Shown here in pieces: positions 1 through 64,000 of a stretch of 64,000 nucleotides of DNA (position 1 is the stretch's first letter; each line of letters starts with the position of its first letter). The stretch is taken from positions 1 to 64,000 of the forward strand of contig CAIQRS010000141.1 of NCBI GenBank assembly GCA_903874275.1, in the 5' to 3' direction. A program made the position numbers and the translations under genes. The stretch is from an uncultured Anaeromyxobacter sp. (GTDB lineage: Bacteria > Myxococcota > Myxococcia > Myxococcales > Anaeromyxobacteraceae). The notes under the pieces were generated by a model. It searched no databases, was not told where the DNA came from, and saw only the letters and a list, made by a program, of their open reading frames with translations.

Positions 1-33
1 GACCACCTGCTCGCCTTCCTGGAGGGGCTCTGA
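1..33 (+). CDS. 3' end of an upstream gene (partial)
   Basis: The first 33 bases read as an open frame ending in TGA at 31-33 and encode D-H-L-L-A-F-L-E-G-L. Every codon ends in G or C, as in the real genes around it. The stop abuts the convergent HNH gene. Only ten residues are visible, so no function can be given. It could be chance, but the codon usage favours a real gene end. Confidence 0.45.
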   Translation, partial: DHLLAFLEGL

Positions 34-142
34 TTATGCCGCGTCGAAAATCCGCAACCCCCACGCGCTCAACGTTTCCACGCTCGCACGCGGCATAAGA
101 TCGGACGCGGCATAATGCAAATTATGCCGCGAGCGGCATAAA
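34..142. repeat. Cluster of five copies of a TTATGCCGC inverted motif
   Basis: The motif TTATGCCGC or its complement GCGGCATAA occurs at 34-42, 90-98, 107-115, 122-130 and 133-141. Positions 122-141 form a perfect 9-bp inverted repeat with a 2-nt spacer. Positions 107-130 form a perfect 10-bp inverted repeat with a 4-nt spacer. The copies lie inside the 3' end of the HNH gene, and the last copy supplies its TAA stop. Such alternating palindromes can form competing hairpins in mRNA or DNA. Confidence 0.75.
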
Positions 143-1017
143 CGGCAGAGGATCCTGCAGTTCTCGATCGTCGACGGTCCACCCTTCCCGCGCGGCACCA
201 CGTGGTCCACCTCCAGCCGTACCGTGGAGCCGCACACGCCACCCGAATCGAGCTTCCACTGGCACTTCCCCTCGTCCCGCTTCACGACCTCCCGCTTCAC
301 CTTCGCCGGAACCGAGGCCTTCCGCTTCCCCTGCTTCTCGATGAGCAAATCCAGCGCCGCGGTGAGCACCTGCTCGTCGGTTGCTCCTGGCTGGACGTGG
401 CTCTGCCCCGCCCTGGCCTTCTTCAGCAAGGTCATGAAGGCCGGCGACACCGTGACGTGCATCCGGGTCTCGTGCTCGGTGAGCGGCTCGACCACGGTCC
501 GCCGGACCTCGAGGACGGGCTTCATTCCTTCGGGGTGGGTCAGGTCCAGTTCAACCGGTTGGACGACGACATGCGCCGGTTCAACCGGCGCGGGGAGCGG
601 GCCCACGGTGACGACCGTCCTCCTCGGCACCACCTCCGCCGGAAGCATCTCCGCCACCACCTGCTTCGCCTCCTGCTTCGAGCAGTGGAAGAACTTCCGC
701 ATCACCGTCGCCCGGTTCTCCTCGGTCATCACCTTGGCGAGCTGGGGGACGTTCGAGATGCAGAGCCTTCCGTCTCGGAGGGGCTCGACGACCTCCGGGA
801 ACTTCCCGACGAGCCGGGCCGCGACCTGGCGGTAGTAGGCCGAACCGCGGGACAAGCCCACCTCCCGGTTCAGGTAATCAAAGAGGCTCGGGAAACCCAG
901 GTGACGGTGGACACCGATCCGGTCGAACTCTGCGAGGGCAAGGAGGAGATCGACGAGGGCGCAGTGCTCGCGCCGGGCCAGGTCTGCGATTCGGAGGGAC
1001 CATTCGCGTGCGTTCAT
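34..1017 (-). CDS. HNH endonuclease domain protein
   Basis: 327 residues. The C-terminal part carries an HNH nuclease core: zinc-type cysteines C252, C262, C291 and C294, the D271-H272 pair, N287 and H299. This ββα-metal fold normally cuts or nicks DNA. Residues about 1-130 are helical and resemble the N-terminal region found in many actinobacterial and myxobacterial HNH proteins. Residues about 130-240 form a linker. The start is the ATG at 1015-1017. The gene stands alone, with no restriction methylase, intron or transposase beside it, so its role (mobile-element remnant, defence or orphan nuclease) is open. The last ~30 codons are made of a repeated inverted motif, described separately, and codon usage is less GC-biased than in neighbours, consistent with acquired DNA. 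Confidence 0.8.
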   Translation of the reverse strand: MNAREWSLRIADLARREHCALVDLLLALAEFDRIGVHRHLGFPSLFDYLNREVGLSRGSAYYRQVAARLVGKFPEVVEPLRDGRLCISNVPQLAKVMTEENRATVMRKFFHCSKQEAKQVVAEMLPAEVVPRRTVVTVGPLPAPVEPAHVVVQPVELDLTHPEGMKPVLEVRRTVVEPLTEHETRMHVTVSPAFMTLLKKARAGQSHVQPGATDEQVLTAALDLLIEKQGKRKASVPAKVKREVVKRDEGKCQWKLDSGGVCGSTVRLEVDHVVPRGKGGPSTIENCRILCRLCRSRHNLHYAASDLMPRASVETLSAWGLRIFDAA

Positions 1018-1330
1018 GGATTCACTGTCTCACGCGTTTTTCAGGCCTCCTGGAACGCGCGAGGATCCGCGCTGCCGCGTCCTTTGTCCCGGAGATCTCG
1101 AACCTCGCCAGGAATTCCGGAAGGGCCACGACGAGCCCCTGGGGAAGGGACAGGGCCATTCCCGCGACGCTTGCTGCCCGGAGGGAATATCTCGCGGAAT
1201 CCCTGTCAATACAGTGTTTCCTTACACCCCAACTGGCCGCGAGGTCCGCGAAACGGACGGTCTGCGAGACGCTTCACCGCGGTTCTGGCTGCGACCGTCG
1301 TCGAGTGCACCCGGCAACCTCCCGCGGTAG
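1018..1330. other. Divergent intergenic region between the HNH gene and lhr
   Basis: These 313 bases separate two divergent genes. I see no convincing coding sequence. A relatively AT-rich patch lies around 1180-1235. On the minus strand it contains TTGACA (1209-1204), but no -10 element stands at proper spacing, so no promoter is called. Confidence 0.6.
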
Positions 1331-5548
<4,218 letters not shown>

Positions 5549-6917
5549 CGCCGCGCCAGGAGCACGAACCCCACCGCGCAGCAGAACATGAGCGCGGCGA
5601 AGAAGAGGAAGTAGGCCGCGCCGTGGAAGCGGTTCCACTGGCTCACCACCGCGGCCACGAAGTTCCCCACCGCCGAGGTCAAGAGCCAGAAGCTCATGAT
5701 GGTGCTCTTCATGGTCCTGGGGGCCTGGGTGAAGGCGAACTCGAGCCCGGTCACCGAGATCATCACCTCGGCCATGGTGAGGACCAGGATGGGCAGGACC
5801 TGCCAGAAGACGTGAGGCCTGGCCCCGCCGTCGATGACGGCCTGCAGCCCGGCCATGCCCACGAAGGAGAGGGCGGTGAGGAACATCCCCAGGCTCATCT
5901 TGCCGAGCGGGGTCACCTTCACTCCCAGGCGAACGAGCCCGGGGTAGACCACGCCCTGGAAGAGGGGCACCAGGATGAGCACCAGGAAGGGGTTCACGGC
6001 GTTGAGCTGCGAGGGCTCGAGCCGGAAGCCGGAGAGCCGCATCCCCAGGAACTCCACCGCGCCCACGTCCAGGTTCATCTGCTTGGCCTGGAGGATGAAG
6101 GAGGCTCCCTTCTGGTCGAAGAGCGCCCAGAAGCCGGCCACCATCACGAAGACCCCGGAGATGCGGACCACCGCGCGGGCCCCGTCGACCGCCTCGGCCG
6201 GGTGCACCGCGCGTGCGCCCTCGAGCCAGTCGGAGCCGGCGGGCCGGGAGGCGCGGCGTCGCAGCGCGCTGGCCACCACCTTCACGAAGGAGTCGGGGTT
6301 CGGACCGGTGGGCGCGACGTAGACGTAGCGGCGTCGGCCGGCCACGAAGAAGACCAGCGCCAGCACCATGAGCGCGCCGGGCACGCCGAAGGCCACGGCC
6401 GGGCCGTAGTGCTTGAGCAGGAGCGGGATGAGGATCGAGGCGGTGGCGCTCCCCAGGTTCACCATCCAGTAGAAGAGGCCGTAGACCTTGGCCAGCAGGT
6501 GCTTCTGGTCGGGGGCGAACTGGTCCCCCACGAAGGCCGAGACGCAGGGCTTGATGCCGCCCGCCCCGATGGCGATGAGGGCGCAGCCGGCCAGGAGCCC
6601 GGTCCGGGTCTCCACCGCGGCCACCACCAGGTGGCCGAGCACGTAGCCGAAGGAGAGGAAGAGGATGACCCGGTAGCGCCCCAGGAACCGGTCGGCCAGC
6701 CACCCGCCGACGAGCGGCATGAGGTAGTTGGCCATGACGAAGTAGTGGTAGCTGGCCTTGGAGTCCGCCTGCGACACGAGCAGGTACTGCACCATGTACA
6801 CGACCAGGATGTTGCGCATCCCGTAGAACGAGAAGCGCTCCGCCCCCTCGCTGGCCATGATGTACGGGATCTGCGGCGGGAACTTCTGCCGCGCCGCCGC
6901 GGCACCCACCGCACCGC

Positions 6918-8303
6918 TCACGGACTGCCCTCGGGCGCCGGCCCGGGCGCGACCGCGAACGAGGTGGGCTGGTAGCGCCGCGCCACCCAGGCGAAGGCCA
7001 TGGCGCCGATGAGCATGAGCACGGCGAAGAAGGCGAAGTACCAGACCCCGTGGAAGCGGTTCAGCTTGGCCACCCCGGCGGTGAGGAGGCTCCCCGCCGC
7101 GATGGTCACGTACCAGAGGCTCATGATCACGCTCTTCATCGACGGGGGCGCCTGGGTGTAGGCGAACTCGAGCGCGGTCACCGACACCAGCACCTCGCCG
7201 ATGGAGAGGAACAGGTAGGCGGGCACCTGCCAGGCCACGTGGGGTCGCAGTCCCGCGTCGAGCGCCAGCTGCACCCCCATGATCCACAGGAAGGAGAGCA
7301 CGGTGACGAACATCCCGATCTGCATCTTCTGGAGCGCCAGCGTCTTCACTCCCCGTCGCTGGAGGGCCGGGTAGACCAGGCCGGCGAAGACCGGGATGGT
7401 GGTGAGCACGAAGATGGCGTTCAGCGAGCCCATCTGCGAGGCCTTCACGGTGTAGCCGAGGACCTCCCGGTTCATGCGCTCGGCCTGGAGCACCCAGGAC
7501 GATCCGTACTGGAAGAAGAGGGCCCAGAAGGCGGCGATGGGGGCGAAGACCCCCACGATTCGGAAGACCGCCTTGGCCCCGTCCACCGCCTCGGCGGGGA
7601 ACTGGGATCGGGCCGGGTCGAGCCAGTGCTCGCCGGGGCGCGTCGTCCCGAGCTTCTGGAGGGCCAGCCTCACCACCCGGAAGAAGCCGTTCGGGTTGGG
7701 GCCGGTGGGCGGGACGTTCACGTAGAGCCTGCGACCGCGCCAGAAGATGATGAGCGCGAAGGCCATGAGCACGCCCGGGACCGAGAAGGCCACCCATGGG
7801 CCGAAGCGGGCCAGCAGCTCGGGGATGACCAGCATCGAGGTGAAGGACCCCAGGTTGATCATCCAGTAGTAGAGGTCGTAGACCTTCTCGAGCAGGTGCT
7901 GGCTCCGGGCGTCGAACTGGTCGCCCACGTAGGCCGCGGCCGTGGGCTTGATCCCGCCGGCGCCGATGGCGATGAGCGCGAGCCCGAGCACCAGCCCGGC
8001 CGGCGAGTCCCAGATGGCGATGGCGGCGTGGCCGAAGACGTAGCCCAGGGACAGCCAGAGGATGACCCGGTAGCGCCCCAGGAAGCGGTCGGCGATCCAG
8101 GCCCCCACGAGCGGGGTCAGGTACACGGCGAAGACGAAGAAGTGGTAGTTGGCCTCGGCGTCCGGCTCGCGGACCCCCAGGAACGTCACCATGTAGATGG
8201 TGAGGATCGAGGTCATCCCGTAGAACGAGAAGCGCTCGCACCCCTCGTTCCAGGCCAGGTATCGGATCTGCGGCGGGAAGCGGTCCTTGGGCTGTCGGCT
8301 CAT
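6918..8303 (-). CDS. POT-family proton-dependent oligopeptide transporter (upstream copy)
   Basis: 461 residues from ATG 8303. It is a many-pass membrane protein of the POT/PTR family with the signature E-G-C-E-R-F-S-F-Y-G near residue 20 and the GAGGIKP motif of the first half. An in-frame GTG at 8339 would add 12 residues, but the ATG gives an N-terminus matching the downstream paralogue. It is the first gene of a two-gene transcription unit. The two proteins align along their whole length and probably arose by tandem duplication. Its promoter would lie in the 83 bp between it and the divergent rhodanese gene. Confidence 0.9.
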   Translation of the reverse strand: MSRQPKDRFPPQIRYLAWNEGCERFSFYGMTSILTIYMVTFLGVREPDAEANYHFFVFAVYLTPLVGAWIADRFLGRYRVILWLSLGYVFGHAAIAIWDSPAGLVLGLALIAIGAGGIKPTAAAYVGDQFDARSQHLLEKVYDLYYWMINLGSFTSMLVIPELLARFGPWVAFSVPGVLMAFALIIFWRGRRLYVNVPPTGPNPNGFFRVVRLALQKLGTTRPGEHWLDPARSQFPAEAVDGAKAVFRIVGVFAPIAAFWALFFQYGSSWVLQAERMNREVLGYTVKASQMGSLNAIFVLTTIPVFAGLVYPALQRRGVKTLALQKMQIGMFVTVLSFLWIMGVQLALDAGLRPHVAWQVPAYLFLSIGEVLVSVTALEFAYTQAPPSMKSVIMSLWYVTIAAGSLLTAGVAKLNRFHGVWYFAFFAVLMLIGAMAFAWVARRYQPTSFAVAPGPAPEGSP

Positions 8304-8386
8304 GCGGAGGGCACAGTCTAGCCCGGAAGAACCCGCCACGCAGATTCGCGGGAGGAGGCGCGGGAGGGCGATTATGCATCCCTCAC

Positions 8387-8710
8387 ATGCCGGTACACCG
8401 CATCACCCCCGAGGAGGCGGTCCACCTCCTCGCGCACGACGACGTGGACCTGGTGGACGTGCGGGAGCCGCACGAATGGGACTCGGGCCACATCCCGGGC
8501 GCACGCCACCTGCCGCTGGGATCGCTCCTGCGCGATCCGCAGGGGGGGCTGCGCAGCGGGCGCGAGCGGGCCATCTTCGTCTGCGCCCACGGCATCCGCA
8601 GCCTCACCGCGGCGGCCGCGGCGTCGCAGCGCGGGTGCGAGAAGGCCTACAGCCTCGACGGCGGCGTGGTGGCCTGGACCGACGCCGGCCTTCCCATCGA
8701 GCGGGGATAG
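8387..8710 (+). CDS. Single-domain rhodanese-like protein
   Basis: 107 residues, one rhodanese domain. The CH2A-like segment VREPHEWDSGHIPGA is followed by the active-site loop C66-A-H-G-I-R-S. A free cysteine in a C-x4-[RS] loop indicates sulfur transfer (persulfide formation) rather than an inactive fold. There is no signal peptide, so it is likely cytoplasmic. It is preceded by ACATG at the end of an 83-bp divergent region with GA-rich sequence. Its sulfur acceptor is unknown. A ThiI/TusA-type sulfur-relay pair lies 19 kb away in the window, but nothing links them directly. Confidence 0.88.
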   Translation: MPVHRITPEEAVHLLAHDDVDLVDVREPHEWDSGHIPGARHLPLGSLLRDPQGGLRSGRERAIFVCAHGIRSLTAAAAASQRGCEKAYSLDGGVVAWTDAGLPIERG

Positions 8711-8726
8711 CCGCCCCCGGCCCGCC

Positions 8727-9095
8727 TCAGCCGCGCAGCGCGCCCCAGGCCAGCGCGAGCCAGCCGGCCAGGAAGAGCAGCCCGCCCAGCGGCGTGACCG
8801 CCCCGAGCCCCTTCACGCCGGTGAGCACCAGCGCGTAGAGGCTCCCCGAGAAGATCACCGTGCCGGCCACGAAGAGCCATCCGGCCCATGTGACCGCCGG
8901 TCCGGGCCAGCGCGCCGCGGCCCACGCGGCCGCGATGAGCGCCAGCGCGTGGTACATCTGGTAGCGCGCGCCGGTGTCGAAGACCGCGACCATCTCCGGC
9001 GTGACCCGGGTCTTCAGCCCGTGGGCCCCGAAGGCGCCGGTCCCCACCGCGATGCAGGCCGAGATCGCTCCCAGCGCGAAAAAGGTTCTTTCCAT
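8727..9095 (-). CDS. DUF423 family small membrane protein
   Basis: 122 residues with about four hydrophobic segments, close to full DUF423 (YgdD-like) length. The family N-terminal pattern GAFGAHGLK is present at about 21-29, and RYQMYHALAL at about 44-53. The family is widespread in the inner membrane; its function is not established. Start ATG 9095 is divergent from the pterin dehydratase gene with 61 bp between them. Its 3' end lies 16 bp from the convergent rhodanese stop. Confidence 0.85.
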   Translation of the reverse strand: MERTFFALGAISACIAVGTGAFGAHGLKTRVTPEMVAVFDTGARYQMYHALALIAAAWAAARWPGPAVTWAGWLFVAGTVIFSGSLYALVLTGVKGLGAVTPLGGLLFLAGWLALAWGALRG

Positions 9096-9156
9096 GGTGA
9101 GCCGGGATCTAGCGGGCGGGGCGGCGCCGCGCCGCGCCCCGGGTTATCGGTTCGCC

Positions 9157-9492
9157 ATGGACCTCTCCCGGAAGAAGTGCCTCCCCTGCGAGGGCGGCGT
9201 CCCGCGCGTGGAGGGCGCCGCGCGCGACGCGCTCCTCGCCTCGGTGACCGGCTGGCAGCTCGCCGGCGACCGCATCCGCAAGCAGCTGCGGTTCCGCGAT
9301 TTCCGCGCCGCCATGGCCTTCCTGAACGCGGTGGCCGACGTCGCCGAGGCGGAGGGACACCACCCCGACTTCTCCGTCCACTACGCCACGGTGGACGTGG
9401 AGATCTGGACCCACGCCGTGGGCGGGCTCACCGAGAACGACTTCATCCTGGCGGCGAAGATCGACCGGATCCCGGGGCCGCTACCGGGCTGA
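9157..9492 (+). CDS. Pterin-4a-carbinolamine dehydratase
   Basis: 111 residues. The family's active-site pattern is present: H-H-P-D-F, then V-H-Y, then W-T-H-A-V-G-G-L-T-E-N-D. The enzyme dehydrates 4a-hydroxytetrahydropterin, recycling the cofactor of aromatic amino acid hydroxylases. The frame is open further upstream, but ATG 9157 gives the family's usual N-terminus (MDLSRKKC). No hydroxylase is nearby. In bacteria lacking one, such proteins have been tied to molybdopterin or other pterin handling, so the physiological partner is open. Confidence 0.9.
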   Translation: MDLSRKKCLPCEGGVPRVEGAARDALLASVTGWQLAGDRIRKQLRFRDFRAAMAFLNAVADVAEAEGHHPDFSVHYATVDVEIWTHAVGGLTENDFILAAKIDRIPGPLPG

Positions 9493-9602
9493 CGACCTCC
9501 GGTGAATCCCTGGGCCCGCCGGGACGGGAAGGGGCGCGGGCACGGCAACGGGAACGGCTGGCGCCGAGGCCACGACGACTGAAGCGGCTGCCCCCGGCCG
9601 CT

Positions 9603-9637
9603 CCCCCCTTCCGCCATGCCCCCGTGGCGGAGGGGGG
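9603..9637 (+). terminator. Strong hairpin, probable terminator after the pterin dehydratase gene
   Basis: Arms at 9603-9616 and 9625-9637 pair over 13-14 bp with one bulged A, around the loop TGCCCCCG. The hairpin is followed by TCTTCCC. It sits between the pterin dehydratase stop (9492) and the metallophosphoesterase start (9660). The U-tract is weak, so termination strength is uncertain. Confidence 0.5.
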
Positions 9638-9659
9638 TCTTCCCGGTTAGCTCTCCCCC

Positions 9660-10859
9660 GTGTCGCGCCCCCTGCTCTCGTTCGTGATCTTCTTCACCGT
9701 CGCCCTCCTCGTCGTGGGCGGGATGCACTACTACATCTGGTCGCGGCTGGTCCGGGACACCGCCGTCGGCGAGCCCTGGCGCCGCCTGCTCACGGTGGGA
9801 TTCGTGGCGGCGGCCGTCGCGGTCCCGGTGGCCTTCCTGACGATGCGGGCCCGGGCCGGCGCCCTCGCCGACGGCTTCGTCTTCGGGGCCATGCTCTGGA
9901 TGGGCGTGGCCTTCCTGCTGCTCTCGTCTCTCGTGCTGGTCGACCTGGCCCGGCTCGCCGCCTCCGGCCTGGGCACGCTCGCCGACTGGATCCGCCACGC
10001 CCCCGAGGCGCCGGCCGATCCGGAGCGGCGCAAGCTGGTGGCGCGGGCCGTGGCCGGCGGCGCCGTGCTCGCCGCCGGCGGGGCCACCGCCTTCGCGGTG
10101 ACGAGCGCGCTCGGCGACCCGCAGATCCACGAGGTGCCGGTCAAGCTGGCCCGCCTGCCCCGGAAGCTCTCCGGGCTCTCCATCGCCCAGATCACCGACC
10201 TGCACGTCGGCCGGACCATCGGGGAGGAGGAGGTCCGCCGCGTCGTCGAGGCCACCAACCGGCTCCGCCCCGACGTCATCGCGCTCACCGGCGACTTCGT
10301 GGACGGCAGCGTCCGCATGCTGGAGCGGTCGGTGGCGCCGCTGGCCGCGCTCCAGGCCCGCTACGGCGTCTTCTTCGTGACCGGCAACCACGAGTACTAC
10401 TCGGGCGCGGCGGCCTGGGTCGAGCACCTGCGCCGGCTGGGCATCCGCGTGCTGCGCAACGAGCGGGTGACCGTCGGGGACCCCGGCGCCTCCATCGACC
10501 TGGCGGGGATCGACGACTGGCGTTCGGGCGGGATGGCGCCGGGCCACGGCCCCGACCTGGCGGCGGCGCTGGCCGGGCGCGACCCGGACCGGTCTCTGGT
10601 CCTGCTGGCCCACCAGCCGCGCGGGGTCGAGGAGGGGGCCAGGGCCGGCGTCGAGCTCCAGATCTCCGGCCACACCCACGGCGGCCAGCTCTTCCCCTTC
10701 ACGATGGCCACCGCGCTGATCTACCCCTACCTTCACGGTCTGTACGGGGTGAGGGACGGGAACGGCTCCCAGATCTTCGTCTCGCGCGGCACCGGCTACT
10801 GGGGCCCGCCCATGCGTCTCGGCAGCCCTCCCGAGATCGCCCACGTCGTCCTCACCTGA
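9660..10859 (+). CDS. Membrane-anchored metallophosphoesterase (YkuE/YaeI-like)
   Basis: 399 residues from GTG 9660. The N-terminal ~130 residues contain about four transmembrane helices. The rest is a calcineurin-like phosphoesterase with all metal-binding motifs: D-L-H, G-D-F-V-D-G, G-N-H-E, and G-H-T-H-G-G-Q near the C-terminus. Known relatives hydrolyse phosphodiester bonds such as the pyrophosphate of UDP-diacylglucosamine, but the substrate here is not shown. The catalytic domain is predicted to follow the membrane helices at the membrane surface. Confidence 0.88.
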   Translation: MSRPLLSFVIFFTVALLVVGGMHYYIWSRLVRDTAVGEPWRRLLTVGFVAAAVAVPVAFLTMRARAGALADGFVFGAMLWMGVAFLLLSSLVLVDLARLAASGLGTLADWIRHAPEAPADPERRKLVARAVAGGAVLAAGGATAFAVTSALGDPQIHEVPVKLARLPRKLSGLSIAQITDLHVGRTIGEEEVRRVVEATNRLRPDVIALTGDFVDGSVRMLERSVAPLAALQARYGVFFVTGNHEYYSGAAAWVEHLRRLGIRVLRNERVTVGDPGASIDLAGIDDWRSGGMAPGHGPDLAAALAGRDPDRSLVLLAHQPRGVEEGARAGVELQISGHTHGGQLFPFTMATALIYPYLHGLYGVRDGNGSQIFVSRGTGYWGPPMRLGSPPEIAHVVLT

Positions 10860-10884
10860 GCGCCGCAGCGGCCCCGGAGCCCAC

Positions 10885-11409
10885 ATGTCCAATCCCTTGA
10901 ACGTCGTCGGCCGGGCCCACCAGGCCGGGGCCGGCCCCGGCTTCACCTGGTTCGTCTACGGCTCCTCGCTCGACGCCGAGGCCTTCGCCGGCTGGGCCCG
11001 CGACCACGGCTACCGCGTCCCCGACTTCTCGGCGGCCCGCCCGGCGCGGCTCCCCGGCTGGCGCCTCGCCTTCGACGCCCCCAGCCGGATGTGGGGCGGC
11101 CCGGTGGCGAGCCTCACCGAGGCGCCGGGGGACGAGGTGGAGGGGCTCGCGGTCCCCATGCCCGGGGAGGCCCGCGGCCTGGTGGATCACAAGGAGGGCG
11201 CGGTTTCCGGGCTCTACGAGGCCGTGGCCGTGACCCTCGAGACGGCCGGCGGCCCGGTCCCGGCGCTGGCCTTCCGGGTGGCGGCGGCGCGCCGGCTGGC
11301 AGAGGACGGTCCGGCGGCGCCGGCCTACCTCGACGTGATGATCCGCGGCGCCCGTGCCTGCGGGCTCTCGCCGGCCTGGATGGCCCGGCTCGAGGCGCTG
11401 CGTCGCTGA
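10885..11409 (+). CDS. Gamma-glutamylcyclotransferase-like protein
   Basis: 174 residues. The N-terminal FVYGSSLD matches the YGSN(L) substrate loop of the GGCT/AIG2-like fold. It is followed by the family's hydrophobic strand pattern and by Y-L-D-V-M-I-R-G-A near the end, as in cyclotransferase homologues that act on gamma-glutamyl amides. It starts 25 bp after the phosphoesterase stop and is probably cotranscribed. Substrate unknown. Confidence 0.75.
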   Translation: MSNPLNVVGRAHQAGAGPGFTWFVYGSSLDAEAFAGWARDHGYRVPDFSAARPARLPGWRLAFDAPSRMWGGPVASLTEAPGDEVEGLAVPMPGEARGLVDHKEGAVSGLYEAVAVTLETAGGPVPALAFRVAAARRLAEDGPAAPAYLDVMIRGARACGLSPAWMARLEALRR

Positions 11410-11424
11410 CCGACGGGGCGGTCC

Positions 11425-12249
11425 CTACCCCGCCAGCGCCTCCACGATCTCCGGCAGCCGCGCGCTGGCCGATCCCCGGGCGAAGAAGCCGCGGGCGCTG
11501 CGCTCCGCCAGCTCGGAGAACGGGTTCTCCTCGGGGTTCACGTCCACCAGCGCCGAACCGCCGGAGAAGCAGAGCTGCCCCACCCGCATGGGCAGGTTGG
11601 TGGCGCCGCTCGTCCCCACCACGAGCAGCAGGTCGGCCTGGGCGGCGGCGCGCAGCGTGGACTCGAAGCGGTAGTTCTCCTCGTCGTAGCACTCGTCGAA
11701 CCAGAGGACGTGGGGCCGGAGCCAGCCCTTGCAGCGCGTGCAGGTGAGCCGGGCCCGGTCCCCGGCGGAGAGCGGGCTCCCGGCGTCGCGCGGTCCCAGG
11801 TCGGGGAGCGGGAGCAGCCCCACGCCGCAGTCGTTGCTGCAGCGCACCCAGGCCGCGTCCCCGTGGATGCTGTAGGTCCGCGACTCCGAGGCGCCGGCCC
11901 TCCGGTGCAGCCCGTCGATGTTCTGGGTGACCAGCGTGAAGCGGCCGCCCAGCGCGCGCTCGAGACGGACCAGCGCCTCGTGGCCGGCGTTGGGAGCGGC
12001 GTGGCGGACCACCCCGAACCGGTGGAGGTACCAGCGCCACACCTCCCCGGGCTCCATCAGGAACATGGCGTGGGTGGCCATCTCCTGCGGCATGTGGTTC
12101 CGGGAGCCGACCACCCAGAAACCTTCCTTGCCGCGGAAGGTGGGGATGCCGCTCTCGGCGGAGATGCCGGCGCCGGTCAGCGCCACCACGCGCCCTCCGG
12201 AGCCCCGCACCTCGTCCAGGATCTCCCGCAGACGGGGCTCGAGTGCCAT
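11425..12249 (-). CDS. cobB: Sir2-family NAD-dependent protein deacylase
   Basis: 274 residues. Sirtuin motifs in order: GAGISAESGIPTFRG (NAD binding), TQNIDGLH, the catalytic histidine in SIHGD, four zinc cysteines in two C-x-C/C-x2-C type pairs (CSNDC and CTRCK), then GTSGATNLP and VNPE. The protein removes acyl groups from lysines using NAD, releasing nicotinamide. The ATG at 12249 gives the normal N-terminus; the open frame continues upstream but overlaps the divergent apaG region. The residues that separate deacetylase from desuccinylase activity were not resolved. Confidence 0.9.
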   Translation of the reverse strand: MALEPRLREILDEVRGSGGRVVALTGAGISAESGIPTFRGKEGFWVVGSRNHMPQEMATHAMFLMEPGEVWRWYLHRFGVVRHAAPNAGHEALVRLERALGGRFTLVTQNIDGLHRRAGASESRTYSIHGDAAWVRCSNDCGVGLLPLPDLGPRDAGSPLSAGDRARLTCTRCKGWLRPHVLWFDECYDEENYRFESTLRAAAQADLLLVVGTSGATNLPMRVGQLCFSGGSALVDVNPEENPFSELAERSARGFFARGSASARLPEIVEALAG

Positions 12250-12294
12250 CCGGCCATTGTGGCACGCGTCCCCTCCCGCGGTTAACCCTCCCCC

Positions 12295-12678
12295 GTGTCC
12301 CGCACGACCACCGACGGCATCCAGGTCTCCGTGCAGAGCGAGTTCCGTCCGGACCGGTCCTTCCCGGCCCAGTCGCGCTTCCTCTTCACCTACACGGTCC
12401 GCATCCTGAACGGCGGCGCCTCGGGCGCCCGGCTCCTCTCCCGCCACTGGATCATCACCGACGCCCGTGGCGAGCGGGAGGAGGTGCGGGGCGACGGAGT
12501 GGTCGGCCAGCAGCCGCACCTCGCCCCCGGCCAGTCCTTCCAGTACACGAGCTTCTGCATCCTGCGCACGCCGCTCGGCCAGATGCGCGGGACCTACACC
12601 ATGGTGCGCGAGGACGGGAAGACCTTCGAGGCGGAGATCGCGCCCTTCGCGCTGGCCGTGCCGGCCGCGCTCAACTAG
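12295..12678 (+). CDS. apaG: ApaG domain protein
   Basis: 127 residues from GTG 12295. The ApaG signature is clear: RHWIITD, then VVGQQPHL-x-PG-x-x-F-x-YTS, then TPLG-x-MRGTY. ApaG is a small immunoglobulin-like β-fold, also found in F-box proteins; it binds phosphate compounds and was tied to Co2+ tolerance in enterobacteria, but its reaction is unclear. The start is 45 bp from the divergent Sir2 gene, so they may share a regulatory region. Confidence 0.93.
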   Translation: MSRTTTDGIQVSVQSEFRPDRSFPAQSRFLFTYTVRILNGGASGARLLSRHWIITDARGEREEVRGDGVVGQQPHLAPGQSFQYTSFCILRTPLGQMRGTYTMVREDGKTFEAEIAPFALAVPAALN

Positions 12679-12718
12679 TGCTCCGCCCCAGGCATACTGA
12701 CTGCTGCGAACGCCGATC

Positions 12719-13669
12719 CTACCGCTGCTTGGCGCGCCGCTCGGCCTTGACGAAGGCGTTCGCCAGCTCGTCCTCGGTGACCAGCCTCTTCTTCACCAGG
12801 ATGCGCACCATCGCCGCGGAGAAGCGCGACAGGCGGGCCAGCTCCGGCGAGGTGGCGTCGCCGGCGCCGATGCGCTCCAGGCCGTCGAGGATGGCCTCGA
12901 CCCGGGGTGCGAACTCGGCGTCGCCATCGTCCTCGGGCGTCAGCTCGACGATGAGCTCGGGGGGAGCCTCGGGCAGCGCGGCGCGGACCGACGGCGGGAT
13001 CTCCTCCTCGCCCCGCAGCCCGCGGACCGCGGCGGCAAGGCGCGCCGCCGGGCTGGTGGCGGGGGGCTCGGGGCGGGGCGGCACGGGGGGATGCGCCCCG
13101 GGCGCAGGGCTCCGGGTGAAGTAGTCGTCGAGACCCTGCGTGTACCCCGGGTCGAGCGGCCCGACCAGATCCACCGGCCGGTCGTCCAGCTCGTCGAGCG
13201 CGATGGCCTCCACGCCCTTCTTGTCGCCCAGGTAGAGGCGGCGGATGGCGCGCGCGATCTCGCGGTCGCCGGCGATGGACAGCTTGACGTTGCGGCCGGT
13301 GCGGAAGGCCAGCTCGTCGATGACTCCCATGTTGGTGGGGTCGGCCATGGCGACCCACAGGCTGGCCGTGTCGGCGGCGTAGGGGAGGAGCTGGTTGCGC
13401 TCGGCGAACTCGTGGGGCACGAGGCGCAGCGCCAGCTCGAGCCCGGGGCCGAACTCGATCGACTCGACCGGGGCCCGCGCGAACCCCATCTTGGTGGCCA
13501 GCGTGGAGACGATCTGCTCCTCGCTGGCCATCTTGAGGTCGATGAGCGCCTGGCCGAGCCTGCCACCCCACCTGCGCTGGTGCCCGAGGGCGGCCTGGAG
13601 CTGGGTGCCGTCGATGATCCCGGCTTCGAGCAGGATCTCGCCAAGGCGCTTTCTCTGCGGGTTGACCAC
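12719..13669 (-). CDS. Stand-alone MshE-N (GspE N-terminal type) protein, probable c-di-GMP receptor
   Basis: 316 residues from GTG 13669. Residues 8-31 and 37-60 are two 24-residue copies of the RLGxxLxxxG...LxxQ motif, separated by five residues. This is exactly the tandem layout of MshE-N c-di-GMP binding domains. The rest of a GspE-type N-terminal domain follows to about 150, then a Pro/Ala-rich linker and a helical C-terminus rich in Lys/Arg. No Walker A ATPase domain is present, unlike true GspE/PilB. It lies 68 bp downstream of ExbB-ExbD on the same strand. Ligand binding is inferred from the motif. Confidence 0.8.
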   Translation of the reverse strand: MVNPQRKRLGEILLEAGIIDGTQLQAALGHQRRWGGRLGQALIDLKMASEEQIVSTLATKMGFARAPVESIEFGPGLELALRLVPHEFAERNQLLPYAADTASLWVAMADPTNMGVIDELAFRTGRNVKLSIAGDREIARAIRRLYLGDKKGVEAIALDELDDRPVDLVGPLDPGYTQGLDDYFTRSPAPGAHPPVPPRPEPPATSPAARLAAAVRGLRGEEEIPPSVRAALPEAPPELIVELTPEDDGDAEFAPRVEAILDGLERIGAGDATSPELARLSRFSAAMVRILVKKRLVTEDELANAFVKAERRAKQR

Positions 13670-13737
13670 GTCGCGACTGTACCCGGACGCGTGGCCCGGG
13701 TCGAGCAGCCGCCCCCTCGGGGAGCCCGTCCGACCGA

Positions 13738-14187
13738 TCAGGGTGCGTCGGCGCGGGTGGCGATGGCCAGGCGCGGCAGCCCCTCGCGCCGGGCCATGTC
13801 CATCACGGCCACGACCTTGCCGTGGGCCACCCCCTCGTCGGCCTGCACGAGCACCAGGGTCTCCGGGTTCTCGGCGCGGGCCTTCTCGAGGACCTTCTTC
13901 AGCCCCTCCTGGTCCACCACCTTGCCCTGCACCACCACCCGGCCATCGGAGAGGACGGCGATGGCGAGGTCGTGGACCTCCTTCACCGCGTTGGCCTGGC
14001 CTCCCTTGGGGAGGCTGACCTTGATCCCGCCGTTCTGCCCGCCCGCCTCGGCGATGGCGGTGGTGGTCACCATGAAGATGATGAGGAGGACGAGGAAGAT
14101 GTCGGTGAGCGGCGTGATGTTGATGTCGGCGAAGATGCCCCCGCCGGTCCCCGCGCCGCCATCGTCCTCGGGTGTGCTCATCGACAT
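13738..14187 (-). CDS. ExbD/TolR-family biopolymer transport protein
   Basis: 149 residues. A short cytoplasmic segment is followed by one transmembrane helix at about 25-45 with the family Asp in N-I-T-P-L-T-D-I-F-L-V-L-L-I-I-F, then a periplasmic domain. With the ExbB-like protein it should form the proton-driven motor that energises TonB- or Tol-type envelope processes. ATG 14187 lies one base after the ExbB-like stop. No TonB or TolA is in the window, so ExbD versus TolR assignment is open. Confidence 0.88.
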   Translation of the reverse strand: MSMSTPEDDGGAGTGGGIFADINITPLTDIFLVLLIIFMVTTTAIAEAGGQNGGIKVSLPKGGQANAVKEVHDLAIAVLSDGRVVVQGKVVDQEGLKKVLEKARAENPETLVLVQADEGVAHGKVVAVMDMARREGLPRLAIATRADAP

Positions 14188-14188
14188 G

Positions 14189-14848
14189 TCAGGGCTCCTG
14201 GGCTCCGGCCGGGCCGGCTCGGACTTCCTTCACGATCTCCAGGAACTCCTCGGTGAGGAGCTTGAGCTGGAGCTGCAGCCGCCCGGCCAGGACGTTCAGC
14301 ATGTTGTAGAGGATGACCGCCTCGATGGCCACCGCGATGCCGCCGGCGGTGGTGATGAGGGCCTCGGAGATGCCGGCGGCGACCACGCTGAAGCCGCCCT
14401 GGCCGGTGACGCCCATCTGGTGAAAGGCGCGCATGATCCCGACCACGGTGCCGAAGAGGCCGATGAAGGGGGCGGTGGCCCCGATGGTCCCGAGGATCCA
14501 CAGGCGGGCCCTGAGCTTCTGGTTGGCCTCCTGCCGCTGCCTCTCCACCGCGGCCTCGATCCGGGCGTCGGTGGCCGGCCGCTTGCCGGGAGGCGTGGGC
14601 ACGATCGCGGCCAGGAAGACCTCGGCGGCGGGCGAGGTGGAGCGCTCGGCCTGGGCGCGGGCGTCCTCAGCGTCGCCGCGGAGGAGCGAGCGGGTCACCG
14701 CGTCGGCGAGGCTGCGGGCCCTGTCGGTGAAGCGCCAGAGCGCGAGCACCCGCTCGACGGCGACGGCCACGGCCAGGACCGAGAAGAGCGCGATGATCCA
14801 CATCGCGACACCACCGGTCTTGAGGACCGTGAGGAGTTCCATGTTCAC
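14189..14848 (-). CDS. MotA/TolQ/ExbB-family proton channel protein
   Basis: 219 residues, three hydrophobic segments (about 12-32, 110-135, 155-180). The family pattern G-L-F-G-T-V-x-G-I-M-x-A-F is followed by G-I-S-E-A-L-x-T-T-A-x-G-I-x-V-A. It is the stator ring partner of the adjacent ExbD-like protein. GTG 14848 has an AAAGG ribosome binding site upstream; ATG 14842, two codons in, is the alternative start. A 103-bp gap separates it from the lipoprotein gene upstream, leaving room for an internal promoter. Confidence 0.9.
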   Translation of the reverse strand: MNMELLTVLKTGGVAMWIIALFSVLAVAVAVERVLALWRFTDRARSLADAVTRSLLRGDAEDARAQAERSTSPAAEVFLAAIVPTPPGKRPATDARIEAAVERQRQEANQKLRARLWILGTIGATAPFIGLFGTVVGIMRAFHQMGVTGQGGFSVVAAGISEALITTAGGIAVAIEAVILYNMLNVLAGRLQLQLKLLTEEFLEIVKEVRAGPAGAQEP

Positions 14849-14951
14849 GTCTGCGCGCCTTTCGGGGATCCGGGGAGGGGGAAAGCTAGCCGATTTCCTG
14901 GGGGATTCAAGGCGAACCGCCCGGGGAGCCCCGGTGTTCCCGGGACCCGGG

Positions 14952-15785
14952 TCAGCGCTGGCCCGGGGGTGCGGGACGGATCGGCAACTCGAGCGGGGGC
15001 GGGGGCGCTCCCGGCTCGAGGTCGATCACCCGGACGCCGCGCGGGGGATCGAGCACGAAGAGGGCATCGTCGGGCGCGCCGTTCACCTCGAGATCGTCCC
15101 TCCAGCGCAGCCCGATCTCCGCGCCGCCGCCGCGCAGCTCCACCTCGGTGGGGAAGCGGCGGCCGCCCGGGTGGCGGAAGACGGAGAAGGCGGCCTTCCA
15201 GGGAATCCCGCCCCGGGCACCGGGCAGGTTGCTCGCGGTGACGATGGAGGCGCCGTCGCCCACGGCCAGGACCTGCCGCCCGCCCGCACCGGCGATCTCG
15301 AGCAACACCACGCCGTCCCCCGGCTCGGCCGCCACCGCCCGCCCGTCGAGGAGGGGCACGCTCCCGCAGACCACGCGGGCCAGCTCGCGGGCGCCGAGCG
15401 GCACCGGGAGGAGCCGCGACAGGTTCTCGGGCGTGTCCTCGCCGCGGTGCAGCGTCCCGGCCCGCGCGTCGAGCAGGGCGAAGCGGCCGCCGCCGGCGAC
15501 CAGCACCGCCGCCGGGTTCCCGAAGAAGTCGAAGACCTCCACCCGGAGCCGGCCGGAGGTCTCGGCGGCGACCCAGGCCTCGAGCGAGCCGGAGAGGTCG
15601 GGCGAGGAGACCGAGAGACGCGCCGAGCCGCGGCAGGAGGTGACGCGCTCCTGAGCCGCCCGGACCTGCGCGAGGAGGGGGGCGGGATCGCGGGAGAGGT
15701 CGGGGGGCGGCGCCCGGACGCAGCCCGAGAGCAGCGCCGCGGCGGCGGCGGCAACCCCCGCCGCCAGGAGGGACCTCCTGGTCAC
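14952..15785 (-). CDS. LolB-like outer-membrane lipoprotein (DUF4292 type)
   Basis: 277 residues. The signal peptide ends in a lipobox LLSGC, with Cys22 as the lipidation site; the next residue is Val, so outer-membrane sorting is possible. The remainder is β-rich with the LolA/LolB-like pattern (S-A-R-L-S-V-S-S-P, then R-V-E-V-F-D-F-F-G-N-P). LolB-type proteins insert lipoproteins into the outer membrane, but many DUF4292 relatives have no proven role. The GTG start overlaps the stop of the PLP enzyme gene (GTGA). Confidence 0.7.
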   Translation of the reverse strand: MTRRSLLAAGVAAAAAALLSGCVRAPPPDLSRDPAPLLAQVRAAQERVTSCRGSARLSVSSPDLSGSLEAWVAAETSGRLRVEVFDFFGNPAAVLVAGGGRFALLDARAGTLHRGEDTPENLSRLLPVPLGARELARVVCGSVPLLDGRAVAAEPGDGVVLLEIAGAGGRQVLAVGDGASIVTASNLPGARGGIPWKAAFSVFRHPGGRRFPTEVELRGGGAEIGLRWRDDLEVNGAPDDALFVLDPPRGVRVIDLEPGAPPPPLELPIRPAPPGQR

Positions 15786-16957
15786 GCCCGCTCCAGCGCC
15801 TGGAGCAGGTCGGCCAACAGGTCGTCCGGGTCCTCCAGGCCGACCGACACCCGGAGCGTGCCCCTCCCGATCCGCTGGGCGAGGAGCTCGGCGTCGGTGG
15901 CGTTGCGGTGGGAGGAGATGACGGGGATGGAGGCCAGGCTCTCCACGCCCCCCAGCGAGCTGGCCCGGGCCACCAGCCGGAGTGCGTCGTGCACCCGGGC
16001 CACGGCCTCGTACCCTCCACGGACCGTGAAGGAGAGGACCCCGCCCCCGCCGCGCAGGAGCCGCCGGGCCACCGCGTGGTCGGGGTGGGACTCCAGGAAC
16101 GGGTAGTCCACCCGTTCAACCCGGGGGTGCCCGGAGAGCGCCCGGGCCAGGCGGAGCGCGGTGTCGTTCTGGCGCAGGACCCGGATCTCCAGGGTCTTCA
16201 GGCCGCGCAGCAGGTCGTAAGCCGCCGCCGCGTCCAGGTTCCCGCCGGTGGAGCGGCGCATGGCCAGGACCCCGGCCAGGAGCGCGCGCGACCCGGCCAC
16301 CACCCCGCCCAGGTGGTCGGAGTGGCCGTTGAGGAACTTGGTGGCGCTGTGGACCACCAGATCCACCCCGAGTGGAATGGCCCGGAGGTTCACGGGCGAG
16401 GCGAAGGTGGCGTCGAGGACGCTGCGGATCCCCCGCGCCCGGCAGGCCGCCGCCACGGCCGGGACGTCGGCGACGCGCAGCGTGGGGTTGGTGGGGCTCT
16501 CGAAGACCAGCGCCCGGGCGTTCCCCGGCGCGGCCGCCACCGCCGCGGCCAGCCCGTCGAAGGGGACGACCCGGATCTCCACGCCGAAGCGCTCGAGAAC
16601 GTCCCGCGCCAGCCGGGTGGTCTGCCCGTAGATGGTGTCGCAGAGGAGCAGCGCGTCCCCGGCCCGCAGCGTGGAGAGGAGCGCCGCGGTGAGCGCGGCC
16701 ATCCCGGAGGCGAAGCAGGCCGCCGCCTCGGCCCCCTCGAGGGCGGCGATCTTCCGCTCGGCCGCGACCACGGTCGGGTTCTCCAGGCGCGCGTAGAGCC
16801 AGCGCCCCTCCGGCGCGTCGAGGTAGGCGGCGGCGTCGGCGGCGCTGTCGAAGCGGTAGGTGGTGGCCTGGTAGACGGGGGTGGTGGTGGAAGGGACGGA
16901 GAGGGTCTCGCCCTCGCCGGCGTGGACCGCCAGCGTCCCCAGCTTCGGCTCGCTCAT
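15782..16957 (-). CDS. Cys/Met-metabolism PLP-dependent enzyme (cystathionine gamma-synthase / methionine gamma-lyase type)
   Basis: 391 residues, normal length for the family. The PLP lysine sits in SATKFLNGHSDHLGG, with YARLENPT and the cofactor-phosphate loop FASGMAA upstream. The family makes or breaks C-S bonds in cystathionine, homoserine esters or methionine, and sequence alone does not decide which. The start ATG 16957 overlaps the preceding gene's stop (ATGA), so a longer open frame upstream is rejected. Neighbours (membrane protein, lipoprotein) do not clarify the pathway. Confidence 0.88.
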   Translation of the reverse strand: MSEPKLGTLAVHAGEGETLSVPSTTTPVYQATTYRFDSAADAAAYLDAPEGRWLYARLENPTVVAAERKIAALEGAEAAACFASGMAALTAALLSTLRAGDALLLCDTIYGQTTRLARDVLERFGVEIRVVPFDGLAAAVAAAPGNARALVFESPTNPTLRVADVPAVAAACRARGIRSVLDATFASPVNLRAIPLGVDLVVHSATKFLNGHSDHLGGVVAGSRALLAGVLAMRRSTGGNLDAAAAYDLLRGLKTLEIRVLRQNDTALRLARALSGHPRVERVDYPFLESHPDHAVARRLLRGGGGVLSFTVRGGYEAVARVHDALRLVARASSLGGVESLASIPVISSHRNATDAELLAQRIGRGTLRVSVGLEDPDDLLADLLQALERA

Positions 16958-17328
16958 GGCGCCAGGATCCCGCCCACCACCGCCCCCACGAGGAGCGGCA
17001 CCACGTTCGCCACCACCAGCACTCCGGCCCCGAACCCGGCGATGGCTCCCAGGACCGGCATCCCGGTGAGCGCGGTCGCCATGAAGAACATCACCACCGC
17101 CACCACCAGCGCCGGCAACAGGACCGCGGCGATGGCGGTGCCCACGCTCCCGGCCTTCCGCCCTCCGACCAGGCCGGCGATGAACATCCCCAGCACCGGC
17201 AGCCAGAAGAGGAGCAGCGAGAGGACGAGCATCCACACCATCGCCGTCGCGAGCCCCCCCTTCTCCGCCCCGGGCGCCCGGTTCGCTGCGGACTGGTTCT
17301 TCTCGCCGTCCCGGATCTGGTCTGCCAT
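16954..17328 (-). CDS. Small integral membrane protein, function unknown
   Basis: 124 residues. A hydrophilic head of about 25 residues (charged, Asn/Gln-rich) is followed by three or four hydrophobic segments rich in Gly, Ala and Val. I do not recognise a named family. ATG 17328 has GGGAGCG upstream as ribosome binding site. The stop overlaps the PLP enzyme start (ATGA), so the two are translationally coupled. Confidence 0.7.
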   Translation of the reverse strand: MADQIRDGEKNQSAANRAPGAEKGGLATAMVWMLVLSLLLFWLPVLGMFIAGLVGGRKAGSVGTAIAAVLLPALVVAVVMFFMATALTGMPVLGAIAGFGAGVLVVANVVPLLVGAVVGGILAP

Positions 17329-17348
17329 GTGAACGCTCCCTCCCGTGA

Positions 17349-18170
17349 TCAGAATAGCCGGGCGGCGCGCGCCCGGAGTTCCCTGGCCTGGCGGCGCGCC
17401 ACCTCGTTCTCCGGCGCCCAGCGCGGATCGGCGTCCCCTGCCCCCTCCACCTCGGCGAGCATCCGGTCGAAGGCGGCCCTGTCCTGGAGCAGGACGAGGA
17501 GCGAGCCGGCCTCGGCGACCGGCGTGAGGAGGCAGCCGGGACCGAGCACGCGGGCCTGCTCGAGGTGGCGTCGCGAGCGGGCCACGCCGCCGCCCACCGC
17601 CGCCGGCAGCGCAGCGGCCCAGGCGCCCAGCGCGCGGTGCGGCCCCCCGCAGTCCACCGCCCCGTCGAGCGAGGCGGCGCGCTCCATCGCGGCGAGCGCC
17701 GGGTCCTTCACGGCGAGCAGCGCGGGGAGCCCCTTCTCGCGCGCCGAGGACCAGGTGGCGAGCGCCAGCCAGTAGAGGGGCTCGGCCCCCTCCGGCCCGA
17801 CGCGGGAGGGGGCGCCGACGAGGTCCCCCTTCTCCACGGCCTCTCCCCATGCGGGCGAGAGGTGGCGCAGGGCCCGCTCGGCCGCGCGCGAGGAGGCGAC
17901 CCAGGCGGCGCGGGCCGACGCGGGGTCCGCGAGGGCGCGGAAGGCCTCGGCGCGGGCCAGGCGGAGCTCGACGGCCGGATCATCGGGCCGGTGGGGCTCG
18001 GCGGCGGCGGTCCACTCGGCGATGGCCTCGGCGAGGCGCGCCGGGTCGCCGCGCTCCGCGAACGCCAGGTCTCCCCGTGCGATCCGGGCCGCCCGGGTGG
18101 TGGCGCCGTGGGGCTGCGGGGGCGTGGGCGCAGCGGTCGCGCCGAGCAGGGCGAGCGCGAGGAGCAGCAT
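17349..18170 (-). CDS. Exported helical-repeat protein, possibly TRAP-transporter T-component (TatT) like
   Basis: 273 residues. A signal peptide of about 15 residues (LLLALALLGATAA) lacks a lipobox cysteine. Helical repeats rich in Ala, Arg and Trp follow. The pattern W-x-A-A-A-E then A-L-Y-W-L-A-L-A-T-W and the region around P-A-A-V-G-G-G-V-A-R-S-R resemble TatT/TRAP T-component proteins, periplasmic TPR-like trimers. The family call is tentative. ATG 18170 overlaps the upstream MaoC gene's TGA. Confidence 0.55.
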   Translation of the reverse strand: MLLLALALLGATAAPTPPQPHGATTRAARIARGDLAFAERGDPARLAEAIAEWTAAAEPHRPDDPAVELRLARAEAFRALADPASARAAWVASSRAAERALRHLSPAWGEAVEKGDLVGAPSRVGPEGAEPLYWLALATWSSAREKGLPALLAVKDPALAAMERAASLDGAVDCGGPHRALGAWAAALPAAVGGGVARSRRHLEQARVLGPGCLLTPVAEAGSLLVLLQDRAAFDRMLAEVEGAGDADPRWAPENEVARRQARELRARAARLF

Positions 18171-18961
18171 CAGCGCCGCTTGCCGGCCTTCGTCTTCGGG
18201 GCGGCCTTCTTCGGAACCGACTTCGGCGCCGGAGCCTTCTTGGCCGGAGCCTTCTTGACGGGCGCCTTCGGCGCGGGCTTCGCGACGGGCTTCGGCTCCG
18301 GCCGGGGCGGGACCTTCGCCTGCACCGGCACCGGGGGCGCGCCCTTCTGCGGCACGGCCGCGGGCTTCGCCGGCTGGACCTTCGCCGGGGCGGCCGCCGG
18401 ACGCGTTCCCACCGCCGGTCGCGCCGGCGCGGTGCTGCGGGAGAGCTTGGCGAGCCGCTCCTCCTCCTCGGCCGGCGTCACCACGAGGGGCGGCTGCCCG
18501 CCGCGCTGCCGGGTCTCGTCGTCGCCGCTGTAGAAGAGCTGGGCCGTCACCGCGCCCCGCACCACCAGCTCCCCGCGCTGGTTCTCGCCCCATACCTCGA
18601 TGTCCACCGCGTAGCGCCCCCCGGCCTCGAAGCGCCGGTCGGCCACGCGGCCGCGCACCGTCACCACGTCGCCGGGCCAGACGATCTTCACGAACCGTGC
18701 ACCGAAGCGCCGGACCCGGGCCCCGCGCAGCCAGTCGGTCACCAGCTCGCCCAGGAAGCCCATGGCGAGCATCCCCGGGACGAGGACGCTGGGGAAGCCG
18801 GCGTTCCGCGCGAAGGGCTCGTCCACGTGGAGCGGGCCGTAGTCCCCGGTGGCCCCGCAGAAGCGGGCGACCTGGGAACGATCCACCGGAGGCTTCACCA
18901 GCGGCGGAAGCTCGTCGCCGACCTTGACCGCCTCGAAGTAGAGCTGCCGTGCCAGGAGCAC
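18170..18961 (-). CDS. MaoC-like dehydratase with a long basic Lys/Ala/Pro-rich C-terminal tail
   Basis: 263 residues. Residues about 8-150 form a hot-dog fold MaoC domain with the catalytic pattern D-Y-G-P-L-H-V-D-E followed by N-A-G-F and V-P-G-M-L. Such domains hydrate or dehydrate enoyl/3-hydroxyacyl thioesters. From about 165 to the end the protein becomes a low-complexity tail of Lys, Ala and Pro, like histone H1 or AlgP tails. The GTG start at 18961 is the first in the open frame. It lies 13 bp after a second hot-dog dehydratase gene; the pair resembles the HadA/HadB split of mycobacterial hydroxyacyl-ACP dehydratase. Confidence 0.8.
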   Translation of the reverse strand: MLLARQLYFEAVKVGDELPPLVKPPVDRSQVARFCGATGDYGPLHVDEPFARNAGFPSVLVPGMLAMGFLGELVTDWLRGARVRRFGARFVKIVWPGDVVTVRGRVADRRFEAGGRYAVDIEVWGENQRGELVVRGAVTAQLFYSGDDETRQRGGQPPLVVTPAEEEERLAKLSRSTAPARPAVGTRPAAAPAKVQPAKPAAVPQKGAPPVPVQAKVPPRPEPKPVAKPAPKAPVKKAPAKKAPAPKSVPKKAAPKTKAGKRR

Positions 18962-18974
18962 AGGGTTCCCCTTC

Positions 18975-19412
18975 CTAGCCGCGCCGCAGGATGTAGGTCT
19001 CGCGCGTGCGGAAGACGAACTCGCCCTCGGCTCCGCGCCCCTCGGTCTCGAGGATCAGGACGTCGGTGGCGCCGCTGGTCCCGGCGCGCTCCTGGACGTC
19101 GGCCACCTTCGTTTTCACCGTGAGTCGATCGCCGGCGACGATGGGGCGCCCGTACTCGATCGACGCCTCGCCGAGCAGGAGCGACCGCGTGCCCAGGTCG
19201 AGGGAATGGCGGAAGCGCTCGTTCTGCGCGAGCACGCCCGGGAAGGTCAGCGGCGCCGCCAGGGAGGCGAAACCGGCCGACCGGGCCGCCGCCTCGTCGG
19301 TGTGGACGGGGTTGGCGTCGCCGACGGCGTCGGCGAGGCGCCGGATGGCGCCCCTCTCCACCTCGACCAGGGTGGACTCGCTCTCCCGTCCGATGAGGGT
19401 CTTGTCGAGCAT
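18975..19412 (-). CDS. MaoC N-terminal-type (FAS1-like) dehydratase domain protein
   Basis: 145 residues, one hot-dog domain. It carries A-D-A-V-G-D-A-N-P-V-H-T-D-E and A-P-L-T-F-P-G-V-L, as in the substrate-binding half of split hydroxyacyl dehydratases. ATG 19412 was chosen because GAGG stands about 8 bases upstream and it is 11 bp after the dehydrogenase stop. With the next gene it probably forms a heterodimeric dehydratase acting on 3-hydroxyacyl thioesters; the acyl substrate is unknown. Confidence 0.8.
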   Translation of the reverse strand: MLDKTLIGRESESTLVEVERGAIRRLADAVGDANPVHTDEAAARSAGFASLAAPLTFPGVLAQNERFRHSLDLGTRSLLLGEASIEYGRPIVAGDRLTVKTKVADVQERAGTSGATDVLILETEGRGAEGEFVFRTRETYILRRG

Positions 19413-19423
19413 GCGCACCTCGC

Positions 19424-20410
19424 TCAGGACCGCCCGGGGGGGAGGTCGAGCACCGTGACGAGCCCCTGCAGCAGGGGAATGGCGGCGGCCGCGTGGACCA
19501 CCGACCAGGCGGTCGAGGCCTCGCCCGGGAAGCCGCCTGGGACGACCAGCCGGAGCGGCGGGTCGGCCTCGATCCGGACCTCGTCGCGCGGGTCCTCCGC
19601 GCCGACCGCCAGCACCACCTCGAGCCGGATCACCTCGCGCCCCTCCTGCCAGCCGCGGGCGACCTGCCGGATGCCCGCCACGCCGCCCTTCTGCACCAGC
19701 ATCGGGCCGGCCAGGTCGCGGGTGGCCAGCACCGGCTCGGCCTCCTCCTCGAGCTCGTCGAGGTCGAGGCCGCAACCCAGCGCCGCCAGCGTCGCCGACT
19801 CGGCCAGCCCTACGTGGCCGATGGCGTCCACCTCCACGGCCCGCTGGAACTCGGCCGGGCTGAGGCCGACGCCGGCCTTCCGCCAGAGGGGCTCCCTCCG
19901 GGTGGAGAGATCGACGACGCGCCTGGCCTCGAGGCGGCGCACCGCGCCGGTGCCCTGGGAGAGGAGCGCCGGCAGCCGGTCGAGCGCCAGCCCGGGGTTC
20001 ACGCCGGCGGCGACCACCGCCACGTCGTTCTTCTCGCAGAGGGAGTCGAGGGCGTCGGCCTCCGCCTCGTGCGCGAGCCACGGGTAGCCGAGCTCCTCGC
20101 ACGTGGAGACGACGGAGAGCCCCGCGCGGACCGCCTGCTCGATGGCCGGAAGCACCTCGAGGAACCGGGAGGAGGTGGCGAGGAGGAGGACGCCTCCGCG
20201 CGCGGCGCGAAAGGACCGGGCCGGGTCGGCCTCGACCTCGAGGCCGGTGGGGAGCCCGACGAGCGCGTCGAGCTTCTGCTTCGCGAAGGCGGGATCGACC
20301 GCGCCGACCAGGGTCAGGTCCGCGGAGGAGAGGACCGCGCGCACGATGGCGCGGCCGACCTCACCGAGGCCCGCCACCACGACCGGGATGCCCGTCGCTT
20401 CCTTCGCCAC
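19424..20410 (-). CDS. Dihydrodipicolinate reductase-like NAD(P)-dependent dehydrogenase
   Basis: 328 residues from GTG 20410, preceded by a strong ribosome binding site GGAGGGAAC; a longer frame from ATG 20452 is less likely. An N-terminal Rossmann fold (VVVAGLGEVGRAIV) is followed by a DapB-like region with G-V-N-P-G-L-A-L-D. It resembles 2,4-diaminopentanoate dehydrogenase and DapB-like amine dehydrogenases, not canonical DapB, which is encoded separately in the window. It heads the run that continues into the two dehydratases, suggesting one catabolic or biosynthetic route. Substrate unknown. Confidence 0.75.
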   Translation of the reverse strand: MAKEATGIPVVVAGLGEVGRAIVRAVLSSADLTLVGAVDPAFAKQKLDALVGLPTGLEVEADPARSFRAARGGVLLLATSSRFLEVLPAIEQAVRAGLSVVSTCEELGYPWLAHEAEADALDSLCEKNDVAVVAAGVNPGLALDRLPALLSQGTGAVRRLEARRVVDLSTRREPLWRKAGVGLSPAEFQRAVEVDAIGHVGLAESATLAALGCGLDLDELEEEAEPVLATRDLAGPMLVQKGGVAGIRQVARGWQEGREVIRLEVVLAVGAEDPRDEVRIEADPPLRLVVPGGFPGEASTAWSVVHAAAAIPLLQGLVTVLDLPPGRS

Positions 20411-20560
20411 GTTCCCTCCGCCTTCCGCAGGGCCGGAATGCCGAGATTTCACGGAAATCCAGATGGTTATATGGCATCACTCCAAGAGCCTTCAACAGGA
20501 TCGGTTCGCGGAGGGTGAATTCTCCGCGGGTCACGCGGCCTGATGGAGGCGCGCGATCCG

Positions 20561-20594
20561 GAAACAATAATAATATAAGATATTTACATAAGTA
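20561..20594. promoter_or_regulatory. AT-rich island in the 253-bp gap upstream of the dehydrogenase gene
   Basis: Thirty-four bases contain only a handful of G or C, in a GC-rich background. On the minus strand they include TATTAT and TATAT elements suitable as a -10 box for the dehydrogenase/dehydratase run, which would give a leader of about 150 nt. No convincing -35 at 16-18 bp was seen. Apart from this island, nothing recognisable lies in 20411-20663. Confidence 0.35.
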
Positions 20595-20663
20595 CCCCGC
20601 CAGCGCTGCTCCGCCAGACCCTGGTGGGGCGTCGGAGCCGGCCGGCCGGGCCCGGCGATGTCC

Positions 20664-21302
20664 CTAGGGAATCAGCCGCTCGAGGAAGGCCCGTGCGGCG
20701 GGGTCGTTCCAGTCCCGGGGGCCGACGACGTAGGAGACGAGCTTCCCGGAGGCGTCCACGACGTAGGTCTCCGGGAACTTGAAGGATTCCGGGCAGGCAC
20801 CCCGCGCCTGGCAGAAGTAGTCCCGGGTCACTTTCTGATCGGGGTCGTGGATCACGTCGATGCCGCTGGGAAGGCGACCGCCGAAGAACTTCATCACCTC
20901 CGGCCAGCCGTCGTCCACCGTGACCGCCACCATCCGGAACTTCCCGGGATGGCGCGCCGCGAGGTCGCGCCCGAGCTGGAGCATGGAGGGCATCTCCTCC
21001 CGGCACGGCGGGCACCAGGTGGCCCAGAAGTTCACGAAGACCACCTGGCCTCGCGCCTCGGCCAGGGTGAACGGCTTGCCCTCTGCGGTCGTGCCGAGAA
21101 GGGGCGGCGCGGGCACCGGGCGGGCGACCTGCGTCACCGCGAAGGCCTTCTCCCGGGCCAGCGCGACCTGGCGCGGCCCCTCGACCCACAGCTGGTAGCC
21201 CGTCCACCCGGCCGCCACCGCGACGAAGAGGGCGACGGCTGCGATGACTGCGGGCGTGCCCTTCCCGCTCTTCCCGGAGGTTTTCTGCTCGGCTGCGTCC
21301 AT
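20664..21302 (-). CDS. TlpA/ResA-like membrane-anchored thioredoxin
   Basis: 212 residues. One transmembrane anchor at about 18-38 is followed by a periplasmic thioredoxin/redoxin domain with the active site W-C97-P-P-C100 and the family phrase VFVNFWATWCPPC. Such proteins reduce disulfides outside the membrane, commonly in cytochrome c maturation. An additional cysteine pair (YFCQARGACPE) in the domain could form a structural disulfide. ATG 21302 was chosen over the longer frame because the anchor then has a normal charged head. It is divergent from the DUF4388 gene, 65 bp apart. Confidence 0.88.
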   Translation of the reverse strand: MDAAEQKTSGKSGKGTPAVIAAVALFVAVAAGWTGYQLWVEGPRQVALAREKAFAVTQVARPVPAPPLLGTTAEGKPFTLAEARGQVVFVNFWATWCPPCREEMPSMLQLGRDLAARHPGKFRMVAVTVDDGWPEVMKFFGGRLPSGIDVIHDPDQKVTRDYFCQARGACPESFKFPETYVVDASGKLVSYVVGPRDWNDPAARAFLERLIP

Positions 21303-21367
21303 GCGCCGCCGGTCATACCCCGGTCCGTTCCTTGCCGCCACGGCTCTTTCCGGGGAGACTCGTCCCC

Positions 21368-22492
21368 GTGCGTGGCCTCGCGGGTAGCCTGTCGTTCATG
21401 CCGCTCCCGGAGCTCGTGGAGTTCCTGGGGCGCCGTGCGGTGACCGGCTCCCTCACCTGCGAGCGCGGCGCGGTCCGCAAGACCGTCTACCTGCGCGACG
21501 GCAACGCGGTCGGCGCGGCCTCCACCGACCCGCGCGAGTTCCTGGGGCAGCTGCTCATCAACTTCGGCCACATCGACGAGGAGCAGCTCGCCAAGGCCTT
21601 CCGCACCCAGCAGGAGACCCGGATCCGGCTCGGCAAGGTGCTCGCCATGGTGGGGCTCGTCCAGCCGCGGGTCCTCCGCGAATCGCTCTCCATCAAGATC
21701 CGCGAGACGCTGCTCGACGTCTTCCGCTGGGAGTCGGGCGTGTTCCGCGTGGACGAGGAGCCTCCCGCCGCCATCGAGGACGAGCTCGCCGTCTCGGTGC
21801 CGCTCCCCGACATCCTCAAGGAGGCCGAGTTCCGGGCCACGGCCTGGGACGCCTTCCTGTCCCAGTTCCCCAGCAGCGGCGCCACCCTGATCGTGGACGA
21901 GTCGCGGATTCCCGCCAGCGCCGGCGAGGGCACCATCGACGGCAAGCTCCTCATGCTGGCCGCCAGCGGCCGGACCATCGACGAGATCGGCCTCGCGCTC
22001 CACGCCACCGAGTTCCACCTCTACCAGCGGCTCTACGCCATGGCGCGCCAGGGGGTCGTGACCGCCGCCGACATCGAGATCATCGAGGACGCGGCCCCGG
22101 AGGACGCCGAGCAGGTGAGCGCCGTGCTCGAGGAGTCTGCGCGGCTGCTCGCCGAGGGGCGCCCGGCCGAGGCGGAGCTGGCGGCGGCGCGGGCGCTCGG
22201 CGCGGCGCCCTCCTCCGACGACGCGCGGAAGGCGCTCTCGGCGGCGCGGGAGGCGCTGGGGGCGTCCCTGCGCGCCTCGCTCGACCGGCGGGCCATCCCG
22301 GTGGTTCGGCTCTCGTCGGGCGAGATCTCCGGCCTCGGCCTCGATGCCTCGCAGAAGTACCTGCTCTCCCGCTGCGACGGGCGGCGTGCGCTCGGGCAGA
22401 TCGCCCAGGTCGCGCCCCTCGACGAGCTGGAGGTGCTGAAGGCCTTCCGCGGCTTCGTCGAGCAGGGAGTCGTGGAGCTGCGCGCGGTCTGA
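21368..22492 (+). CDS. DUF4388 (PATAN-type) protein with a tandem MshE-N-like module
   Basis: 374 residues from GTG 21368, which gives the usual DUF4388 beginning (MRGLAGSLSFMPLPELVEFL, then G-S-L-T). Residues 58-81 and 87-110 are two 24-residue stretches in the MshE-N pattern, separated by exactly five residues; the first copy has Phe in place of the leading Arg. A further helical region and a winged-helix-like end follow. DUF4388/PATAN proteins are common in myxobacteria and linked to signalling and type IV pilus or gliding systems. c-di-GMP binding here is an inference. The gene is divergent from the TlpA-like gene and convergent with the PBP gene. Confidence 0.75.
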   Translation: MRGLAGSLSFMPLPELVEFLGRRAVTGSLTCERGAVRKTVYLRDGNAVGAASTDPREFLGQLLINFGHIDEEQLAKAFRTQQETRIRLGKVLAMVGLVQPRVLRESLSIKIRETLLDVFRWESGVFRVDEEPPAAIEDELAVSVPLPDILKEAEFRATAWDAFLSQFPSSGATLIVDESRIPASAGEGTIDGKLLMLAASGRTIDEIGLALHATEFHLYQRLYAMARQGVVTAADIEIIEDAAPEDAEQVSAVLEESARLLAEGRPAEAELAAARALGAAPSSDDARKALSAAREALGASLRASLDRRAIPVVRLSSGEISGLGLDASQKYLLSRCDGRRALGQIAQVAPLDELEVLKAFRGFVEQGVVELRAV

Positions 22493-22502
22493 GAGCGCCG
22501 GG

Positions 22503-23810
22503 CTACGGCTTGCGGGCCAGGGCCTGCCTGACCGGCGCGGATGGCTCGGGACGTCCACCCTCCCAGTCGGCCCAGGCCTCGACGGCGGCGCGCGCCACCC
22601 AGGGAGCCTTGACCCGCCAGTTGCGGTCGTTCACCACCACCACCGCGAAGGCGACGCGCGGGTTGTCGGCGGGGGCGAAGCCCACGAACCAGGAGTAGTC
22701 CCGGAACGGGTCGGGCTCGGAGAGCGAGCCGGTCTTGCCGGCCACGGTGAGCCCCTGCATCGACGACTGCCGGGAGCGGGGCGCCTTGAAGGCGCGCCGC
22801 CCGGTGCCCTCGGTGACGGTGGTCCGCATCATGGCGGAGAGCTCGGCGGCGACCTGCGCGTCGAGGACGCGGTGCGGCCCCTCGGAGGCGTGCGGCGAGG
22901 CCCCCGACGACGAGGCCACGACGTCGGGCGGCACGAAGATCCCGCCGTTGGCGACGATGGCGGCCACGACCGCGCCGTGGAGCGGCGACAGGCGCACCGG
23001 GCCGAAGCCGGCGGCGGTGGTGGCCAGCGCGAAGGGCTCGTCGGGGATCTCGGCGCGCGAGGTCTCGACCCGCTGGGCGAAGGGGATGGGCTGGTTGAAG
23101 AGGAAGCGGTCGGCCTCGGCGCGCAGGAGCGTGGCGTTGAGCGCGCGGTCGGCGAGCTTGGCGAAGACCACGTTGGCGCTCTTGCCGAGCGCCGAGGAGA
23201 GCGAGAGGCAGCGCAGGTCGCGGCGCGGATCGTCGGCCAGGAGGGCGGGCTTCACCCGGTGCTGCCCCCCGTGGAAGCAGACCTCGGCGCCCGGCTCGAA
23301 GCCGCGCCGGAGCAGCGCCGAGCTGGTGACGATCTTGAAGACGCTGGCGGCCGGCGCACGGGCCTCGAGCGAGAGGCCGCGGCGCCCGGGCTCGCGCTGC
23401 GAGTGCTCGGCCATGGCCAGCACGCGGCCGGTGGAGGGCTCGAGGAGCACGGCGGCGGCCCAGGGCACCCGGTGGTCGGCGAGCACCTTCTCGATGCGCT
23501 CCTGCAGGCGTGGGACGGTGGTCAGCACCGCGATCCCGGATCCGAGCGGCGCCACGTACCGGTTGGCGACCCGGTCCAGGGTGGCCTCGGCGAGACGGAG
23601 CTCGGAGGTGGCGACGGGCTTCATCACCGGCGGGATCTGAGGCGGCGAGCCGGGCAGCGGCGCGGGCTCGACCTCGTGCCCTCCCGAGAGGACGAGCGCT
23701 CCGGGCGGTGCGTCGATGCCCGCGGCGGGCGCCGGCCAGGGGAGAGCGAGGAAGAGGAGGAAGGCCCCGAAGGCGGCGAGAAGCCAGGAGGCGGGTCGGG
23801 GGTTTGTCAT
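22503..23810 (-). CDS. Penicillin-binding protein, transpeptidase only
   Basis: 435 residues. An N-terminal signal sequence or anchor (about 8-30) precedes a transpeptidase domain with all three active-site motifs: S156-V-F-K159, S211-A-N213 and K359-T-G361. It lacks a glycosyltransferase domain and a classical class B dimerisation domain, leaving a short linker (30-100). It should cross-link peptidoglycan in the periplasm. A short class D β-lactamase-like or PbpX-like role cannot be excluded. A terminator hairpin separates it from ppdK upstream, so it has its own promoter. Confidence 0.85.
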   Translation of the reverse strand: MTNPRPASWLLAAFGAFLLFLALPWPAPAAGIDAPPGALVLSGGHEVEPAPLPGSPPQIPPVMKPVATSELRLAEATLDRVANRYVAPLGSGIAVLTTVPRLQERIEKVLADHRVPWAAAVLLEPSTGRVLAMAEHSQREPGRRGLSLEARAPAASVFKIVTSSALLRRGFEPGAEVCFHGGQHRVKPALLADDPRRDLRCLSLSSALGKSANVVFAKLADRALNATLLRAEADRFLFNQPIPFAQRVETSRAEIPDEPFALATTAAGFGPVRLSPLHGAVVAAIVANGGIFVPPDVVASSSGASPHASEGPHRVLDAQVAAELSAMMRTTVTEGTGRRAFKAPRSRQSSMQGLTVAGKTGSLSEPDPFRDYSWFVGFAPADNPRVAFAVVVVNDRNWRVKAPWVARAAVEAWADWEGGRPEPSAPVRQALARKP

Positions 23811-23849
23811 CGAGATATCGCCATTGTCGTCGAAGCACGGGACAGCGTC

Positions 23850-23886
23850 AAAAATGGAGCGGAGCGCCCCGGTGTGGAGCGCTCCG
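23850..23886 (-). terminator. Rho-independent terminator downstream of ppdK
   Basis: On the minus strand a CGGAGCG arm (23886-23880) pairs with CGCTCCG (23866-23860) across a 13-nt loop. The stem is followed by CTCCA and a run of five T (23854-23850). It stands 28 bp after the ppdK stop. Confidence 0.75.
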
Positions 23887-23914
23887 CCCGTGTGTGATGC
23901 GGTCCCCGGTGGAC

Positions 23915-26803
<2,889 letters not shown>

Positions 26804-26901
26804 GGGGAACCCCCGTCGGGATCGTACGCCTCGCCCCGCGCCTGCGGGCGCGTGCACCCGGAGTGGTAGCGATTCGGGGGTGCCCGCGGGCTTGTCCCCC
26901 A

Positions 26902-26928
26902 TCAATACGGGGAACTTTCTTCTGTCAA
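26902..26928 (-). promoter_or_regulatory. Possible sigma-70 promoter of ppdK
   Basis: A perfect TTGACA (26928-26923) is followed after 15 bp by TATTGA (26907-26902) on the minus strand, about 100 bp before the ppdK ATG. The spacer is shorter than the usual 17 bp. Confidence 0.4.
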
Positions 26929-26974
26929 AGTCCCGTGTCGTCGGGGGGTTGAGCGTGTAAATCCAGCAAATTCG

Positions 26975-28027
26975 CTAGATCCGCATCGACTCGATGCGCG
27001 CCTCGTCCTGCTCGGGCACGACCGTGAGCGCCTCGACGACGCCCTCCTCGGCCCAGTCGACCACCACCTCGGGCAGCTGCCTCCCCTTGCCGTAGCGGGC
27101 CACGATCCGGGCGATGAGCTGCCGCTCCTCCCAGGTCGGGGCGCCCTCGACGAGCGCCACCGGTCCGTTCAGGTCCCGGGCCGCCACCCGGGCCCGTCCC
27201 TCGCCGTAGGAGTCGAGGACGGAGTTCTCCAGCTCGCTCCGGCCCACCACGATTTTCACGGTTGGTGACAGGCGCAGGTGGCGCCCGGTGGAGAGCAGCA
27301 CCAGGTCCTCCTTGCGGATGCGCCGCTCCTCGCCGGCGGCCTCGCGGGAGTCGAGGACGTCGAAGAACTTCCGGGAGAAGGACTCGTCGGTGAGGTAGCA
27401 GCAGCCCCCGGCGGGCTGGGGCCACTCGGCGATTCCCAGCTCGCGGGCCAGGCGGATCTGCCGCTGCCGGGAGCGGCCGTTGATGTCGAGCAGGAGCGAT
27501 CGGTCGAGGATGCCCTCCCGTTCCGGGATGGAGGGCTCGAGGAGCCGCGCCGAGAGCGGGCGCACCAGCCGGCCGGTGAGGCCGCTCTCCTTCTCCACGG
27601 CCCGCAGCGTGTCGCGGCGCTGGCTCTTGGGGCGCTGCCCCACCACCTCGCCGGTGAAGACGAAGGAGGCCCCCTCCCGCTCCATGATCTCGCGGGCCTT
27701 GCGCATCATGAAGATGCGGCAGTCCACGCAGGGGTTGGCGTTGGCCCCGTACCCGTAGCGTGGGTTCACGATCAGTTCCAGGTAGCCCTGGTCGGAGACG
27801 TCCACGTACTCGATGTCCACCTCGAGGTCGGCGGCGGCGCGCAGCGCCTCGTTCTGCGGCATGCTGCCGTCGGGGCGTCCACCCTTGCGACGCTGGGTCT
27901 CGGTGATGCAGAGGCCGGTGTAGAAGTTGACGGCCTTCACCTCGATGCCCTGCCGCTTCACCAGGGCCAGCGCGAGCGTGGAGTCGAGCCCGCCCGAGAT
28001 CATCCCGATGGCCTTGCGCGCCTTCAC
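26975..28027 (-). CDS. ThiI-like PP-loop sulfurtransferase with NFACT-R-type C-terminal domain
   Basis: 350 residues from GTG 28027. Residues 1-205 form a PP-loop ATPase of the ThiI/MnmA/TtuA group: the pyrophosphate loop S11-G-G-L-D-S16, a C-x2-C pair at C100/C103 in NPCVDC, and C209-C210. The C-terminal ~120 residues match the small domain related to NFACT-R found fused to thiouridine enzymes. No THUMP domain is present. It should adenylate a tRNA uridine (or another acceptor) and insert sulfur. The start overlaps the stop of the TusA-like gene (GTGA), so donor and enzyme are likely made together. The modified position is unknown. Confidence 0.82.
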   Translation of the reverse strand: MKARKAIGMISGGLDSTLALALVKRQGIEVKAVNFYTGLCITETQRRKGGRPDGSMPQNEALRAAADLEVDIEYVDVSDQGYLELIVNPRYGYGANANPCVDCRIFMMRKAREIMEREGASFVFTGEVVGQRPKSQRRDTLRAVEKESGLTGRLVRPLSARLLEPSIPEREGILDRSLLLDINGRSRQRQIRLARELGIAEWPQPAGGCCYLTDESFSRKFFDVLDSREAAGEERRIRKEDLVLLSTGRHLRLSPTVKIVVGRSELENSVLDSYGEGRARVAARDLNGPVALVEGAPTWEERQLIARIVARYGKGRQLPEVVVDWAEEGVVEALTVVPEQDEARIESMRI

Positions 28028-28278
28028 GGCGCCCCCCGCTTCCGCACCCAGCTCCGGAAGGCGCTCCCCTCGCGGAAGGTCCCCAGGTGCTCGTTGCGGG
28101 TGGCCCGGCACCACATGGGCATGTCGGTGGCGATGCCGGGGTCGGTGGCGAGGACGCAGACCACCGCGCCGGCGGAGAGCCCCTTCATGGCGCGCGCGAT
28201 CTCGACGATGGGGTACGGGCAGAGCCGCCCCGAGGTGTCGAGGGTGAGGTCGGGAGCGGGCAGCGGGGGCGCGTGCAT
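28024..28278 (-). CDS. TusA-like sulfur carrier protein
   Basis: 84 residues. The TusA/SirA signature lies around C20-P-Y-P, followed by a helix (IVEIARAMKGL) and the V-C-V-L-A-T-D-P strand. The cysteine would carry a persulfide. Translational coupling to the ThiI-like enzyme points to a dedicated sulfur relay for tRNA thiolation. The start ATG 28278 lies in a 92-bp region, divergent from the outer-membrane protein gene, which contains a perfect CCCCGCGCGGGG palindrome at 28294-28305. Confidence 0.88.
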   Translation of the reverse strand: MHAPPLPAPDLTLDTSGRLCPYPIVEIARAMKGLSAGAVVCVLATDPGIATDMPMWCRATRNEHLGTFREGSAFRSWVRKRGAP

Positions 28279-28370
28279 CGCCGCACCGTTTATCCCCGCG
28301 CGGGGAAGGGAGCAACCGCCGCACGCGTTCCTTGCCGAAAGGAGAGGGCGGCGGTAACTTCCCGGCCCCG

Positions 28371-28886
28371 ATGGTGAACCCTCTGGCTCGACCCGTTCTC
28401 GGCGCGCTGGCCGCGGCCCTCGTGGCCGTTCCCGGCCTGGCCCGCCCGGCCGACCCGCCGGCCGACTCCCGTCCGGTGGGGGTCGTCTTCTCGGTGGACC
28501 TGGGCGGCGGCGGCCAGCTCGGCACCGGCTCGGCCTACGACCCGCCCGGCGTCTTCGAGTTCGAGGCCGGGGTGGCCTACGAGGTCTTCTTCGGGCTCGC
28601 GCCCCAGCTCTCGATGGTGCTGGGGATGGCCCCGACGGCCTCCTTCGCCATCCGCCCGGGCCTGGCGTGGTTCATCCCCGAGACCCCGTTCTACCTGCGC
28701 GCCGCCTTCGACGCCTCCACGCAGGTCGGCTACCTGGCCTGGCGCTGGATGCTGCTCGGCGGCGGGGCCGCCCTGCGGATCACCGACACCCTGGGATTCA
28801 TGGTGGAGGCCGACAGCGGCTTCCCTCTCTCGAGCGGAGCCGGGACACCCCTCATCGTGCGCGGCGGCGCCTTCGCCCGTTTCTAG
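28371..28886 (+). CDS. Putative small outer-membrane β-barrel protein
   Basis: 171 residues from ATG 28371. A signal peptide (about 1-23, ending VPGLARPA) is followed by alternating hydrophobic/polar strands rich in Gly and aromatics, ending in Phe (GGAFARF), the C-terminal signature of outer-membrane barrels. No named family recognised. It is 45 bp upstream of the DsbA-like gene and may be cotranscribed. A perfect 8-bp GC hairpin lies in the gap (28891-28909) without a U-tract. Confidence 0.6.
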   Translation: MVNPLARPVLGALAAALVAVPGLARPADPPADSRPVGVVFSVDLGGGGQLGTGSAYDPPGVFEFEAGVAYEVFFGLAPQLSMVLGMAPTASFAIRPGLAWFIPETPFYLRAAFDASTQVGYLAWRWMLLGGGAALRITDTLGFMVEADSGFPLSSGAGTPLIVRGGAFARF

Positions 28887-28931
28887 ACCCGGGCCGCCCC
28901 CGGCGGCCCCGAACACGCAGGAGCGAGACAG

Positions 28932-30383
28932 ATGAAGCACACGAGCTGGATCCTGGCACTCGTCGTGGGGGTCGTCCTGGGCGTGGTCGGCGACCGGATG
29001 GCGGGAGGCGGACCCCGGGTCGGCCCGGTCGCGGCCCGCCCCTCCGAGCTGCCCCCCCAGCAGCGCCCGCCCCAGCGTCCCCAGGAGGACACCAAGGCGG
29101 TCTACAGGGTCCCGGTGGACGACTCGCCGGCCCGGGGTCCCGCCGACGCGCTCGTGACCATCGTCGAGTCCTCCGACTTCGAGTGCCCCTTCTGCAAGCG
29201 GGTCGGTCCGGCCACGAAGCAGATCGAGGAGAACTACCGCGGCAAGGTGCGCTTCGTCTTCAAGCACAACCCGCTCCCCTTCCACGCCAAGGCGCTCCCG
29301 GCCGCCATCGCCGCCGAGGAGGGGCGTGCCCAGGGCGGCCCGTCCAAGTTCTGGGAGATGCACGACCGGCTCTTCGAGTCGGCCCCTGCGCTCGACCGCC
29401 CGGCCCTCGAGGCCGTTGCGAAGGCCGCCAAGCTCGACATGGCCGCCTTCGGCAAGGCCCTCGACGACAAGCGGCACGAACCCCGCATCAAGCGCGACCA
29501 GGCGCTCGTCACCGGCCTGGGGGCCAACGGCACCCCGACCTTCTTCGTGAACGGCCGCAAGATCCCGGGCGCGGTGCCCTACGAGACCTTCAAGGCCGTC
29601 GTGGACGAGGAGCTGGCAAAGGCCGAGGCCCTGGTGAAGTCGGGCGTCCCGGCCAAGGACGTCTACGCCCGCATCATGGAGGGTGCGGCCAGCGCCCCGG
29701 TGATGCTCCCGGCCGCGGCCGGGCAGCAGGCCGCCCAGGCCGCTCCCTCGCCCCCGCAGCCCCCGCCGCCGCAGGTCCAGAAGATCGAGCTCCGCCCCGA
29801 CGACCCGCAGAAGGGGCCCCGCAACGCCCCGGTGACGGTGGTGGTCTTCTCCGACTTCCAGTGCCCGTTCTGCAGCCGCGTGGAGCCGTCGCTCACCCAG
29901 CTGCAGAAGGCCTACCCCGCCGACGTCCGCGTGGTCTGGAAGCACCTGCCGCTCGCCATGCACCCGCAGGCGATGCCGGCGGCGCTGGCGGCCGAGGCGG
30001 CGCGCGAGCAGGGCAAGTTCTGGGAGATGCACGAGGCGCTCTTCCAGAACCAGGCGCAGCTCTCCCCGGACCAGTACGGCGTCCAGGCGAGGAAGCTCGG
30101 GCTCGACATGGCGAAGTTCCAGGCCTCCAGCGGCGCCGCGGCCACGCGGGCCCGCGTCGAGGAGGACGCCAAGCTCGGCGCCCGGGTGGCGCCGCAGGGC
30201 ACCCCAACACTCTACGTGAACTGCCGCCAGGTGGTCGGGGCCCAGCCCTACGAGGTCTTCCAGAAGATGGTGGACGAGCAGCTGGCGCGGACCGCCGAGC
30301 TGCGCAAGGCCGGCGCCAAGGTGGACGGCTCCTTCTACGAGCGGATCTGCGAGGACAACCTCAAGAACCCGCCGAAGGGCTGA
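28932..30383 (+). CDS. Protein with two tandem DsbA-like thioredoxin domains
   Basis: 483 residues. A single N-terminal membrane anchor (about 5-20) is followed by a Pro-rich linker and two complete DsbA/thioredoxin_4-type domains. Domain 1 (about 55-240) has C85-P-F-C88 and the cis-Pro loop G-T-P-T-F-F-V-N-G. A linker rich in Ala and Pro follows. Domain 2 (about 280-475) has C311-P-F-C314 and G-T-P-T-L-Y-V-N-C. Both keep H-x-x-P-L-x-x-H, so both look active. It would act in the periplasm as an oxidase or isomerase. The 3' end overlaps the convergent cyclase-like gene by 23 bp. Confidence 0.85.
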   Translation: MKHTSWILALVVGVVLGVVGDRMAGGGPRVGPVAARPSELPPQQRPPQRPQEDTKAVYRVPVDDSPARGPADALVTIVESSDFECPFCKRVGPATKQIEENYRGKVRFVFKHNPLPFHAKALPAAIAAEEGRAQGGPSKFWEMHDRLFESAPALDRPALEAVAKAAKLDMAAFGKALDDKRHEPRIKRDQALVTGLGANGTPTFFVNGRKIPGAVPYETFKAVVDEELAKAEALVKSGVPAKDVYARIMEGAASAPVMLPAAAGQQAAQAAPSPPQPPPPQVQKIELRPDDPQKGPRNAPVTVVVFSDFQCPFCSRVEPSLTQLQKAYPADVRVVWKHLPLAMHPQAMPAALAAEAAREQGKFWEMHEALFQNQAQLSPDQYGVQARKLGLDMAKFQASSGAAATRARVEEDAKLGARVAPQGTPTLYVNCRQVVGAQPYEVFQKMVDEQLARTAELRKAGAKVDGSFYERICEDNLKNPPKG

Positions 30384-32895
30384 CCGCCTCCGGGCGGGGC
30401 GGCTGGCCGTCCCGCCCGTCCATCCAGGACCCGCGCATGGCCTGGAAGAGCGCCGCGGGGCCGCCCGTGTCGGCGGCCAGCTCCCAGACCGGCACCTCGC
30501 CGAGCCCCTTGAACCAGGCCCGCCCCACGTGCCGGAACATCTCGGCGGGGCGTCCGTCTGCGTGGAAGGTCACCACCAGGCTCTGGGGCCCGACCCCGAA
30601 CCACCAGCGCTGCGTGACCTCCTGGGGCAGCTCGGCCGGGTCGATCTCCACGCGGCGCACGGTGCGCTTCGGCCCCACCGCCTCGAGCCAGGCCGTGAGC
30701 GCCTCCTCGGAGAGCGCGGCGCCGGCGTTGTAGACGTCGCCCGATCCCTCGTCCTCGGCGCGGGCCGCCGCCTCCAGCGCCCTCCGCACCGGCTTCGCCA
30801 CCGCCCGCATCGCGCCGGTCATGTCGCCGGCACGGGCCGCCCGGAGGACCTCGGCGGCCGCGTCGGGCGGGATGGAGAGGGTGAGGGGCTGGCCGATGAA
30901 GAGGCTCCAGGCGTGTCGCAGCCCGGGGTTTCCCTGGGCCGCGCGGGCGGCGGCGAGGAGCTGGTCGGAGCGGGCCCGGGCCGGCGAGGCGCGGGCCGTC
31001 CCGCGGGCCGACTCGTTGATCTTCTCGGCGATGGCCACGCGGTTGTGGCCGAAGGCCTCGTCGTCGATCGACACCACCAGCGGCGCCGGCCCGAAGGAGA
31101 CGAAGACCCCGGCCTCCAGCCCCTCCCCGCGGGTGCGCGAGACGTCGCGCTCCATCTCGGCGGTGAGCCGCGCCGCGGCGGCGGCGTGCAGCGCAGCGCG
31201 ACGGAGCGACTCGCTGCGCTCCGGGCTGCCCGGGGCGGCCCGCTCGGCGGCGACCCGGGCCTCGCTCCGCGCCGCCTGGGCCCGGGCGATCTCGGCGCGA
31301 AACCGCTCCTCGAGCGCCGACACCCTCCCGGCCACGGCGGTGGTGGAGACCTCCCGGGTGAGCCGCTCCTCGTAGGCGGAGAGCAGCCGCCGGATCTCGG
31401 CGGCCAGCGACACCAGCGCCTCGATGTCGCCGGAGAGGGAGATGGCGTCGCCGAGCAGGTTGTTCACCGAGACGCCACCCCGGTCGGCCAGGTGCTCCAT
31501 GCCGGTGAAGCGCGCCTTGGCCGCGGCCAGGATGGGCAGGTAGAACTCGCGCCGGAGGAACTCGGCCATGGACGCCGGCCCCAGCAGGCTCGTACGCCGG
31601 GTGAAGTCCTTCACGTCGGCGAAGAGGTGGGCGATGGGGAGCTCCCGGGCCGCCACCAGGATGGGGGCCGGGCGGGCCGAGATCCGGTAGAGCCGCCCCG
31701 CCTCCCACTCCGCGTCGGGGGTCCCGGCCCCGGACGGCGGGACCAGCGCCCGGCGGGCCGGGAGGGCGAGCCGCTCCAGCGTCTGGTCGGCGAGCACGCC
31801 GGCCGCCGCGAGCCCGTAGATCTGGCGCGCCTCGTCGGGCCGCAGCCCGACCGCCGTGGCCGGCTCGCGCGGTTTCCAGGCCCGCAGCGCGCGCAGCGCC
31901 TGCTCGAGCGCGCTGGCGCCGTCCCCGGCCACCGCGCCCGCGAGCGCCTGCTGGATGCGGCCGGCCAGGTCGTTCCGCCCCGACTCGTCGGAGATGGCCT
32001 GTGCAAGCCCCCCCGGGGCGAACAGCACGGAACGGAGGTCGGCGGCCGCGGCGCCCTTCCCCGCTTCCTCGGCCGCCAGGCCGGCCGCGACGAGCAGACC
32101 CCTGAGCCTCCAGAGCGCCACCGCCCCCTCGGCCTTGCGGGAGGCCTCCTCGTCCTCGGCCAGCGCGGACGCCACTGCCCCGATGGCGATGTCCGGCTCC
32201 CCCCCGGCGATGAGCCCCGTCCCGAGCTCCTCGGCGCGGGGGATCCCGGCCAGGAGCTCCGGACCGTAGAGGGTGGAACCCCCGCCTGAGAGGCCGCCCC
32301 GGCCGCCTGCCAGCGCGGCGGGGTTCACCACCGCCTCGATGCGCAGGAGCATCGGGTCGTCGTCCCGGAGCCCGCGGTCGCGGGCGAACCGCGCCACACC
32401 GGTGCGCGCCGACACCCAGAGGGCGGTGAGGGCGGCGGTGCGCAGGTGGCGGTCGTGGGGGGCGCGGGGCAGGACGTCCCGCAGCCCTGCAGCAGCCGCC
32501 TGGAGCGCTCCGGAGAGGGCCAGCGCGACCAGGAAGGGGGTCTCCTCCTGCCGGGGCGAGGACTCCATCTCCACGGCGGCGCCCCGGAGCGCGGCGATCC
32601 AGAGCGCGGTGAGGGACCGCCCCCGGCCTCCCGGCCCCATCCAGGCGGTGAAGAGCCCGCCGTGCAGGGCGGGGTGGGCCGCCAGGGCCAGCCGGGCCGC
32701 CCCCCGGAGGTCGGGCCCGCCGGTGGTGGGGGCGAGCTGATCCACGACGGCCGGGAGGGAGGCGTAGTCCTCCCGGAGGTAGAGCCGGTCGAGCTCGTCG
32801 GCCGGGAGGAACCGGCCGTGCTGGATGCTGAGGAGCAGCCCCAGCTGGTCCACCGCCCCCCGGACCAGGGCGGCGGCGTCGGGGGAGAGCTCCAC
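30361..32895 (-). CDS. Large protein with a diverged class III nucleotidyl cyclase domain
   Basis: 844 residues from GTG 32895; coding clearly continues upstream (next entry). Residues 1-420 are helical, Ala/Leu/Arg-rich and unrecognised. From 425 a class III cyclase fold is visible: the first metal Asp in F-A-D427-V-K-D-F-T, the second in L-L-G-D483-A, and the transition-state pair N627-x3-R631 in I-N-E-S-A-R. Between these, residues about 500-595 form an inserted Ala/Glu/Arg-rich coiled coil. A C-terminal ~200-residue region (630-844) is unassigned. The key residues are kept, so cyclase activity is plausible though the domain is far from typical. Predicted cytoplasmic. It is divergent from panD. 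Confidence 0.75.
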   Translation of the reverse strand: MELSPDAAALVRGAVDQLGLLLSIQHGRFLPADELDRLYLREDYASLPAVVDQLAPTTGGPDLRGAARLALAAHPALHGGLFTAWMGPGGRGRSLTALWIAALRGAAVEMESSPRQEETPFLVALALSGALQAAAAGLRDVLPRAPHDRHLRTAALTALWVSARTGVARFARDRGLRDDDPMLLRIEAVVNPAALAGGRGGLSGGGSTLYGPELLAGIPRAEELGTGLIAGGEPDIAIGAVASALAEDEEASRKAEGAVALWRLRGLLVAAGLAAEEAGKGAAAADLRSVLFAPGGLAQAISDESGRNDLAGRIQQALAGAVAGDGASALEQALRALRAWKPREPATAVGLRPDEARQIYGLAAAGVLADQTLERLALPARRALVPPSGAGTPDAEWEAGRLYRISARPAPILVAARELPIAHLFADVKDFTRRTSLLGPASMAEFLRREFYLPILAAAKARFTGMEHLADRGGVSVNNLLGDAISLSGDIEALVSLAAEIRRLLSAYEERLTREVSTTAVAGRVSALEERFRAEIARAQAARSEARVAAERAAPGSPERSESLRRAALHAAAAARLTAEMERDVSRTRGEGLEAGVFVSFGPAPLVVSIDDEAFGHNRVAIAEKINESARGTARASPARARSDQLLAAARAAQGNPGLRHAWSLFIGQPLTLSIPPDAAAEVLRAARAGDMTGAMRAVAKPVRRALEAAARAEDEGSGDVYNAGAALSEEALTAWLEAVGPKRTVRRVEIDPAELPQEVTQRWWFGVGPQSLVVTFHADGRPAEMFRHVGRAWFKGLGEVPVWELAADTGGPAALFQAMRGSWMDGRDGQPPRPEAVSPSAGS

Positions 32896-33072
32896 CGGGA
32901 CCCGCAGGTCGGCGTGGGAGGTGCCCAGCTGGAAGCGCAGGCGCGCCGGATCGAGGCGCAGGAAGGGCTCTCCGCGCGCGCGGGCCTCGGCCAGGATGCG
33001 CAGCCGCCGGGCCGCGATCGGGTCCTGCCCGGCCTCCCTTTCACCGGATGCCTTGATCGAAAGCCTCCCTCC
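32896..33072 (-). other. Upstream coding extension of the cyclase-like gene with a probable ATC start
   Basis: The cyclase-like frame stays open from 32895 back to a TGA at 33090-33088, with near-complete G/C third positions, so it is coding. It contains no ATG, GTG or TTG. A GGAGGGAGG Shine-Dalgarno lies at 33072-33064, and six bases later comes ATC at 33057-33055. A start there gives an N-terminus M-K-A-S-G-E-R-E and an 898-residue protein. AUC is a very rare initiator; a substitution or sequence error is the alternative. Confidence 0.55.
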
Positions 33073-33089
33073 GGGTAGAAAACCCGATC

Positions 33090-33485
33090 ATGCGCCGGAC
33101 GCTCTTCAAGTCCAAGATACACCGCGCGACGGTGACCCAGGCAGACCTCGACTACGAGGGCTCGGTCTCCATCGACGAGGACCTGCTCGACGCGGCCGGG
33201 ATCCTGGAGTTCGAGGCCGTCCACATCTGGAACATCACGCGCGGGACGAGGCTCCAGACCTACTCCATCAAGGGCGCGCGCGGCAGCGGCGTCATCTGCA
33301 TCAACGGGGCGGCGGCCCACCTGAACCGCCCCGGCGACATGGTCATCCTCGCCACCTTCGCCGAGTACGAGGAGGCGGAGGCCCGCACCCACGTGCCCAA
33401 GGTGGTGCTGGTGGACGCGAAGAACAAGGTGGTCGCCAGGGACGTGGCCGAGATCGCCGGCCCGGCCAGGCGGGTGGTCGCATGA
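33090..33485 (+). CDS. panD: Aspartate 1-decarboxylase precursor
   Basis: 131 residues. The self-cleavage site is Gly24-Ser25 in Y-E-G-S-V; the serine becomes the pyruvoyl cofactor. K9 and R54-type positions of the family are in conserved contexts ([26 protein letters not shown]). The enzyme makes β-alanine for pantothenate and CoA. Unusually it is the first gene of the tryptophan operon here: its TGA overlaps the ATG at 33482 that precedes trpE. Confidence 0.96.
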
Positions 33486-33505
33486 CGGTGTTTCTTTGGC
33501 GCTGA
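33482..33505 (+). promoter_or_regulatory. Seven-codon frame with a CTT-TGG slip site before trpE: possible tryptophan-sensing frameshift element
   Basis: ATG 33482 overlaps the panD stop (ATGA) and encodes M-T-V-F-L-W-R, then TGA at 33503-33505. The codons TTT CTT are atypical for this GC-rich genome. If the ribosome slips +1 from CTT (33494-33496) onto TTT (33495-33497), the next codon is GGC 33498, which is in the trpE frame. That yields M-T-V-F-L-G-A-D-S-L and then the TrpE family N-terminus. CTT-T is the +1 slip sequence of prfB; here the A-site codon is TGG (Trp) instead of a stop. The alternatives are a plain one-base error or an ordinary leader peptide. Confidence 0.5.
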
Positions 33506-33572
33506 CTCCCTGCGCGCCTCCCCCGACCTCGCGACGTTCGAGAGCCTCTGCAAGCCGGGGCGCGCCATCCCC

Positions 33573-35027
33573 GTGCGCGTCGAGATCGAGGCCGACACCG
33601 AGACCCCGGTCTCGGCGTTCCTGAAGCTCTCCCGCGGGAAGCGGCAAGCCTTCCTGCTCGAGTCGGTGGAGGGGGGCGAGCGCTCCGGCCGCTTCAGCTT
33701 CCTGGGCGCCGGGCCCCGGAGCTGCATGTCCTGGCGGCTCGGCCAGCCGGCCGACCCCATCGCCTGGATCCGGCGCGAGCTCGCGGGCCACCAGGCGGTG
33801 CGCATCCCCGGCACCCCGCGCTTCTCGGGTGGGCTGGTCGGCTTCCTCTCCTACGACGCGGTCAAGCTCTTCGAGCCCCGCGTCCCGGTGGCCAGGGAGG
33901 ACGAGCTCGGCTTCCCCGACGCGCTCTTCATGGACTTCGACCAGGTGGTCGCCTTCGACAACCTGCGCCACTCGCTGCACGTCATCTCCGAGGTCCGCTG
34001 CGAGGAGGGGGACGACCCGCGCGCCCTCTACCACGCCGCGCTGGCCCGCATCGGCGGGACCATGGCGACGCTCTCCCGGCCGCTCCGGGACCGTCGGACT
34101 CCCGCGAACCGCCACGCCGCCGAGCTGCGCCCCCGGGTGGAGAGGAAGGCGTTCGAGCGGGCCGTTCGGCGCGCCCAGGAGTACGTGAAGGCCGGCGACT
34201 GCCAGCAGATCGTGCTCTCGCAGCGCTTCGACGCCGAGGTCTCGGTGCCGCCCTTCGAGGTCTACCGGGCGTTGCGCCGGGTGAACCCCTCGCCCTACCT
34301 CTTCTACCTCCAGAACGGGACGCAGGCGCTGGTGGGCAGCTCTCCCGAGACCCTCATCAAGCTCGAGGACGGCGAGGTCACGCTCCGCCCCATCGCCGGG
34401 ACCCGGCGCCGCGGGAAGGACCCCGAGGAGGACCGGCGGCTCGAGGAGGAGCTGCGCGCCGACCCCAAGGAGAACGCCGAGCACGTCATGCTCGTCGACC
34501 TGGGGCGCAACGACGTGGGGCGGGTCAGCGCCGTCGGCTCGGTGCGGGTGACGCAGCTCAAGACGGTGGAGCGCTACTCGCACGTCATGCACCTCGTCTC
34601 CGAGGTGAAGGGGCGGCTCGCCGCCGGGCTCGACTCGGTGGACGTGCTGCGGGCCGGCTTCCCGGCCGGCACCGTCTCCGGCTCGCCCAAGGTGCGGGCC
34701 ATGCAGATCATCGACGAGCTGGAGCCGGCCCGGCGCGGCCCGTACGCCGGGGCGGTGGGCTACTTCGACCGCGGCGGCGACATGGAGATGTGCATCGCCA
34801 TCCGCACCCTCATGCAGTCGGGGCGGCGCATCTCGGTGCAGGCCGGCGCCGGGCTGGTCTACGACTCGAAGCCGGCCGCCGAGTACCAGGAGACGGTGAA
34901 CAAGGCCCGCGCCCTCTTCACGGCGGTGGCCCAGGCCGAGTCGCGCGACCTCGACGGCAAGGCCTCGCCGGTGCGGGGCGCCGAGCCGGTGCGGCGCGCC
35001 CGGCGCCGGGGGAGGGCAGCCCCGTGA
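33573..35027 (+). CDS. trpE: Anthranilate synthase component I
   Basis: 484 residues from GTG 33573; about 514 if read from ATG 33482 through a +1 shift. The residues encoded at 33501-33572 (F-E-S-L-C-K-P-G-R-A-I-P) match the usual TrpE N-terminus before the V-x-x-E-x-x-A-D-x-x-T-P segment, so GTG 33573 is probably not the true start. The catalytic chorismate-binding half is intact: PSPYLFYL, GSSPETL, PIAGTRRRG, DLGRNDVGRV, FPAGTVSGSPKVRAM and IRTLM. With TrpG it converts chorismate and glutamine to anthranilate. The stop overlaps the trpG start (GTGA). Confidence 0.93.
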   Translation: MRVEIEADTETPVSAFLKLSRGKRQAFLLESVEGGERSGRFSFLGAGPRSCMSWRLGQPADPIAWIRRELAGHQAVRIPGTPRFSGGLVGFLSYDAVKLFEPRVPVAREDELGFPDALFMDFDQVVAFDNLRHSLHVISEVRCEEGDDPRALYHAALARIGGTMATLSRPLRDRRTPANRHAAELRPRVERKAFERAVRRAQEYVKAGDCQQIVLSQRFDAEVSVPPFEVYRALRRVNPSPYLFYLQNGTQALVGSSPETLIKLEDGEVTLRPIAGTRRRGKDPEEDRRLEEELRADPKENAEHVMLVDLGRNDVGRVSAVGSVRVTQLKTVERYSHVMHLVSEVKGRLAAGLDSVDVLRAGFPAGTVSGSPKVRAMQIIDELEPARRGPYAGAVGYFDRGGDMEMCIAIRTLMQSGRRISVQAGAGLVYDSKPAAEYQETVNKARALFTAVAQAESRDLDGKASPVRGAEPVRRARRRGRAAP

Positions 35028-35617
35028 AGCCCCGCCTGGTCCTCGTGGACAACTACGACTCCTTCACCTGGAACCTGGTCCAGTACCTGGGCGAGCTGGG
35101 CGCCGAGGTGCGCGTCTTCCGAAACGACGCCATCGACGTGGCCGGGATCCGCAAGCTCCGCCCGCACGGGCTGGTCGTCTCGCCCGGCCCCTGCACCCCC
35201 GACGAGGCCGGCGTGAGCCTCACCGCCATCCGGGAGCTCGCCGGGGCGCTGCCCATCCTCGGCGTCTGCCTGGGACACCAGGCCATCGGGCAGGCCTTCG
35301 GCGGCAAGGTGATCCGCAACGAGCGCATCGTCCACGGCAAGTCGAGCCCGGTGCTCCACCGGGGCGACGGGATCTACGCCGGGATCCCCTCCCCGTTCGA
35401 CGCCGGGCGCTACCACTCGCTGGTGGTCGAGCGCTCCTCGCTCCCCCGGGTGCTGACCGTGACCTCCTGGACGCGCGAGGGGGAAGTGATGGGTCTGCGC
35501 CACCGCAAGCTCGACGTGGAGGGCGTGCAGTTTCACCCGGAGTCGGTGCTGACCGGCCACGGGAAGGCGCTGCTGGGGAACTGGCTGGCCCGCGTGCGGG
35601 CCGGGAGGCGGCCGTGA
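35024..35617 (+). CDS. trpG: Anthranilate synthase component II (glutamine amidotransferase)
   Basis: 197 residues from GTG 35024. The class I amidotransferase triad is visible: the nucleophile in GVCLGHQAIG and the His/Glu pair in G-V-Q-F-H-P-E-S-V. The N-terminal V-D-N-Y-D-S-F-T-W-N-L and SPGPCTPDEAG are typical. It supplies ammonia to TrpE. Overlaps of 4 nt with trpE and trpD couple its translation to both. A role in p-aminobenzoate synthesis as well is possible, as in organisms with a shared subunit. Confidence 0.95.
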   Translation: MKPRLVLVDNYDSFTWNLVQYLGELGAEVRVFRNDAIDVAGIRKLRPHGLVVSPGPCTPDEAGVSLTAIRELAGALPILGVCLGHQAIGQAFGGKVIRNERIVHGKSSPVLHRGDGIYAGIPSPFDAGRYHSLVVERSSLPRVLTVTSWTREGEVMGLRHRKLDVEGVQFHPESVLTGHGKALLGNWLARVRAGRRP

Positions 35618-36621
35618 TCGTGCAGGCCATCGGGCGGCTCGTCGCCGGGAACGACCTCTCCCGCGCGGAGATGGTGGAGCTCATGGGCGAGGTGGCCGAC
35701 GGCGGCGCCACCCCGGCCCAGGTGGGCGCCTTCCTGGCCGCGCTGCGGCTCAAGGGGGAGACGGTCGAGGAGATCGCCGGCGCCGCCCAGGTGATGCGGC
35801 AGCGTGCCGAGCGGGTCCGGGTGGACCAGGCGGTCTTCGTGGACACCTGCGGCACCGGCGGCGACGGGCAGAACACCTTCAACATCTCGACCACGGCGGC
35901 GTTCGCCGTGGCCGGGGCCGGCGTGACGGTGGCCAAGCACGGCAACCGCTCGGTCTCCTCGAAGTGCGGCTCGGCCGACGTGCTCTCCGCGCTGGGGGTG
36001 GACGTGGACGCGCCCCGGGAACGGGTGGAGCGCTGCATCGCCGAGGTGGGCATCGGATTCCTCTTCGCGCCCCGGCTTCACCCCGCGTTCAAGGCGGTGG
36101 CCGGCATCCGGCGCGAGCTGGCCATCCGCACGGTCTTCAACCTGCTCGGGCCGCTGGCCAACCCGGCCGGGGCGCGGCATCAGGTCATGGGGGTCTACGA
36201 GCCGCGCTGGGTGCCCATCATCGGCGGGGTGCTGGCCGCACTGGGTTCGGCCCACGCCTTCGTGGTCCACGGCCAGGGGCTCGACGAGATCGCGGTCACC
36301 GGCACGACGCTCGTGGCCGAGGTGGTGGGCGGCGCGGTGCGGACCTTCGAGATCACGCCGGAGGAGCTGGGCGTGGGTCGCTGGCCGGCCGCGGCCCTGG
36401 CCGGCGGGGACGCCGAGGAGAACGCCCGCATCACCCGCGCCGTCCTCTCCGGGGCGAAGGGCGCGCCGCGCGACGCGGTGCTGGCCAACGCCGCGGCCGC
36501 GCTGGTCGCCGCGGGGGCTGCGCCGGACCTGCGCGCCGGCGTCCTCCTCGCCGCCGACTCCATCGACCGGGGCGCGGCCGCGGAGAAGCTCGAGCGGCTC
36601 GCCGCCGTGAGCCGGGCATGA
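35614..36621 (+). CDS. trpD: Anthranilate phosphoribosyltransferase
   Basis: 335 residues from GTG 35614. Family motifs: the PRPP loop C-G-T-G-G-D-G, F-N-I-S-T, K-H-G-N-R, and R-T-V-F-N-L-L-G-P-L-x-N-P. It transfers phosphoribosyl from PRPP to anthranilate, the second step of the branch. It overlaps trpG (GTGA) and trpC (ATGA). Confidence 0.96.
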   Translation: MIVQAIGRLVAGNDLSRAEMVELMGEVADGGATPAQVGAFLAALRLKGETVEEIAGAAQVMRQRAERVRVDQAVFVDTCGTGGDGQNTFNISTTAAFAVAGAGVTVAKHGNRSVSSKCGSADVLSALGVDVDAPRERVERCIAEVGIGFLFAPRLHPAFKAVAGIRRELAIRTVFNLLGPLANPAGARHQVMGVYEPRWVPIIGGVLAALGSAHAFVVHGQGLDEIAVTGTTLVAEVVGGAVRTFEITPEELGVGRWPAAALAGGDAEENARITRAVLSGAKGAPRDAVLANAAAALVAAGAAPDLRAGVLLAADSIDRGAAAEKLERLAAVSRA

Positions 36622-37403
36622 CCATCCTGGCCGAGATCCTCGCGCGGAAGGCGCGCGAGGTGGAGGAGCGCCGGGCGGTGCTCTCCGAGCCGGAGCTGGA
36701 GGCGCGGGCCCTGGCCACGCCGCGCCCGCGCCGGCTGGAGGACGTCCTCTCGCCGCCCGGGGGCCCGGTCCGCATCATCGCCGAGGTGAAGCGGGCCAGC
36801 CCCTCGGCCGGCGCCATCGACTCCGGGCTCGACGCCCCGGCCCAGGCGGCCCGCTACGCCGCCGCGGGCGCGGCCGCGGTCTCGGTCCTCACCGACGGCC
36901 CCGGCTTCGGGGGTTCCCTCGACGACCTGGCCTCCGCACGGGCGCGGGTCGAGGTGCCCCTGCTCCGCAAGGACTTCGTGCTCTCGCGCTACCAGCTGCT
37001 CGAGGCCCGTGCCTGGGGCGCCGACGCCGCGCTGCTCATCGTCTCGGCCCTGCCGGGCGACCTGCTGCGCCGCCGCCTGGACGACTGCGCCGCGCTCGGC
37101 CTCTCGGCCCTGGTGGAGGTCCACGACCTCCCGGAGGCGGAGATCGCGGTCCGCGCCGGGGCCCGCATCGTGGGGGTCAACAACCGCGACCTCCGGACCT
37201 TCCGGGTGGACCTCTCGGCCAGCGAGGTGGTCCTGGGGGCGCTGCCGGCCGCGGTGCGCGGCGTCTCGGAGAGCGGCATCCGTACCCCCGCCGACGTGGC
37301 CCGGCTGCGCCGCGCCGGGGCGGTGAACTTCCTGGTCGGCGAGGCGCTGGTCCGCGCCACCGACCCGGGCGTCCTCCTCGCGGAGATGGCGGCGGCGCGG
37401 TGA
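36618..37403 (+). CDS. trpC: Indole-3-glycerol-phosphate synthase
   Basis: 261 residues from ATG 36618, overlapping the trpD stop. The (βα)8 barrel is marked by [11 protein letters not shown] (catalytic Lys), L-L-R-K-D-F, V-E-V-H, G-V-N-N-R-D-L and V-S-E-S-G-I. It closes the indole ring from CdRP. A longer open frame upstream is only a shadow of trpD. It is separate from trpF, unlike the enterobacterial fusion. Confidence 0.96.
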
Positions 37404-38023
37404 GGATCGCGCGCATCAAGATCTGCGGCGTGACCCGCCTCGACGACGCGCTCCTCGCGGCACGGCTGGGCGCCGACGCGCTGGGCTTCAACTTCTGGCC
37501 CGGGTCGAAGCGCCACGTCACGGCCGCCGCGGCCCGGCAGATCATCGCCCGCCTCCCCCCCTTCGTGACCCCGGTGGGGGTCTTCGTGAACCAGCCCGAG
37601 GGGGAGATGCGCGCCATCGCCGCCGAGACCGGCATCCAGGTGTTCCAGCTCCACGGCGACGAACCGCCCGAGCTCTGCTCGCGGCTGCCGCTGCCCGTGG
37701 TGAAGGCCATCCCGGTGGACCAGGTGGCCACCCTCTCGAAGCTCCTCTCCTACGAGGTGCAGGCCTTCCTCCTCGACACGCCCTCGCGCGGCTTCGGCGG
37801 GACCGGACGCCCCTTCGACTGGTCGCTCGCCGAGGGGGTCTCCGAGGCGGCGCCGGTGATCCTGGCCGGCGGCCTCACCCCGGAGAACGTCGCCGACGCC
37901 GTCCGGGCCGTGCGCCCCTGGGCCGTGGACGTGGCCAGCGGCGTCGAGTCTTCACCAGGCGTGAAAGATCCCGGGCTCATGTCCCGCTTCGTCACCGCCG
38001 TCCGCGAGGTGCGCCTCCCATGA
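37400..38023 (+). CDS. trpF: Phosphoribosylanthranilate isomerase
   Basis: 207 residues from GTG 37400 (GTGA overlap with trpC). K-I-C-G-V-T-R near the N-terminus carries the catalytic Cys. F-x-F-W-P-G-S-K-R, G-V-F-V-N, Q-L-H-G-D-E and A-G-G-L-T-P-E-N-V are all in place, with the general acid Asp in F-L-L-D-T. It performs the Amadori rearrangement of PRA to CdRP. It overlaps trpB by ATGA. Confidence 0.96.
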
Positions 38024-39315
38024 ACCTTCCCGACGCCGCCGGCCACTACGGCCCGTACGGGGGACGCTACGTCCCCGAGACGCTGGTCCCCGCGCTCGAC
38101 GAGCTCACGGCGGCCTGGCAGGCGGCCCGCCGCGATCCGGTCTTCGCCGAGGAGCTGACCCGGCTCCTCACCCGCTTCGCCGGGCGCCCCACCCCGCTGG
38201 GCGACGCGCTGCGCATGGGCGCCGACGCCGGGGGCTGCCGGATCGCGCTCAAGCGCGAGGACCTCTGCCACACCGGCGCGCACAAGATCAACAACACGCT
38301 GGGTCAGGTGCTGCTGGCGCGCCGCATGGGCAAGCGGCGCATCATCGCCGAGACCGGCGCCGGGCAGCACGGCGTGGCCACCGCCACCGCGGCGGCCCTC
38401 TTCGGCATGCCCTGCGACGTCTACATGGGCGCGCTCGACGTCGAGCGGCAGGCGCTCAACGTCTTCCGCATGCAGCTGCTCGGGGCGCGGGTGGTGCCGG
38501 TGCAGTCCGGGTCGCGGACGCTCAAGGATGCGATGAACGAGGCCATCCGCGACTGGGTCACCAACGTCGAGGGCACCCACTACATCATCGGATCGGTGGC
38601 CGGACCGCACCCCTATCCGGCCATGGTCCGCGACTTCCAGTCGGTCATCGGCGACGAGGCCCGGGCCCAGATCCTCCAGATCGCCGGGCGGCTGCCGGAT
38701 GCGGTGGTGGCCTGCGTGGGCGGCGGCTCCAACGCCATGGGGATCTTCTCGGCCTTCATCCCCGACCGGGCCGTGCGACTGGTGGGGGTCGAGGCGGCCG
38801 GGTACGGACTCGACACCGGCAAGCACGGCGCGGCGCTGGCGCGCGGGCGGCCGGGGGTGCTGCACGGGTCGAAGAGCTACCTCCTGCAGGACGGCGACGG
38901 GCAGATCATCGAGGCCCACTCCATCAGCGCCGGGCTCGACTACCCGGGCGTGGGGCCCGAGCTCGCCTGGCTCAAGGACGAGGGGCGGCTCGAGCTGCGG
39001 CAGGCCACCGACGACGAGGCGCTGGACGCGCTCGGCTACCTGGCCCGGACCGAGGGGATCATCCCGGCGCTGGAGACCGCACACGCCGTCGCCGCCGCGC
39101 GGGACCTGGCCCGGGAGCTGGGGCCGAGGGGTTTGCTCCTGGTGAACGTGTCCGGGCGGGGGGACAAGGACGTCCAGCAGCTGCGGGCCGCATCACAGGA
39201 GCGGGCCGCCACCAGGACGCGACGGCGACCGGCGGGAAAGCGGCCCGCGACAAGACCCCGCAAACACTCTCCGCGTGCCAAGCGGAATCCGCAGTCCACC
39301 CGGAGGTCCCCATGA
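38020..39315 (+). CDS. trpB: Tryptophan synthase beta chain with a basic C-terminal tail
   Basis: 431 residues from ATG 38020. The PLP lysine lies in [17 protein letters not shown], the cofactor-phosphate loop G-G-G-S-N-A-M-G and S-G-R-G-D-K-D are normal. It joins indole and serine to give tryptophan. The family usually ends soon after G-R-G-D-K-D. Here about 40 further residues, very rich in Arg, Lys, Pro and Ser, reach the trpA overlap. The tail is unlikely to affect the active site; RNA binding, complex formation or neutral read-through to keep the ATGA overlap are possible. Confidence 0.95.
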
Positions 39316-40121
39316 CCCCCCCTCCCGATCGAATCCAGGCGGCATTTTCAGCCGCCTCGAAGCGCGGCAGTGCAGCGTTGGTCACCTACGTCATGGGCGG
39401 CGATCCCGACCTCGCCACCTCCCGGGACATGGCCCTCGCCTGCGCCGCCGGCGGGGCCGACATCCTCGAGATCGGGATGCCCTTCTCCGACCCCATCGCC
39501 GACGGGAAGACCATCCAGGCCGCCGGCGACCGGGCGCTCGCTTCCGGCACCACCATCGCCTCCTGCCTCCGACTCGCCGCCGAGGTCCGGAAGCGCACCC
39601 CCGTCCCCATCGCGCTCATGGGATACGTGAACCCGGTGCTGGCCTACGGGGAGGAGCGCTTCCTCGACGGCTGCGTCGCCTCCGGCGTGGACGCGCTCAT
39701 CCTGCCCGACCTCCCTCCCGAGGAGGCGGTCTCCTTCCGCACCGCCGCCGCTTCACGGGGCGTGAAGCTGGTCTTCCTGCTCGCGCCCACCTCCACCCCC
39801 GCCCGGGTGGCCGCCGCCTGCGACGCCGCCACCGGCTTCGTCTACTTCGTGTCGGTGGCCGGCGTGACCGGCGCGCGGACCTCCCTCCCGGCCGACCTGG
39901 GCGCCAAGGTGAAGGCGGTGCGGAAGCGCAGCCCGGTGCCGGTGGTGGTGGGCTTCGGCGTGGGCACGCCAGCCCAGGCCCGCGCGGTCGGCAAGATCGC
40001 CGACGGGGTCGTGGTGGGGAGCGCCATCGTGCAGCGCATCGCCGAGGGGGGCGCGCGCAAGGCCCGGGCCGAGCGGGTGCGCCGGTTCGTGGCGTCGCTC
40101 GCGAGGGCGCTCGAACTCTGA
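39312..40121 (+). CDS. trpA: Tryptophan synthase alpha chain
   Basis: 269 residues from ATG 39312, overlapping the trpB stop. Catalytic residues sit in [10 protein letters not shown] (Glu), and in D-L-P-P-E-E (Asp). [17 protein letters not shown] and G-F-G-V-G-T-P close the barrel. It cleaves indole-3-glycerol phosphate to indole, which is channelled to TrpB. Last gene of the operon; a hairpin terminator follows. Confidence 0.96.
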
Positions 40122-40150
40122 GCCCAGGCACCGCCGGACTTCAGGGAACC

Positions 40151-40182
40151 CGGCCCGAACGGCGGGCCGTCAACGATCTTTT
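40151..40182 (+). terminator. Probable terminator of the trp operon
   Basis: CGGCCCG (40151-40157) pairs perfectly with CGGGCCG (40163-40169) around AACGG. TTTT follows at 40179-40182, nine bases after the stem. It lies 30 bp downstream of the trpA stop. The delayed U-tract lowers confidence. Confidence 0.5.
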
Positions 40183-40282
40183 CCCGCCGACCGATCGCTT
40201 ACCCCCCGCGAAAGCCATGCGCATGCGGGCCGACGGCGACACGGACCAGCGGGCACGGAATCCACCGTGCAGGGGGAATCCC

Positions 40283-40768
40283 ATGACGATGATCAGGACG
40301 ACGTCGCTCTCGCTTTTCGCGCTGCTCCTCTCCTCCGGCGTCGCCCTCGCCGAGGGTCCGAAGGTGGATCCCTCGCTGGCCGACTCGGTGAAGAAGTTCA
40401 ACGACACCTTCAACAAGTTCGACACCAAGGGCACGGCGGCCTTCTGGGCCGAGGAGGGCACGCTCATCAGCCCGGCGGGCGAGATGGGCAAGGGTCGGTC
40501 CGGGGTGGAGAAGGTGTACGCCCACGACGTCGAGATGTTCCTGAAGGGCACCACCTCCACCTTCCGGATCGAGTCGGCCCGGATGCTGAAGGGCGGGTTC
40601 GCGCTCCTCGACATGGACCACGAGATCCAGAACGCCCGGATGCCCGATGGATCGACCGGCACGATGAAGCTGCACACCGTCATCCTGGCCCAGAGGAAGG
40701 GCGGCGGCTGGCTCTGGCTCGACGCCCGGCCGTACGCTTTCCTGAAGCCACCGCCGGCCGCCAAGTGA
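40283..40768 (+). CDS. Exported SnoaL/DUF4440-like protein
   Basis: 161 residues from ATG 40283 with an AGGGGGAA ribosome binding site. A signal peptide (about 1-23, ending GVALA) is followed by an NTF2-like fold with the typical pattern F-D-T-K-G-T-A-A-F-W-A-E-E-G-T-L and later W-L-W-L-D. Such domains serve as small-molecule enzymes or binding modules. No catalytic residues can be singled out and no partner is evident. It has its own likely promoter after the trp terminator. Confidence 0.75.
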   Translation: MTMIRTTSLSLFALLLSSGVALAEGPKVDPSLADSVKKFNDTFNKFDTKGTAAFWAEEGTLISPAGEMGKGRSGVEKVYAHDVEMFLKGTTSTFRIESARMLKGGFALLDMDHEIQNARMPDGSTGTMKLHTVILAQRKGGGWLWLDARPYAFLKPPPAAK

Positions 40769-40940
40769 CCGGAGGTCCTTCGGTGCCGCCGCAATCACCG
40801 CGTTCGAACTCCGGTCGGGTGCCCATACCTCGAATCAAGTCGAGGGACCCAAGCTCTCCGCGTTCCCTGGAGAGTGACCCCGGGCGTCCTCTCGCTCGCC
40901 ATGGTCCCACCTGGGCGCGCAGGAACTCCGTGCGCTGAAT

Positions 40941-40963
40941 CCTCCCCGCCCCCGGCGGGGAGG
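40941..40963 (-). terminator. Hairpin downstream of the DAHP synthase gene
   Basis: A perfect 10-bp stem (40941-40950 with 40954-40963) encloses a CCC loop. It stands six bases past the DAHP synthase stop. There is no strong U-tract (ATTCAG follows on the minus strand), so it may stabilise mRNA ends or act with Rho. The rest of 40769-40968 shows nothing else. Confidence 0.45.
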
Positions 40964-40968
40964 CCGCC

Positions 40969-41985
40969 CTACATGACCGGCCGCTCGACGGCGAGCGCGA
41001 TCACCCGCACCTCGCGCATCAGCGCGTCGAACTCCGGGAAGGAGAGCGACTGGTGGCCGTCGGAGAGCGCCTTCTCCGGCCTGGGGTGCACCTCGATCAT
41101 GATGCCGTCGGCCCCGGCGGCGACCCCGGCGCGGGCGATGGCCGCCACGTGCTTGCGGATGCCGATTCCGTGCGACGGGTCCACGATGACCGGCAGGTGG
41201 GTCAGGCTCTTCAGCACCGGGATGGCGTTGATGTCGAGGGTGTTGCGGGTGGCGGTCTCGAAGGTGCGGATGCCCCGCTCGCAGAGCATCACGTTGGGGT
41301 TGCCCTTGGCCACGATGTACTCGGCGGCCATGAGCCACTCCTTGATGGTCCCGGAGAGGGCCCGCTTCAGCATGACCGGCTTGCGGATCTGCCCGAGCCG
41401 CTCCAGCAGCGGGTAGTTCTGCATGTTGCGGGCGCCCACCTGGAGGATGTCGGCGTACTCGGCCACCACCGGCACGGTGTCGGTGGACATCACCTCGGTG
41501 ACGATCTTGAGGCCGGTCTCCTCGCGGGCCAGCGCCAGCAACTTCAGCCCCTCCTCGCGCAGCCCCTGGAACTCGTAGGGGCTGGTGCGCGGCTTCCAGG
41601 CGCCGCCGCGCAGGATGCTGGCCCCCGCCGTCTTCACCGCCCGTGCAGTCTCGAGGATCTGGTCCCGCGACTCTACCGAGCAGGGGCCGGCCATGACGGT
41701 GATGGCCCGGCCGCCCACCTGCACGCCGTCCACGTCGATGACGGTGTTCTCCTCCTTCACCTCGCGGGAGACCAGCTTGAAGGGCTGCGAGACGCGCAGC
41801 GCCTCGGCCACGCCCTGGAGCATGGCGAAGTCGTCGGGGTCCACCGTGCCGGTGTTGCCCACCACGGCGACGACGCGCCGCTCGGTGCCGGAGATGGGGT
41901 GCGGGGTGAGGCCGAGCGTGCGGACCTTCTCGATGACGGCGTCGAAGTCGGCCTGGGTGGCGTGCGGCTTCATGGCGATGAACAT
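40969..41985 (-). CDS. aroF: 3-deoxy-7-phosphoheptulonate (DAHP) synthase, copy A
   Basis: 338 residues. An N-terminal ACT-like/ferredoxin-like extension (about 1-70) precedes the type Iβ DAHP synthase/KDO8P synthase barrel: [36 protein letters not shown] and D-P-S-H-G-I-G. It condenses PEP and erythrose-4-phosphate, the first shikimate step. The N-terminal extension in this group can mediate feedback control. It lies 46 bp downstream of a close paralogue and is convergent with the trp region. Confidence 0.93.
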
Positions 41986-42031
41986 GACGTCTCCTCGGCG
42001 CCTGGCGCCGGCGTTGCGGGACTGGAAGGGG

Positions 42032-43045
42032 CTAGACGGGCCGGCCGACGGCGCCGGCGATGACCTTCACCTGCGCCATCAGGCCGGAAAACTCCCCCGG
42101 CGTGAGCGATTGCTGCCCGTCGGAAAGCGCCTTCTCCGGGCAGGGGTGGACCTCGACGATGAGGCCGTCGGCGCCGGCCGCCACGGCGGCGCGGGCCATG
42201 GCCGGAACGTGGGCGCGCAGGCCGATGCCGTGCGACGGGTCCACGACCACCGGCAGGTGGGTGAGCGACTTCAGCACCGGCACGGCGTTCAGGTCGAGGG
42301 TGTTGCGGGTGGCGTTCTCGAAGGTGCGGATGCCGCGCTCGCACAGGGCCACGCGCGGGTTGCCGTGGGCCACCACGTACTCGGCGGCCATGAGCCACTC
42401 GCGGATGGTGGAGGAGGGGCCGCGCTTGAGCAGCACCGGCTTGCCCAGCTTCCCGAGCTGCTTGAGCAGCGAGAAGTTCTGCATGTTGCGGGCCCCGATC
42501 TGCACCAGGTCGGCGTAGTCGGCCACCATGGCCAGGGTCTCCGAATCCATGGCCTCCGTGACGATCGGGAGCCCCGTCTCCTCGCGGGCCAGCGCGAGCA
42601 GCTTCAAGCCCTCCTCGGCCAGCCCCTGGAACTCGTAGGGGCTGGTGCGGGGCTTGTACGCGCCGCCGCGGAGCATGGTGGCGCCCGCAGCCTTCACCTC
42701 GCGTGCCGACTCGAGGATCTGCTCCCTCGACTCCACGGAGCAGGGGCCGGCCATGACCACGATGCGCGGGCCGCCGATGGAGACCCCGCCCACCTGGATG
42801 ACGGTGTCCTCCGCCTTGACCTCCCGGGAGACCAGCTTGAAGGGCTGCGAGACGCGGATGGCCTCCCGCACGCCCGGCTGCCCCTCGAAGAGCGACGGGT
42901 CGAGCCCCCCCTTGTTGCCGGTGATCCCGATGGCGGTGCGCTGGGCGCCGGGGATGGCGTGGGGCACGAGCCCCATGGAGCGGATCCTCTCGACCACTGC
43001 GTCCACCTGCGCCTCGGTGGCGTTCGGCTTCATCACGACCAGCAT
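42032..43045 (-). CDS. aroF: 3-deoxy-7-phosphoheptulonate (DAHP) synthase, copy B
   Basis: 337 residues from ATG 43045. The frame is open further upstream, but [13 protein letters not shown] aligns with copy A's [13 protein letters not shown]. It has the same architecture and all catalytic blocks ([38 protein letters not shown]). The two copies differ mainly in the regulatory N-terminal part and scattered surface positions. They may respond to different aromatic end products, as DAHP synthase isozymes do elsewhere; this is inference. First gene of the pair. Confidence 0.93.
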
Positions 43046-43142
43046 GCGGGGTCCGGCCTCCTCGAAATGGGGCGCGAGGATACACCCGGCGCCCCGGCGG
43101 ACGAATAACCTGGATGCCCCGGAGATTCCTGGGTTTCTCGCG

Positions 43143-43607
43143 ATGTACACTCCCCCCGTGCGCAACCGCCGCTGGGATCACCTCTACGACGTCCAGAAGC
43201 AGCCGGTGAAGGAGGTCATCCTGGTGCGCTTCGCCGAGGAGCTGGCCACGCGCCTGCGGGCCTGGCCCCCACCCGACGTCGAGTGGCTCTCCGAGGACCT
43301 CCGGCTCCGCTACGCGGCCGGGCTCTCCGGACCGCCCCGTGACGAGGTGCTCCGGCTCGGGCTCGAGCTCTCCCGGCTCGACCTGCTCCGCGAGCACGAT
43401 GCCTTCGACGAGATCATGCGCAACCGCGCGCCGGCGATCTGCCAGGGCCCCGCCGAGCAGGCCGCCCTCCACCTGCTCCTCCTCTACGTGGGGGAGGAGT
43501 GCCTCTCCCTGAAGGACTGGGCGGAGGGGGCGAAGCTGACCCGTCCCGACCTGGCCCGCGCCGTGGACCTGGCGGAGCGGCAGCTGTTCCGGGTCACGCT
43601 CTCGTAG
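43143..43607 (+). CDS. Conserved-looking protein of unknown function
   Basis: 154 residues from ATG 43143 (GTG 43158 is an alternative five codons in). It is helical and charged, without signal peptide or membrane segment. Notable parts: an N-terminal [11 protein letters not shown] patch, a W-x-P-P-P-D-V-E-W-L segment, and a C-terminal leucine-rich helix [13 protein letters not shown] recognise no family. Codon usage matches neighbours, so it is a real gene. It is divergent from the DAHP synthase pair, 97 bp apart. Confidence 0.7.
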
Positions 43608-43623
43608 CGCCGCAGGTGTCGCG

Positions 43624-44436
43624 CTACGGGTCGAGCCTCCAGGAGACCCGCGCGACGGCGCTGAATGGGTGCAGCGGACCGCCCAGCGGGAGCACCGCGC
43701 CGAGATCGGCCCCGAAGGGCCCCTGCACGAACCGGACGCCGACTCCGGGCGAGAGCTGGTCGTAGCCTCCGCCGAAGGGCACGTTTCCGGAGATCTGGGC
43801 CACCACCCGCAGCCAGGGGGCCGGGACGAAGGCCAGCCCCGCGGCGGCGCTCATGCCGGGGCGCGTGCCCGTGGCGGCCGAACCCCAGGCGCGGGTCACG
43901 CGGAAGGAGACCCCGCCGAACCAGGCCAGCCACCGCGCGGCCACGCCGCGGAGGGTGAGCCCCGACTGGACGCCCCAGGCGTGGGTTCCCGGGACCTCCT
44001 GCGACGTGGGGAGCAGGACGCGCAGGAAGATTCCACCGTCGAGCCGCCCGCCGGGGAGCGAGACGGGCGCCCAGGTGGCGCCGACCGTGGTGGACCCGAG
44101 GGTGAGCCGGGTGTTCAGCTGGCCGCCGACGTGAATCCAGCGGTAGGCCACCGGGTTCACGGTGGCGAAGAGCTCCCACCTCGGCGACGGCGCCCAGCTC
44201 CCCTCCAGCTCGAGCACCGCCCGGGCCAGGCCGCTCACCTGCGGCTGATCGACCACCGCCGCGCCCAGCATGGCCGCCACCTCCGAGCGCGGCTCCGACC
44301 GCCGGATCGCCACCAGCGCGTTCGAGGTGGGGGAGGCGATGGCCGACGAGCCGACGTCGCCGCCGTCGTCGGCGCTCGCCCCGCCCGAGACGAGCAGGCC
44401 GGCCATGGCGAGGGCGATGAGGCGGGCGATCGGCAC
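43624..44436 (-). CDS. Putative outer-membrane β-barrel protein
   Basis: 270 residues. A signal peptide (about 1-22, ending SGGASA) precedes alternating β-strands with aromatic girdle residues (W-x-P, R-W-x-L-F, W-L-A-W-F-G-G-V-S-F). The last strand ends V-S-W-R-L-D-P rather than in Phe. No named family recognised. Only four bases separate it from the upstream transaldolase gene on the same strand, so the two are probably cotranscribed. Confidence 0.65.
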   Translation of the reverse strand: MPIARLIALAMAGLLVSGGASADDGGDVGSSAIASPTSNALVAIRRSEPRSEVAAMLGAAVVDQPQVSGLARAVLELEGSWAPSPRWELFATVNPVAYRWIHVGGQLNTRLTLGSTTVGATWAPVSLPGGRLDGGIFLRVLLPTSQEVPGTHAWGVQSGLTLRGVAARWLAWFGGVSFRVTRAWGSAATGTRPGMSAAAGLAFVPAPWLRVVAQISGNVPFGGGYDQLSPGVGVRFVQGPFGADLGAVLPLGGPLHPFSAVARVSWRLDP

Positions 44437-44440
44437 CGCG

Positions 44441-45091
44441 CTACCCGGGCTTCGGGACCTTCTTCCAGTCGGAGAGGAACTTCGCCAGGCCGATGTCGGT
44501 GAGCGGGTGCTGCGCCAGCTGGGCCAGCACGGAGAAGGGGATGGTGGCGACGTCGGCGCCCATGCGGGCCGCCTGCACCACGTGGAGCGGGTTGCGCACC
44601 GAGGCCACCAGCACCTGCGTGGCGAAGTCGTAGTTCCGGTAGATCTCCAGGATCTGGGCGATGAGCGCCATCCCGTCCTCGGAGACGTCGTCGAGCCGGC
44701 CCACGAAGGGGGAGACGTAGGTGGCGCCGGCCTTGGCGGCCAGCAGCGCCTGGCTGGGCGAGAAGCAGAGGGTCACGTTGGTGCGGATGCCCTCGTCGGT
44801 GAGGGCCTTCGTGGCCTTGAGCCCCTCGAGGACGAGCGGCACCTTGATGACCACGTTGGGCGCGAACTTCGCGTAGACGTGGGCCTCCCGCATCATGCCG
44901 TCGAAGTCGGTCGCGGTGACCTCGGCCGAGACCGGGCCGTGCACCAGCCCCACGATCTCCCGCAGGACCTCCTCGAACGGCCGGCCGGTCCTGGCGACCA
45001 GGGACGGGTTGGTGGTCACGCCGTCGCAGAGCCCCAGGTCGAGGGCCTTCTTGATCTCGCCCACGTCCGCGGTGTCGATGAAGAACTTCAC
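44441..45091 (-). CDS. fsa: Transaldolase-family protein (fructose-6-phosphate aldolase type)
   Basis: 216 residues, the short FSA/TalC length. M-K-F-F-I-D-T-A opens the barrel; the Schiff-base lysine is K83 in [19 protein letters not shown] and A-S-V-R-N-P are family blocks. The group includes transaldolases moving dihydroxyacetone units and true F6P aldolases; residue-level discrimination was not possible. It is divergent (52 bp) from kdsD, suggesting a shared sugar-phosphate regulatory region. Confidence 0.9.
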
Positions 45092-45143
45092 TCGGCCTCC
45101 CGAAATGGTGGTGTCCAGGGCAAGGTGCTATACGGACGCCAGC

Positions 45144-46175
45144 ATGTCGAGCCGGAAATCCGCCCGCCGACGCAAGCCGAAGGGCGCGCCCCGGCGCGCC
45201 GCCTCCGCGCGCACGAAGGCGCTGGTCGCCTACGGCCGCATGGTGCTCGACACCGAGTCGCGGGCCATCGGGAGCCTCCGGCTCGACGACCGGTTCGCCA
45301 CCGCGGTCGAGTGGATCCTGGCCTGCAAGGGGCAGGTGGTGCTGACCGGCATCGGCAAGCCGGGCTTCGTGGCCCAGAAGATCTCGGCCACGCTCGCCTC
45401 CACCGGCACCCACTCCATCTACCTCCATCCGGCCGAGGCGGCCCACGGCGACCTGGGGCGGGTCTCCCGCGCCGACGTGATCTTCGCCCTCTCCAACAGC
45501 GGCGAGTCGGAGGAGATCCTGCGGCTGCTCCCCGCGGTGAAACGGATCGGGGCGCGCGTCGTGGCCATCACCCGCGACGACCAGAATCCGCTGGCCCGGG
45601 CCGCCGACCTGGTGGTCGCCATCGGCGACGTCGAGGAGGCCTGCCCCATGGGGCTCGCCCCCACCACCAGCACCGCCGCGCTCCTCGCCGTGGGCGACGC
45701 GCTGGCCATGGCCGTGCTGGAGAACCGCCCCTTCGGGCGCGACGAGTACGCGCTCTACCACCCCGGCGGGAAGCTGGGGCGCCACCTCATGAAGGTGCAC
45801 GAGCTCATGCGCGGCGGCGAGGCCAATCCGCTGGTGCGGGACACCGCGCCGCTCAAGCAGGCGGTGGCGGTGATGACCCGCACCCCCGGGCGCCCCGGCG
45901 CGGCCACGGTGGTGGACGGGCGGGGCAAGCTCCTCGGGGTGTTCACCGACGGTGACTTGCGCCGCCTGGTGGAGCAGCAGAAGGTGGACTTCGACGCCCC
46001 GGTCTCCTCGGTGATGACCCGGAACCCGCGCACCGTTCGCCCCGACGAGCGGCTGGTCGAGGCGGCCCGGGTCATGCGCGAGGCCCGCATCGACCAGGTG
46101 CCGGTGGTGGACCCGGGCGGGCGCGCCGTCGGGCTCCTCGACGTCCAGGACCTGCTGGCGGCGCGGATCCTCTAG
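45144..46175 (+). CDS. kdsD: Arabinose-5-phosphate isomerase (SIS + two CBS domains) with a basic N-terminal extension
   Basis: 343 residues from ATG 45144. Residues 1-25 are a strongly basic extension (SSRKSARRRKPKG). The SIS domain follows (about 45-190) with V-V-L-T-G-I-G-K-P-G-F, A-x-H-G-D-L-G and N-S-G-E-S-E-E. Two CBS repeats (about 215-340) have G-V-F-T-D-G-D-L-R-R and V-G-L-L-D-V-Q-D-L. The enzyme converts ribulose-5-phosphate to arabinose-5-phosphate for KDO and lipopolysaccharide. It is followed five bases later by a class II aldolase. Confidence 0.92.
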   Translation: MSSRKSARRRKPKGAPRRAASARTKALVAYGRMVLDTESRAIGSLRLDDRFATAVEWILACKGQVVLTGIGKPGFVAQKISATLASTGTHSIYLHPAEAAHGDLGRVSRADVIFALSNSGESEEILRLLPAVKRIGARVVAITRDDQNPLARAADLVVAIGDVEEACPMGLAPTTSTAALLAVGDALAMAVLENRPFGRDEYALYHPGGKLGRHLMKVHELMRGGEANPLVRDTAPLKQAVAVMTRTPGRPGAATVVDGRGKLLGVFTDGDLRRLVEQQKVDFDAPVSSVMTRNPRTVRPDERLVEAARVMREARIDQVPVVDPGGRAVGLLDVQDLLAARIL

Positions 46176-46180
46176 CGACC

Positions 46181-46846
46181 ATGGCACGCCCCACCGAGAC
46201 CCGCCTCCGCCGCGACCTCGTCGAGGTCTGCCGGCGCATGTACGACCGCCGCCTCATCGGCGCCGGCGAGGGGAACGTCTCCTGCCGGCTGGGATCGGAT
46301 CGACTCCTGGTGACCCCCTCGGGAGCGAACAAGGCCTACCTCCGCCCCGCCGACCTCACGGTCGTGGACCTCTCCGGGAAGCGGGTCCGCGGGCGCGGGC
46401 GCCCGTCCACGGAGCTTCGCATGCACCTCGCCGCCTACGCGGCCCGCCCAGACGTGGAGGCGGTGGTGCACGCCCACCCGCTCACCGCGGTGGCCTTCAC
46501 GGTGGCCGGCGTGGCGCCGCCCAACGACCTCCTTCCCGAGGCGGTGCTGGTGCTGGGGCGCATCGCCGTGGCTCCCTTCGCGACCCCCGGCACCGACGAG
46601 CTCCCGGCCTCGCTCGCCCCCTTCTGGAAGGGGCACGAGGTGATCCTCCTCGAGCGGCACGGCGCGCTGGCGCTGGGGAAGGAGCTCTTCCAGGCCCTCG
46701 ACCGGATGGAGACGCTGGAGCGGGTCTGCGAGGTGGCGGCGAAGGCGCGGGCGCTGGGATCCTGCCAGCCCTTGCCGCCCACGGCGGTCGAGAAGGTCCG
46801 CGAGGCGGGGCGGGCTCTCGCCGCGGCGGCTACCGCGCCAGGCTGA
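46181..46846 (+). CDS. Class II aldolase/adducin family protein
   Basis: 221 residues. Zinc ligands appear as H-A-H-P in the middle and the third His in L-L-E-R-H-G-A-L. G-A-G-E-G-N-V-S and T-P-S-G-A-N-K are the family's substrate/phosphate loops. Homologues cleave fuculose-, rhamnulose- or ribulose-type sugar phosphates, or epimerise ribulose phosphate; the substrate is not determined. It is probably cotranscribed with kdsD. The 3' end overlaps the convergent DUF1648 gene by 17 bp. Confidence 0.88.
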   Translation: MARPTETRLRRDLVEVCRRMYDRRLIGAGEGNVSCRLGSDRLLVTPSGANKAYLRPADLTVVDLSGKRVRGRGRPSTELRMHLAAYAARPDVEAVVHAHPLTAVAFTVAGVAPPNDLLPEAVLVLGRIAVAPFATPGTDELPASLAPFWKGHEVILLERHGALALGKELFQALDRMETLERVCEVAAKARALGSCQPLPPTAVEKVREAGRALAAAATAPG

Positions 46847-47420
46847 AGGCGACGAGCGCGAGGAGGCCGGCCGCGAAGAGCGCGACCGCCTGCCAGGTCC
46901 GCGGGTGGCCGGGTGCGATGGCGAGGCCGGCGCCGTTCGTCCGCGGCACGAAGAGCCAGCCCTCCGGTGGCGGGGGCACGGGAGGCCCGGCGGGCGGGGC
47001 CTTCCCGGAATAGGTGACGATCAGCGCGATGGGAAGGAAGAGGAATCCCAGCCCCACGCCGACGAGCGCCAGTCCGGGCCCCTTCTCCTGCGGGACTGCG
47101 GCCAGGCCGAAGAGGAGGGCCAGGAACCACTGCGCACCGGTGGTGATGGTCTCGACCAGCCGCCTGGCCCTGTTCGGGTCCGGCGCCGGGGAGGAGTTGG
47201 CCAGGACGAAGCGGCGCATGAGCCCGATCCATGCGATCGCGACGAGCCCGGTGAGGAGCGGCATCCCCACCGATCGCGGCGAGAGGTCGGCCCAGCGGTC
47301 CACCCCGCCGATCCCGATGTGGGTCGGGTAGCGGGCGGGCAGCCGGTCCCAGGAGGCGGCCAGGCCGGCCGCGATGGCCGCGAGGAGGGCGAAGGGGCCG
47401 AGGCGGAGCAGGAGGCGCAT
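46830..47420 (-). CDS. DUF1648-containing membrane protein
   Basis: 196 residues with about five hydrophobic segments. The first extracytoplasmic loop W-D-R-L-P-A-R-Y-P-T-H-I-G-I-G-G-V-D-R-W matches DUF1648, found in SdpI-like and related membrane proteins. A Pro-rich loop (PPAGPPVPPPPEG) lies before the last helix. Function unknown. It is nine bases after folK on the same strand, at the end of the argH-to-folK run. Confidence 0.75.
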   Translation of the reverse strand: MRLLLRLGPFALLAAIAAGLAASWDRLPARYPTHIGIGGVDRWADLSPRSVGMPLLTGLVAIAWIGLMRRFVLANSSPAPDPNRARRLVETITTGAQWFLALLFGLAAVPQEKGPGLALVGVGLGFLFLPIALIVTYSGKAPPAGPPVPPPPEGWLFVPRTNGAGLAIAPGHPRTWQAVALFAAGLLALVAFSLAR

Positions 47421-47429
47421 CGCCCTCCC

Positions 47430-47918
47430 CTACAGCGGGTACCCGCCCACCGGCTCGAGGTCGAGCTCTGGCGACTCCTCGAGCAGCCGCCAGACCCGGA
47501 GGCCCGTCCCGGGCACGACCAGCTCCGGGTGCAGCTCGGCGAGCGGCGCCAGCACGAAGCGGCGCGACTCCATCCCGGGGTGCGGGACGGTGAGGCCTGG
47601 TTCACGCACCGTGAGATCCCCGAAGAGCAGCAGGTCGAGGTCGAGGGTGCGCGCCCCCCAGTGGACGTCGCGGGTCCGCCCGGCCGCCTGCTCCACCTGG
47701 CGGAGGAGCGCGAGCAGCGACCCGGGCGTGCGCGTGGTCTCGAGCTCGAGCACCGCGTTCAGGTAGCGGGGTTGCGGCGGCCCGACCGGCGCCGCGTCCC
47801 AGACCCGCGAGCCCCGCACCACGGCCACCCCGGGCGCGGCCCTGAGCGCGCGCGCTGCCTGGGCGAGGCGCCCCCACCGGTCACCCAGGTTCGACCCGAC
47901 GGCGACGTAGGCGCGCAT
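47430..47918 (-). CDS. folK: 6-hydroxymethyl-7,8-dihydropterin pyrophosphokinase
   Basis: 162 residues. V-A-V-G-S-N-L-G-D at the N-terminus and the signature R-T-L-D-L-D-L-L-L-F-G-D are diagnostic, followed by V-P-H-P-G-M-E-S-R-R-F-V-L-A-P-L. It pyrophosphorylates the pterin for dihydropteroate synthesis in the folate pathway. It lies seven bases downstream of the FAH-family gene. Confidence 0.95.
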   Translation of the reverse strand: MRAYVAVGSNLGDRWGRLAQAARALRAAPGVAVVRGSRVWDAAPVGPPQPRYLNAVLELETTRTPGSLLALLRQVEQAAGRTRDVHWGARTLDLDLLLFGDLTVREPGLTVPHPGMESRRFVLAPLAELHPELVVPGTGLRVWRLLEESPELDLEPVGGYPL

Positions 47919-47925
47919 GGATCCC

Positions 47926-48678
47926 TCACACCACCGGGTTCTTGAGAACGCCCACGCCGGAGACCTCGATCTCGACCCAGTCGCCGCGCCGGATGGGGCC
48001 GACCCCCTCCGGCGTGCCGGTGGAGACGAGATCGCCGGGGAGGAGCGTCATGACCTGCGAGACGAAGGCCACCAGCGCGTACGGGTCCACCACCATGTCG
48101 CGGGTCGAGCCGCGCTGCCGCTGCTCGCCGTTCACGCGGCAGATGACCACCTGGTCCATGGGGTCGAGATTGGTCTCGACGACGGGGCCGACGGGGCAGA
48201 AGGTGTCGTAGGACTTGGCGCGGGTGAAGTGGGCCTCGGCCCGCTGGATGTCCCGGGCCGAGACGTCGTCCAGGCAGGTCCAGCCGAAGACGGCCTCGCG
48301 CGCCTCGACGGCGCTCCCGCGGGTGAGGGTGCGCCCGATCACGGCCGCCAGCTCGGCCTCGTGGTGAACCTCCTTCGAGGCCTCGGGGATGCGGATCTCC
48401 TGCATGGGGCCGATCACCGCGGTGGACGGCTTGATGAAGAGCAGTGGCTCCTTGGGGACCTCGTTGCCGAGCTCCCTGGCGTGGGCCCGGTAGTTGCGCC
48501 CGACGCAGACCACCTTGCTGGGGAGGACCGGGGCGAGCAGCGTGATCTCGGAGAAGGGGAAGCGCGCCCCCTCGGCGAGCCCGCCGTCCCAGGGCGCCGC
48601 GGTGAGGGCGCGAACCTCGGCCCCCTCGACGACGCCGTACTGCTCCCTTCCCTGGCGGGCGAACCGGCAGGTCCTCAC
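47926..48678 (-). CDS. Fumarylacetoacetate hydrolase family protein
   Basis: 250 residues from GTG 48678, which overlaps the dapB stop (GTGA). The FAH fold is marked by V-G-R-N-Y-R-A-H-A, the metal ligands in [12 protein letters not shown], and the C-terminal S-T-G-T-P-E-G-V-G. Family members hydrolyse or decarboxylate β-diketo acids, or act as oxaloacetate tautomerase/decarboxylase. Its place between dapB and folK does not fix a substrate. Confidence 0.9.
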
Positions 48679-49490
48679 GGGGCACCCCGCAGGCCCAGCA
48701 CGTCGTGCATGTCGAACATGCCGGGGGTCCGTCCTTTCACCCAAAGTGCAGCGCGCAGGGCGCCGCGGGCGAACTGGTCGCGCGAGGTGGCCCGGTGGGT
48801 GACCTCGAGCCGCTCCCCCTGCCCGGCGAAGTAGACGGTGTGCTCCCCCACCACGTCGCCGCCCCGCAGGGTCATGACGCCGATCTCGCGGGGGGTCCGC
48901 TCGCCGATCATCCCGTGGCGCGCGTAGACCAGGTCCTTCTCGGCGTCGCGGTGGAGGGCCTCGGCGGCCACCTCGGCGAGCCGCACCGCCGTCCCGCTGG
49001 GCGCGTCCTTCTTCTTCGAGTGGTGCATCTCCACGATCTCGACGTCGTAGGCGTCTCCCAGGGCCCGCGCCGCCTGGGCCACCAGCGCGAACATCACGTT
49101 CACCCCCACGCTCATGTTGGGCGAGAGCACCACCGGGATGCGGGCCGAGAGCTCCCGGAGCCGGGCCTTGCCGTCGGCCTGGAACCCGGTGGAGCCGATC
49201 ACCATGGCCACCCCGGCGCCGGCCGCCGCCACGGTGTTGCGCACCGAGGCCTCGTGGCTCGTGAAATCGACGACCACGTCGGCCTTCACCCGGGAGAGCA
49301 GCGCGGGCAGGTCGTCGGTCACCGGCAGGCCGATGGAGGGGATCCCGGCCGCCTCGCCGGCGTCCCCCGGCCCCGACCAGCCCGGGCGCTCCACCGCGCC
49401 CACCAGCCGGACGCGCTCGTCGGCGTGCAGCATCCGCAGGATCTGGCCGCCCATGCGACCGGCCACCCCGGTCACGATCACGTTCACCAT
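48675..49490 (-). CDS. dapB: 4-hydroxy-tetrahydrodipicolinate reductase
   Basis: 271 residues from ATG 49490, five bases after GGAGG; a GTG two codons upstream is less well placed. The Rossmann motif V-T-G-V-A-G-R-M-G, the catalytic [15 protein letters not shown] and the C-terminal dimer strand are intact. It reduces the DapA product on the path to diaminopimelate and lysine. Confidence 0.96.
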
Positions 49491-49506
49491 GTGCACCTCC
49501 GGCCGA

Positions 49507-50394
49507 TCAGGCGGCCACGACCAGGCCGAAGCGGACCATGGCGTCGCGGATCTTCACCAGGCTTCCCGGCGAGACCTGCCAGAGCGGCAGCCGGATCTCC
49601 GGCCCGGCCTTCCCGAGCAGCGCCACCGCGGCCTTCACCGGGCCCGGGTTGGTCTCGACGAACATGACCCGGTTGAGCTCGGCCATGGCCACCTGCCTGG
49701 CGAGGGCGGCGGCGTGGTCGCCCCGCACGGCGGCGACGACCAGCTCCTTCATGGCCCGGGGGGCGATGTTGCCGATCACCGAGATGACGCCGTGGCCGCC
49801 GCAGGCGATGTAGGGGAGGACCGTGAAGTCGTCGCCGGACAGGTAGGAGATGGAGTCCCTCCCGCAGCGCTCGACGAGCTGGACCTGCCGCTCCATGCTG
49901 GCGGTGGCCTCCTTGATGCCGGCGATGGCGCCCGCCTTGACGAGCCGCTCCACCGTCTCGGGGAGCAGGTCCACCGAGGTGCGGCTGGGGACGTTGTAGG
50001 CCACCACCGGGAAGCCCACCGAATCCCAGAGCTTCATGTAGTGGCGGTAGAGCCCTTCCTGGGTGGGCTTGTTGTAGTAGGGCGTCACCACCAGTGCGGC
50101 ATCGGCGCCGAGCTGCTTGGCGAGCCTGACGCCGTCCACGGCCTCGGCCGTGGCGTTGGACCCGGCGCCGGCGATGATCTTGACCCGGCCGCGGGCCGTC
50201 TCGACGCAGGTGCGGATGACGTCGGCCCGCTCCTTCGGCGTGAGCGTGGCCCCCTCCCCGGTGGTGCCGCAGGGGACGATGCCGTCGGTCCCCTCCCGGA
50301 TCTGCCACTCGACCAGCTCGGCGAGCGAGGCCAGGTCCGGCTCGTCGTCCCGGAGCGGCGTGACGATGGCGACCATCGCGCCCTGGAGCTTCAT
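49507..50394 (-). CDS. dapA: 4-hydroxy-tetrahydrodipicolinate synthase
   Basis: 295 residues from ATG 50394. The aldolase barrel shows [18 protein letters not shown], the catalytic Tyr in Y-N-V-P-S-R-T, and the Schiff-base Lys in G-I-K-E-A-T. It condenses pyruvate and aspartate semialdehyde. It lies 31 bp after lysA and 16 bp before dapB. Confidence 0.97.
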
Positions 50395-50425
50395 GGTGTT
50401 CCTCCGCGAAGGTGGGGTAGCGACT

Positions 50426-51709
50426 CTAGCCGATCCGGCGGGGGGCCGGGAACCGCCGACCGGCCGGGCGGGCCTTCTCCCCGCGAACCAGGTCGGGCCA
50501 GGTCTCCCGCTTCCGCACCAGGTAGGCCGTCTCCCCGTCCACCAGGACCTCGGCCGAGCGGGGGCGGGCGTTGTAGTTGGAGGACATGGAGAACCCGTAG
50601 GCCCCGGCCGAGCGGACGCAGAGCAGGTCCCCGGCCTCCGGGACCGGCATCTTCCGCCCCTGGGCCAGGAAGTCGGAGGACTCACAGACCGGGCCGACCA
50701 CGTCCACCGTCCCGGCCGGGCGGGGCTCGGCCCCGACCTGCTCGATGTCGTGGTGGGCGCCGTAGAGGCTGGGCCGGACCAGGTCGTTCATGGCGGCGTC
50801 CACGACGGCGAAACGCTTCCGGCCGCTCGTCTTCACGTAGAGGACCCGGGTGAGAAGGACGCCGGCGTTGCCCACCAGCACCCTGCCGGGCTCGAGGATC
50901 ACCTCGCCCCGGAACCCCTTCATGGCCCCCTTCACGGCGGCCCCGTACTCGTCGGGGTGCGGGGGGTTCTCGTCCTTGTACTGGATCCCCAGCCCCCCTC
51001 CGATGTCGAGGTGGCGCAGCTGGATCCCGGCCCGGGAGAGCTCGCCGGCCAGCTTCCGCACCCGGGCGATGGCGTCGAGGAAGGGGACCACCGTCGTGAT
51101 CTGGGAGCCGATGTGGCAGGCCAGGCCCCGGACGTCGAGGGCCGGGTCGCCGGCGGCCAGGCCGTAGAGCCGCCGGGCGTCGTCCACCGACACGCCGAAC
51201 TTGGACTTCTTCAGGCCGGTGGCGATGTACGGGTGGGTTTTCGGGTCCACGTCCGGGTTCACCCGGAGCGCGATGGGGGCGCGCAGGCCGAGCCGCCGGG
51301 CCACCACCGAGACCCGGGCCAGCTCCGGCCCGCTCTCCACGTTGAGGCACTTCACTTCTTGTGAGAGAGCGAAGGCGATCTCCTCGTCGGTCTTGCCCAC
51401 GCCCGAGAAGACCACCTTGTGGGGATCACCCCCGGCCTTGAGGACCCGGTACAGCTCCCCCCCGGAGACGATGTCGAAGCCGGCACCCATGCGGGCCAGC
51501 AGGTCGAGGATGGCCAGGTTCGCGTTGGCCTTGGTGGCGTAGCAGACCAGGTGGCGCAGGCCGGAGAGCGACCGGTCGAGGACCTTCCAGTGCCGGCGCA
51601 GGGTGGCGGCCGAGTAGACGTAGAGCGGCGTGCCGTAGGCGCGGGCCAGCCCGTCGAGCGGGATCTTCTCCGCGTGAAGCGACCCGAGCGTTCTCTGGAA
51701 GTGGTTCAT
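50426..51709 (-). CDS. lysA: Diaminopimelate decarboxylase
   Basis: 427 residues from ATG 51709, overlapping the small lipoprotein stop (ATGA). The PLP Lys lies in Y-A-T-K-A-N; H-I-G-S-Q, G-G-G-L-G-I, E-P-G-R and C-E-S-S-D-F complete the fold type III decarboxylase. It makes L-lysine from meso-DAP, the last step of the pathway that the next genes begin. Confidence 0.96.
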   Translation of the reverse strand: MNHFQRTLGSLHAEKIPLDGLARAYGTPLYVYSAATLRRHWKVLDRSLSGLRHLVCYATKANANLAILDLLARMGAGFDIVSGGELYRVLKAGGDPHKVVFSGVGKTDEEIAFALSQEVKCLNVESGPELARVSVVARRLGLRAPIALRVNPDVDPKTHPYIATGLKKSKFGVSVDDARRLYGLAAGDPALDVRGLACHIGSQITTVVPFLDAIARVRKLAGELSRAGIQLRHLDIGGGLGIQYKDENPPHPDEYGAAVKGAMKGFRGEVILEPGRVLVGNAGVLLTRVLYVKTSGRKRFAVVDAAMNDLVRPSLYGAHHDIEQVGAEPRPAGTVDVVGPVCESSDFLAQGRKMPVPEAGDLLCVRSAGAYGFSMSSNYNARPRSAEVLVDGETAYLVRKRETWPDLVRGEKARPAGRRFPAPRRIG

Positions 51710-51858
51710 TTCCCGCTCCCGGCCGGGGCGCCCTCGACGCCCGCCGATGCCGCCGGCCGCGGAGCCGCCTTCACCCCGCACCCGGCCAGTGCGACCGCCA
51801 GTGCGGCGGCCAGCGCGAGCCCCGCCGCCACGGGGGCGCGAACGGCGCGGGCCGTCAC
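51706..51858 (-). CDS. lptM: Small LptM (YifL)-like lipoprotein
   Basis: 50 residues from GTG 51858. A hydrophobic signal peptide ends in the lipobox A-L-A-G-C27, followed by G-V-K-A-A-P-R-P, close to the LptM pattern C-G-x-K-G-P-L-x-x-P. LptM assists maturation of the LptD/LptE lipopolysaccharide translocon. The gene overlaps argH upstream (GTGA) and lysA downstream (ATGA). Similar small lipoprotein genes stand beside lysA/dapF in many Proteobacteria. The Gly-Pro-Leu core is not exact, so the symbol is by context plus lipobox. Confidence 0.7.
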
Positions 51859-53273
51859 CGCTCCCTCCCGAGCAGCTTCTCCCAGCGCCGGAGCTCGGCG
51901 GCCACCCTGCGCGGCGCCGGGCCGCCGGGGAGGTCCCGCCGGGCCAGGCTCCGCTCCGGGTCGAAGCAGCGCAGGACGCCCCCGTCGAAGCGGGGATGGA
52001 ACCTGCGCCACACGGCGACCGGGAGACCGGAGAGCGGCCGCCCGGCCGAGGACGCGAAGGCCGCCGCCTTGCCCACCGCCTCGTGGGCCTCCCGGAAGGG
52101 CACGCCCCGCTCGACCAGCCACTCGGCCGCGTCGGTGGCGAGCGACTCGCCGCCCTCCAGGGCCGCGCGCATCCGCTCCGGCTGGAACCGGGCGGTCTCG
52201 ACCGCGCCGGAGAGCGCGTCGAGGGTCTCGACCAGCATCCGCGGTGCCCCCAGCAGCGGCCGCTTGTCCTCCTGCATGTCGCGGTTGTAGGCGAGCGGCA
52301 GGCTCTTCACGATGGCCAGCAGCGCGACCAGGTCGCCGATGGCGGTGCCGGCCCGTCCCCGCGCCAGCTCGGCCACGTCGGAGTTCTTCTTCTGCGGCAT
52401 GAGCGAGCTGCCGGTGGCGAAGGAGTCGTCGAGCTCCATGAAGCCGAACTCGCGGGTGGTCCAGAGCACGATCTCCTCGCCGAGGCGGGAGAGGTGCACG
52501 GCACAGAGCGCGCAGGCGAAGCAGAGCTCGATGGCGGAGTCGCGGTCGGCGACCGCGTCGAGCGAGTTGCGGGTGACGCCGTCGAGGCCGAGGTCCCGGG
52601 CCACCCGCTCCCGGTCGAGCTTGAGCGTGGTGCCGGCCAGCGCGCCCGAGCCCAGCGGCGAGATGGCGGCGCGGCGGCGCACCTCCCCGAAGCGCTCCCG
52701 GTCCCGCCCCAGCATCTCCACGTGGGCGAGCAGGTGGTGGGCCAGCGACACCGGCTGGGCCCGCTGGAGGTGGGTGTACCCGGGCAGGAGCGTCTTCTCG
52801 TGGCGCCGCGCCTGCCCGAGGAGCGACCGCATCATCCCGGCGAGCGCCTGGGCGGCGCGATCGCAGGACTCCACGATGAAGAGCCGCTCGTCGAGCGCCA
52901 CCTGGTCGTTGCGGCTCCGGCCGGCGTGCAGGTAGCCGGCGGCCCGCCCCACCAGTTCCCCCAGGCGCCGCTCGGCGTGGGTGTGCACGTCCTCGAGCCG
53001 CGGGTCGTGCCGGATGGCCCCCTGCGCGAACTCGCGCCGGACCTGGTCGAGGCCGCGCCGGATCTTGCGGGCCACCGCCGGCGGGACGATGCCCTGGGCG
53101 GCCAGCATGGCCACGTGGGCCTGGCTGCCGCGGATGTCCTGGGAGTGGAGCGCGGCGTCGTCCTGGATGGAGACCGACATCCGGACCAGGCGGGGGTCCG
53201 CCTCGCCCGAGAGGGCTGCGCGGGAGACGGGCCGAGGCTTCCGGGCGGCGGGGGCTCGCTTCGTCTTCTTCAT
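51855..53273 (-). CDS. argH: Argininosuccinate lyase
   Basis: 472 residues from ATG 53273. The fumarase/aspartase superfamily signature [12 protein letters not shown] holds the catalytic Ser loop; R-S-R-N-D-Q-V-A and T-H-L-Q-R-A-Q-P are the substrate motifs. It splits argininosuccinate to arginine and fumarate. Residues 1-25 are a basic extension ([17 protein letters not shown]). First gene of the run continuing through the lysine genes. Confidence 0.96.
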
Positions 53274-53369
53274 TCGACGGCGGAGGCTATCAAAGAATCC
53301 CCGTCTGCGCCCTTGGCTCCAACCCCACGAGGCCCCAGGATCCCCGGGGTCACTTCACGGAGGTGGGCC

Positions 53370-53777
53370 ATGGCCGGCGAGTCGGAGATCGTGGTGACGT
53401 TCCCGGGCGGCAAGCGGGTGGATGCGCAGGTCGGCAGGCACGTCGTCCGGACCGACCAGCCCGTGCAGGGCGGAGGCGAGGACTCGGCCCCGTCCCCGTT
53501 CGCGCTCTTCGCGGCGTCGATGGGGACCTGCGCCGGGATCTTCGTGGTGGGGTTCTGCCAGAAGCGCGGCCTCTCCACCGAGGGGATCCGCATCGTCGAG
53601 CGGCTCCACCACGGCGAGGACGGCGCGCTGACCGGCGTGGACCTCGACATCGAGGTCCCGGCCGCCTTCCCGGAGAAGTACCGGGAGGCGCTGGTCCGGG
53701 TCGCCGATCAGTGCTCGGTGAAGCGGGCCATCCAGGCCCAGCCCGCCTTCCAGGTCCGGACGGTCGTGACCGCCTAG
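53370..53777 (+). CDS. OsmC-family protein
   Basis: 135 residues from ATG 53370 with a GGAGGTG ribosome binding site. The OsmC/Ohr fold is marked by the S-P-F-A-L-F-A-A-S-M-G-T-C segment with the first redox Cys and the second Cys in V-A-D-Q-C-S-V-K-R-A. Members reduce organic hydroperoxides or are YhfA-like with unknown substrates. Divergent from argH. The stop overlaps the convergent outer-membrane protein by four bases. Confidence 0.88.
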   Translation: MAGESEIVVTFPGGKRVDAQVGRHVVRTDQPVQGGGEDSAPSPFALFAASMGTCAGIFVVGFCQKRGLSTEGIRIVERLHHGEDGALTGVDLDIEVPAAFPEKYREALVRVADQCSVKRAIQAQPAFQVRTVVTA

Positions 53778-55636
53778 AAGACGATCCCCAGGCCGGCGTG
53801 GATGTTCTGCGCCACCCCGCTCGGGCTGGAGGTGGCGGTGACGGTTCCGACCGTGGTCGTCATGTCGAAGCCCGAGAGCATCTTGAGCAGTCCGTAGTCG
53901 AGGAAGAACACGAACCCGTCGTCCGACTGGTACTTCACTCCCAGGTCGAGCTCGAGACCCAGCGGCTTGTTCACCTGCGAGGGCGTGGACTCGACGAAGA
54001 TGGCCTGCGAGTAGACCACCTGGGCGCCCACGCTGAGGCCGTCGAGCACGTCCCACTTGAAGGTGGGCTTCACGTACCAGGCGTCGGTGACCGTCCCGAG
54101 GATGCGCCGCCAGAGGATCAGGTCCACCTGGAAGGCCGGGTTGAACCGGTAGTTGTTGAGGGTGGTGTAGCCACCCCCGACCTGGTTCCCGTCGATGGAG
54201 CCGGGGAGCGCCACCTCGCCGCAGCGCACCGGGGCGGCGGGGAGCGGCGAGAGGTTGCAGCGCCCCGGGAAGTTGCCGAAGCCGGGGGCCCGATCGCCGC
54301 TGGCGATGCCGAACTCGCCGCCCACGTGGAAGCGCCCTCCGTCGCCGATCTTGCCCTCGCCGCGCACCATGCCGGCGCCCTGGCGGATGGTGGCCGGGAT
54401 GGCGACCGCCGTCGGATCCCAGCCGACGTTGCCGATGCTCCCGTAGATGCCGATCCCCTCCGCCTGGATCTCGAACCTCTTGCCGACCCAGCGGACGAAG
54501 AGGTCGAGGGTCCCGGCGCTGGCGTCGCGGTTCACGAGCACCACGGGGGCGCCCACGGCGACGGGCACGACCCCGCCGGGCGACACGGGGACCTTGGAGG
54601 AATTGAAGGAGAGGGCGGGCAGGCCGAATCGCTGCGACTTGTAGTTGAAGAGCAGGCCGTAGGAGAGGCTGGTGCCGCCCTTCTCCAGCTTGCGCCGCTC
54701 CTGGTCGGGCGTGTCGGTGCGGGCCACCATGATGCCGATGGCCCCGGCGTCGTCGTCCTGGGTCCAGTTGACGGGCTGGCCGATCCCCACCGTGTTGAAG
54801 GTGCTCGAGTAGGTGATGCCCGAGCCGGCCCACTCGTAGTAGGGCGTGACGGCCAGGCCGCCCAGGAACTGGCCGAGCGGGACCGAGAACTGGATGCGGT
54901 CCACGTTGTCGCCGAAGTCCTGGTCGATGCCCTCGCCGGCGTTGTAGTAGATGCCCGCGCCCCAGCTGGCCGGCATGCGACCGAAGCTGAGCAGCCCCAC
55001 CGGCGTCTGCACCTCGCCCCAGGCCCGCTTCACCTGGACCGCGCCGGTGAACCAGTTGTAGCCGCCGACGGGCGAGACCTGGCTGCTCGAGGTGAAGGAG
55101 TAGAGGTTGTAGTCGCGCCCGGCGGGCGTGGACCCGAGCACCACGTTGTCGAGGAGGTCGATCTCCGCCTTCACCCGGACCTGCTCCGAGACGTTGAAGG
55201 TGGGATCGACGCGCAGGCGCATGTTCCCGCCAGTCTGCGTCCCGCCGGGGAGGTCGGGCGAGATCTGGGTGTTTCCGCCCCAGAGGTACCAGCCCATGGG
55301 GTCGGCGGCCATCCCGCCGTTCAGGTTGTTGAAGAGGTCCCAGCGGAAGCGGAAGTAGCCGTTCAGCTCGAGGAAGTGGAGCTTCTTCTTCCCCTCCTGC
55401 TCGCCCAGGAACTCGGCCGCCGACTGCGCGCCCTGGATCTCGGCGCGAACCTCGTCGCGAAGCTGCTCCTTCACCTTGGCGACCTCCTTCTGCACCGCGT
55501 CCTGGATCTTCTGATCCATCTCGGACTGGGTGAGCGTGGCGGAGGCCGGCGGCGTCAGGGTCGGGGCGGCGGTCTGCGCAAGGGCCGAGCCGAGGAGGAG
55601 CGGGATCGCGAGGAGGACGGTGAGGGAGCGCTTCAT
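53774..55636 (-). CDS. Large outer-membrane protein (TIGR04551-like)
   Basis: 620 residues from ATG 55636. A signal peptide (about 1-20) is followed by a charged coiled coil (about 35-75: Q-K-E-V-A-K-V-K-E-Q-L), then a β-barrel with many aromatic-rich strands and a terminal Phe (HAGLGIVF). The arrangement, coiled coil plus barrel, matches the myxobacterial TIGR04551 outer-membrane family. Role unknown; porin-like function is a guess. 34 bp separate it from the methylmalonyl-CoA epimerase gene upstream. Confidence 0.75.
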   Translation of the reverse strand: MKRSLTVLLAIPLLLGSALAQTAAPTLTPPASATLTQSEMDQKIQDAVQKEVAKVKEQLRDEVRAEIQGAQSAAEFLGEQEGKKKLHFLELNGYFRFRWDLFNNLNGGMAADPMGWYLWGGNTQISPDLPGGTQTGGNMRLRVDPTFNVSEQVRVKAEIDLLDNVVLGSTPAGRDYNLYSFTSSSQVSPVGGYNWFTGAVQVKRAWGEVQTPVGLLSFGRMPASWGAGIYYNAGEGIDQDFGDNVDRIQFSVPLGQFLGGLAVTPYYEWAGSGITYSSTFNTVGIGQPVNWTQDDDAGAIGIMVARTDTPDQERRKLEKGGTSLSYGLLFNYKSQRFGLPALSFNSSKVPVSPGGVVPVAVGAPVVLVNRDASAGTLDLFVRWVGKRFEIQAEGIGIYGSIGNVGWDPTAVAIPATIRQGAGMVRGEGKIGDGGRFHVGGEFGIASGDRAPGFGNFPGRCNLSPLPAAPVRCGEVALPGSIDGNQVGGGYTTLNNYRFNPAFQVDLILWRRILGTVTDAWYVKPTFKWDVLDGLSVGAQVVYSQAIFVESTPSQVNKPLGLELDLGVKYQSDDGFVFFLDYGLLKMLSGFDMTTTVGTVTATSSPSGVAQNIHAGLGIVF

Positions 55637-55670
55637 GGGGCTGTCACTAACCATGCGATTCCCCTTGGGG

Positions 55671-56078
55671 TCAAGCGTTCCGGGGCCCCTGCCGGAGCTC
55701 GACCAGGACCCCCCGGCTCCCCTTCGGGTGGACGAAGGCGACCCGCGCCCCTCCGGCCCCGGCGCGGGGCTTCTCGTCGAGCAGCGGAGCCCCCTGGGCC
55801 TTCAGCGCCGCCATGGCCTTCTCGATGTCCGGCACCTCGAGGCAGACGTGGTGGAGCCCCTCCCCGCGCTTCTCGATGGCCTTGGCCATCGGGCTGTCCG
55901 GGCCGCTCGGCGAGACCAGCTCGATGCGCCCGGTGCCGTGGCCGAAGATGGCGACCCGCACCTTCTCCGAGGGCACCTCCTCGATCTCGGCCAGTTCCAG
56001 GCCGTAGACGTCGCGGTAGAGCTTGATGGCTGCGTCGAGGTCGGAGACGAGGATGGCGACGTGGTCGAGCCCCTTCAT
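55671..56078 (-). CDS. mce: Methylmalonyl-CoA epimerase
   Basis: 135 residues, two glyoxalase/VOC half-domains. Metal ligands are seen in L-D-H-V-A-I-L-V, G-L-H-H-V-C-L-E-V and V-L-V-E-L. The size and sequence match MCE, which interconverts the (R) and (S) forms of methylmalonyl-CoA in propionate metabolism. The mutase is not in the window, but the right edge holds a regulator of the propionate/acyl-CoA type. Confidence 0.9.
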   Translation of the reverse strand: MKGLDHVAILVSDLDAAIKLYRDVYGLELAEIEEVPSEKVRVAIFGHGTGRIELVSPSGPDSPMAKAIEKRGEGLHHVCLEVPDIEKAMAALKAQGAPLLDEKPRAGAGGARVAFVHPKGSRGVLVELRQGPRNA

Positions 56079-56109
56079 GGCGTTCCTCCAGGTGGCGGTG
56101 GGGGTGATT

Positions 56110-57609
56110 CTACGGCTTGCGAGGCTCGGCCCGGGATACCCGGAGGGAGCCCACCAGCGCGATGGCGTCCTGGCGGGCGCCGCGCCCGAGGGCGATGTGG
56201 GTGGCGTCGGCCACGTCCTGGCCGAAGGTGGGGTCCACTGCGATCCAGTCGGCGCCCACCTGGACCTCGGCCCAGGCGTGCCAGTAGAGCCCCGGCCCGC
56301 CCTGGCCGTAGTTGGCGAAGACCAGCCCCTTCACCTCGCGGGCCCGGATCCCTGCCGCCCGGCAGAGCGCCACGAAGAGCCGGGTGTGCTCGGTGCAGTC
56401 CCCCTTGCCCTGCTTGAGGATCTCGCTGGCCCGGTCGCGGCTCTGGCCGTAGACCTTGTCGAGCCGGTCGTGCACCGCGCGGGAGAGCTTGCGGGCCGTG
56501 GCCCAGGCCCCGGTGGTGCTCCCCGCCACGGCCGCGGAGAGGTCGCGGATGGCCGGGTGCTCCCAGTCGATCTCGATGGTGGTGGACTGGTCGGCGTCGC
56601 CGCGCGGGGCGGGCTTCCCCCGGGGCACGTCCGGGCCGGGGAATTCACGGGCGGTGACGGTGAGCAGGGTCTCTCCGCCGGCACCGGGGACCGCCCTCTG
56701 CCGCGGGTCGTCGAGGTCGAAGCCGCGCGGCAACCCCTGGAGCGCGAAGGTGATGGACATGGGAACCTCCCGGGGGAGCGGCGCCGGGAGCGGGACGCGC
56801 AGCGTGGTGAAGAGGTCCACGACGTCGAGCCGGCGGGCGGTCTCGGCCGGCTCGAGCCGGATGACCATGCCGTCGCCGACCCGGGTCTCCAGGATGCGGC
56901 CGTCGTCGGAGACCAGCACCTTGGGCGCGACCCGGTCGCCGTCCTCCTTCTCCTCGACGATCGAGACCGGGACCTCGACCCCCGCGCCGCCGACGCGGGT
57001 CCGGCCGGCGTACCGGCTGGTCATCCGCTTCACCCGCAGGTCGTCGGACTGGAGCTGGGCGCCGCTCACCGGCTTGCACGTCCGGGCGGCGAGGCGGGCG
57101 GCCTCCCCCTGCTCCGCGGTCTCGCCGGGGTGCGGGAACTCGGTGGTCCGCCGGCCGTCGTCGGCGGTGATCTCGGCCTTGCAGGTGGTGGGGGTGCAGG
57201 TGACGCGCAGGCTCCGGTCGCCCCCGTCGCCGGTGAACTCGGTGTACATGGTGAGGAGGCGTCCGCGCCGCCCCGGCTCGTAGACCCGCTCCTCGGTGAC
57301 CTGCCGGCGCACCACCCGCTCGCCGACCCTGGCCTCGACGAGCATCTCCTCCCGCCCGACCCGGACGCTCTTCCCGCCCCGGGTCTCGAGCCCCGCCGAC
57401 GTCTTCAGCCAGCCCACCTTCTTGTCCCCCACGTAGAGCCCGTACCACTCCGGCTCGGCGCGCGAGGGCAGGTCGAGCAGGGTGGCGTCGGGGCGGCAGT
57501 GCCGGTCCGGCGACGCCGCGCCGCCGGTGGCCGGGGGGGCGGCCAGCGCGCCGGCTGCCGTGCAGGCGATCGCGCCCGCGGCGAGGATTCTCCATGCCCG
57601 TCGTCCCAT
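56110..57609 (-). CDS. Exported transglutaminase-like (cysteine protease fold) protein
   Basis: 499 residues from ATG 57609. A signal peptide (about 1-24) leads into a long N-terminal β-rich region (50-340) and a transglutaminase core with the full triad: C405 in G-D-C-T-E-H, H444 in W-H-A-W-A-E-V and D459 in V-D-P-T-F-G-Q. Bacterial members act as peptidases or amidases on envelope peptides more often than as cross-linkers. 31 bp downstream is mce; spmA is divergent, 62 bp away. Confidence 0.85.
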   Translation of the reverse strand: MGRRAWRILAAGAIACTAAGALAAPPATGGAASPDRHCRPDATLLDLPSRAEPEWYGLYVGDKKVGWLKTSAGLETRGGKSVRVGREEMLVEARVGERVVRRQVTEERVYEPGRRGRLLTMYTEFTGDGGDRSLRVTCTPTTCKAEITADDGRRTTEFPHPGETAEQGEAARLAARTCKPVSGAQLQSDDLRVKRMTSRYAGRTRVGGAGVEVPVSIVEEKEDGDRVAPKVLVSDDGRILETRVGDGMVIRLEPAETARRLDVVDLFTTLRVPLPAPLPREVPMSITFALQGLPRGFDLDDPRQRAVPGAGGETLLTVTAREFPGPDVPRGKPAPRGDADQSTTIEIDWEHPAIRDLSAAVAGSTTGAWATARKLSRAVHDRLDKVYGQSRDRASEILKQGKGDCTEHTRLFVALCRAAGIRAREVKGLVFANYGQGGPGLYWHAWAEVQVGADWIAVDPTFGQDVADATHIALGRGARQDAIALVGSLRVSRAEPRKP

Positions 57610-57671
57610 GGGTGCACCAACCTTTAGCAGAAACTGGCAATTCCCTCCGCGCCGGGCTCTCATCCCCTTCG

Positions 57672-58274
57672 ATGAGCGTCCTCTGGGTGCTGCTCCTCGT
57701 GGGCTCGGTGGTGGTGGCGGCCCTGACCGGCCGGATGGCCGCCCTGCCCGGCGCCATCGCCGAGTCGGCCGGGAGGGCGGTCACCCTCTCCCTCGGCCTG
57801 GTCGGCGTCCTCACCCTCTGGCTCGGCCTCATGAAGGTCGCCGAGGAGGCCGGGCTGGTCCGGTCGCTGGGACGGCTGGCACGGCCGGTGCTGCGGCGCC
57901 TCTTCCCGGCGGTGCCGGCCGACTCGCCGGCCATGGGCGCCATCACCATGAACGTGGCCGCCAACATGCTCGGGCTGGGCAACGCCGCGACCCCCTTCGG
58001 CATCAAGGCCATGGAGGAGCTGGAGCGGGAGAACCCGCACCCGGGGACGGCCACCGACGCCCAGGCCCTCTTCTGCGCCCTCAACACCGCCAGCGTGCAG
58101 CTGGTCCCGGCCAGCGTCATCGCGCTCCGCGCCGCCGCCGGCGCGCGCCAGCCCGCCGACATCCTGGCCGCCACGCTGCTCGCCTCGGCCTGCGCCACGG
58201 TGGCCGCCGTGGCCTCCGCGTGGGCCCTCCGGCGCCTCTTCCCCGCGCCGCCCCCCGGGGCCCCGCGTGCTTAA
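57672..58274 (+). CDS. Nucleoside-recognition (Gate) domain membrane protein, SpmA-like
   Basis: 200 residues from ATG 57672, about five hydrophobic segments. The Gate-domain phrase M-N-V-A-A-N-M-L-G-L-G-N-A-A-T-P-F-G is diagnostic, as is N-T-A-S-V-Q-L-V-P. SpmA and SpmB act in Bacillus spore core dehydration, but homologues occur widely in non-sporulating bacteria, where their role and substrate are unknown. It overlaps the SpmB-like gene by eight bases. Confidence 0.88.
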   Translation: MSVLWVLLLVGSVVVAALTGRMAALPGAIAESAGRAVTLSLGLVGVLTLWLGLMKVAEEAGLVRSLGRLARPVLRRLFPAVPADSPAMGAITMNVAANMLGLGNAATPFGIKAMEELERENPHPGTATDAQALFCALNTASVQLVPASVIALRAAAGARQPADILAATLLASACATVAAVASAWALRRLFPAPPPGAPRA

Positions 58275-58812
58275 GGGCGCCCTCGATGCCCTCTCGATCT
58301 GGGCCATCCCGCTCCTGGTGGCCGGAATCCCGGCCTGGGCCCTCACACGCAAGGTGAAGGTCTACCCGGTCTTCGTGGAGGGGGCCAAGGAGGGGTTCCA
58401 GATCGCGGTCCGGGTCATCCCCCCGCTCGTCGCCGTGGTGGTGGCCCTGGGGATGCTGCGGGCCTCGGGGGCCATGGACGCGCTGGCCGCCCTGCTCGCG
58501 CCACTGACCTCGGCGGTGGGGATCCCGGCCAGCGTGCTCCCCATGGTGCTCGTCCGCCCGCTCTCCGGCGGCGCGGCGCTGGGGGTGGTGGCCGACGTGC
58601 TGCGCTCCGACGGCCCCGATTCCTACGCGGGGCGCCTCGTCTCGGTCATGGCCGGATCGACCGAGACCACCTTCTACGTGCTGGCCGTCTACTTCGGCGC
58701 CATCGGGATCACCCGGTACCGGCAGGCGCTCCCGGCCGCGCTGGCGGCCGACCTGGCCGGATTCGCGGCCTCGGTGGTGGCGGTGCGCTGGCTGTTCAGG
58801 GGCGTCCCTTGA
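58267..58812 (+). CDS. Nucleoside-recognition (Gate) domain membrane protein, SpmB-like
   Basis: 181 residues from GTG 58267. Hydrophobic segments alternate with V-R-P-L-S-G-G-A-A-L-G and M-A-G-S-T-E-T-T-F-Y-V-L-A-V-Y-F-G, both typical of SpmB. It should form a complex with the preceding SpmA-like protein. Its TGA overlaps the TTG start of the TPR membrane protein. Confidence 0.88.
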   Translation: MLKGALDALSIWAIPLLVAGIPAWALTRKVKVYPVFVEGAKEGFQIAVRVIPPLVAVVVALGMLRASGAMDALAALLAPLTSAVGIPASVLPMVLVRPLSGGAALGVVADVLRSDGPDSYAGRLVSVMAGSTETTFYVLAVYFGAIGITRYRQALPAALAADLAGFAASVVAVRWLFRGVP

Positions 58813-60695
58813 GCCACCGGACGGGCCGTCCTTCCGGTGCCGGGTGGATGGCGCTCGGAGGGATCCTGCTCGTCGCCGCCCTGGCCTACGCGCGGGTGCT
58901 GCACGGGGAATTCCAGTGGGACGACTTCAGCTCGGTCGTCGAGAACCCCCGGATCCGGAACCTGCAAGACGTCCTGGCCGGGTTCCTCCCCGCCCTGATC
59001 CGCAGCGGACGCCCGGTCGTCGATCTCACCTTCGCCCTGAATCACGCGGCCGGTGGGCTCGCTCCCTTCGGCTATCACCTGGTGAACCTGGCGATCCACG
59101 CCTGCGCGGTGGTGCTGGTCTTCGCATTCACCCGCACGGTGCTGCGCCTCGCCGGGGCGCCTCGCCCGCGGGTCGTGGCGATCCTGGTGGCCGGGGCCTT
59201 CGCCCTCCATCCCCTGCAGACCCAGGCCGTCAGCTACGTCGCCCAGCGCGCGGAGTCGCTCGCGTCCTGCGCGTATCTTGGGGCGCTCCTCCTCCTCCTC
59301 CTCGCGGAACGGCGTGGGCCGAGTCCGGCAGGTGTCGCCGCCTATCTCCTGGGCTTCTCGGTCTTCATCCTGGGTCTGGGGTCGAAGGTGATCGTGGCGA
59401 CCCTCCCCGCGGCCTACCTCCTGCTCGCGTGGATGATCCCGCGAGGCGCCCACCGCACCGAGATGACCTCCCTGCCCAGGAGGCTCGCGATGCTCGTCCC
59501 CTGGGTGGCGGCCGACATTCTCCTGTCGACGCGGACGATGCAGAGCATCGAGGGGGCCCCCGACGCCGGGTTCAGCGTGGCGGGACTTCCCCCGATCACC
59601 TACCTCCTCACCCAGTTCCGCGTGATCGTCACCTACGTCCGGCTCCTGCTCCTTCCCGTGGGTCAATTCGTGGAATGGAACATCCCCGCCGCCTCGGGCC
59701 CCGTGGACGCGGCGGTGCTCCTGCCGGGAGCCATCCTGGCCGGTGTGCTGGCCCTGGCCGGGTGGCTGTTCCTGTCCGGTCGAGCCCGGGCCGGCGGCGA
59801 CGGAGGTGCGCGCTGCACGGCCGCATTCGGCATCGTATGGTTCTTCCTGCTTCTCGCGCCGACCTCCAGCATCGTGCCGCTCGCCGACCTGCTCCAGGAG
59901 CACCGGGTCTACCTGGCCTCGTGGGGACTCTTCGTTGCGGTGGCCGTCGCCGCGGAGCGAGTCGTCGATCGCTTTCGCATCCCTCCCGTCGCGGCCGGAG
60001 GCGTCGCCTTCGCCCTTCTCCTGGCGCTCGCCCTCCTCACCTTCCGCAGGAACGCAGTCTGGGAGACACGCCTCGGGCTCTGGTCGGACGAGGTCGCGCG
60101 TGCACCCGAGAACTGGCGCGCCCACCTGAACCTGGGTTTCGCGTATGCGGAGCGAGGCAGGACGGACGACGCCTTGCGGGAGTACCGGGCGGCATTCGCC
60201 CTGGGTGGGGGTGCGGCTCCCGCGACCGCCTCCTACATCTTGAACAACATCGGGGCCGTTCTCGCCAACGCCGGACGCACGGAGGAGGCCGTCGTTCCCC
60301 TGCGCCAGTCCCTCGAGCTGCGCCCCGCCGAGACCGACGTCCTCTTCAACCTGGCGCTCCTCGAGCGGCTGCTGGGAAACGAAGCCGAGGCGGAGGCGCT
60401 CGCGACCCGCGCGATACGGGTCCGGCCCGACCACGCGCTGTCCTTGAACCTGCTCGGGGAGATCCGGCTGGAGCAGGGCGACGCCCGTGCGGCGCTCGAC
60501 CTCTTCCGGCGCGCGGCGAGCGCGACCCTGGACGACGGCGCGCCGCGCTACAACACCGGCAAGGCGCTGGCGCGCCTCGGCCAGGTTGCCCAGGCGTGCA
60601 CGACATGGCGGCAGCTCGCATCGGATCCGTCCGTCGCGCCCGCGATGCGCCAGCTCTCGGCGAAGGCGCTCGCGCGCGAGCGCTGCCCGAGGTGA
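58809..60695 (+). CDS. Polytopic membrane protein with C-terminal TPR repeats (TMTC/PMT-like)
   Basis: 628 residues from TTG 58809 (TTGA overlap with spmB-like). The N-terminal ~420 residues have about ten transmembrane segments, with an Asp-Asp pair in the first outer loop (F-Q-W-D-D-F) as in GT-C mannosyltransferases and TMTC proteins. The C-terminal ~190 residues are TPR repeats (G-F-A-Y-A-E-R-G-R-T-D-D-A-L; L-A-N-A-G-R-T-E-E-A; N-E-A-E-A-E-A-L-A). It may glycosylate proteins from a polyprenyl sugar, but this is not shown. Codon choice is somewhat less GC-biased than in spmAB. Confidence 0.75.
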   Translation: MSHRTGRPSGAGWMALGGILLVAALAYARVLHGEFQWDDFSSVVENPRIRNLQDVLAGFLPALIRSGRPVVDLTFALNHAAGGLAPFGYHLVNLAIHACAVVLVFAFTRTVLRLAGAPRPRVVAILVAGAFALHPLQTQAVSYVAQRAESLASCAYLGALLLLLLAERRGPSPAGVAAYLLGFSVFILGLGSKVIVATLPAAYLLLAWMIPRGAHRTEMTSLPRRLAMLVPWVAADILLSTRTMQSIEGAPDAGFSVAGLPPITYLLTQFRVIVTYVRLLLLPVGQFVEWNIPAASGPVDAAVLLPGAILAGVLALAGWLFLSGRARAGGDGGARCTAAFGIVWFFLLLAPTSSIVPLADLLQEHRVYLASWGLFVAVAVAAERVVDRFRIPPVAAGGVAFALLLALALLTFRRNAVWETRLGLWSDEVARAPENWRAHLNLGFAYAERGRTDDALREYRAAFALGGGAAPATASYILNNIGAVLANAGRTEEAVVPLRQSLELRPAETDVLFNLALLERLLGNEAEAEALATRAIRVRPDHALSLNLLGEIRLEQGDARAALDLFRRAASATLDDGAPRYNTGKALARLGQVAQACTTWRQLASDPSVAPAMRQLSAKALARERCPR

Positions 60696-60718
60696 CTCCC
60701 GGCCTGGGCGCCGGCTCC

Positions 60719-61201
60719 TCAGCCCTCGATTCCCACCTCGACCACGGTGGGCGCGAGCACCCGGACGAGTTCCTTCGGATCGATGCCGACGAGGAAGCCC
60801 CGCGAACCGCCGTTCAGGTAGATCCGCGGCAGGTCGAGGATGGTCTTCTCCACGCAGACCGGCATCGGCTTGCGGGTTCCGAACGGGCTCGTGCCTCCGA
60901 CCTGGTAGCCGCTGTGCCGGTTTGCCGCCTCCGGCTTGCAGATCTGGACGCTGCGCCGCACGAGCTGGCGGGCCAGCGCCTTCGTGGAGACCTCGCGGTC
61001 GCCGTGCATGAGCACGACGAGCGGCTCCCCCTGGTCGTCCTCCATGACCAGCGTCTTCACCACCGCGTGCTCCTCCACCCCGAGCTCCCGGGAGGAGACG
61101 GCGGTGCCGCCCTTCTCCTCGTACCGGTACAGGTGCTCGGTGTAGGCCACTCCCCTCTCGCGAAGCAGCCGCGTCGCGGCCGTGGACGGCGCCTTTCCCA
61201 T
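60719..61201 (-). CDS. ybaK: YbaK/EbsC-family aminoacyl-tRNA deacylase
   Basis: 160 residues from ATG 61201. The YbaK pattern is clear: V-V-K-T-L-V-M, the V-x-M-H-G-D-R-E-V-S strand, G-Y-Q-V-G-G-T-S-P-F-G and V-G-I-D-P-K-E-L. Members hydrolyse Cys-tRNA(Pro) or other misacylated tRNAs. It shares a 76-bp divergent region with the permease, which contains an 8-bp inverted repeat. Confidence 0.9.
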   Translation of the reverse strand: MGKAPSTAATRLLRERGVAYTEHLYRYEEKGGTAVSSRELGVEEHAVVKTLVMEDDQGEPLVVLMHGDREVSTKALARQLVRRSVQICKPEAANRHSGYQVGGTSPFGTRKPMPVCVEKTILDLPRIYLNGGSRGFLVGIDPKELVRVLAPTVVEVGIEG

Positions 61202-61211
61202 GGCGCCGATC

Positions 61212-61237
61212 GTAGCGCAAAGAGCCCCCTGCGCTAC
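61212..61237. promoter_or_regulatory. Operator-like inverted repeat between ybaK and the permease
   Basis: GTAGCGCA (61212-61219) and TGCGCTAC (61230-61237) are perfect 8-bp inverted arms with a 10-bp spacer. They lie 11 bp before the ybaK start and about 40 bp before the permease start. The layout suits a dimeric repressor controlling both genes. Confidence 0.4.
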
Positions 61238-61277
61238 CATGCGCCGCGCGGGCCGCGGAGGCCCGGGAGGATTGCCC

Positions 61278-62843
61278 TTGCGCTGGTTCGTCCGCGGCGA
61301 CGTCGACGGCTTCTTCGGCCTGGCCCTCGACAACCTGGTCCAGTTGCTCGTCATCGACGCGCTCTGCCGCCACGTGCTGGGGTTCCCGGAGGAGATGGTG
61401 CGCGGGACCATCCTGCCCGGGGCGGCCGTCTCGGTGCTCCTCGGCAACCTCTTCTACTCCTGGCAGGCCATGCTCCTCGCCCGGCGCACCGGCCGGACCG
61501 ACGTCACCGCGCTCCCCTTCGGCATCAACACCGTCTCCCTCTTCGCCTTCGTCTTCCTGGTCATGCTGCCGGCGAAGATCGCCGCGCAGGCGGCCGGCGC
61601 CGCCGACCCGGCCCGGGTGGCCTGGCAGGCCGGCCTGGTGGCCTGCCTCGCCTCGGGGCTCATCGAGCTCGGAGGCGCGCTGGTCGCCGAGCGGATCCGG
61701 AGGGCCACGCCCCGGGCCGCGCTCCTCTCCACCCTGGCGGGGATCGCGCTGGGGTTCATCTCGCTCGGGTTCCTGCTGCGCGCCTTCTCCCGGCCCATCG
61801 TCGGCCTGGCCACGCTGGGGGTGGTGCTCCTCACCTACTTCGGCCGGGTTCGCTTCCGCGGCCGCCTGCCGGGCGGGCTGGTGGCGGTGCTCCTCGGCAC
61901 CTTCCTCGCCTGGGCCACCGGGATCGCCCCGGTGGGCGCGCCCCCGGCCTCGGCGGCGGCCTGGTCCCCCCCGGTGCCGGCGCTCTCCGCGCTCTGGGAG
62001 GCCCTCTCGGGCGGACACCTGGCCACCTACCTCTCGGTGATCCTGCCCATGGGGCTCTTCACGCTGGTGGGCTCGCTGCAGAACGTCGAGTCGGCCGAGG
62101 CGGCCGGCGACGCCTACCCCACCCTTCCGTCACTCACCGTGAACGGACTCTCCACGGTGGCGGCGGCCTGCCTGGGCTCCTGCTTCCCCACCACCCTCTA
62201 CATCGGCCACCCGGGCTGGAAGGCGCTGGGGGCCCGGGCCGGGTACTCGGTCCTGAACGGGGTCTTCGTGACCGCGGTGGCGCTCTCCGGAACGCTCTCC
62301 TGGATCGCCTGGGCGGTGCCCATCGACGCGGGGCTCGCCATCGTGGTCTGGATCGGCATCGTCATCTCGGCGCAGGCCTTCCAGGTGGTGCCGCGGGCGC
62401 ACGCACCGGCGGTGGTGATGGGGATCCTGCCGGGGATCGCGGCCTGGGGCGTGCTCATGGCGAAATCGGGGCTGCGCGCGGCGGGGGTGGGCGGGCCGGG
62501 CGGGCCTCCGCTCTCCGAGGGCGTGGTGGACGGGTTCCTGGGGTCGGACGTGTGGATCCGGGGCGGGTTCGCGCTGGACCAGGGGTTCATCTTCACGGCG
62601 ATGATCCTGTCGGCGGGGACGGTGATGATCGTGGAGAGGCGGTTCCGGGCGGCGGCGGGGTGGTTCGCGATCGGGGCGGTGCTGTCGGCGATGGGGCTCA
62701 TGCATTCGTGGCGGCTGACGCCGCAGGACGCGGTGATGGCGATGCGGCCGGCCTGGGGGTTCGTGGGGGGATATGGGTTCGTGGCGGGGTTGCTGGTGGT
62801 TGCACCGTGGATCACCGAGCGAGACGAGGGTGGGCACGGGTGA
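61278..62843 (+). CDS. NCS2-like (xanthine/uracil-type) permease
   Basis: 521 residues from TTG 61278, chosen because GGGAGG lies seven bases upstream; ATG 61239 is the alternative. There are about 11-12 hydrophobic segments. W-F-V-R-G-D-V-D-G-F-F opens the protein; T-A-L-P-F-G-I-N-T and the N-V-E-S-A-E-A-A-G-D-A-Y-P-T segment of helix 8 fit the purine/NCS2 permease fold. Substrate unknown, perhaps a nucleobase. It is divergent from ybaK. Confidence 0.8.
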   Translation: MRWFVRGDVDGFFGLALDNLVQLLVIDALCRHVLGFPEEMVRGTILPGAAVSVLLGNLFYSWQAMLLARRTGRTDVTALPFGINTVSLFAFVFLVMLPAKIAAQAAGAADPARVAWQAGLVACLASGLIELGGALVAERIRRATPRAALLSTLAGIALGFISLGFLLRAFSRPIVGLATLGVVLLTYFGRVRFRGRLPGGLVAVLLGTFLAWATGIAPVGAPPASAAAWSPPVPALSALWEALSGGHLATYLSVILPMGLFTLVGSLQNVESAEAAGDAYPTLPSLTVNGLSTVAAACLGSCFPTTLYIGHPGWKALGARAGYSVLNGVFVTAVALSGTLSWIAWAVPIDAGLAIVVWIGIVISAQAFQVVPRAHAPAVVMGILPGIAAWGVLMAKSGLRAAGVGGPGGPPLSEGVVDGFLGSDVWIRGGFALDQGFIFTAMILSAGTVMIVERRFRAAAGWFAIGAVLSAMGLMHSWRLTPQDAVMAMRPAWGFVGGYGFVAGLLVVAPWITERDEGGHG

Positions 62844-62868
62844 TTGCGCGCCCCGGAGGGGCGCGCCG

Positions 62869-64000
62869 TTACTTATCCACCGGCGCGAAGAAGCTCACGC
62901 CGCGCACGTTCTCCTGCACTTGCAGGGGGTACTGGATGGGCGGGAAGGCCCGCTGCTCGCAGTCGGTCCGCTCGCAGAGCCGGCAGGTGAGCCCCACCGG
63001 GACCACCGCCTCGCGCGAGTCGAGGTTCATGCCGTCGGCGTAGACCATCTTCCGGGCGTGCCCCACCTCGCAGCCGATGGCGATGGCCAGCGGGGTGCGC
63101 GGCGCGTGGAAGCCGCCGCCCTCCTTGTACACGGAGCGTGCAACCCAGAAGTAGGTGGTCCCGTCGGGCATCTGGGAGAGCTGGGTGCGGATCATCCCCG
63201 GCGTCAGGAAGGCCTGGAAGACGTTCCAGCGCGGGCAGGCGCCGGAGAAGCGGGCGAAGCGCAGGCCCGAGGCGGAGAAGCGCTTGGAGATGTTCCCGGC
63301 GATGTCCACGCGCACGAAGTGGATGGGGATGCCCTCGGCCCCGGGACGGCGCAGCGTGGTGAGCCGGTGGCAGACCTGCTCGTAGCTGGTGCGGAAGCGG
63401 TGGCCGAGCAGGTCGATGTCGTAGCGCTCCTGCCGCGCCGCCTCCAGGAAGGGGGCGTAGGGCATGAGGATGGCCGAGGCGAAGTAGTTGGCGAGGAGCA
63501 CCCGCGCCAGCGCCCGGGCCGCGTCGCTGGTGAGGAGCGGGTCGGAGGCGCAGCGATCCAGCGCCGCCTGCTGGGTCGCCAGCCCGATCTGGTAGGCCAG
63601 GTGGAAGTTGCGCGATCCGCGGCGCAGCACCTCCGACAGGTAGAGCACCCGCTTCTCCGGGTCGAAGCGCCGGATGGCGTCCCCCATGTCGGCGGTGCGC
63701 TCGATCCGTACCTGGATTCCGTGGACCCGCTGCAACTGGTGCTCGAGCCCCTGCTGCAGGTCGTCGCCGCCCAGGTGCGCGTCGCGCCAGAGCTGCTCGG
63801 CCCCCTCCTCCATCTCCGGGAAGTGGTTGGTGTGGCGCTGGATGAGGTCGGAGACCTCCTCGGTGGGCATGCGCGAGGAGTCCACGCCGGTGAGGTCGCC
63901 GCGCCCGGAGATCTTGATGGCCAGGTTGTCGGCCGCCTCCCGTGACTCCCGGTACGCGTGGTAGAGCTTCAAGATCCCGCGGGCCGCCGTGGGGGCGTGC
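62869..64000 (-). CDS. ScfR-type transcriptional regulator (DUF2083/IrrE-like), N-terminus beyond the window
   Basis: The frame is open from the right edge to TAA at 62869 and runs on beyond the window; the visible part is about 376 residues. The middle (about residues 100-210) resembles the IrrE/ImmA-like region of XRE-DUF2083 proteins. The C-terminal end carries C-R-L-C-E-R-T-D-C-E-Q-R-A-F-P, the cysteine cluster of short-chain acyl-CoA responsive regulators (ScfR, RamB). The helix-turn-helix expected at the N-terminus is cut off. Such proteins control glyoxylate or propionate genes; methylmalonyl-CoA epimerase in this window is a possible but unproven link. Confidence 0.78.
   Translation of the reverse strand, partial: HAPTAARGILKLYHAYRESREAADNLAIKISGRGDLTGVDSSRMPTEEVSDLIQRHTNHFPEMEEGAEQLWRDAHLGGDDLQQGLEHQLQRVHGIQVRIERTADMGDAIRRFDPEKRVLYLSEVLRRGSRNFHLAYQIGLATQQAALDRCASDPLLTSDAARALARVLLANYFASAILMPYAPFLEAARQERYDIDLLGHRFRTSYEQVCHRLTTLRRPGAEGIPIHFVRVDIAGNISKRFSASGLRFARFSGACPRWNVFQAFLTPGMIRTQLSQMPDGTTYFWVARSVYKEGGGFHAPRTPLAIAIGCEVGHARKMVYADGMNLDSREAVVPVGLTCRLCERTDCEQRAFPPIQYPLQVQENVRGVSFFAPVDK

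Follow-up and report, generated by a model that had tools for sequence, protein, structure and literature searches.

A stand-alone MshEN protein encoded with LolB-like and ExbB-ExbD genes in Anaeromyxobacter is a candidate c-di-GMP-type envelope adaptor

Behind an ExbB-ExbD gene pair of an uncultured Anaeromyxobacter sp., we found a gene for an MshEN domain protein that is free of the secretion ATPase and that carries one canonical and one degenerate c-di-GMP motif. We propose, with a probability of roughly 0.4, that this protein is a c-di-GMP-type, cytoplasmic MshEN-only adaptor of an old Myxococcota envelope module around a LolB-like lipoprotein. Since the gene stands in a conserved envelope cluster with ExbB-ExbD and the LolB-like lipoprotein, c-di-GMP may act there on the cell envelope. 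The window, i.e., the whole stretch of DNA analyzed, is 64,000 nucleotides long, and the features discussed are collected in Table 1.

Table 1. Features of the mshEN region in the window
Feature	Position	Strand	Description
C-terminal helices	12722..12907	-	Residues 255-316; similar to a third GSPII half-motif, degenerate and lacking RLG
Stand-alone MshEN protein	12719..13669	-	316 aa; GTG start at 13669
Motif 2	13490..13561	-	Residues 37-60; degenerate, with changes at positions 10, 12, 17 and 24; RLGQALIDLKMASEEQIVSTLATK
Motif 1	13577..13648	-	Residues 8-31; canonical; RLGEILLEAGIIDGTQLQAALGHQ
ExbD/TolR-like protein	13738..14187	-	149 aa; Pfam ExbD, 95.8 bits, E 2.7e-27
ExbB/TolQ-like protein	14189..14848	-	219 aa; Pfam MotA_ExbB, 101.2 bits, E 4.4e-29
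LolB-like lipoprotein	14952..15785	-	277 aa; invariant lipobox Cys22 (alignment of 31 homologues)

An MshEN domain without a secretion ATPase

The window protein matched Pfam MshEN (PF05157) with 70.6 bits (E 1.2e-19; cut-off, 23.1) and, over residues 8-59, the NCBIfam model NF053729 for an MshE-related c-di-GMP motif with 69.3 bits (E 1.8e-19; cut-off, 38). A chance motif was ruled out by these profile E-values of ~1e-19. In phmmer comparisons, the protein was related to the solved MshE (5htl; E 9.5e-12), PilF (6f8l; E 2.6e-27) and PilB (3jc8; E 7.8e-17). Profile searches with Pfam and NCBIfam found no P-loop secretion ATPase domain in it, and the PilB and GspE models covered just their own N-terminal part, far under cut-off. 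With the MshEN profiles above cut-off and the ATPase families unmatched, the earlier note was right to describe an MshEN-type domain lacking the GspE/PilB ATPase. The N-terminal domains of PilB, PilF and GspE are similar in sequence to the window protein, but there they are joined to the ATPase. The neighbors scanned with Pfam included no genes for pili or type II secretion.

AlphaFold predicted an MshEN fold at residues ~5-148, where block pLDDT was mostly 80-90. Next came a linker modeled with low confidence (149-247) and helices at 255-315 (pLDDT ~80), i.e., the MshEN domain is followed by a disordered linker and C-terminal helices. The top Foldseek match of the MshEN model was MshE with c-di-GMP (5htl; E 3.1e-10). 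MshE of Vibrio cholerae and the window protein are alike in fold, 24-5-24 layout and canonical motif 1. Unlike MshE, the window protein has no ATPase domain, lacks Gly10 and Gln24 in motif 2, and bears a long linker and C-terminal helices. A traffic ATPase cut by a frameshift was also ruled out, as full-length orthologues share the linker and the C-terminal helices and stop there.

A scan of the genome contigs returned two full-length relatives; at the remaining 22 loci, just the N-terminal domain or part of it was matched, mostly in ORFs of ~500-670 residues. In a tree of MshEN N-terminal domains, the 17 family orthologues formed one supported group. In our reading of the sequences, they resemble the second copy of the tandem MshEN pair found in other Myxococcota (see below), the tree not being firm on the copy of origin.

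One canonical and one degenerate motif

According to the part of PMC5013675 available to us, a receptor carries two full motifs, each fitting the consensus RLGxx(LVI)(LVI)xxG(LVI)(LVI)xxxxLxxxLxxQ, 5 residues apart. The earlier note had claimed a perfect motif pair. Its layout holds: two 24-residue units (residues 8-31 and 37-60) are separated by a 5-residue spacer, and the GTG start places residues 8-60 exactly at 13490..13648. Its perfection does not. Motif 1 fits the consensus in full. In motif 2, K replaces both the G of position 10 and the Q of position 24, I replaces the L of position 17, and position 12 is A in place of L/V/I. The claimed repeat of Gly10 and Gln24 thus fails, and the window protein, owing to motif 2, falls outside the two-full-motif definition of an MshEN c-di-GMP receptor.

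The degenerate motif 2 was common to all 17 orthologues, and most of its changes were conserved in the family. In motif 1, L2, G3, G10, L17, L21 and Q24 were present in 17/17 sequences and R1 in 16, with K in the other. In motif 2, G3 and L21 were kept in all 17, as was K at position 10; position 1 was R in 12 and K in 5, position 2 was L in 12 and I in 5, position 17 was I in 13 and V in 4, and position 24 was K in 15, R in one and T in one. Among 14 full-length orthologues, motif 1 was the most conserved region, with a mean pairwise identity of 0.83, compared with 0.65 for motif 2, 0.58 for the rest of MshEN, 0.39 for the C-terminal helices and 0.36 for the linker.

For MshE, the available part of PMC5013675 reports that binding was abolished when the third Gly was replaced, that replacement of any single conserved hydrophobic residue caused a more than tenfold loss, and that changes of Arg9, Asp12 or Gln32 cost at most ~fivefold. 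The same part notes that the c-di-GMP screen also caught MshEN proteins with less conserved motifs and that perfect motif conservation may be unnecessary. PilF GSPII-A is described in the available part of PMC12002112 as a nonbinder of c-di-GMP in which motif 2 depended decisively on its Arg (R1) and Gly (G3); L-to-I differences at two sites had just a ~2.4-fold effect, and both Gln residues (position 24) were restored, alongside other changes, in every binding construct. The window protein retains the residues rated most important in these parts of the two papers, namely, R1, L2, G3 and L21 in both motifs and Q24 in motif 1. Binding of c-di-GMP by the window protein is plausible on these grounds. 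The residues that mattered most are kept, but motif 2 has K24, and any such binding would probably be less tight than that of MshE. A rival reading of c-di-GMP binding turns on the motif 2 departures: K10 and K24 are conserved in the family at 17/17 and 15/17, respectively, and there are precedents in the available parts of both papers. Given the retention of the key residues listed above and the conservation of motif 1, we assign this reading a low probability. The window genome contained 11 GGDEF matches, and c-di-GMP is thus probably made by the host.

A C-terminal element resembling a third half-motif

The C-terminal 48 residues were compared with the two motifs using hhalign (113/120 rows, no pattern filter). 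The probability was 80.4 for motif 1 and 80.1 for motif 2, versus at most 0.3 for three control regions; in the 14 family rows alone, in a comparison choosing rows by pattern, the signal was weaker (9 and 41). The C-terminal helices of the window protein and of related stand-alone MshEN proteins thus resemble a third pair of GSPII helices from which RLG is missing.

The neighboring ExbB-ExbD pair and LolB-like gene

Upstream of mshEN, on the same strand, lie exbD (68-bp gap), exbB and the LolB-like gene, followed farther upstream, still on the same strand, by genes for a Cys/Met-metabolism enzyme, a TRAP-transporter T-component (TAtT) protein and a MaoC-domain protein. A scan that covers one promoter type found no promoter- or terminator-like site in 12500..17300. 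The ExbB/ExbD pair that the earlier note placed before the MshEN gene is indeed directly upstream, and both proteins were above the Pfam cut-off. Together with the retained membrane Asp of ExbD, this assigns them to the ExbB/TolQ and ExbD/TolR families. The PLTD motif containing this Asp was found in the window ExbD and in 69/69 ExbD matches of the fetched loci. With respect to known TolQR/ExbBD motors, the pair was closest to the TolQ and TolR models but remained below the curated TolQ, TolR, ExbB and ExbD cut-offs (NCBIfam tolQ, 118.4 bits against 221; NCBIfam tolR, 85.5 bits against 127.3). Among ten neighboring proteins scanned with Pfam, none was TonB, TolA, TolB or Pal. At another locus, L119 (G000:C211), one ExbB gene and two ExbD genes stand in a row, an arrangement which we take to resemble the AglRQS gliding motor.

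The window LolB-like protein itself matched nothing in Pfam or NCBIfam and did not reach the curated LolB cut-off. Its LolB-like designation comes from other members of the alignment of 31 homologues, of which 12 matched DUF4292, 8 LolB1_Flavo, 2 Pfam LolB and 1 TIGR00548; the member from locus L161, scored alone against LolB1_Flavo, gave 34.4 bits (cut-off, 50). The available part of PMC11885536 describes LolB1 in Flavobacterium. An AlphaFold model built on an alignment of 2 sequences had a mean pLDDT of 34, and a PDB search with the LolB-like profile gave no match.

Conserved linkage within the family

Family f1 comprises Anaeromyxobacteraceae-type genomes (a name that we infer). In 14/17 f1 genomes with a LolB-like locus, mshEN and exbD shared a strand, with gaps of 32-251 bp between their profile matches. 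When the window and genome G031 are added, mshEN stands behind exbD in 16 of the 19 family genomes with the stretch assembled. The gene was cleanly absent from G017, G018 and G021, which kept LolB-ExbB-ExbD. In G026, contigs end between the genes, and a profile search of G020, G025, G032 and G033 found neither LolB-like nor ExbB matches. Loci L009 and L010, apparently the same records as the G028 and G026 contigs, were counted once. A chance neighborhood was rejected, the window genome having 8 MshEN places in 5.07 Mb. The conserved gene order in the family may be inherited synteny. Loci L123, L124 and L125 are relatives without mshEN between exbD and apaG and represent natural losses.

Linkage across the order and the phylum

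The 77 genomes sampled across the order were chosen from those with a LolB-like match (130/145), with a bias, beyond f1 and f2, toward one or a few representatives of each genus. ExbB was found within 3 kb of the LolB-like gene in 64/77 genomes and MshEN within 6 kb in 59/77; no MshEN gene was found nearby in 18/77, where it must be kept in mind that some of the 77 stretches stop at contig ends, so that a gene missing there is not proven absent. Both partners accompanied the same LolB-like gene at these distances in 49/77 genomes. Co-occurrence with ExbBD in myxobacteria, a check that the earlier note had suggested, is thus conserved, both here and in the 16/19 family genomes.

The earlier note had further suggested that the protein could make a proton-driven envelope motor respond to c-di-GMP. 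In its direct form, c-di-GMP bound to the MshEN protein would itself turn the ExbBD proton motor on or off. The same-strand adjacency of exbD and mshEN across 68 bp with no terminator-like site in the stretch scanned, the retained membrane Asp of ExbD and the GGDEF proteins of the host agree with such a switch. We consider it improbable, however, since the two partners part company in both directions. In f5, f7 and 2/4 f8 genomes, as in the three f1 genomes mentioned above, the LolB-like gene and ExbBD occur together with no MshEN in the stretch. Conversely, in f2 (9/9 genomes; loci L079, L080, L086, L087, L091, L094, L095, L099 and L100), the LolB-like gene is followed by two MshEN genes at 50-86 bp, and exbB-exbD is not in the stretch; MshEN near the LolB-like gene without ExbBD recurs in other classes. 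Moreover, direct exbD-mshEN adjacency was confined to f1, with 0/60 among the genomes sampled elsewhere in the order. In several f2 genomes, the second MshEN ORF is long (~640-910 residues).

Outside the order, 20 loci were taken from ~40 genomes with a match. MshEN lay within ~6 kb of the LolB-like gene in 11/20 loci and was found in none of the other 9; in 7 of the 11, it was co-directional and downstream of the LolB-like gene, with a peptide transporter between them in 2/7. ExbBD was in the stretch in 0/20 of these loci. Since MshEN and LolB are associated beyond the order without ExbBD, the LolB-like gene, and not ExbBD, is the deep partner. In the loci sampled, ExbBD accompanied the LolB-like gene nowhere outside the order, and f1 was the one family in which it touched MshEN. 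The tandem stand-alone MshEN proteins of other Myxococcota share with the window protein the architecture, the C-terminal half-motif and the LolB-like neighbor. There, MshEN is often a pair in or beside a peptide ABC-transporter operon, whereas in the window family it is a single copy behind exbD.

In f6 (33/40), exbD-exbB is divergent from the LolB-like gene, and MshEN, mostly as a pair, comes after the latter, often amid a peptide ABC transporter. Another reading would have the MshEN protein serve the peptide ABC transporter (historically) or some unlinked target, its position behind ExbBD being a leftover of transporter gene loss. It would fit the order solute-binding protein, two permeases, MshEN, MshEN and OppD-type match at L145 (the second permease was confirmed by Pfam at this locus only) and the order solute-binding protein, permease, MshEN and ATPase at L098 (family f9), as well as the presence of Opp genes in 34/40 f6 stretches and 0/17 f1 stretches. 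The sole SBP_bac_5 gene of the window genome is on another contig, C270, which has no MshEN match. We nonetheless regard this reading as somewhat unlikely, because mshEN is kept behind exbD in most of the family, co-directionally and with short gaps, and because MshEN and LolB are also associated in f2, f14 and f17, where the stretch showed no Opp gene.

Peptide (SBP_bac_5/BPD_transp/oligo_HPY) ABC operons hold or adjoin stand-alone, often tandem MshEN genes in much of the order (L145:6507-12070, L098:7029-12736 and L161:6828-10737). A c-di-GMP link to peptide uptake is possible at these operons.

A proposed adaptor of an envelope module

In the adaptor that we favor, a flexible linker connects the c-di-GMP-receptor-type domain to a helical element like a third, ligand-free GSPII half-motif. 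Its ancestral neighborhood would have consisted of the LolB-like outer-membrane lipoprotein, an MshEN pair and, in at least one class, a peptide transporter. ExbBD would have joined this neighborhood within the order, and loss of the transporter and of one MshEN gene in f1 would have left the same-strand LolB-like-exbB-exbD-mshEN series. One guanine would be held tightly in motif 1 and the other more loosely in motif 2, so that c-di-GMP would be reported with modest affinity. The C-terminal helices might relay this state to an inner-membrane partner, ExbBD or another envelope component; the partner is probably among the products of the cluster. The role of the adaptor would be to tune, not to power, an envelope process such as the handling of lipoproteins or lipids.

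A broader proposal would be that Myxococcota possess an uncharacterized envelope machine that responds to c-di-GMP through MshEN adaptors, originally two, which exert control over a LolB-like lipoprotein pathway. In Anaeromyxobacteraceae, this control would pass through a dedicated ExbBD proton motor, the second messenger gating proton-driven outer-membrane work. We offer this as a speculation that is quite unlikely to hold in full.

Literature context and further observations

A search of mostly open-access papers found none treating MshEN together with ExbD, LolB or Anaeromyxobacter, and no paper on DUF4292 or on LolB with ExbD and Myxococcus. The available parts of PMC8844925 and PMC5013675 give 17 MshEN proteins for M. 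xanthus and up to 22 for myxobacteria, respectively. Many myxobacterial MshEN proteins are without known output, and a conserved cluster joining MshEN to a LolB-like lipoprotein and ExbBD offers a testable output for such orphans. If the adaptor reading is true, c-di-GMP would reach envelope energy transduction or lipoprotein handling, beyond pili, flagella and polysaccharides.

Two further observations concern transport genes in the window. The gene for the TAtT protein (17349..18593, minus strand) is conserved near the LolB-like gene in f1 and at loci L133, L214 and L215. A POT-family peptide transporter is encoded at 6918..8339 on the minus strand, and an ORF overlapping it (5518..8379) suggests a second, adjacent copy.
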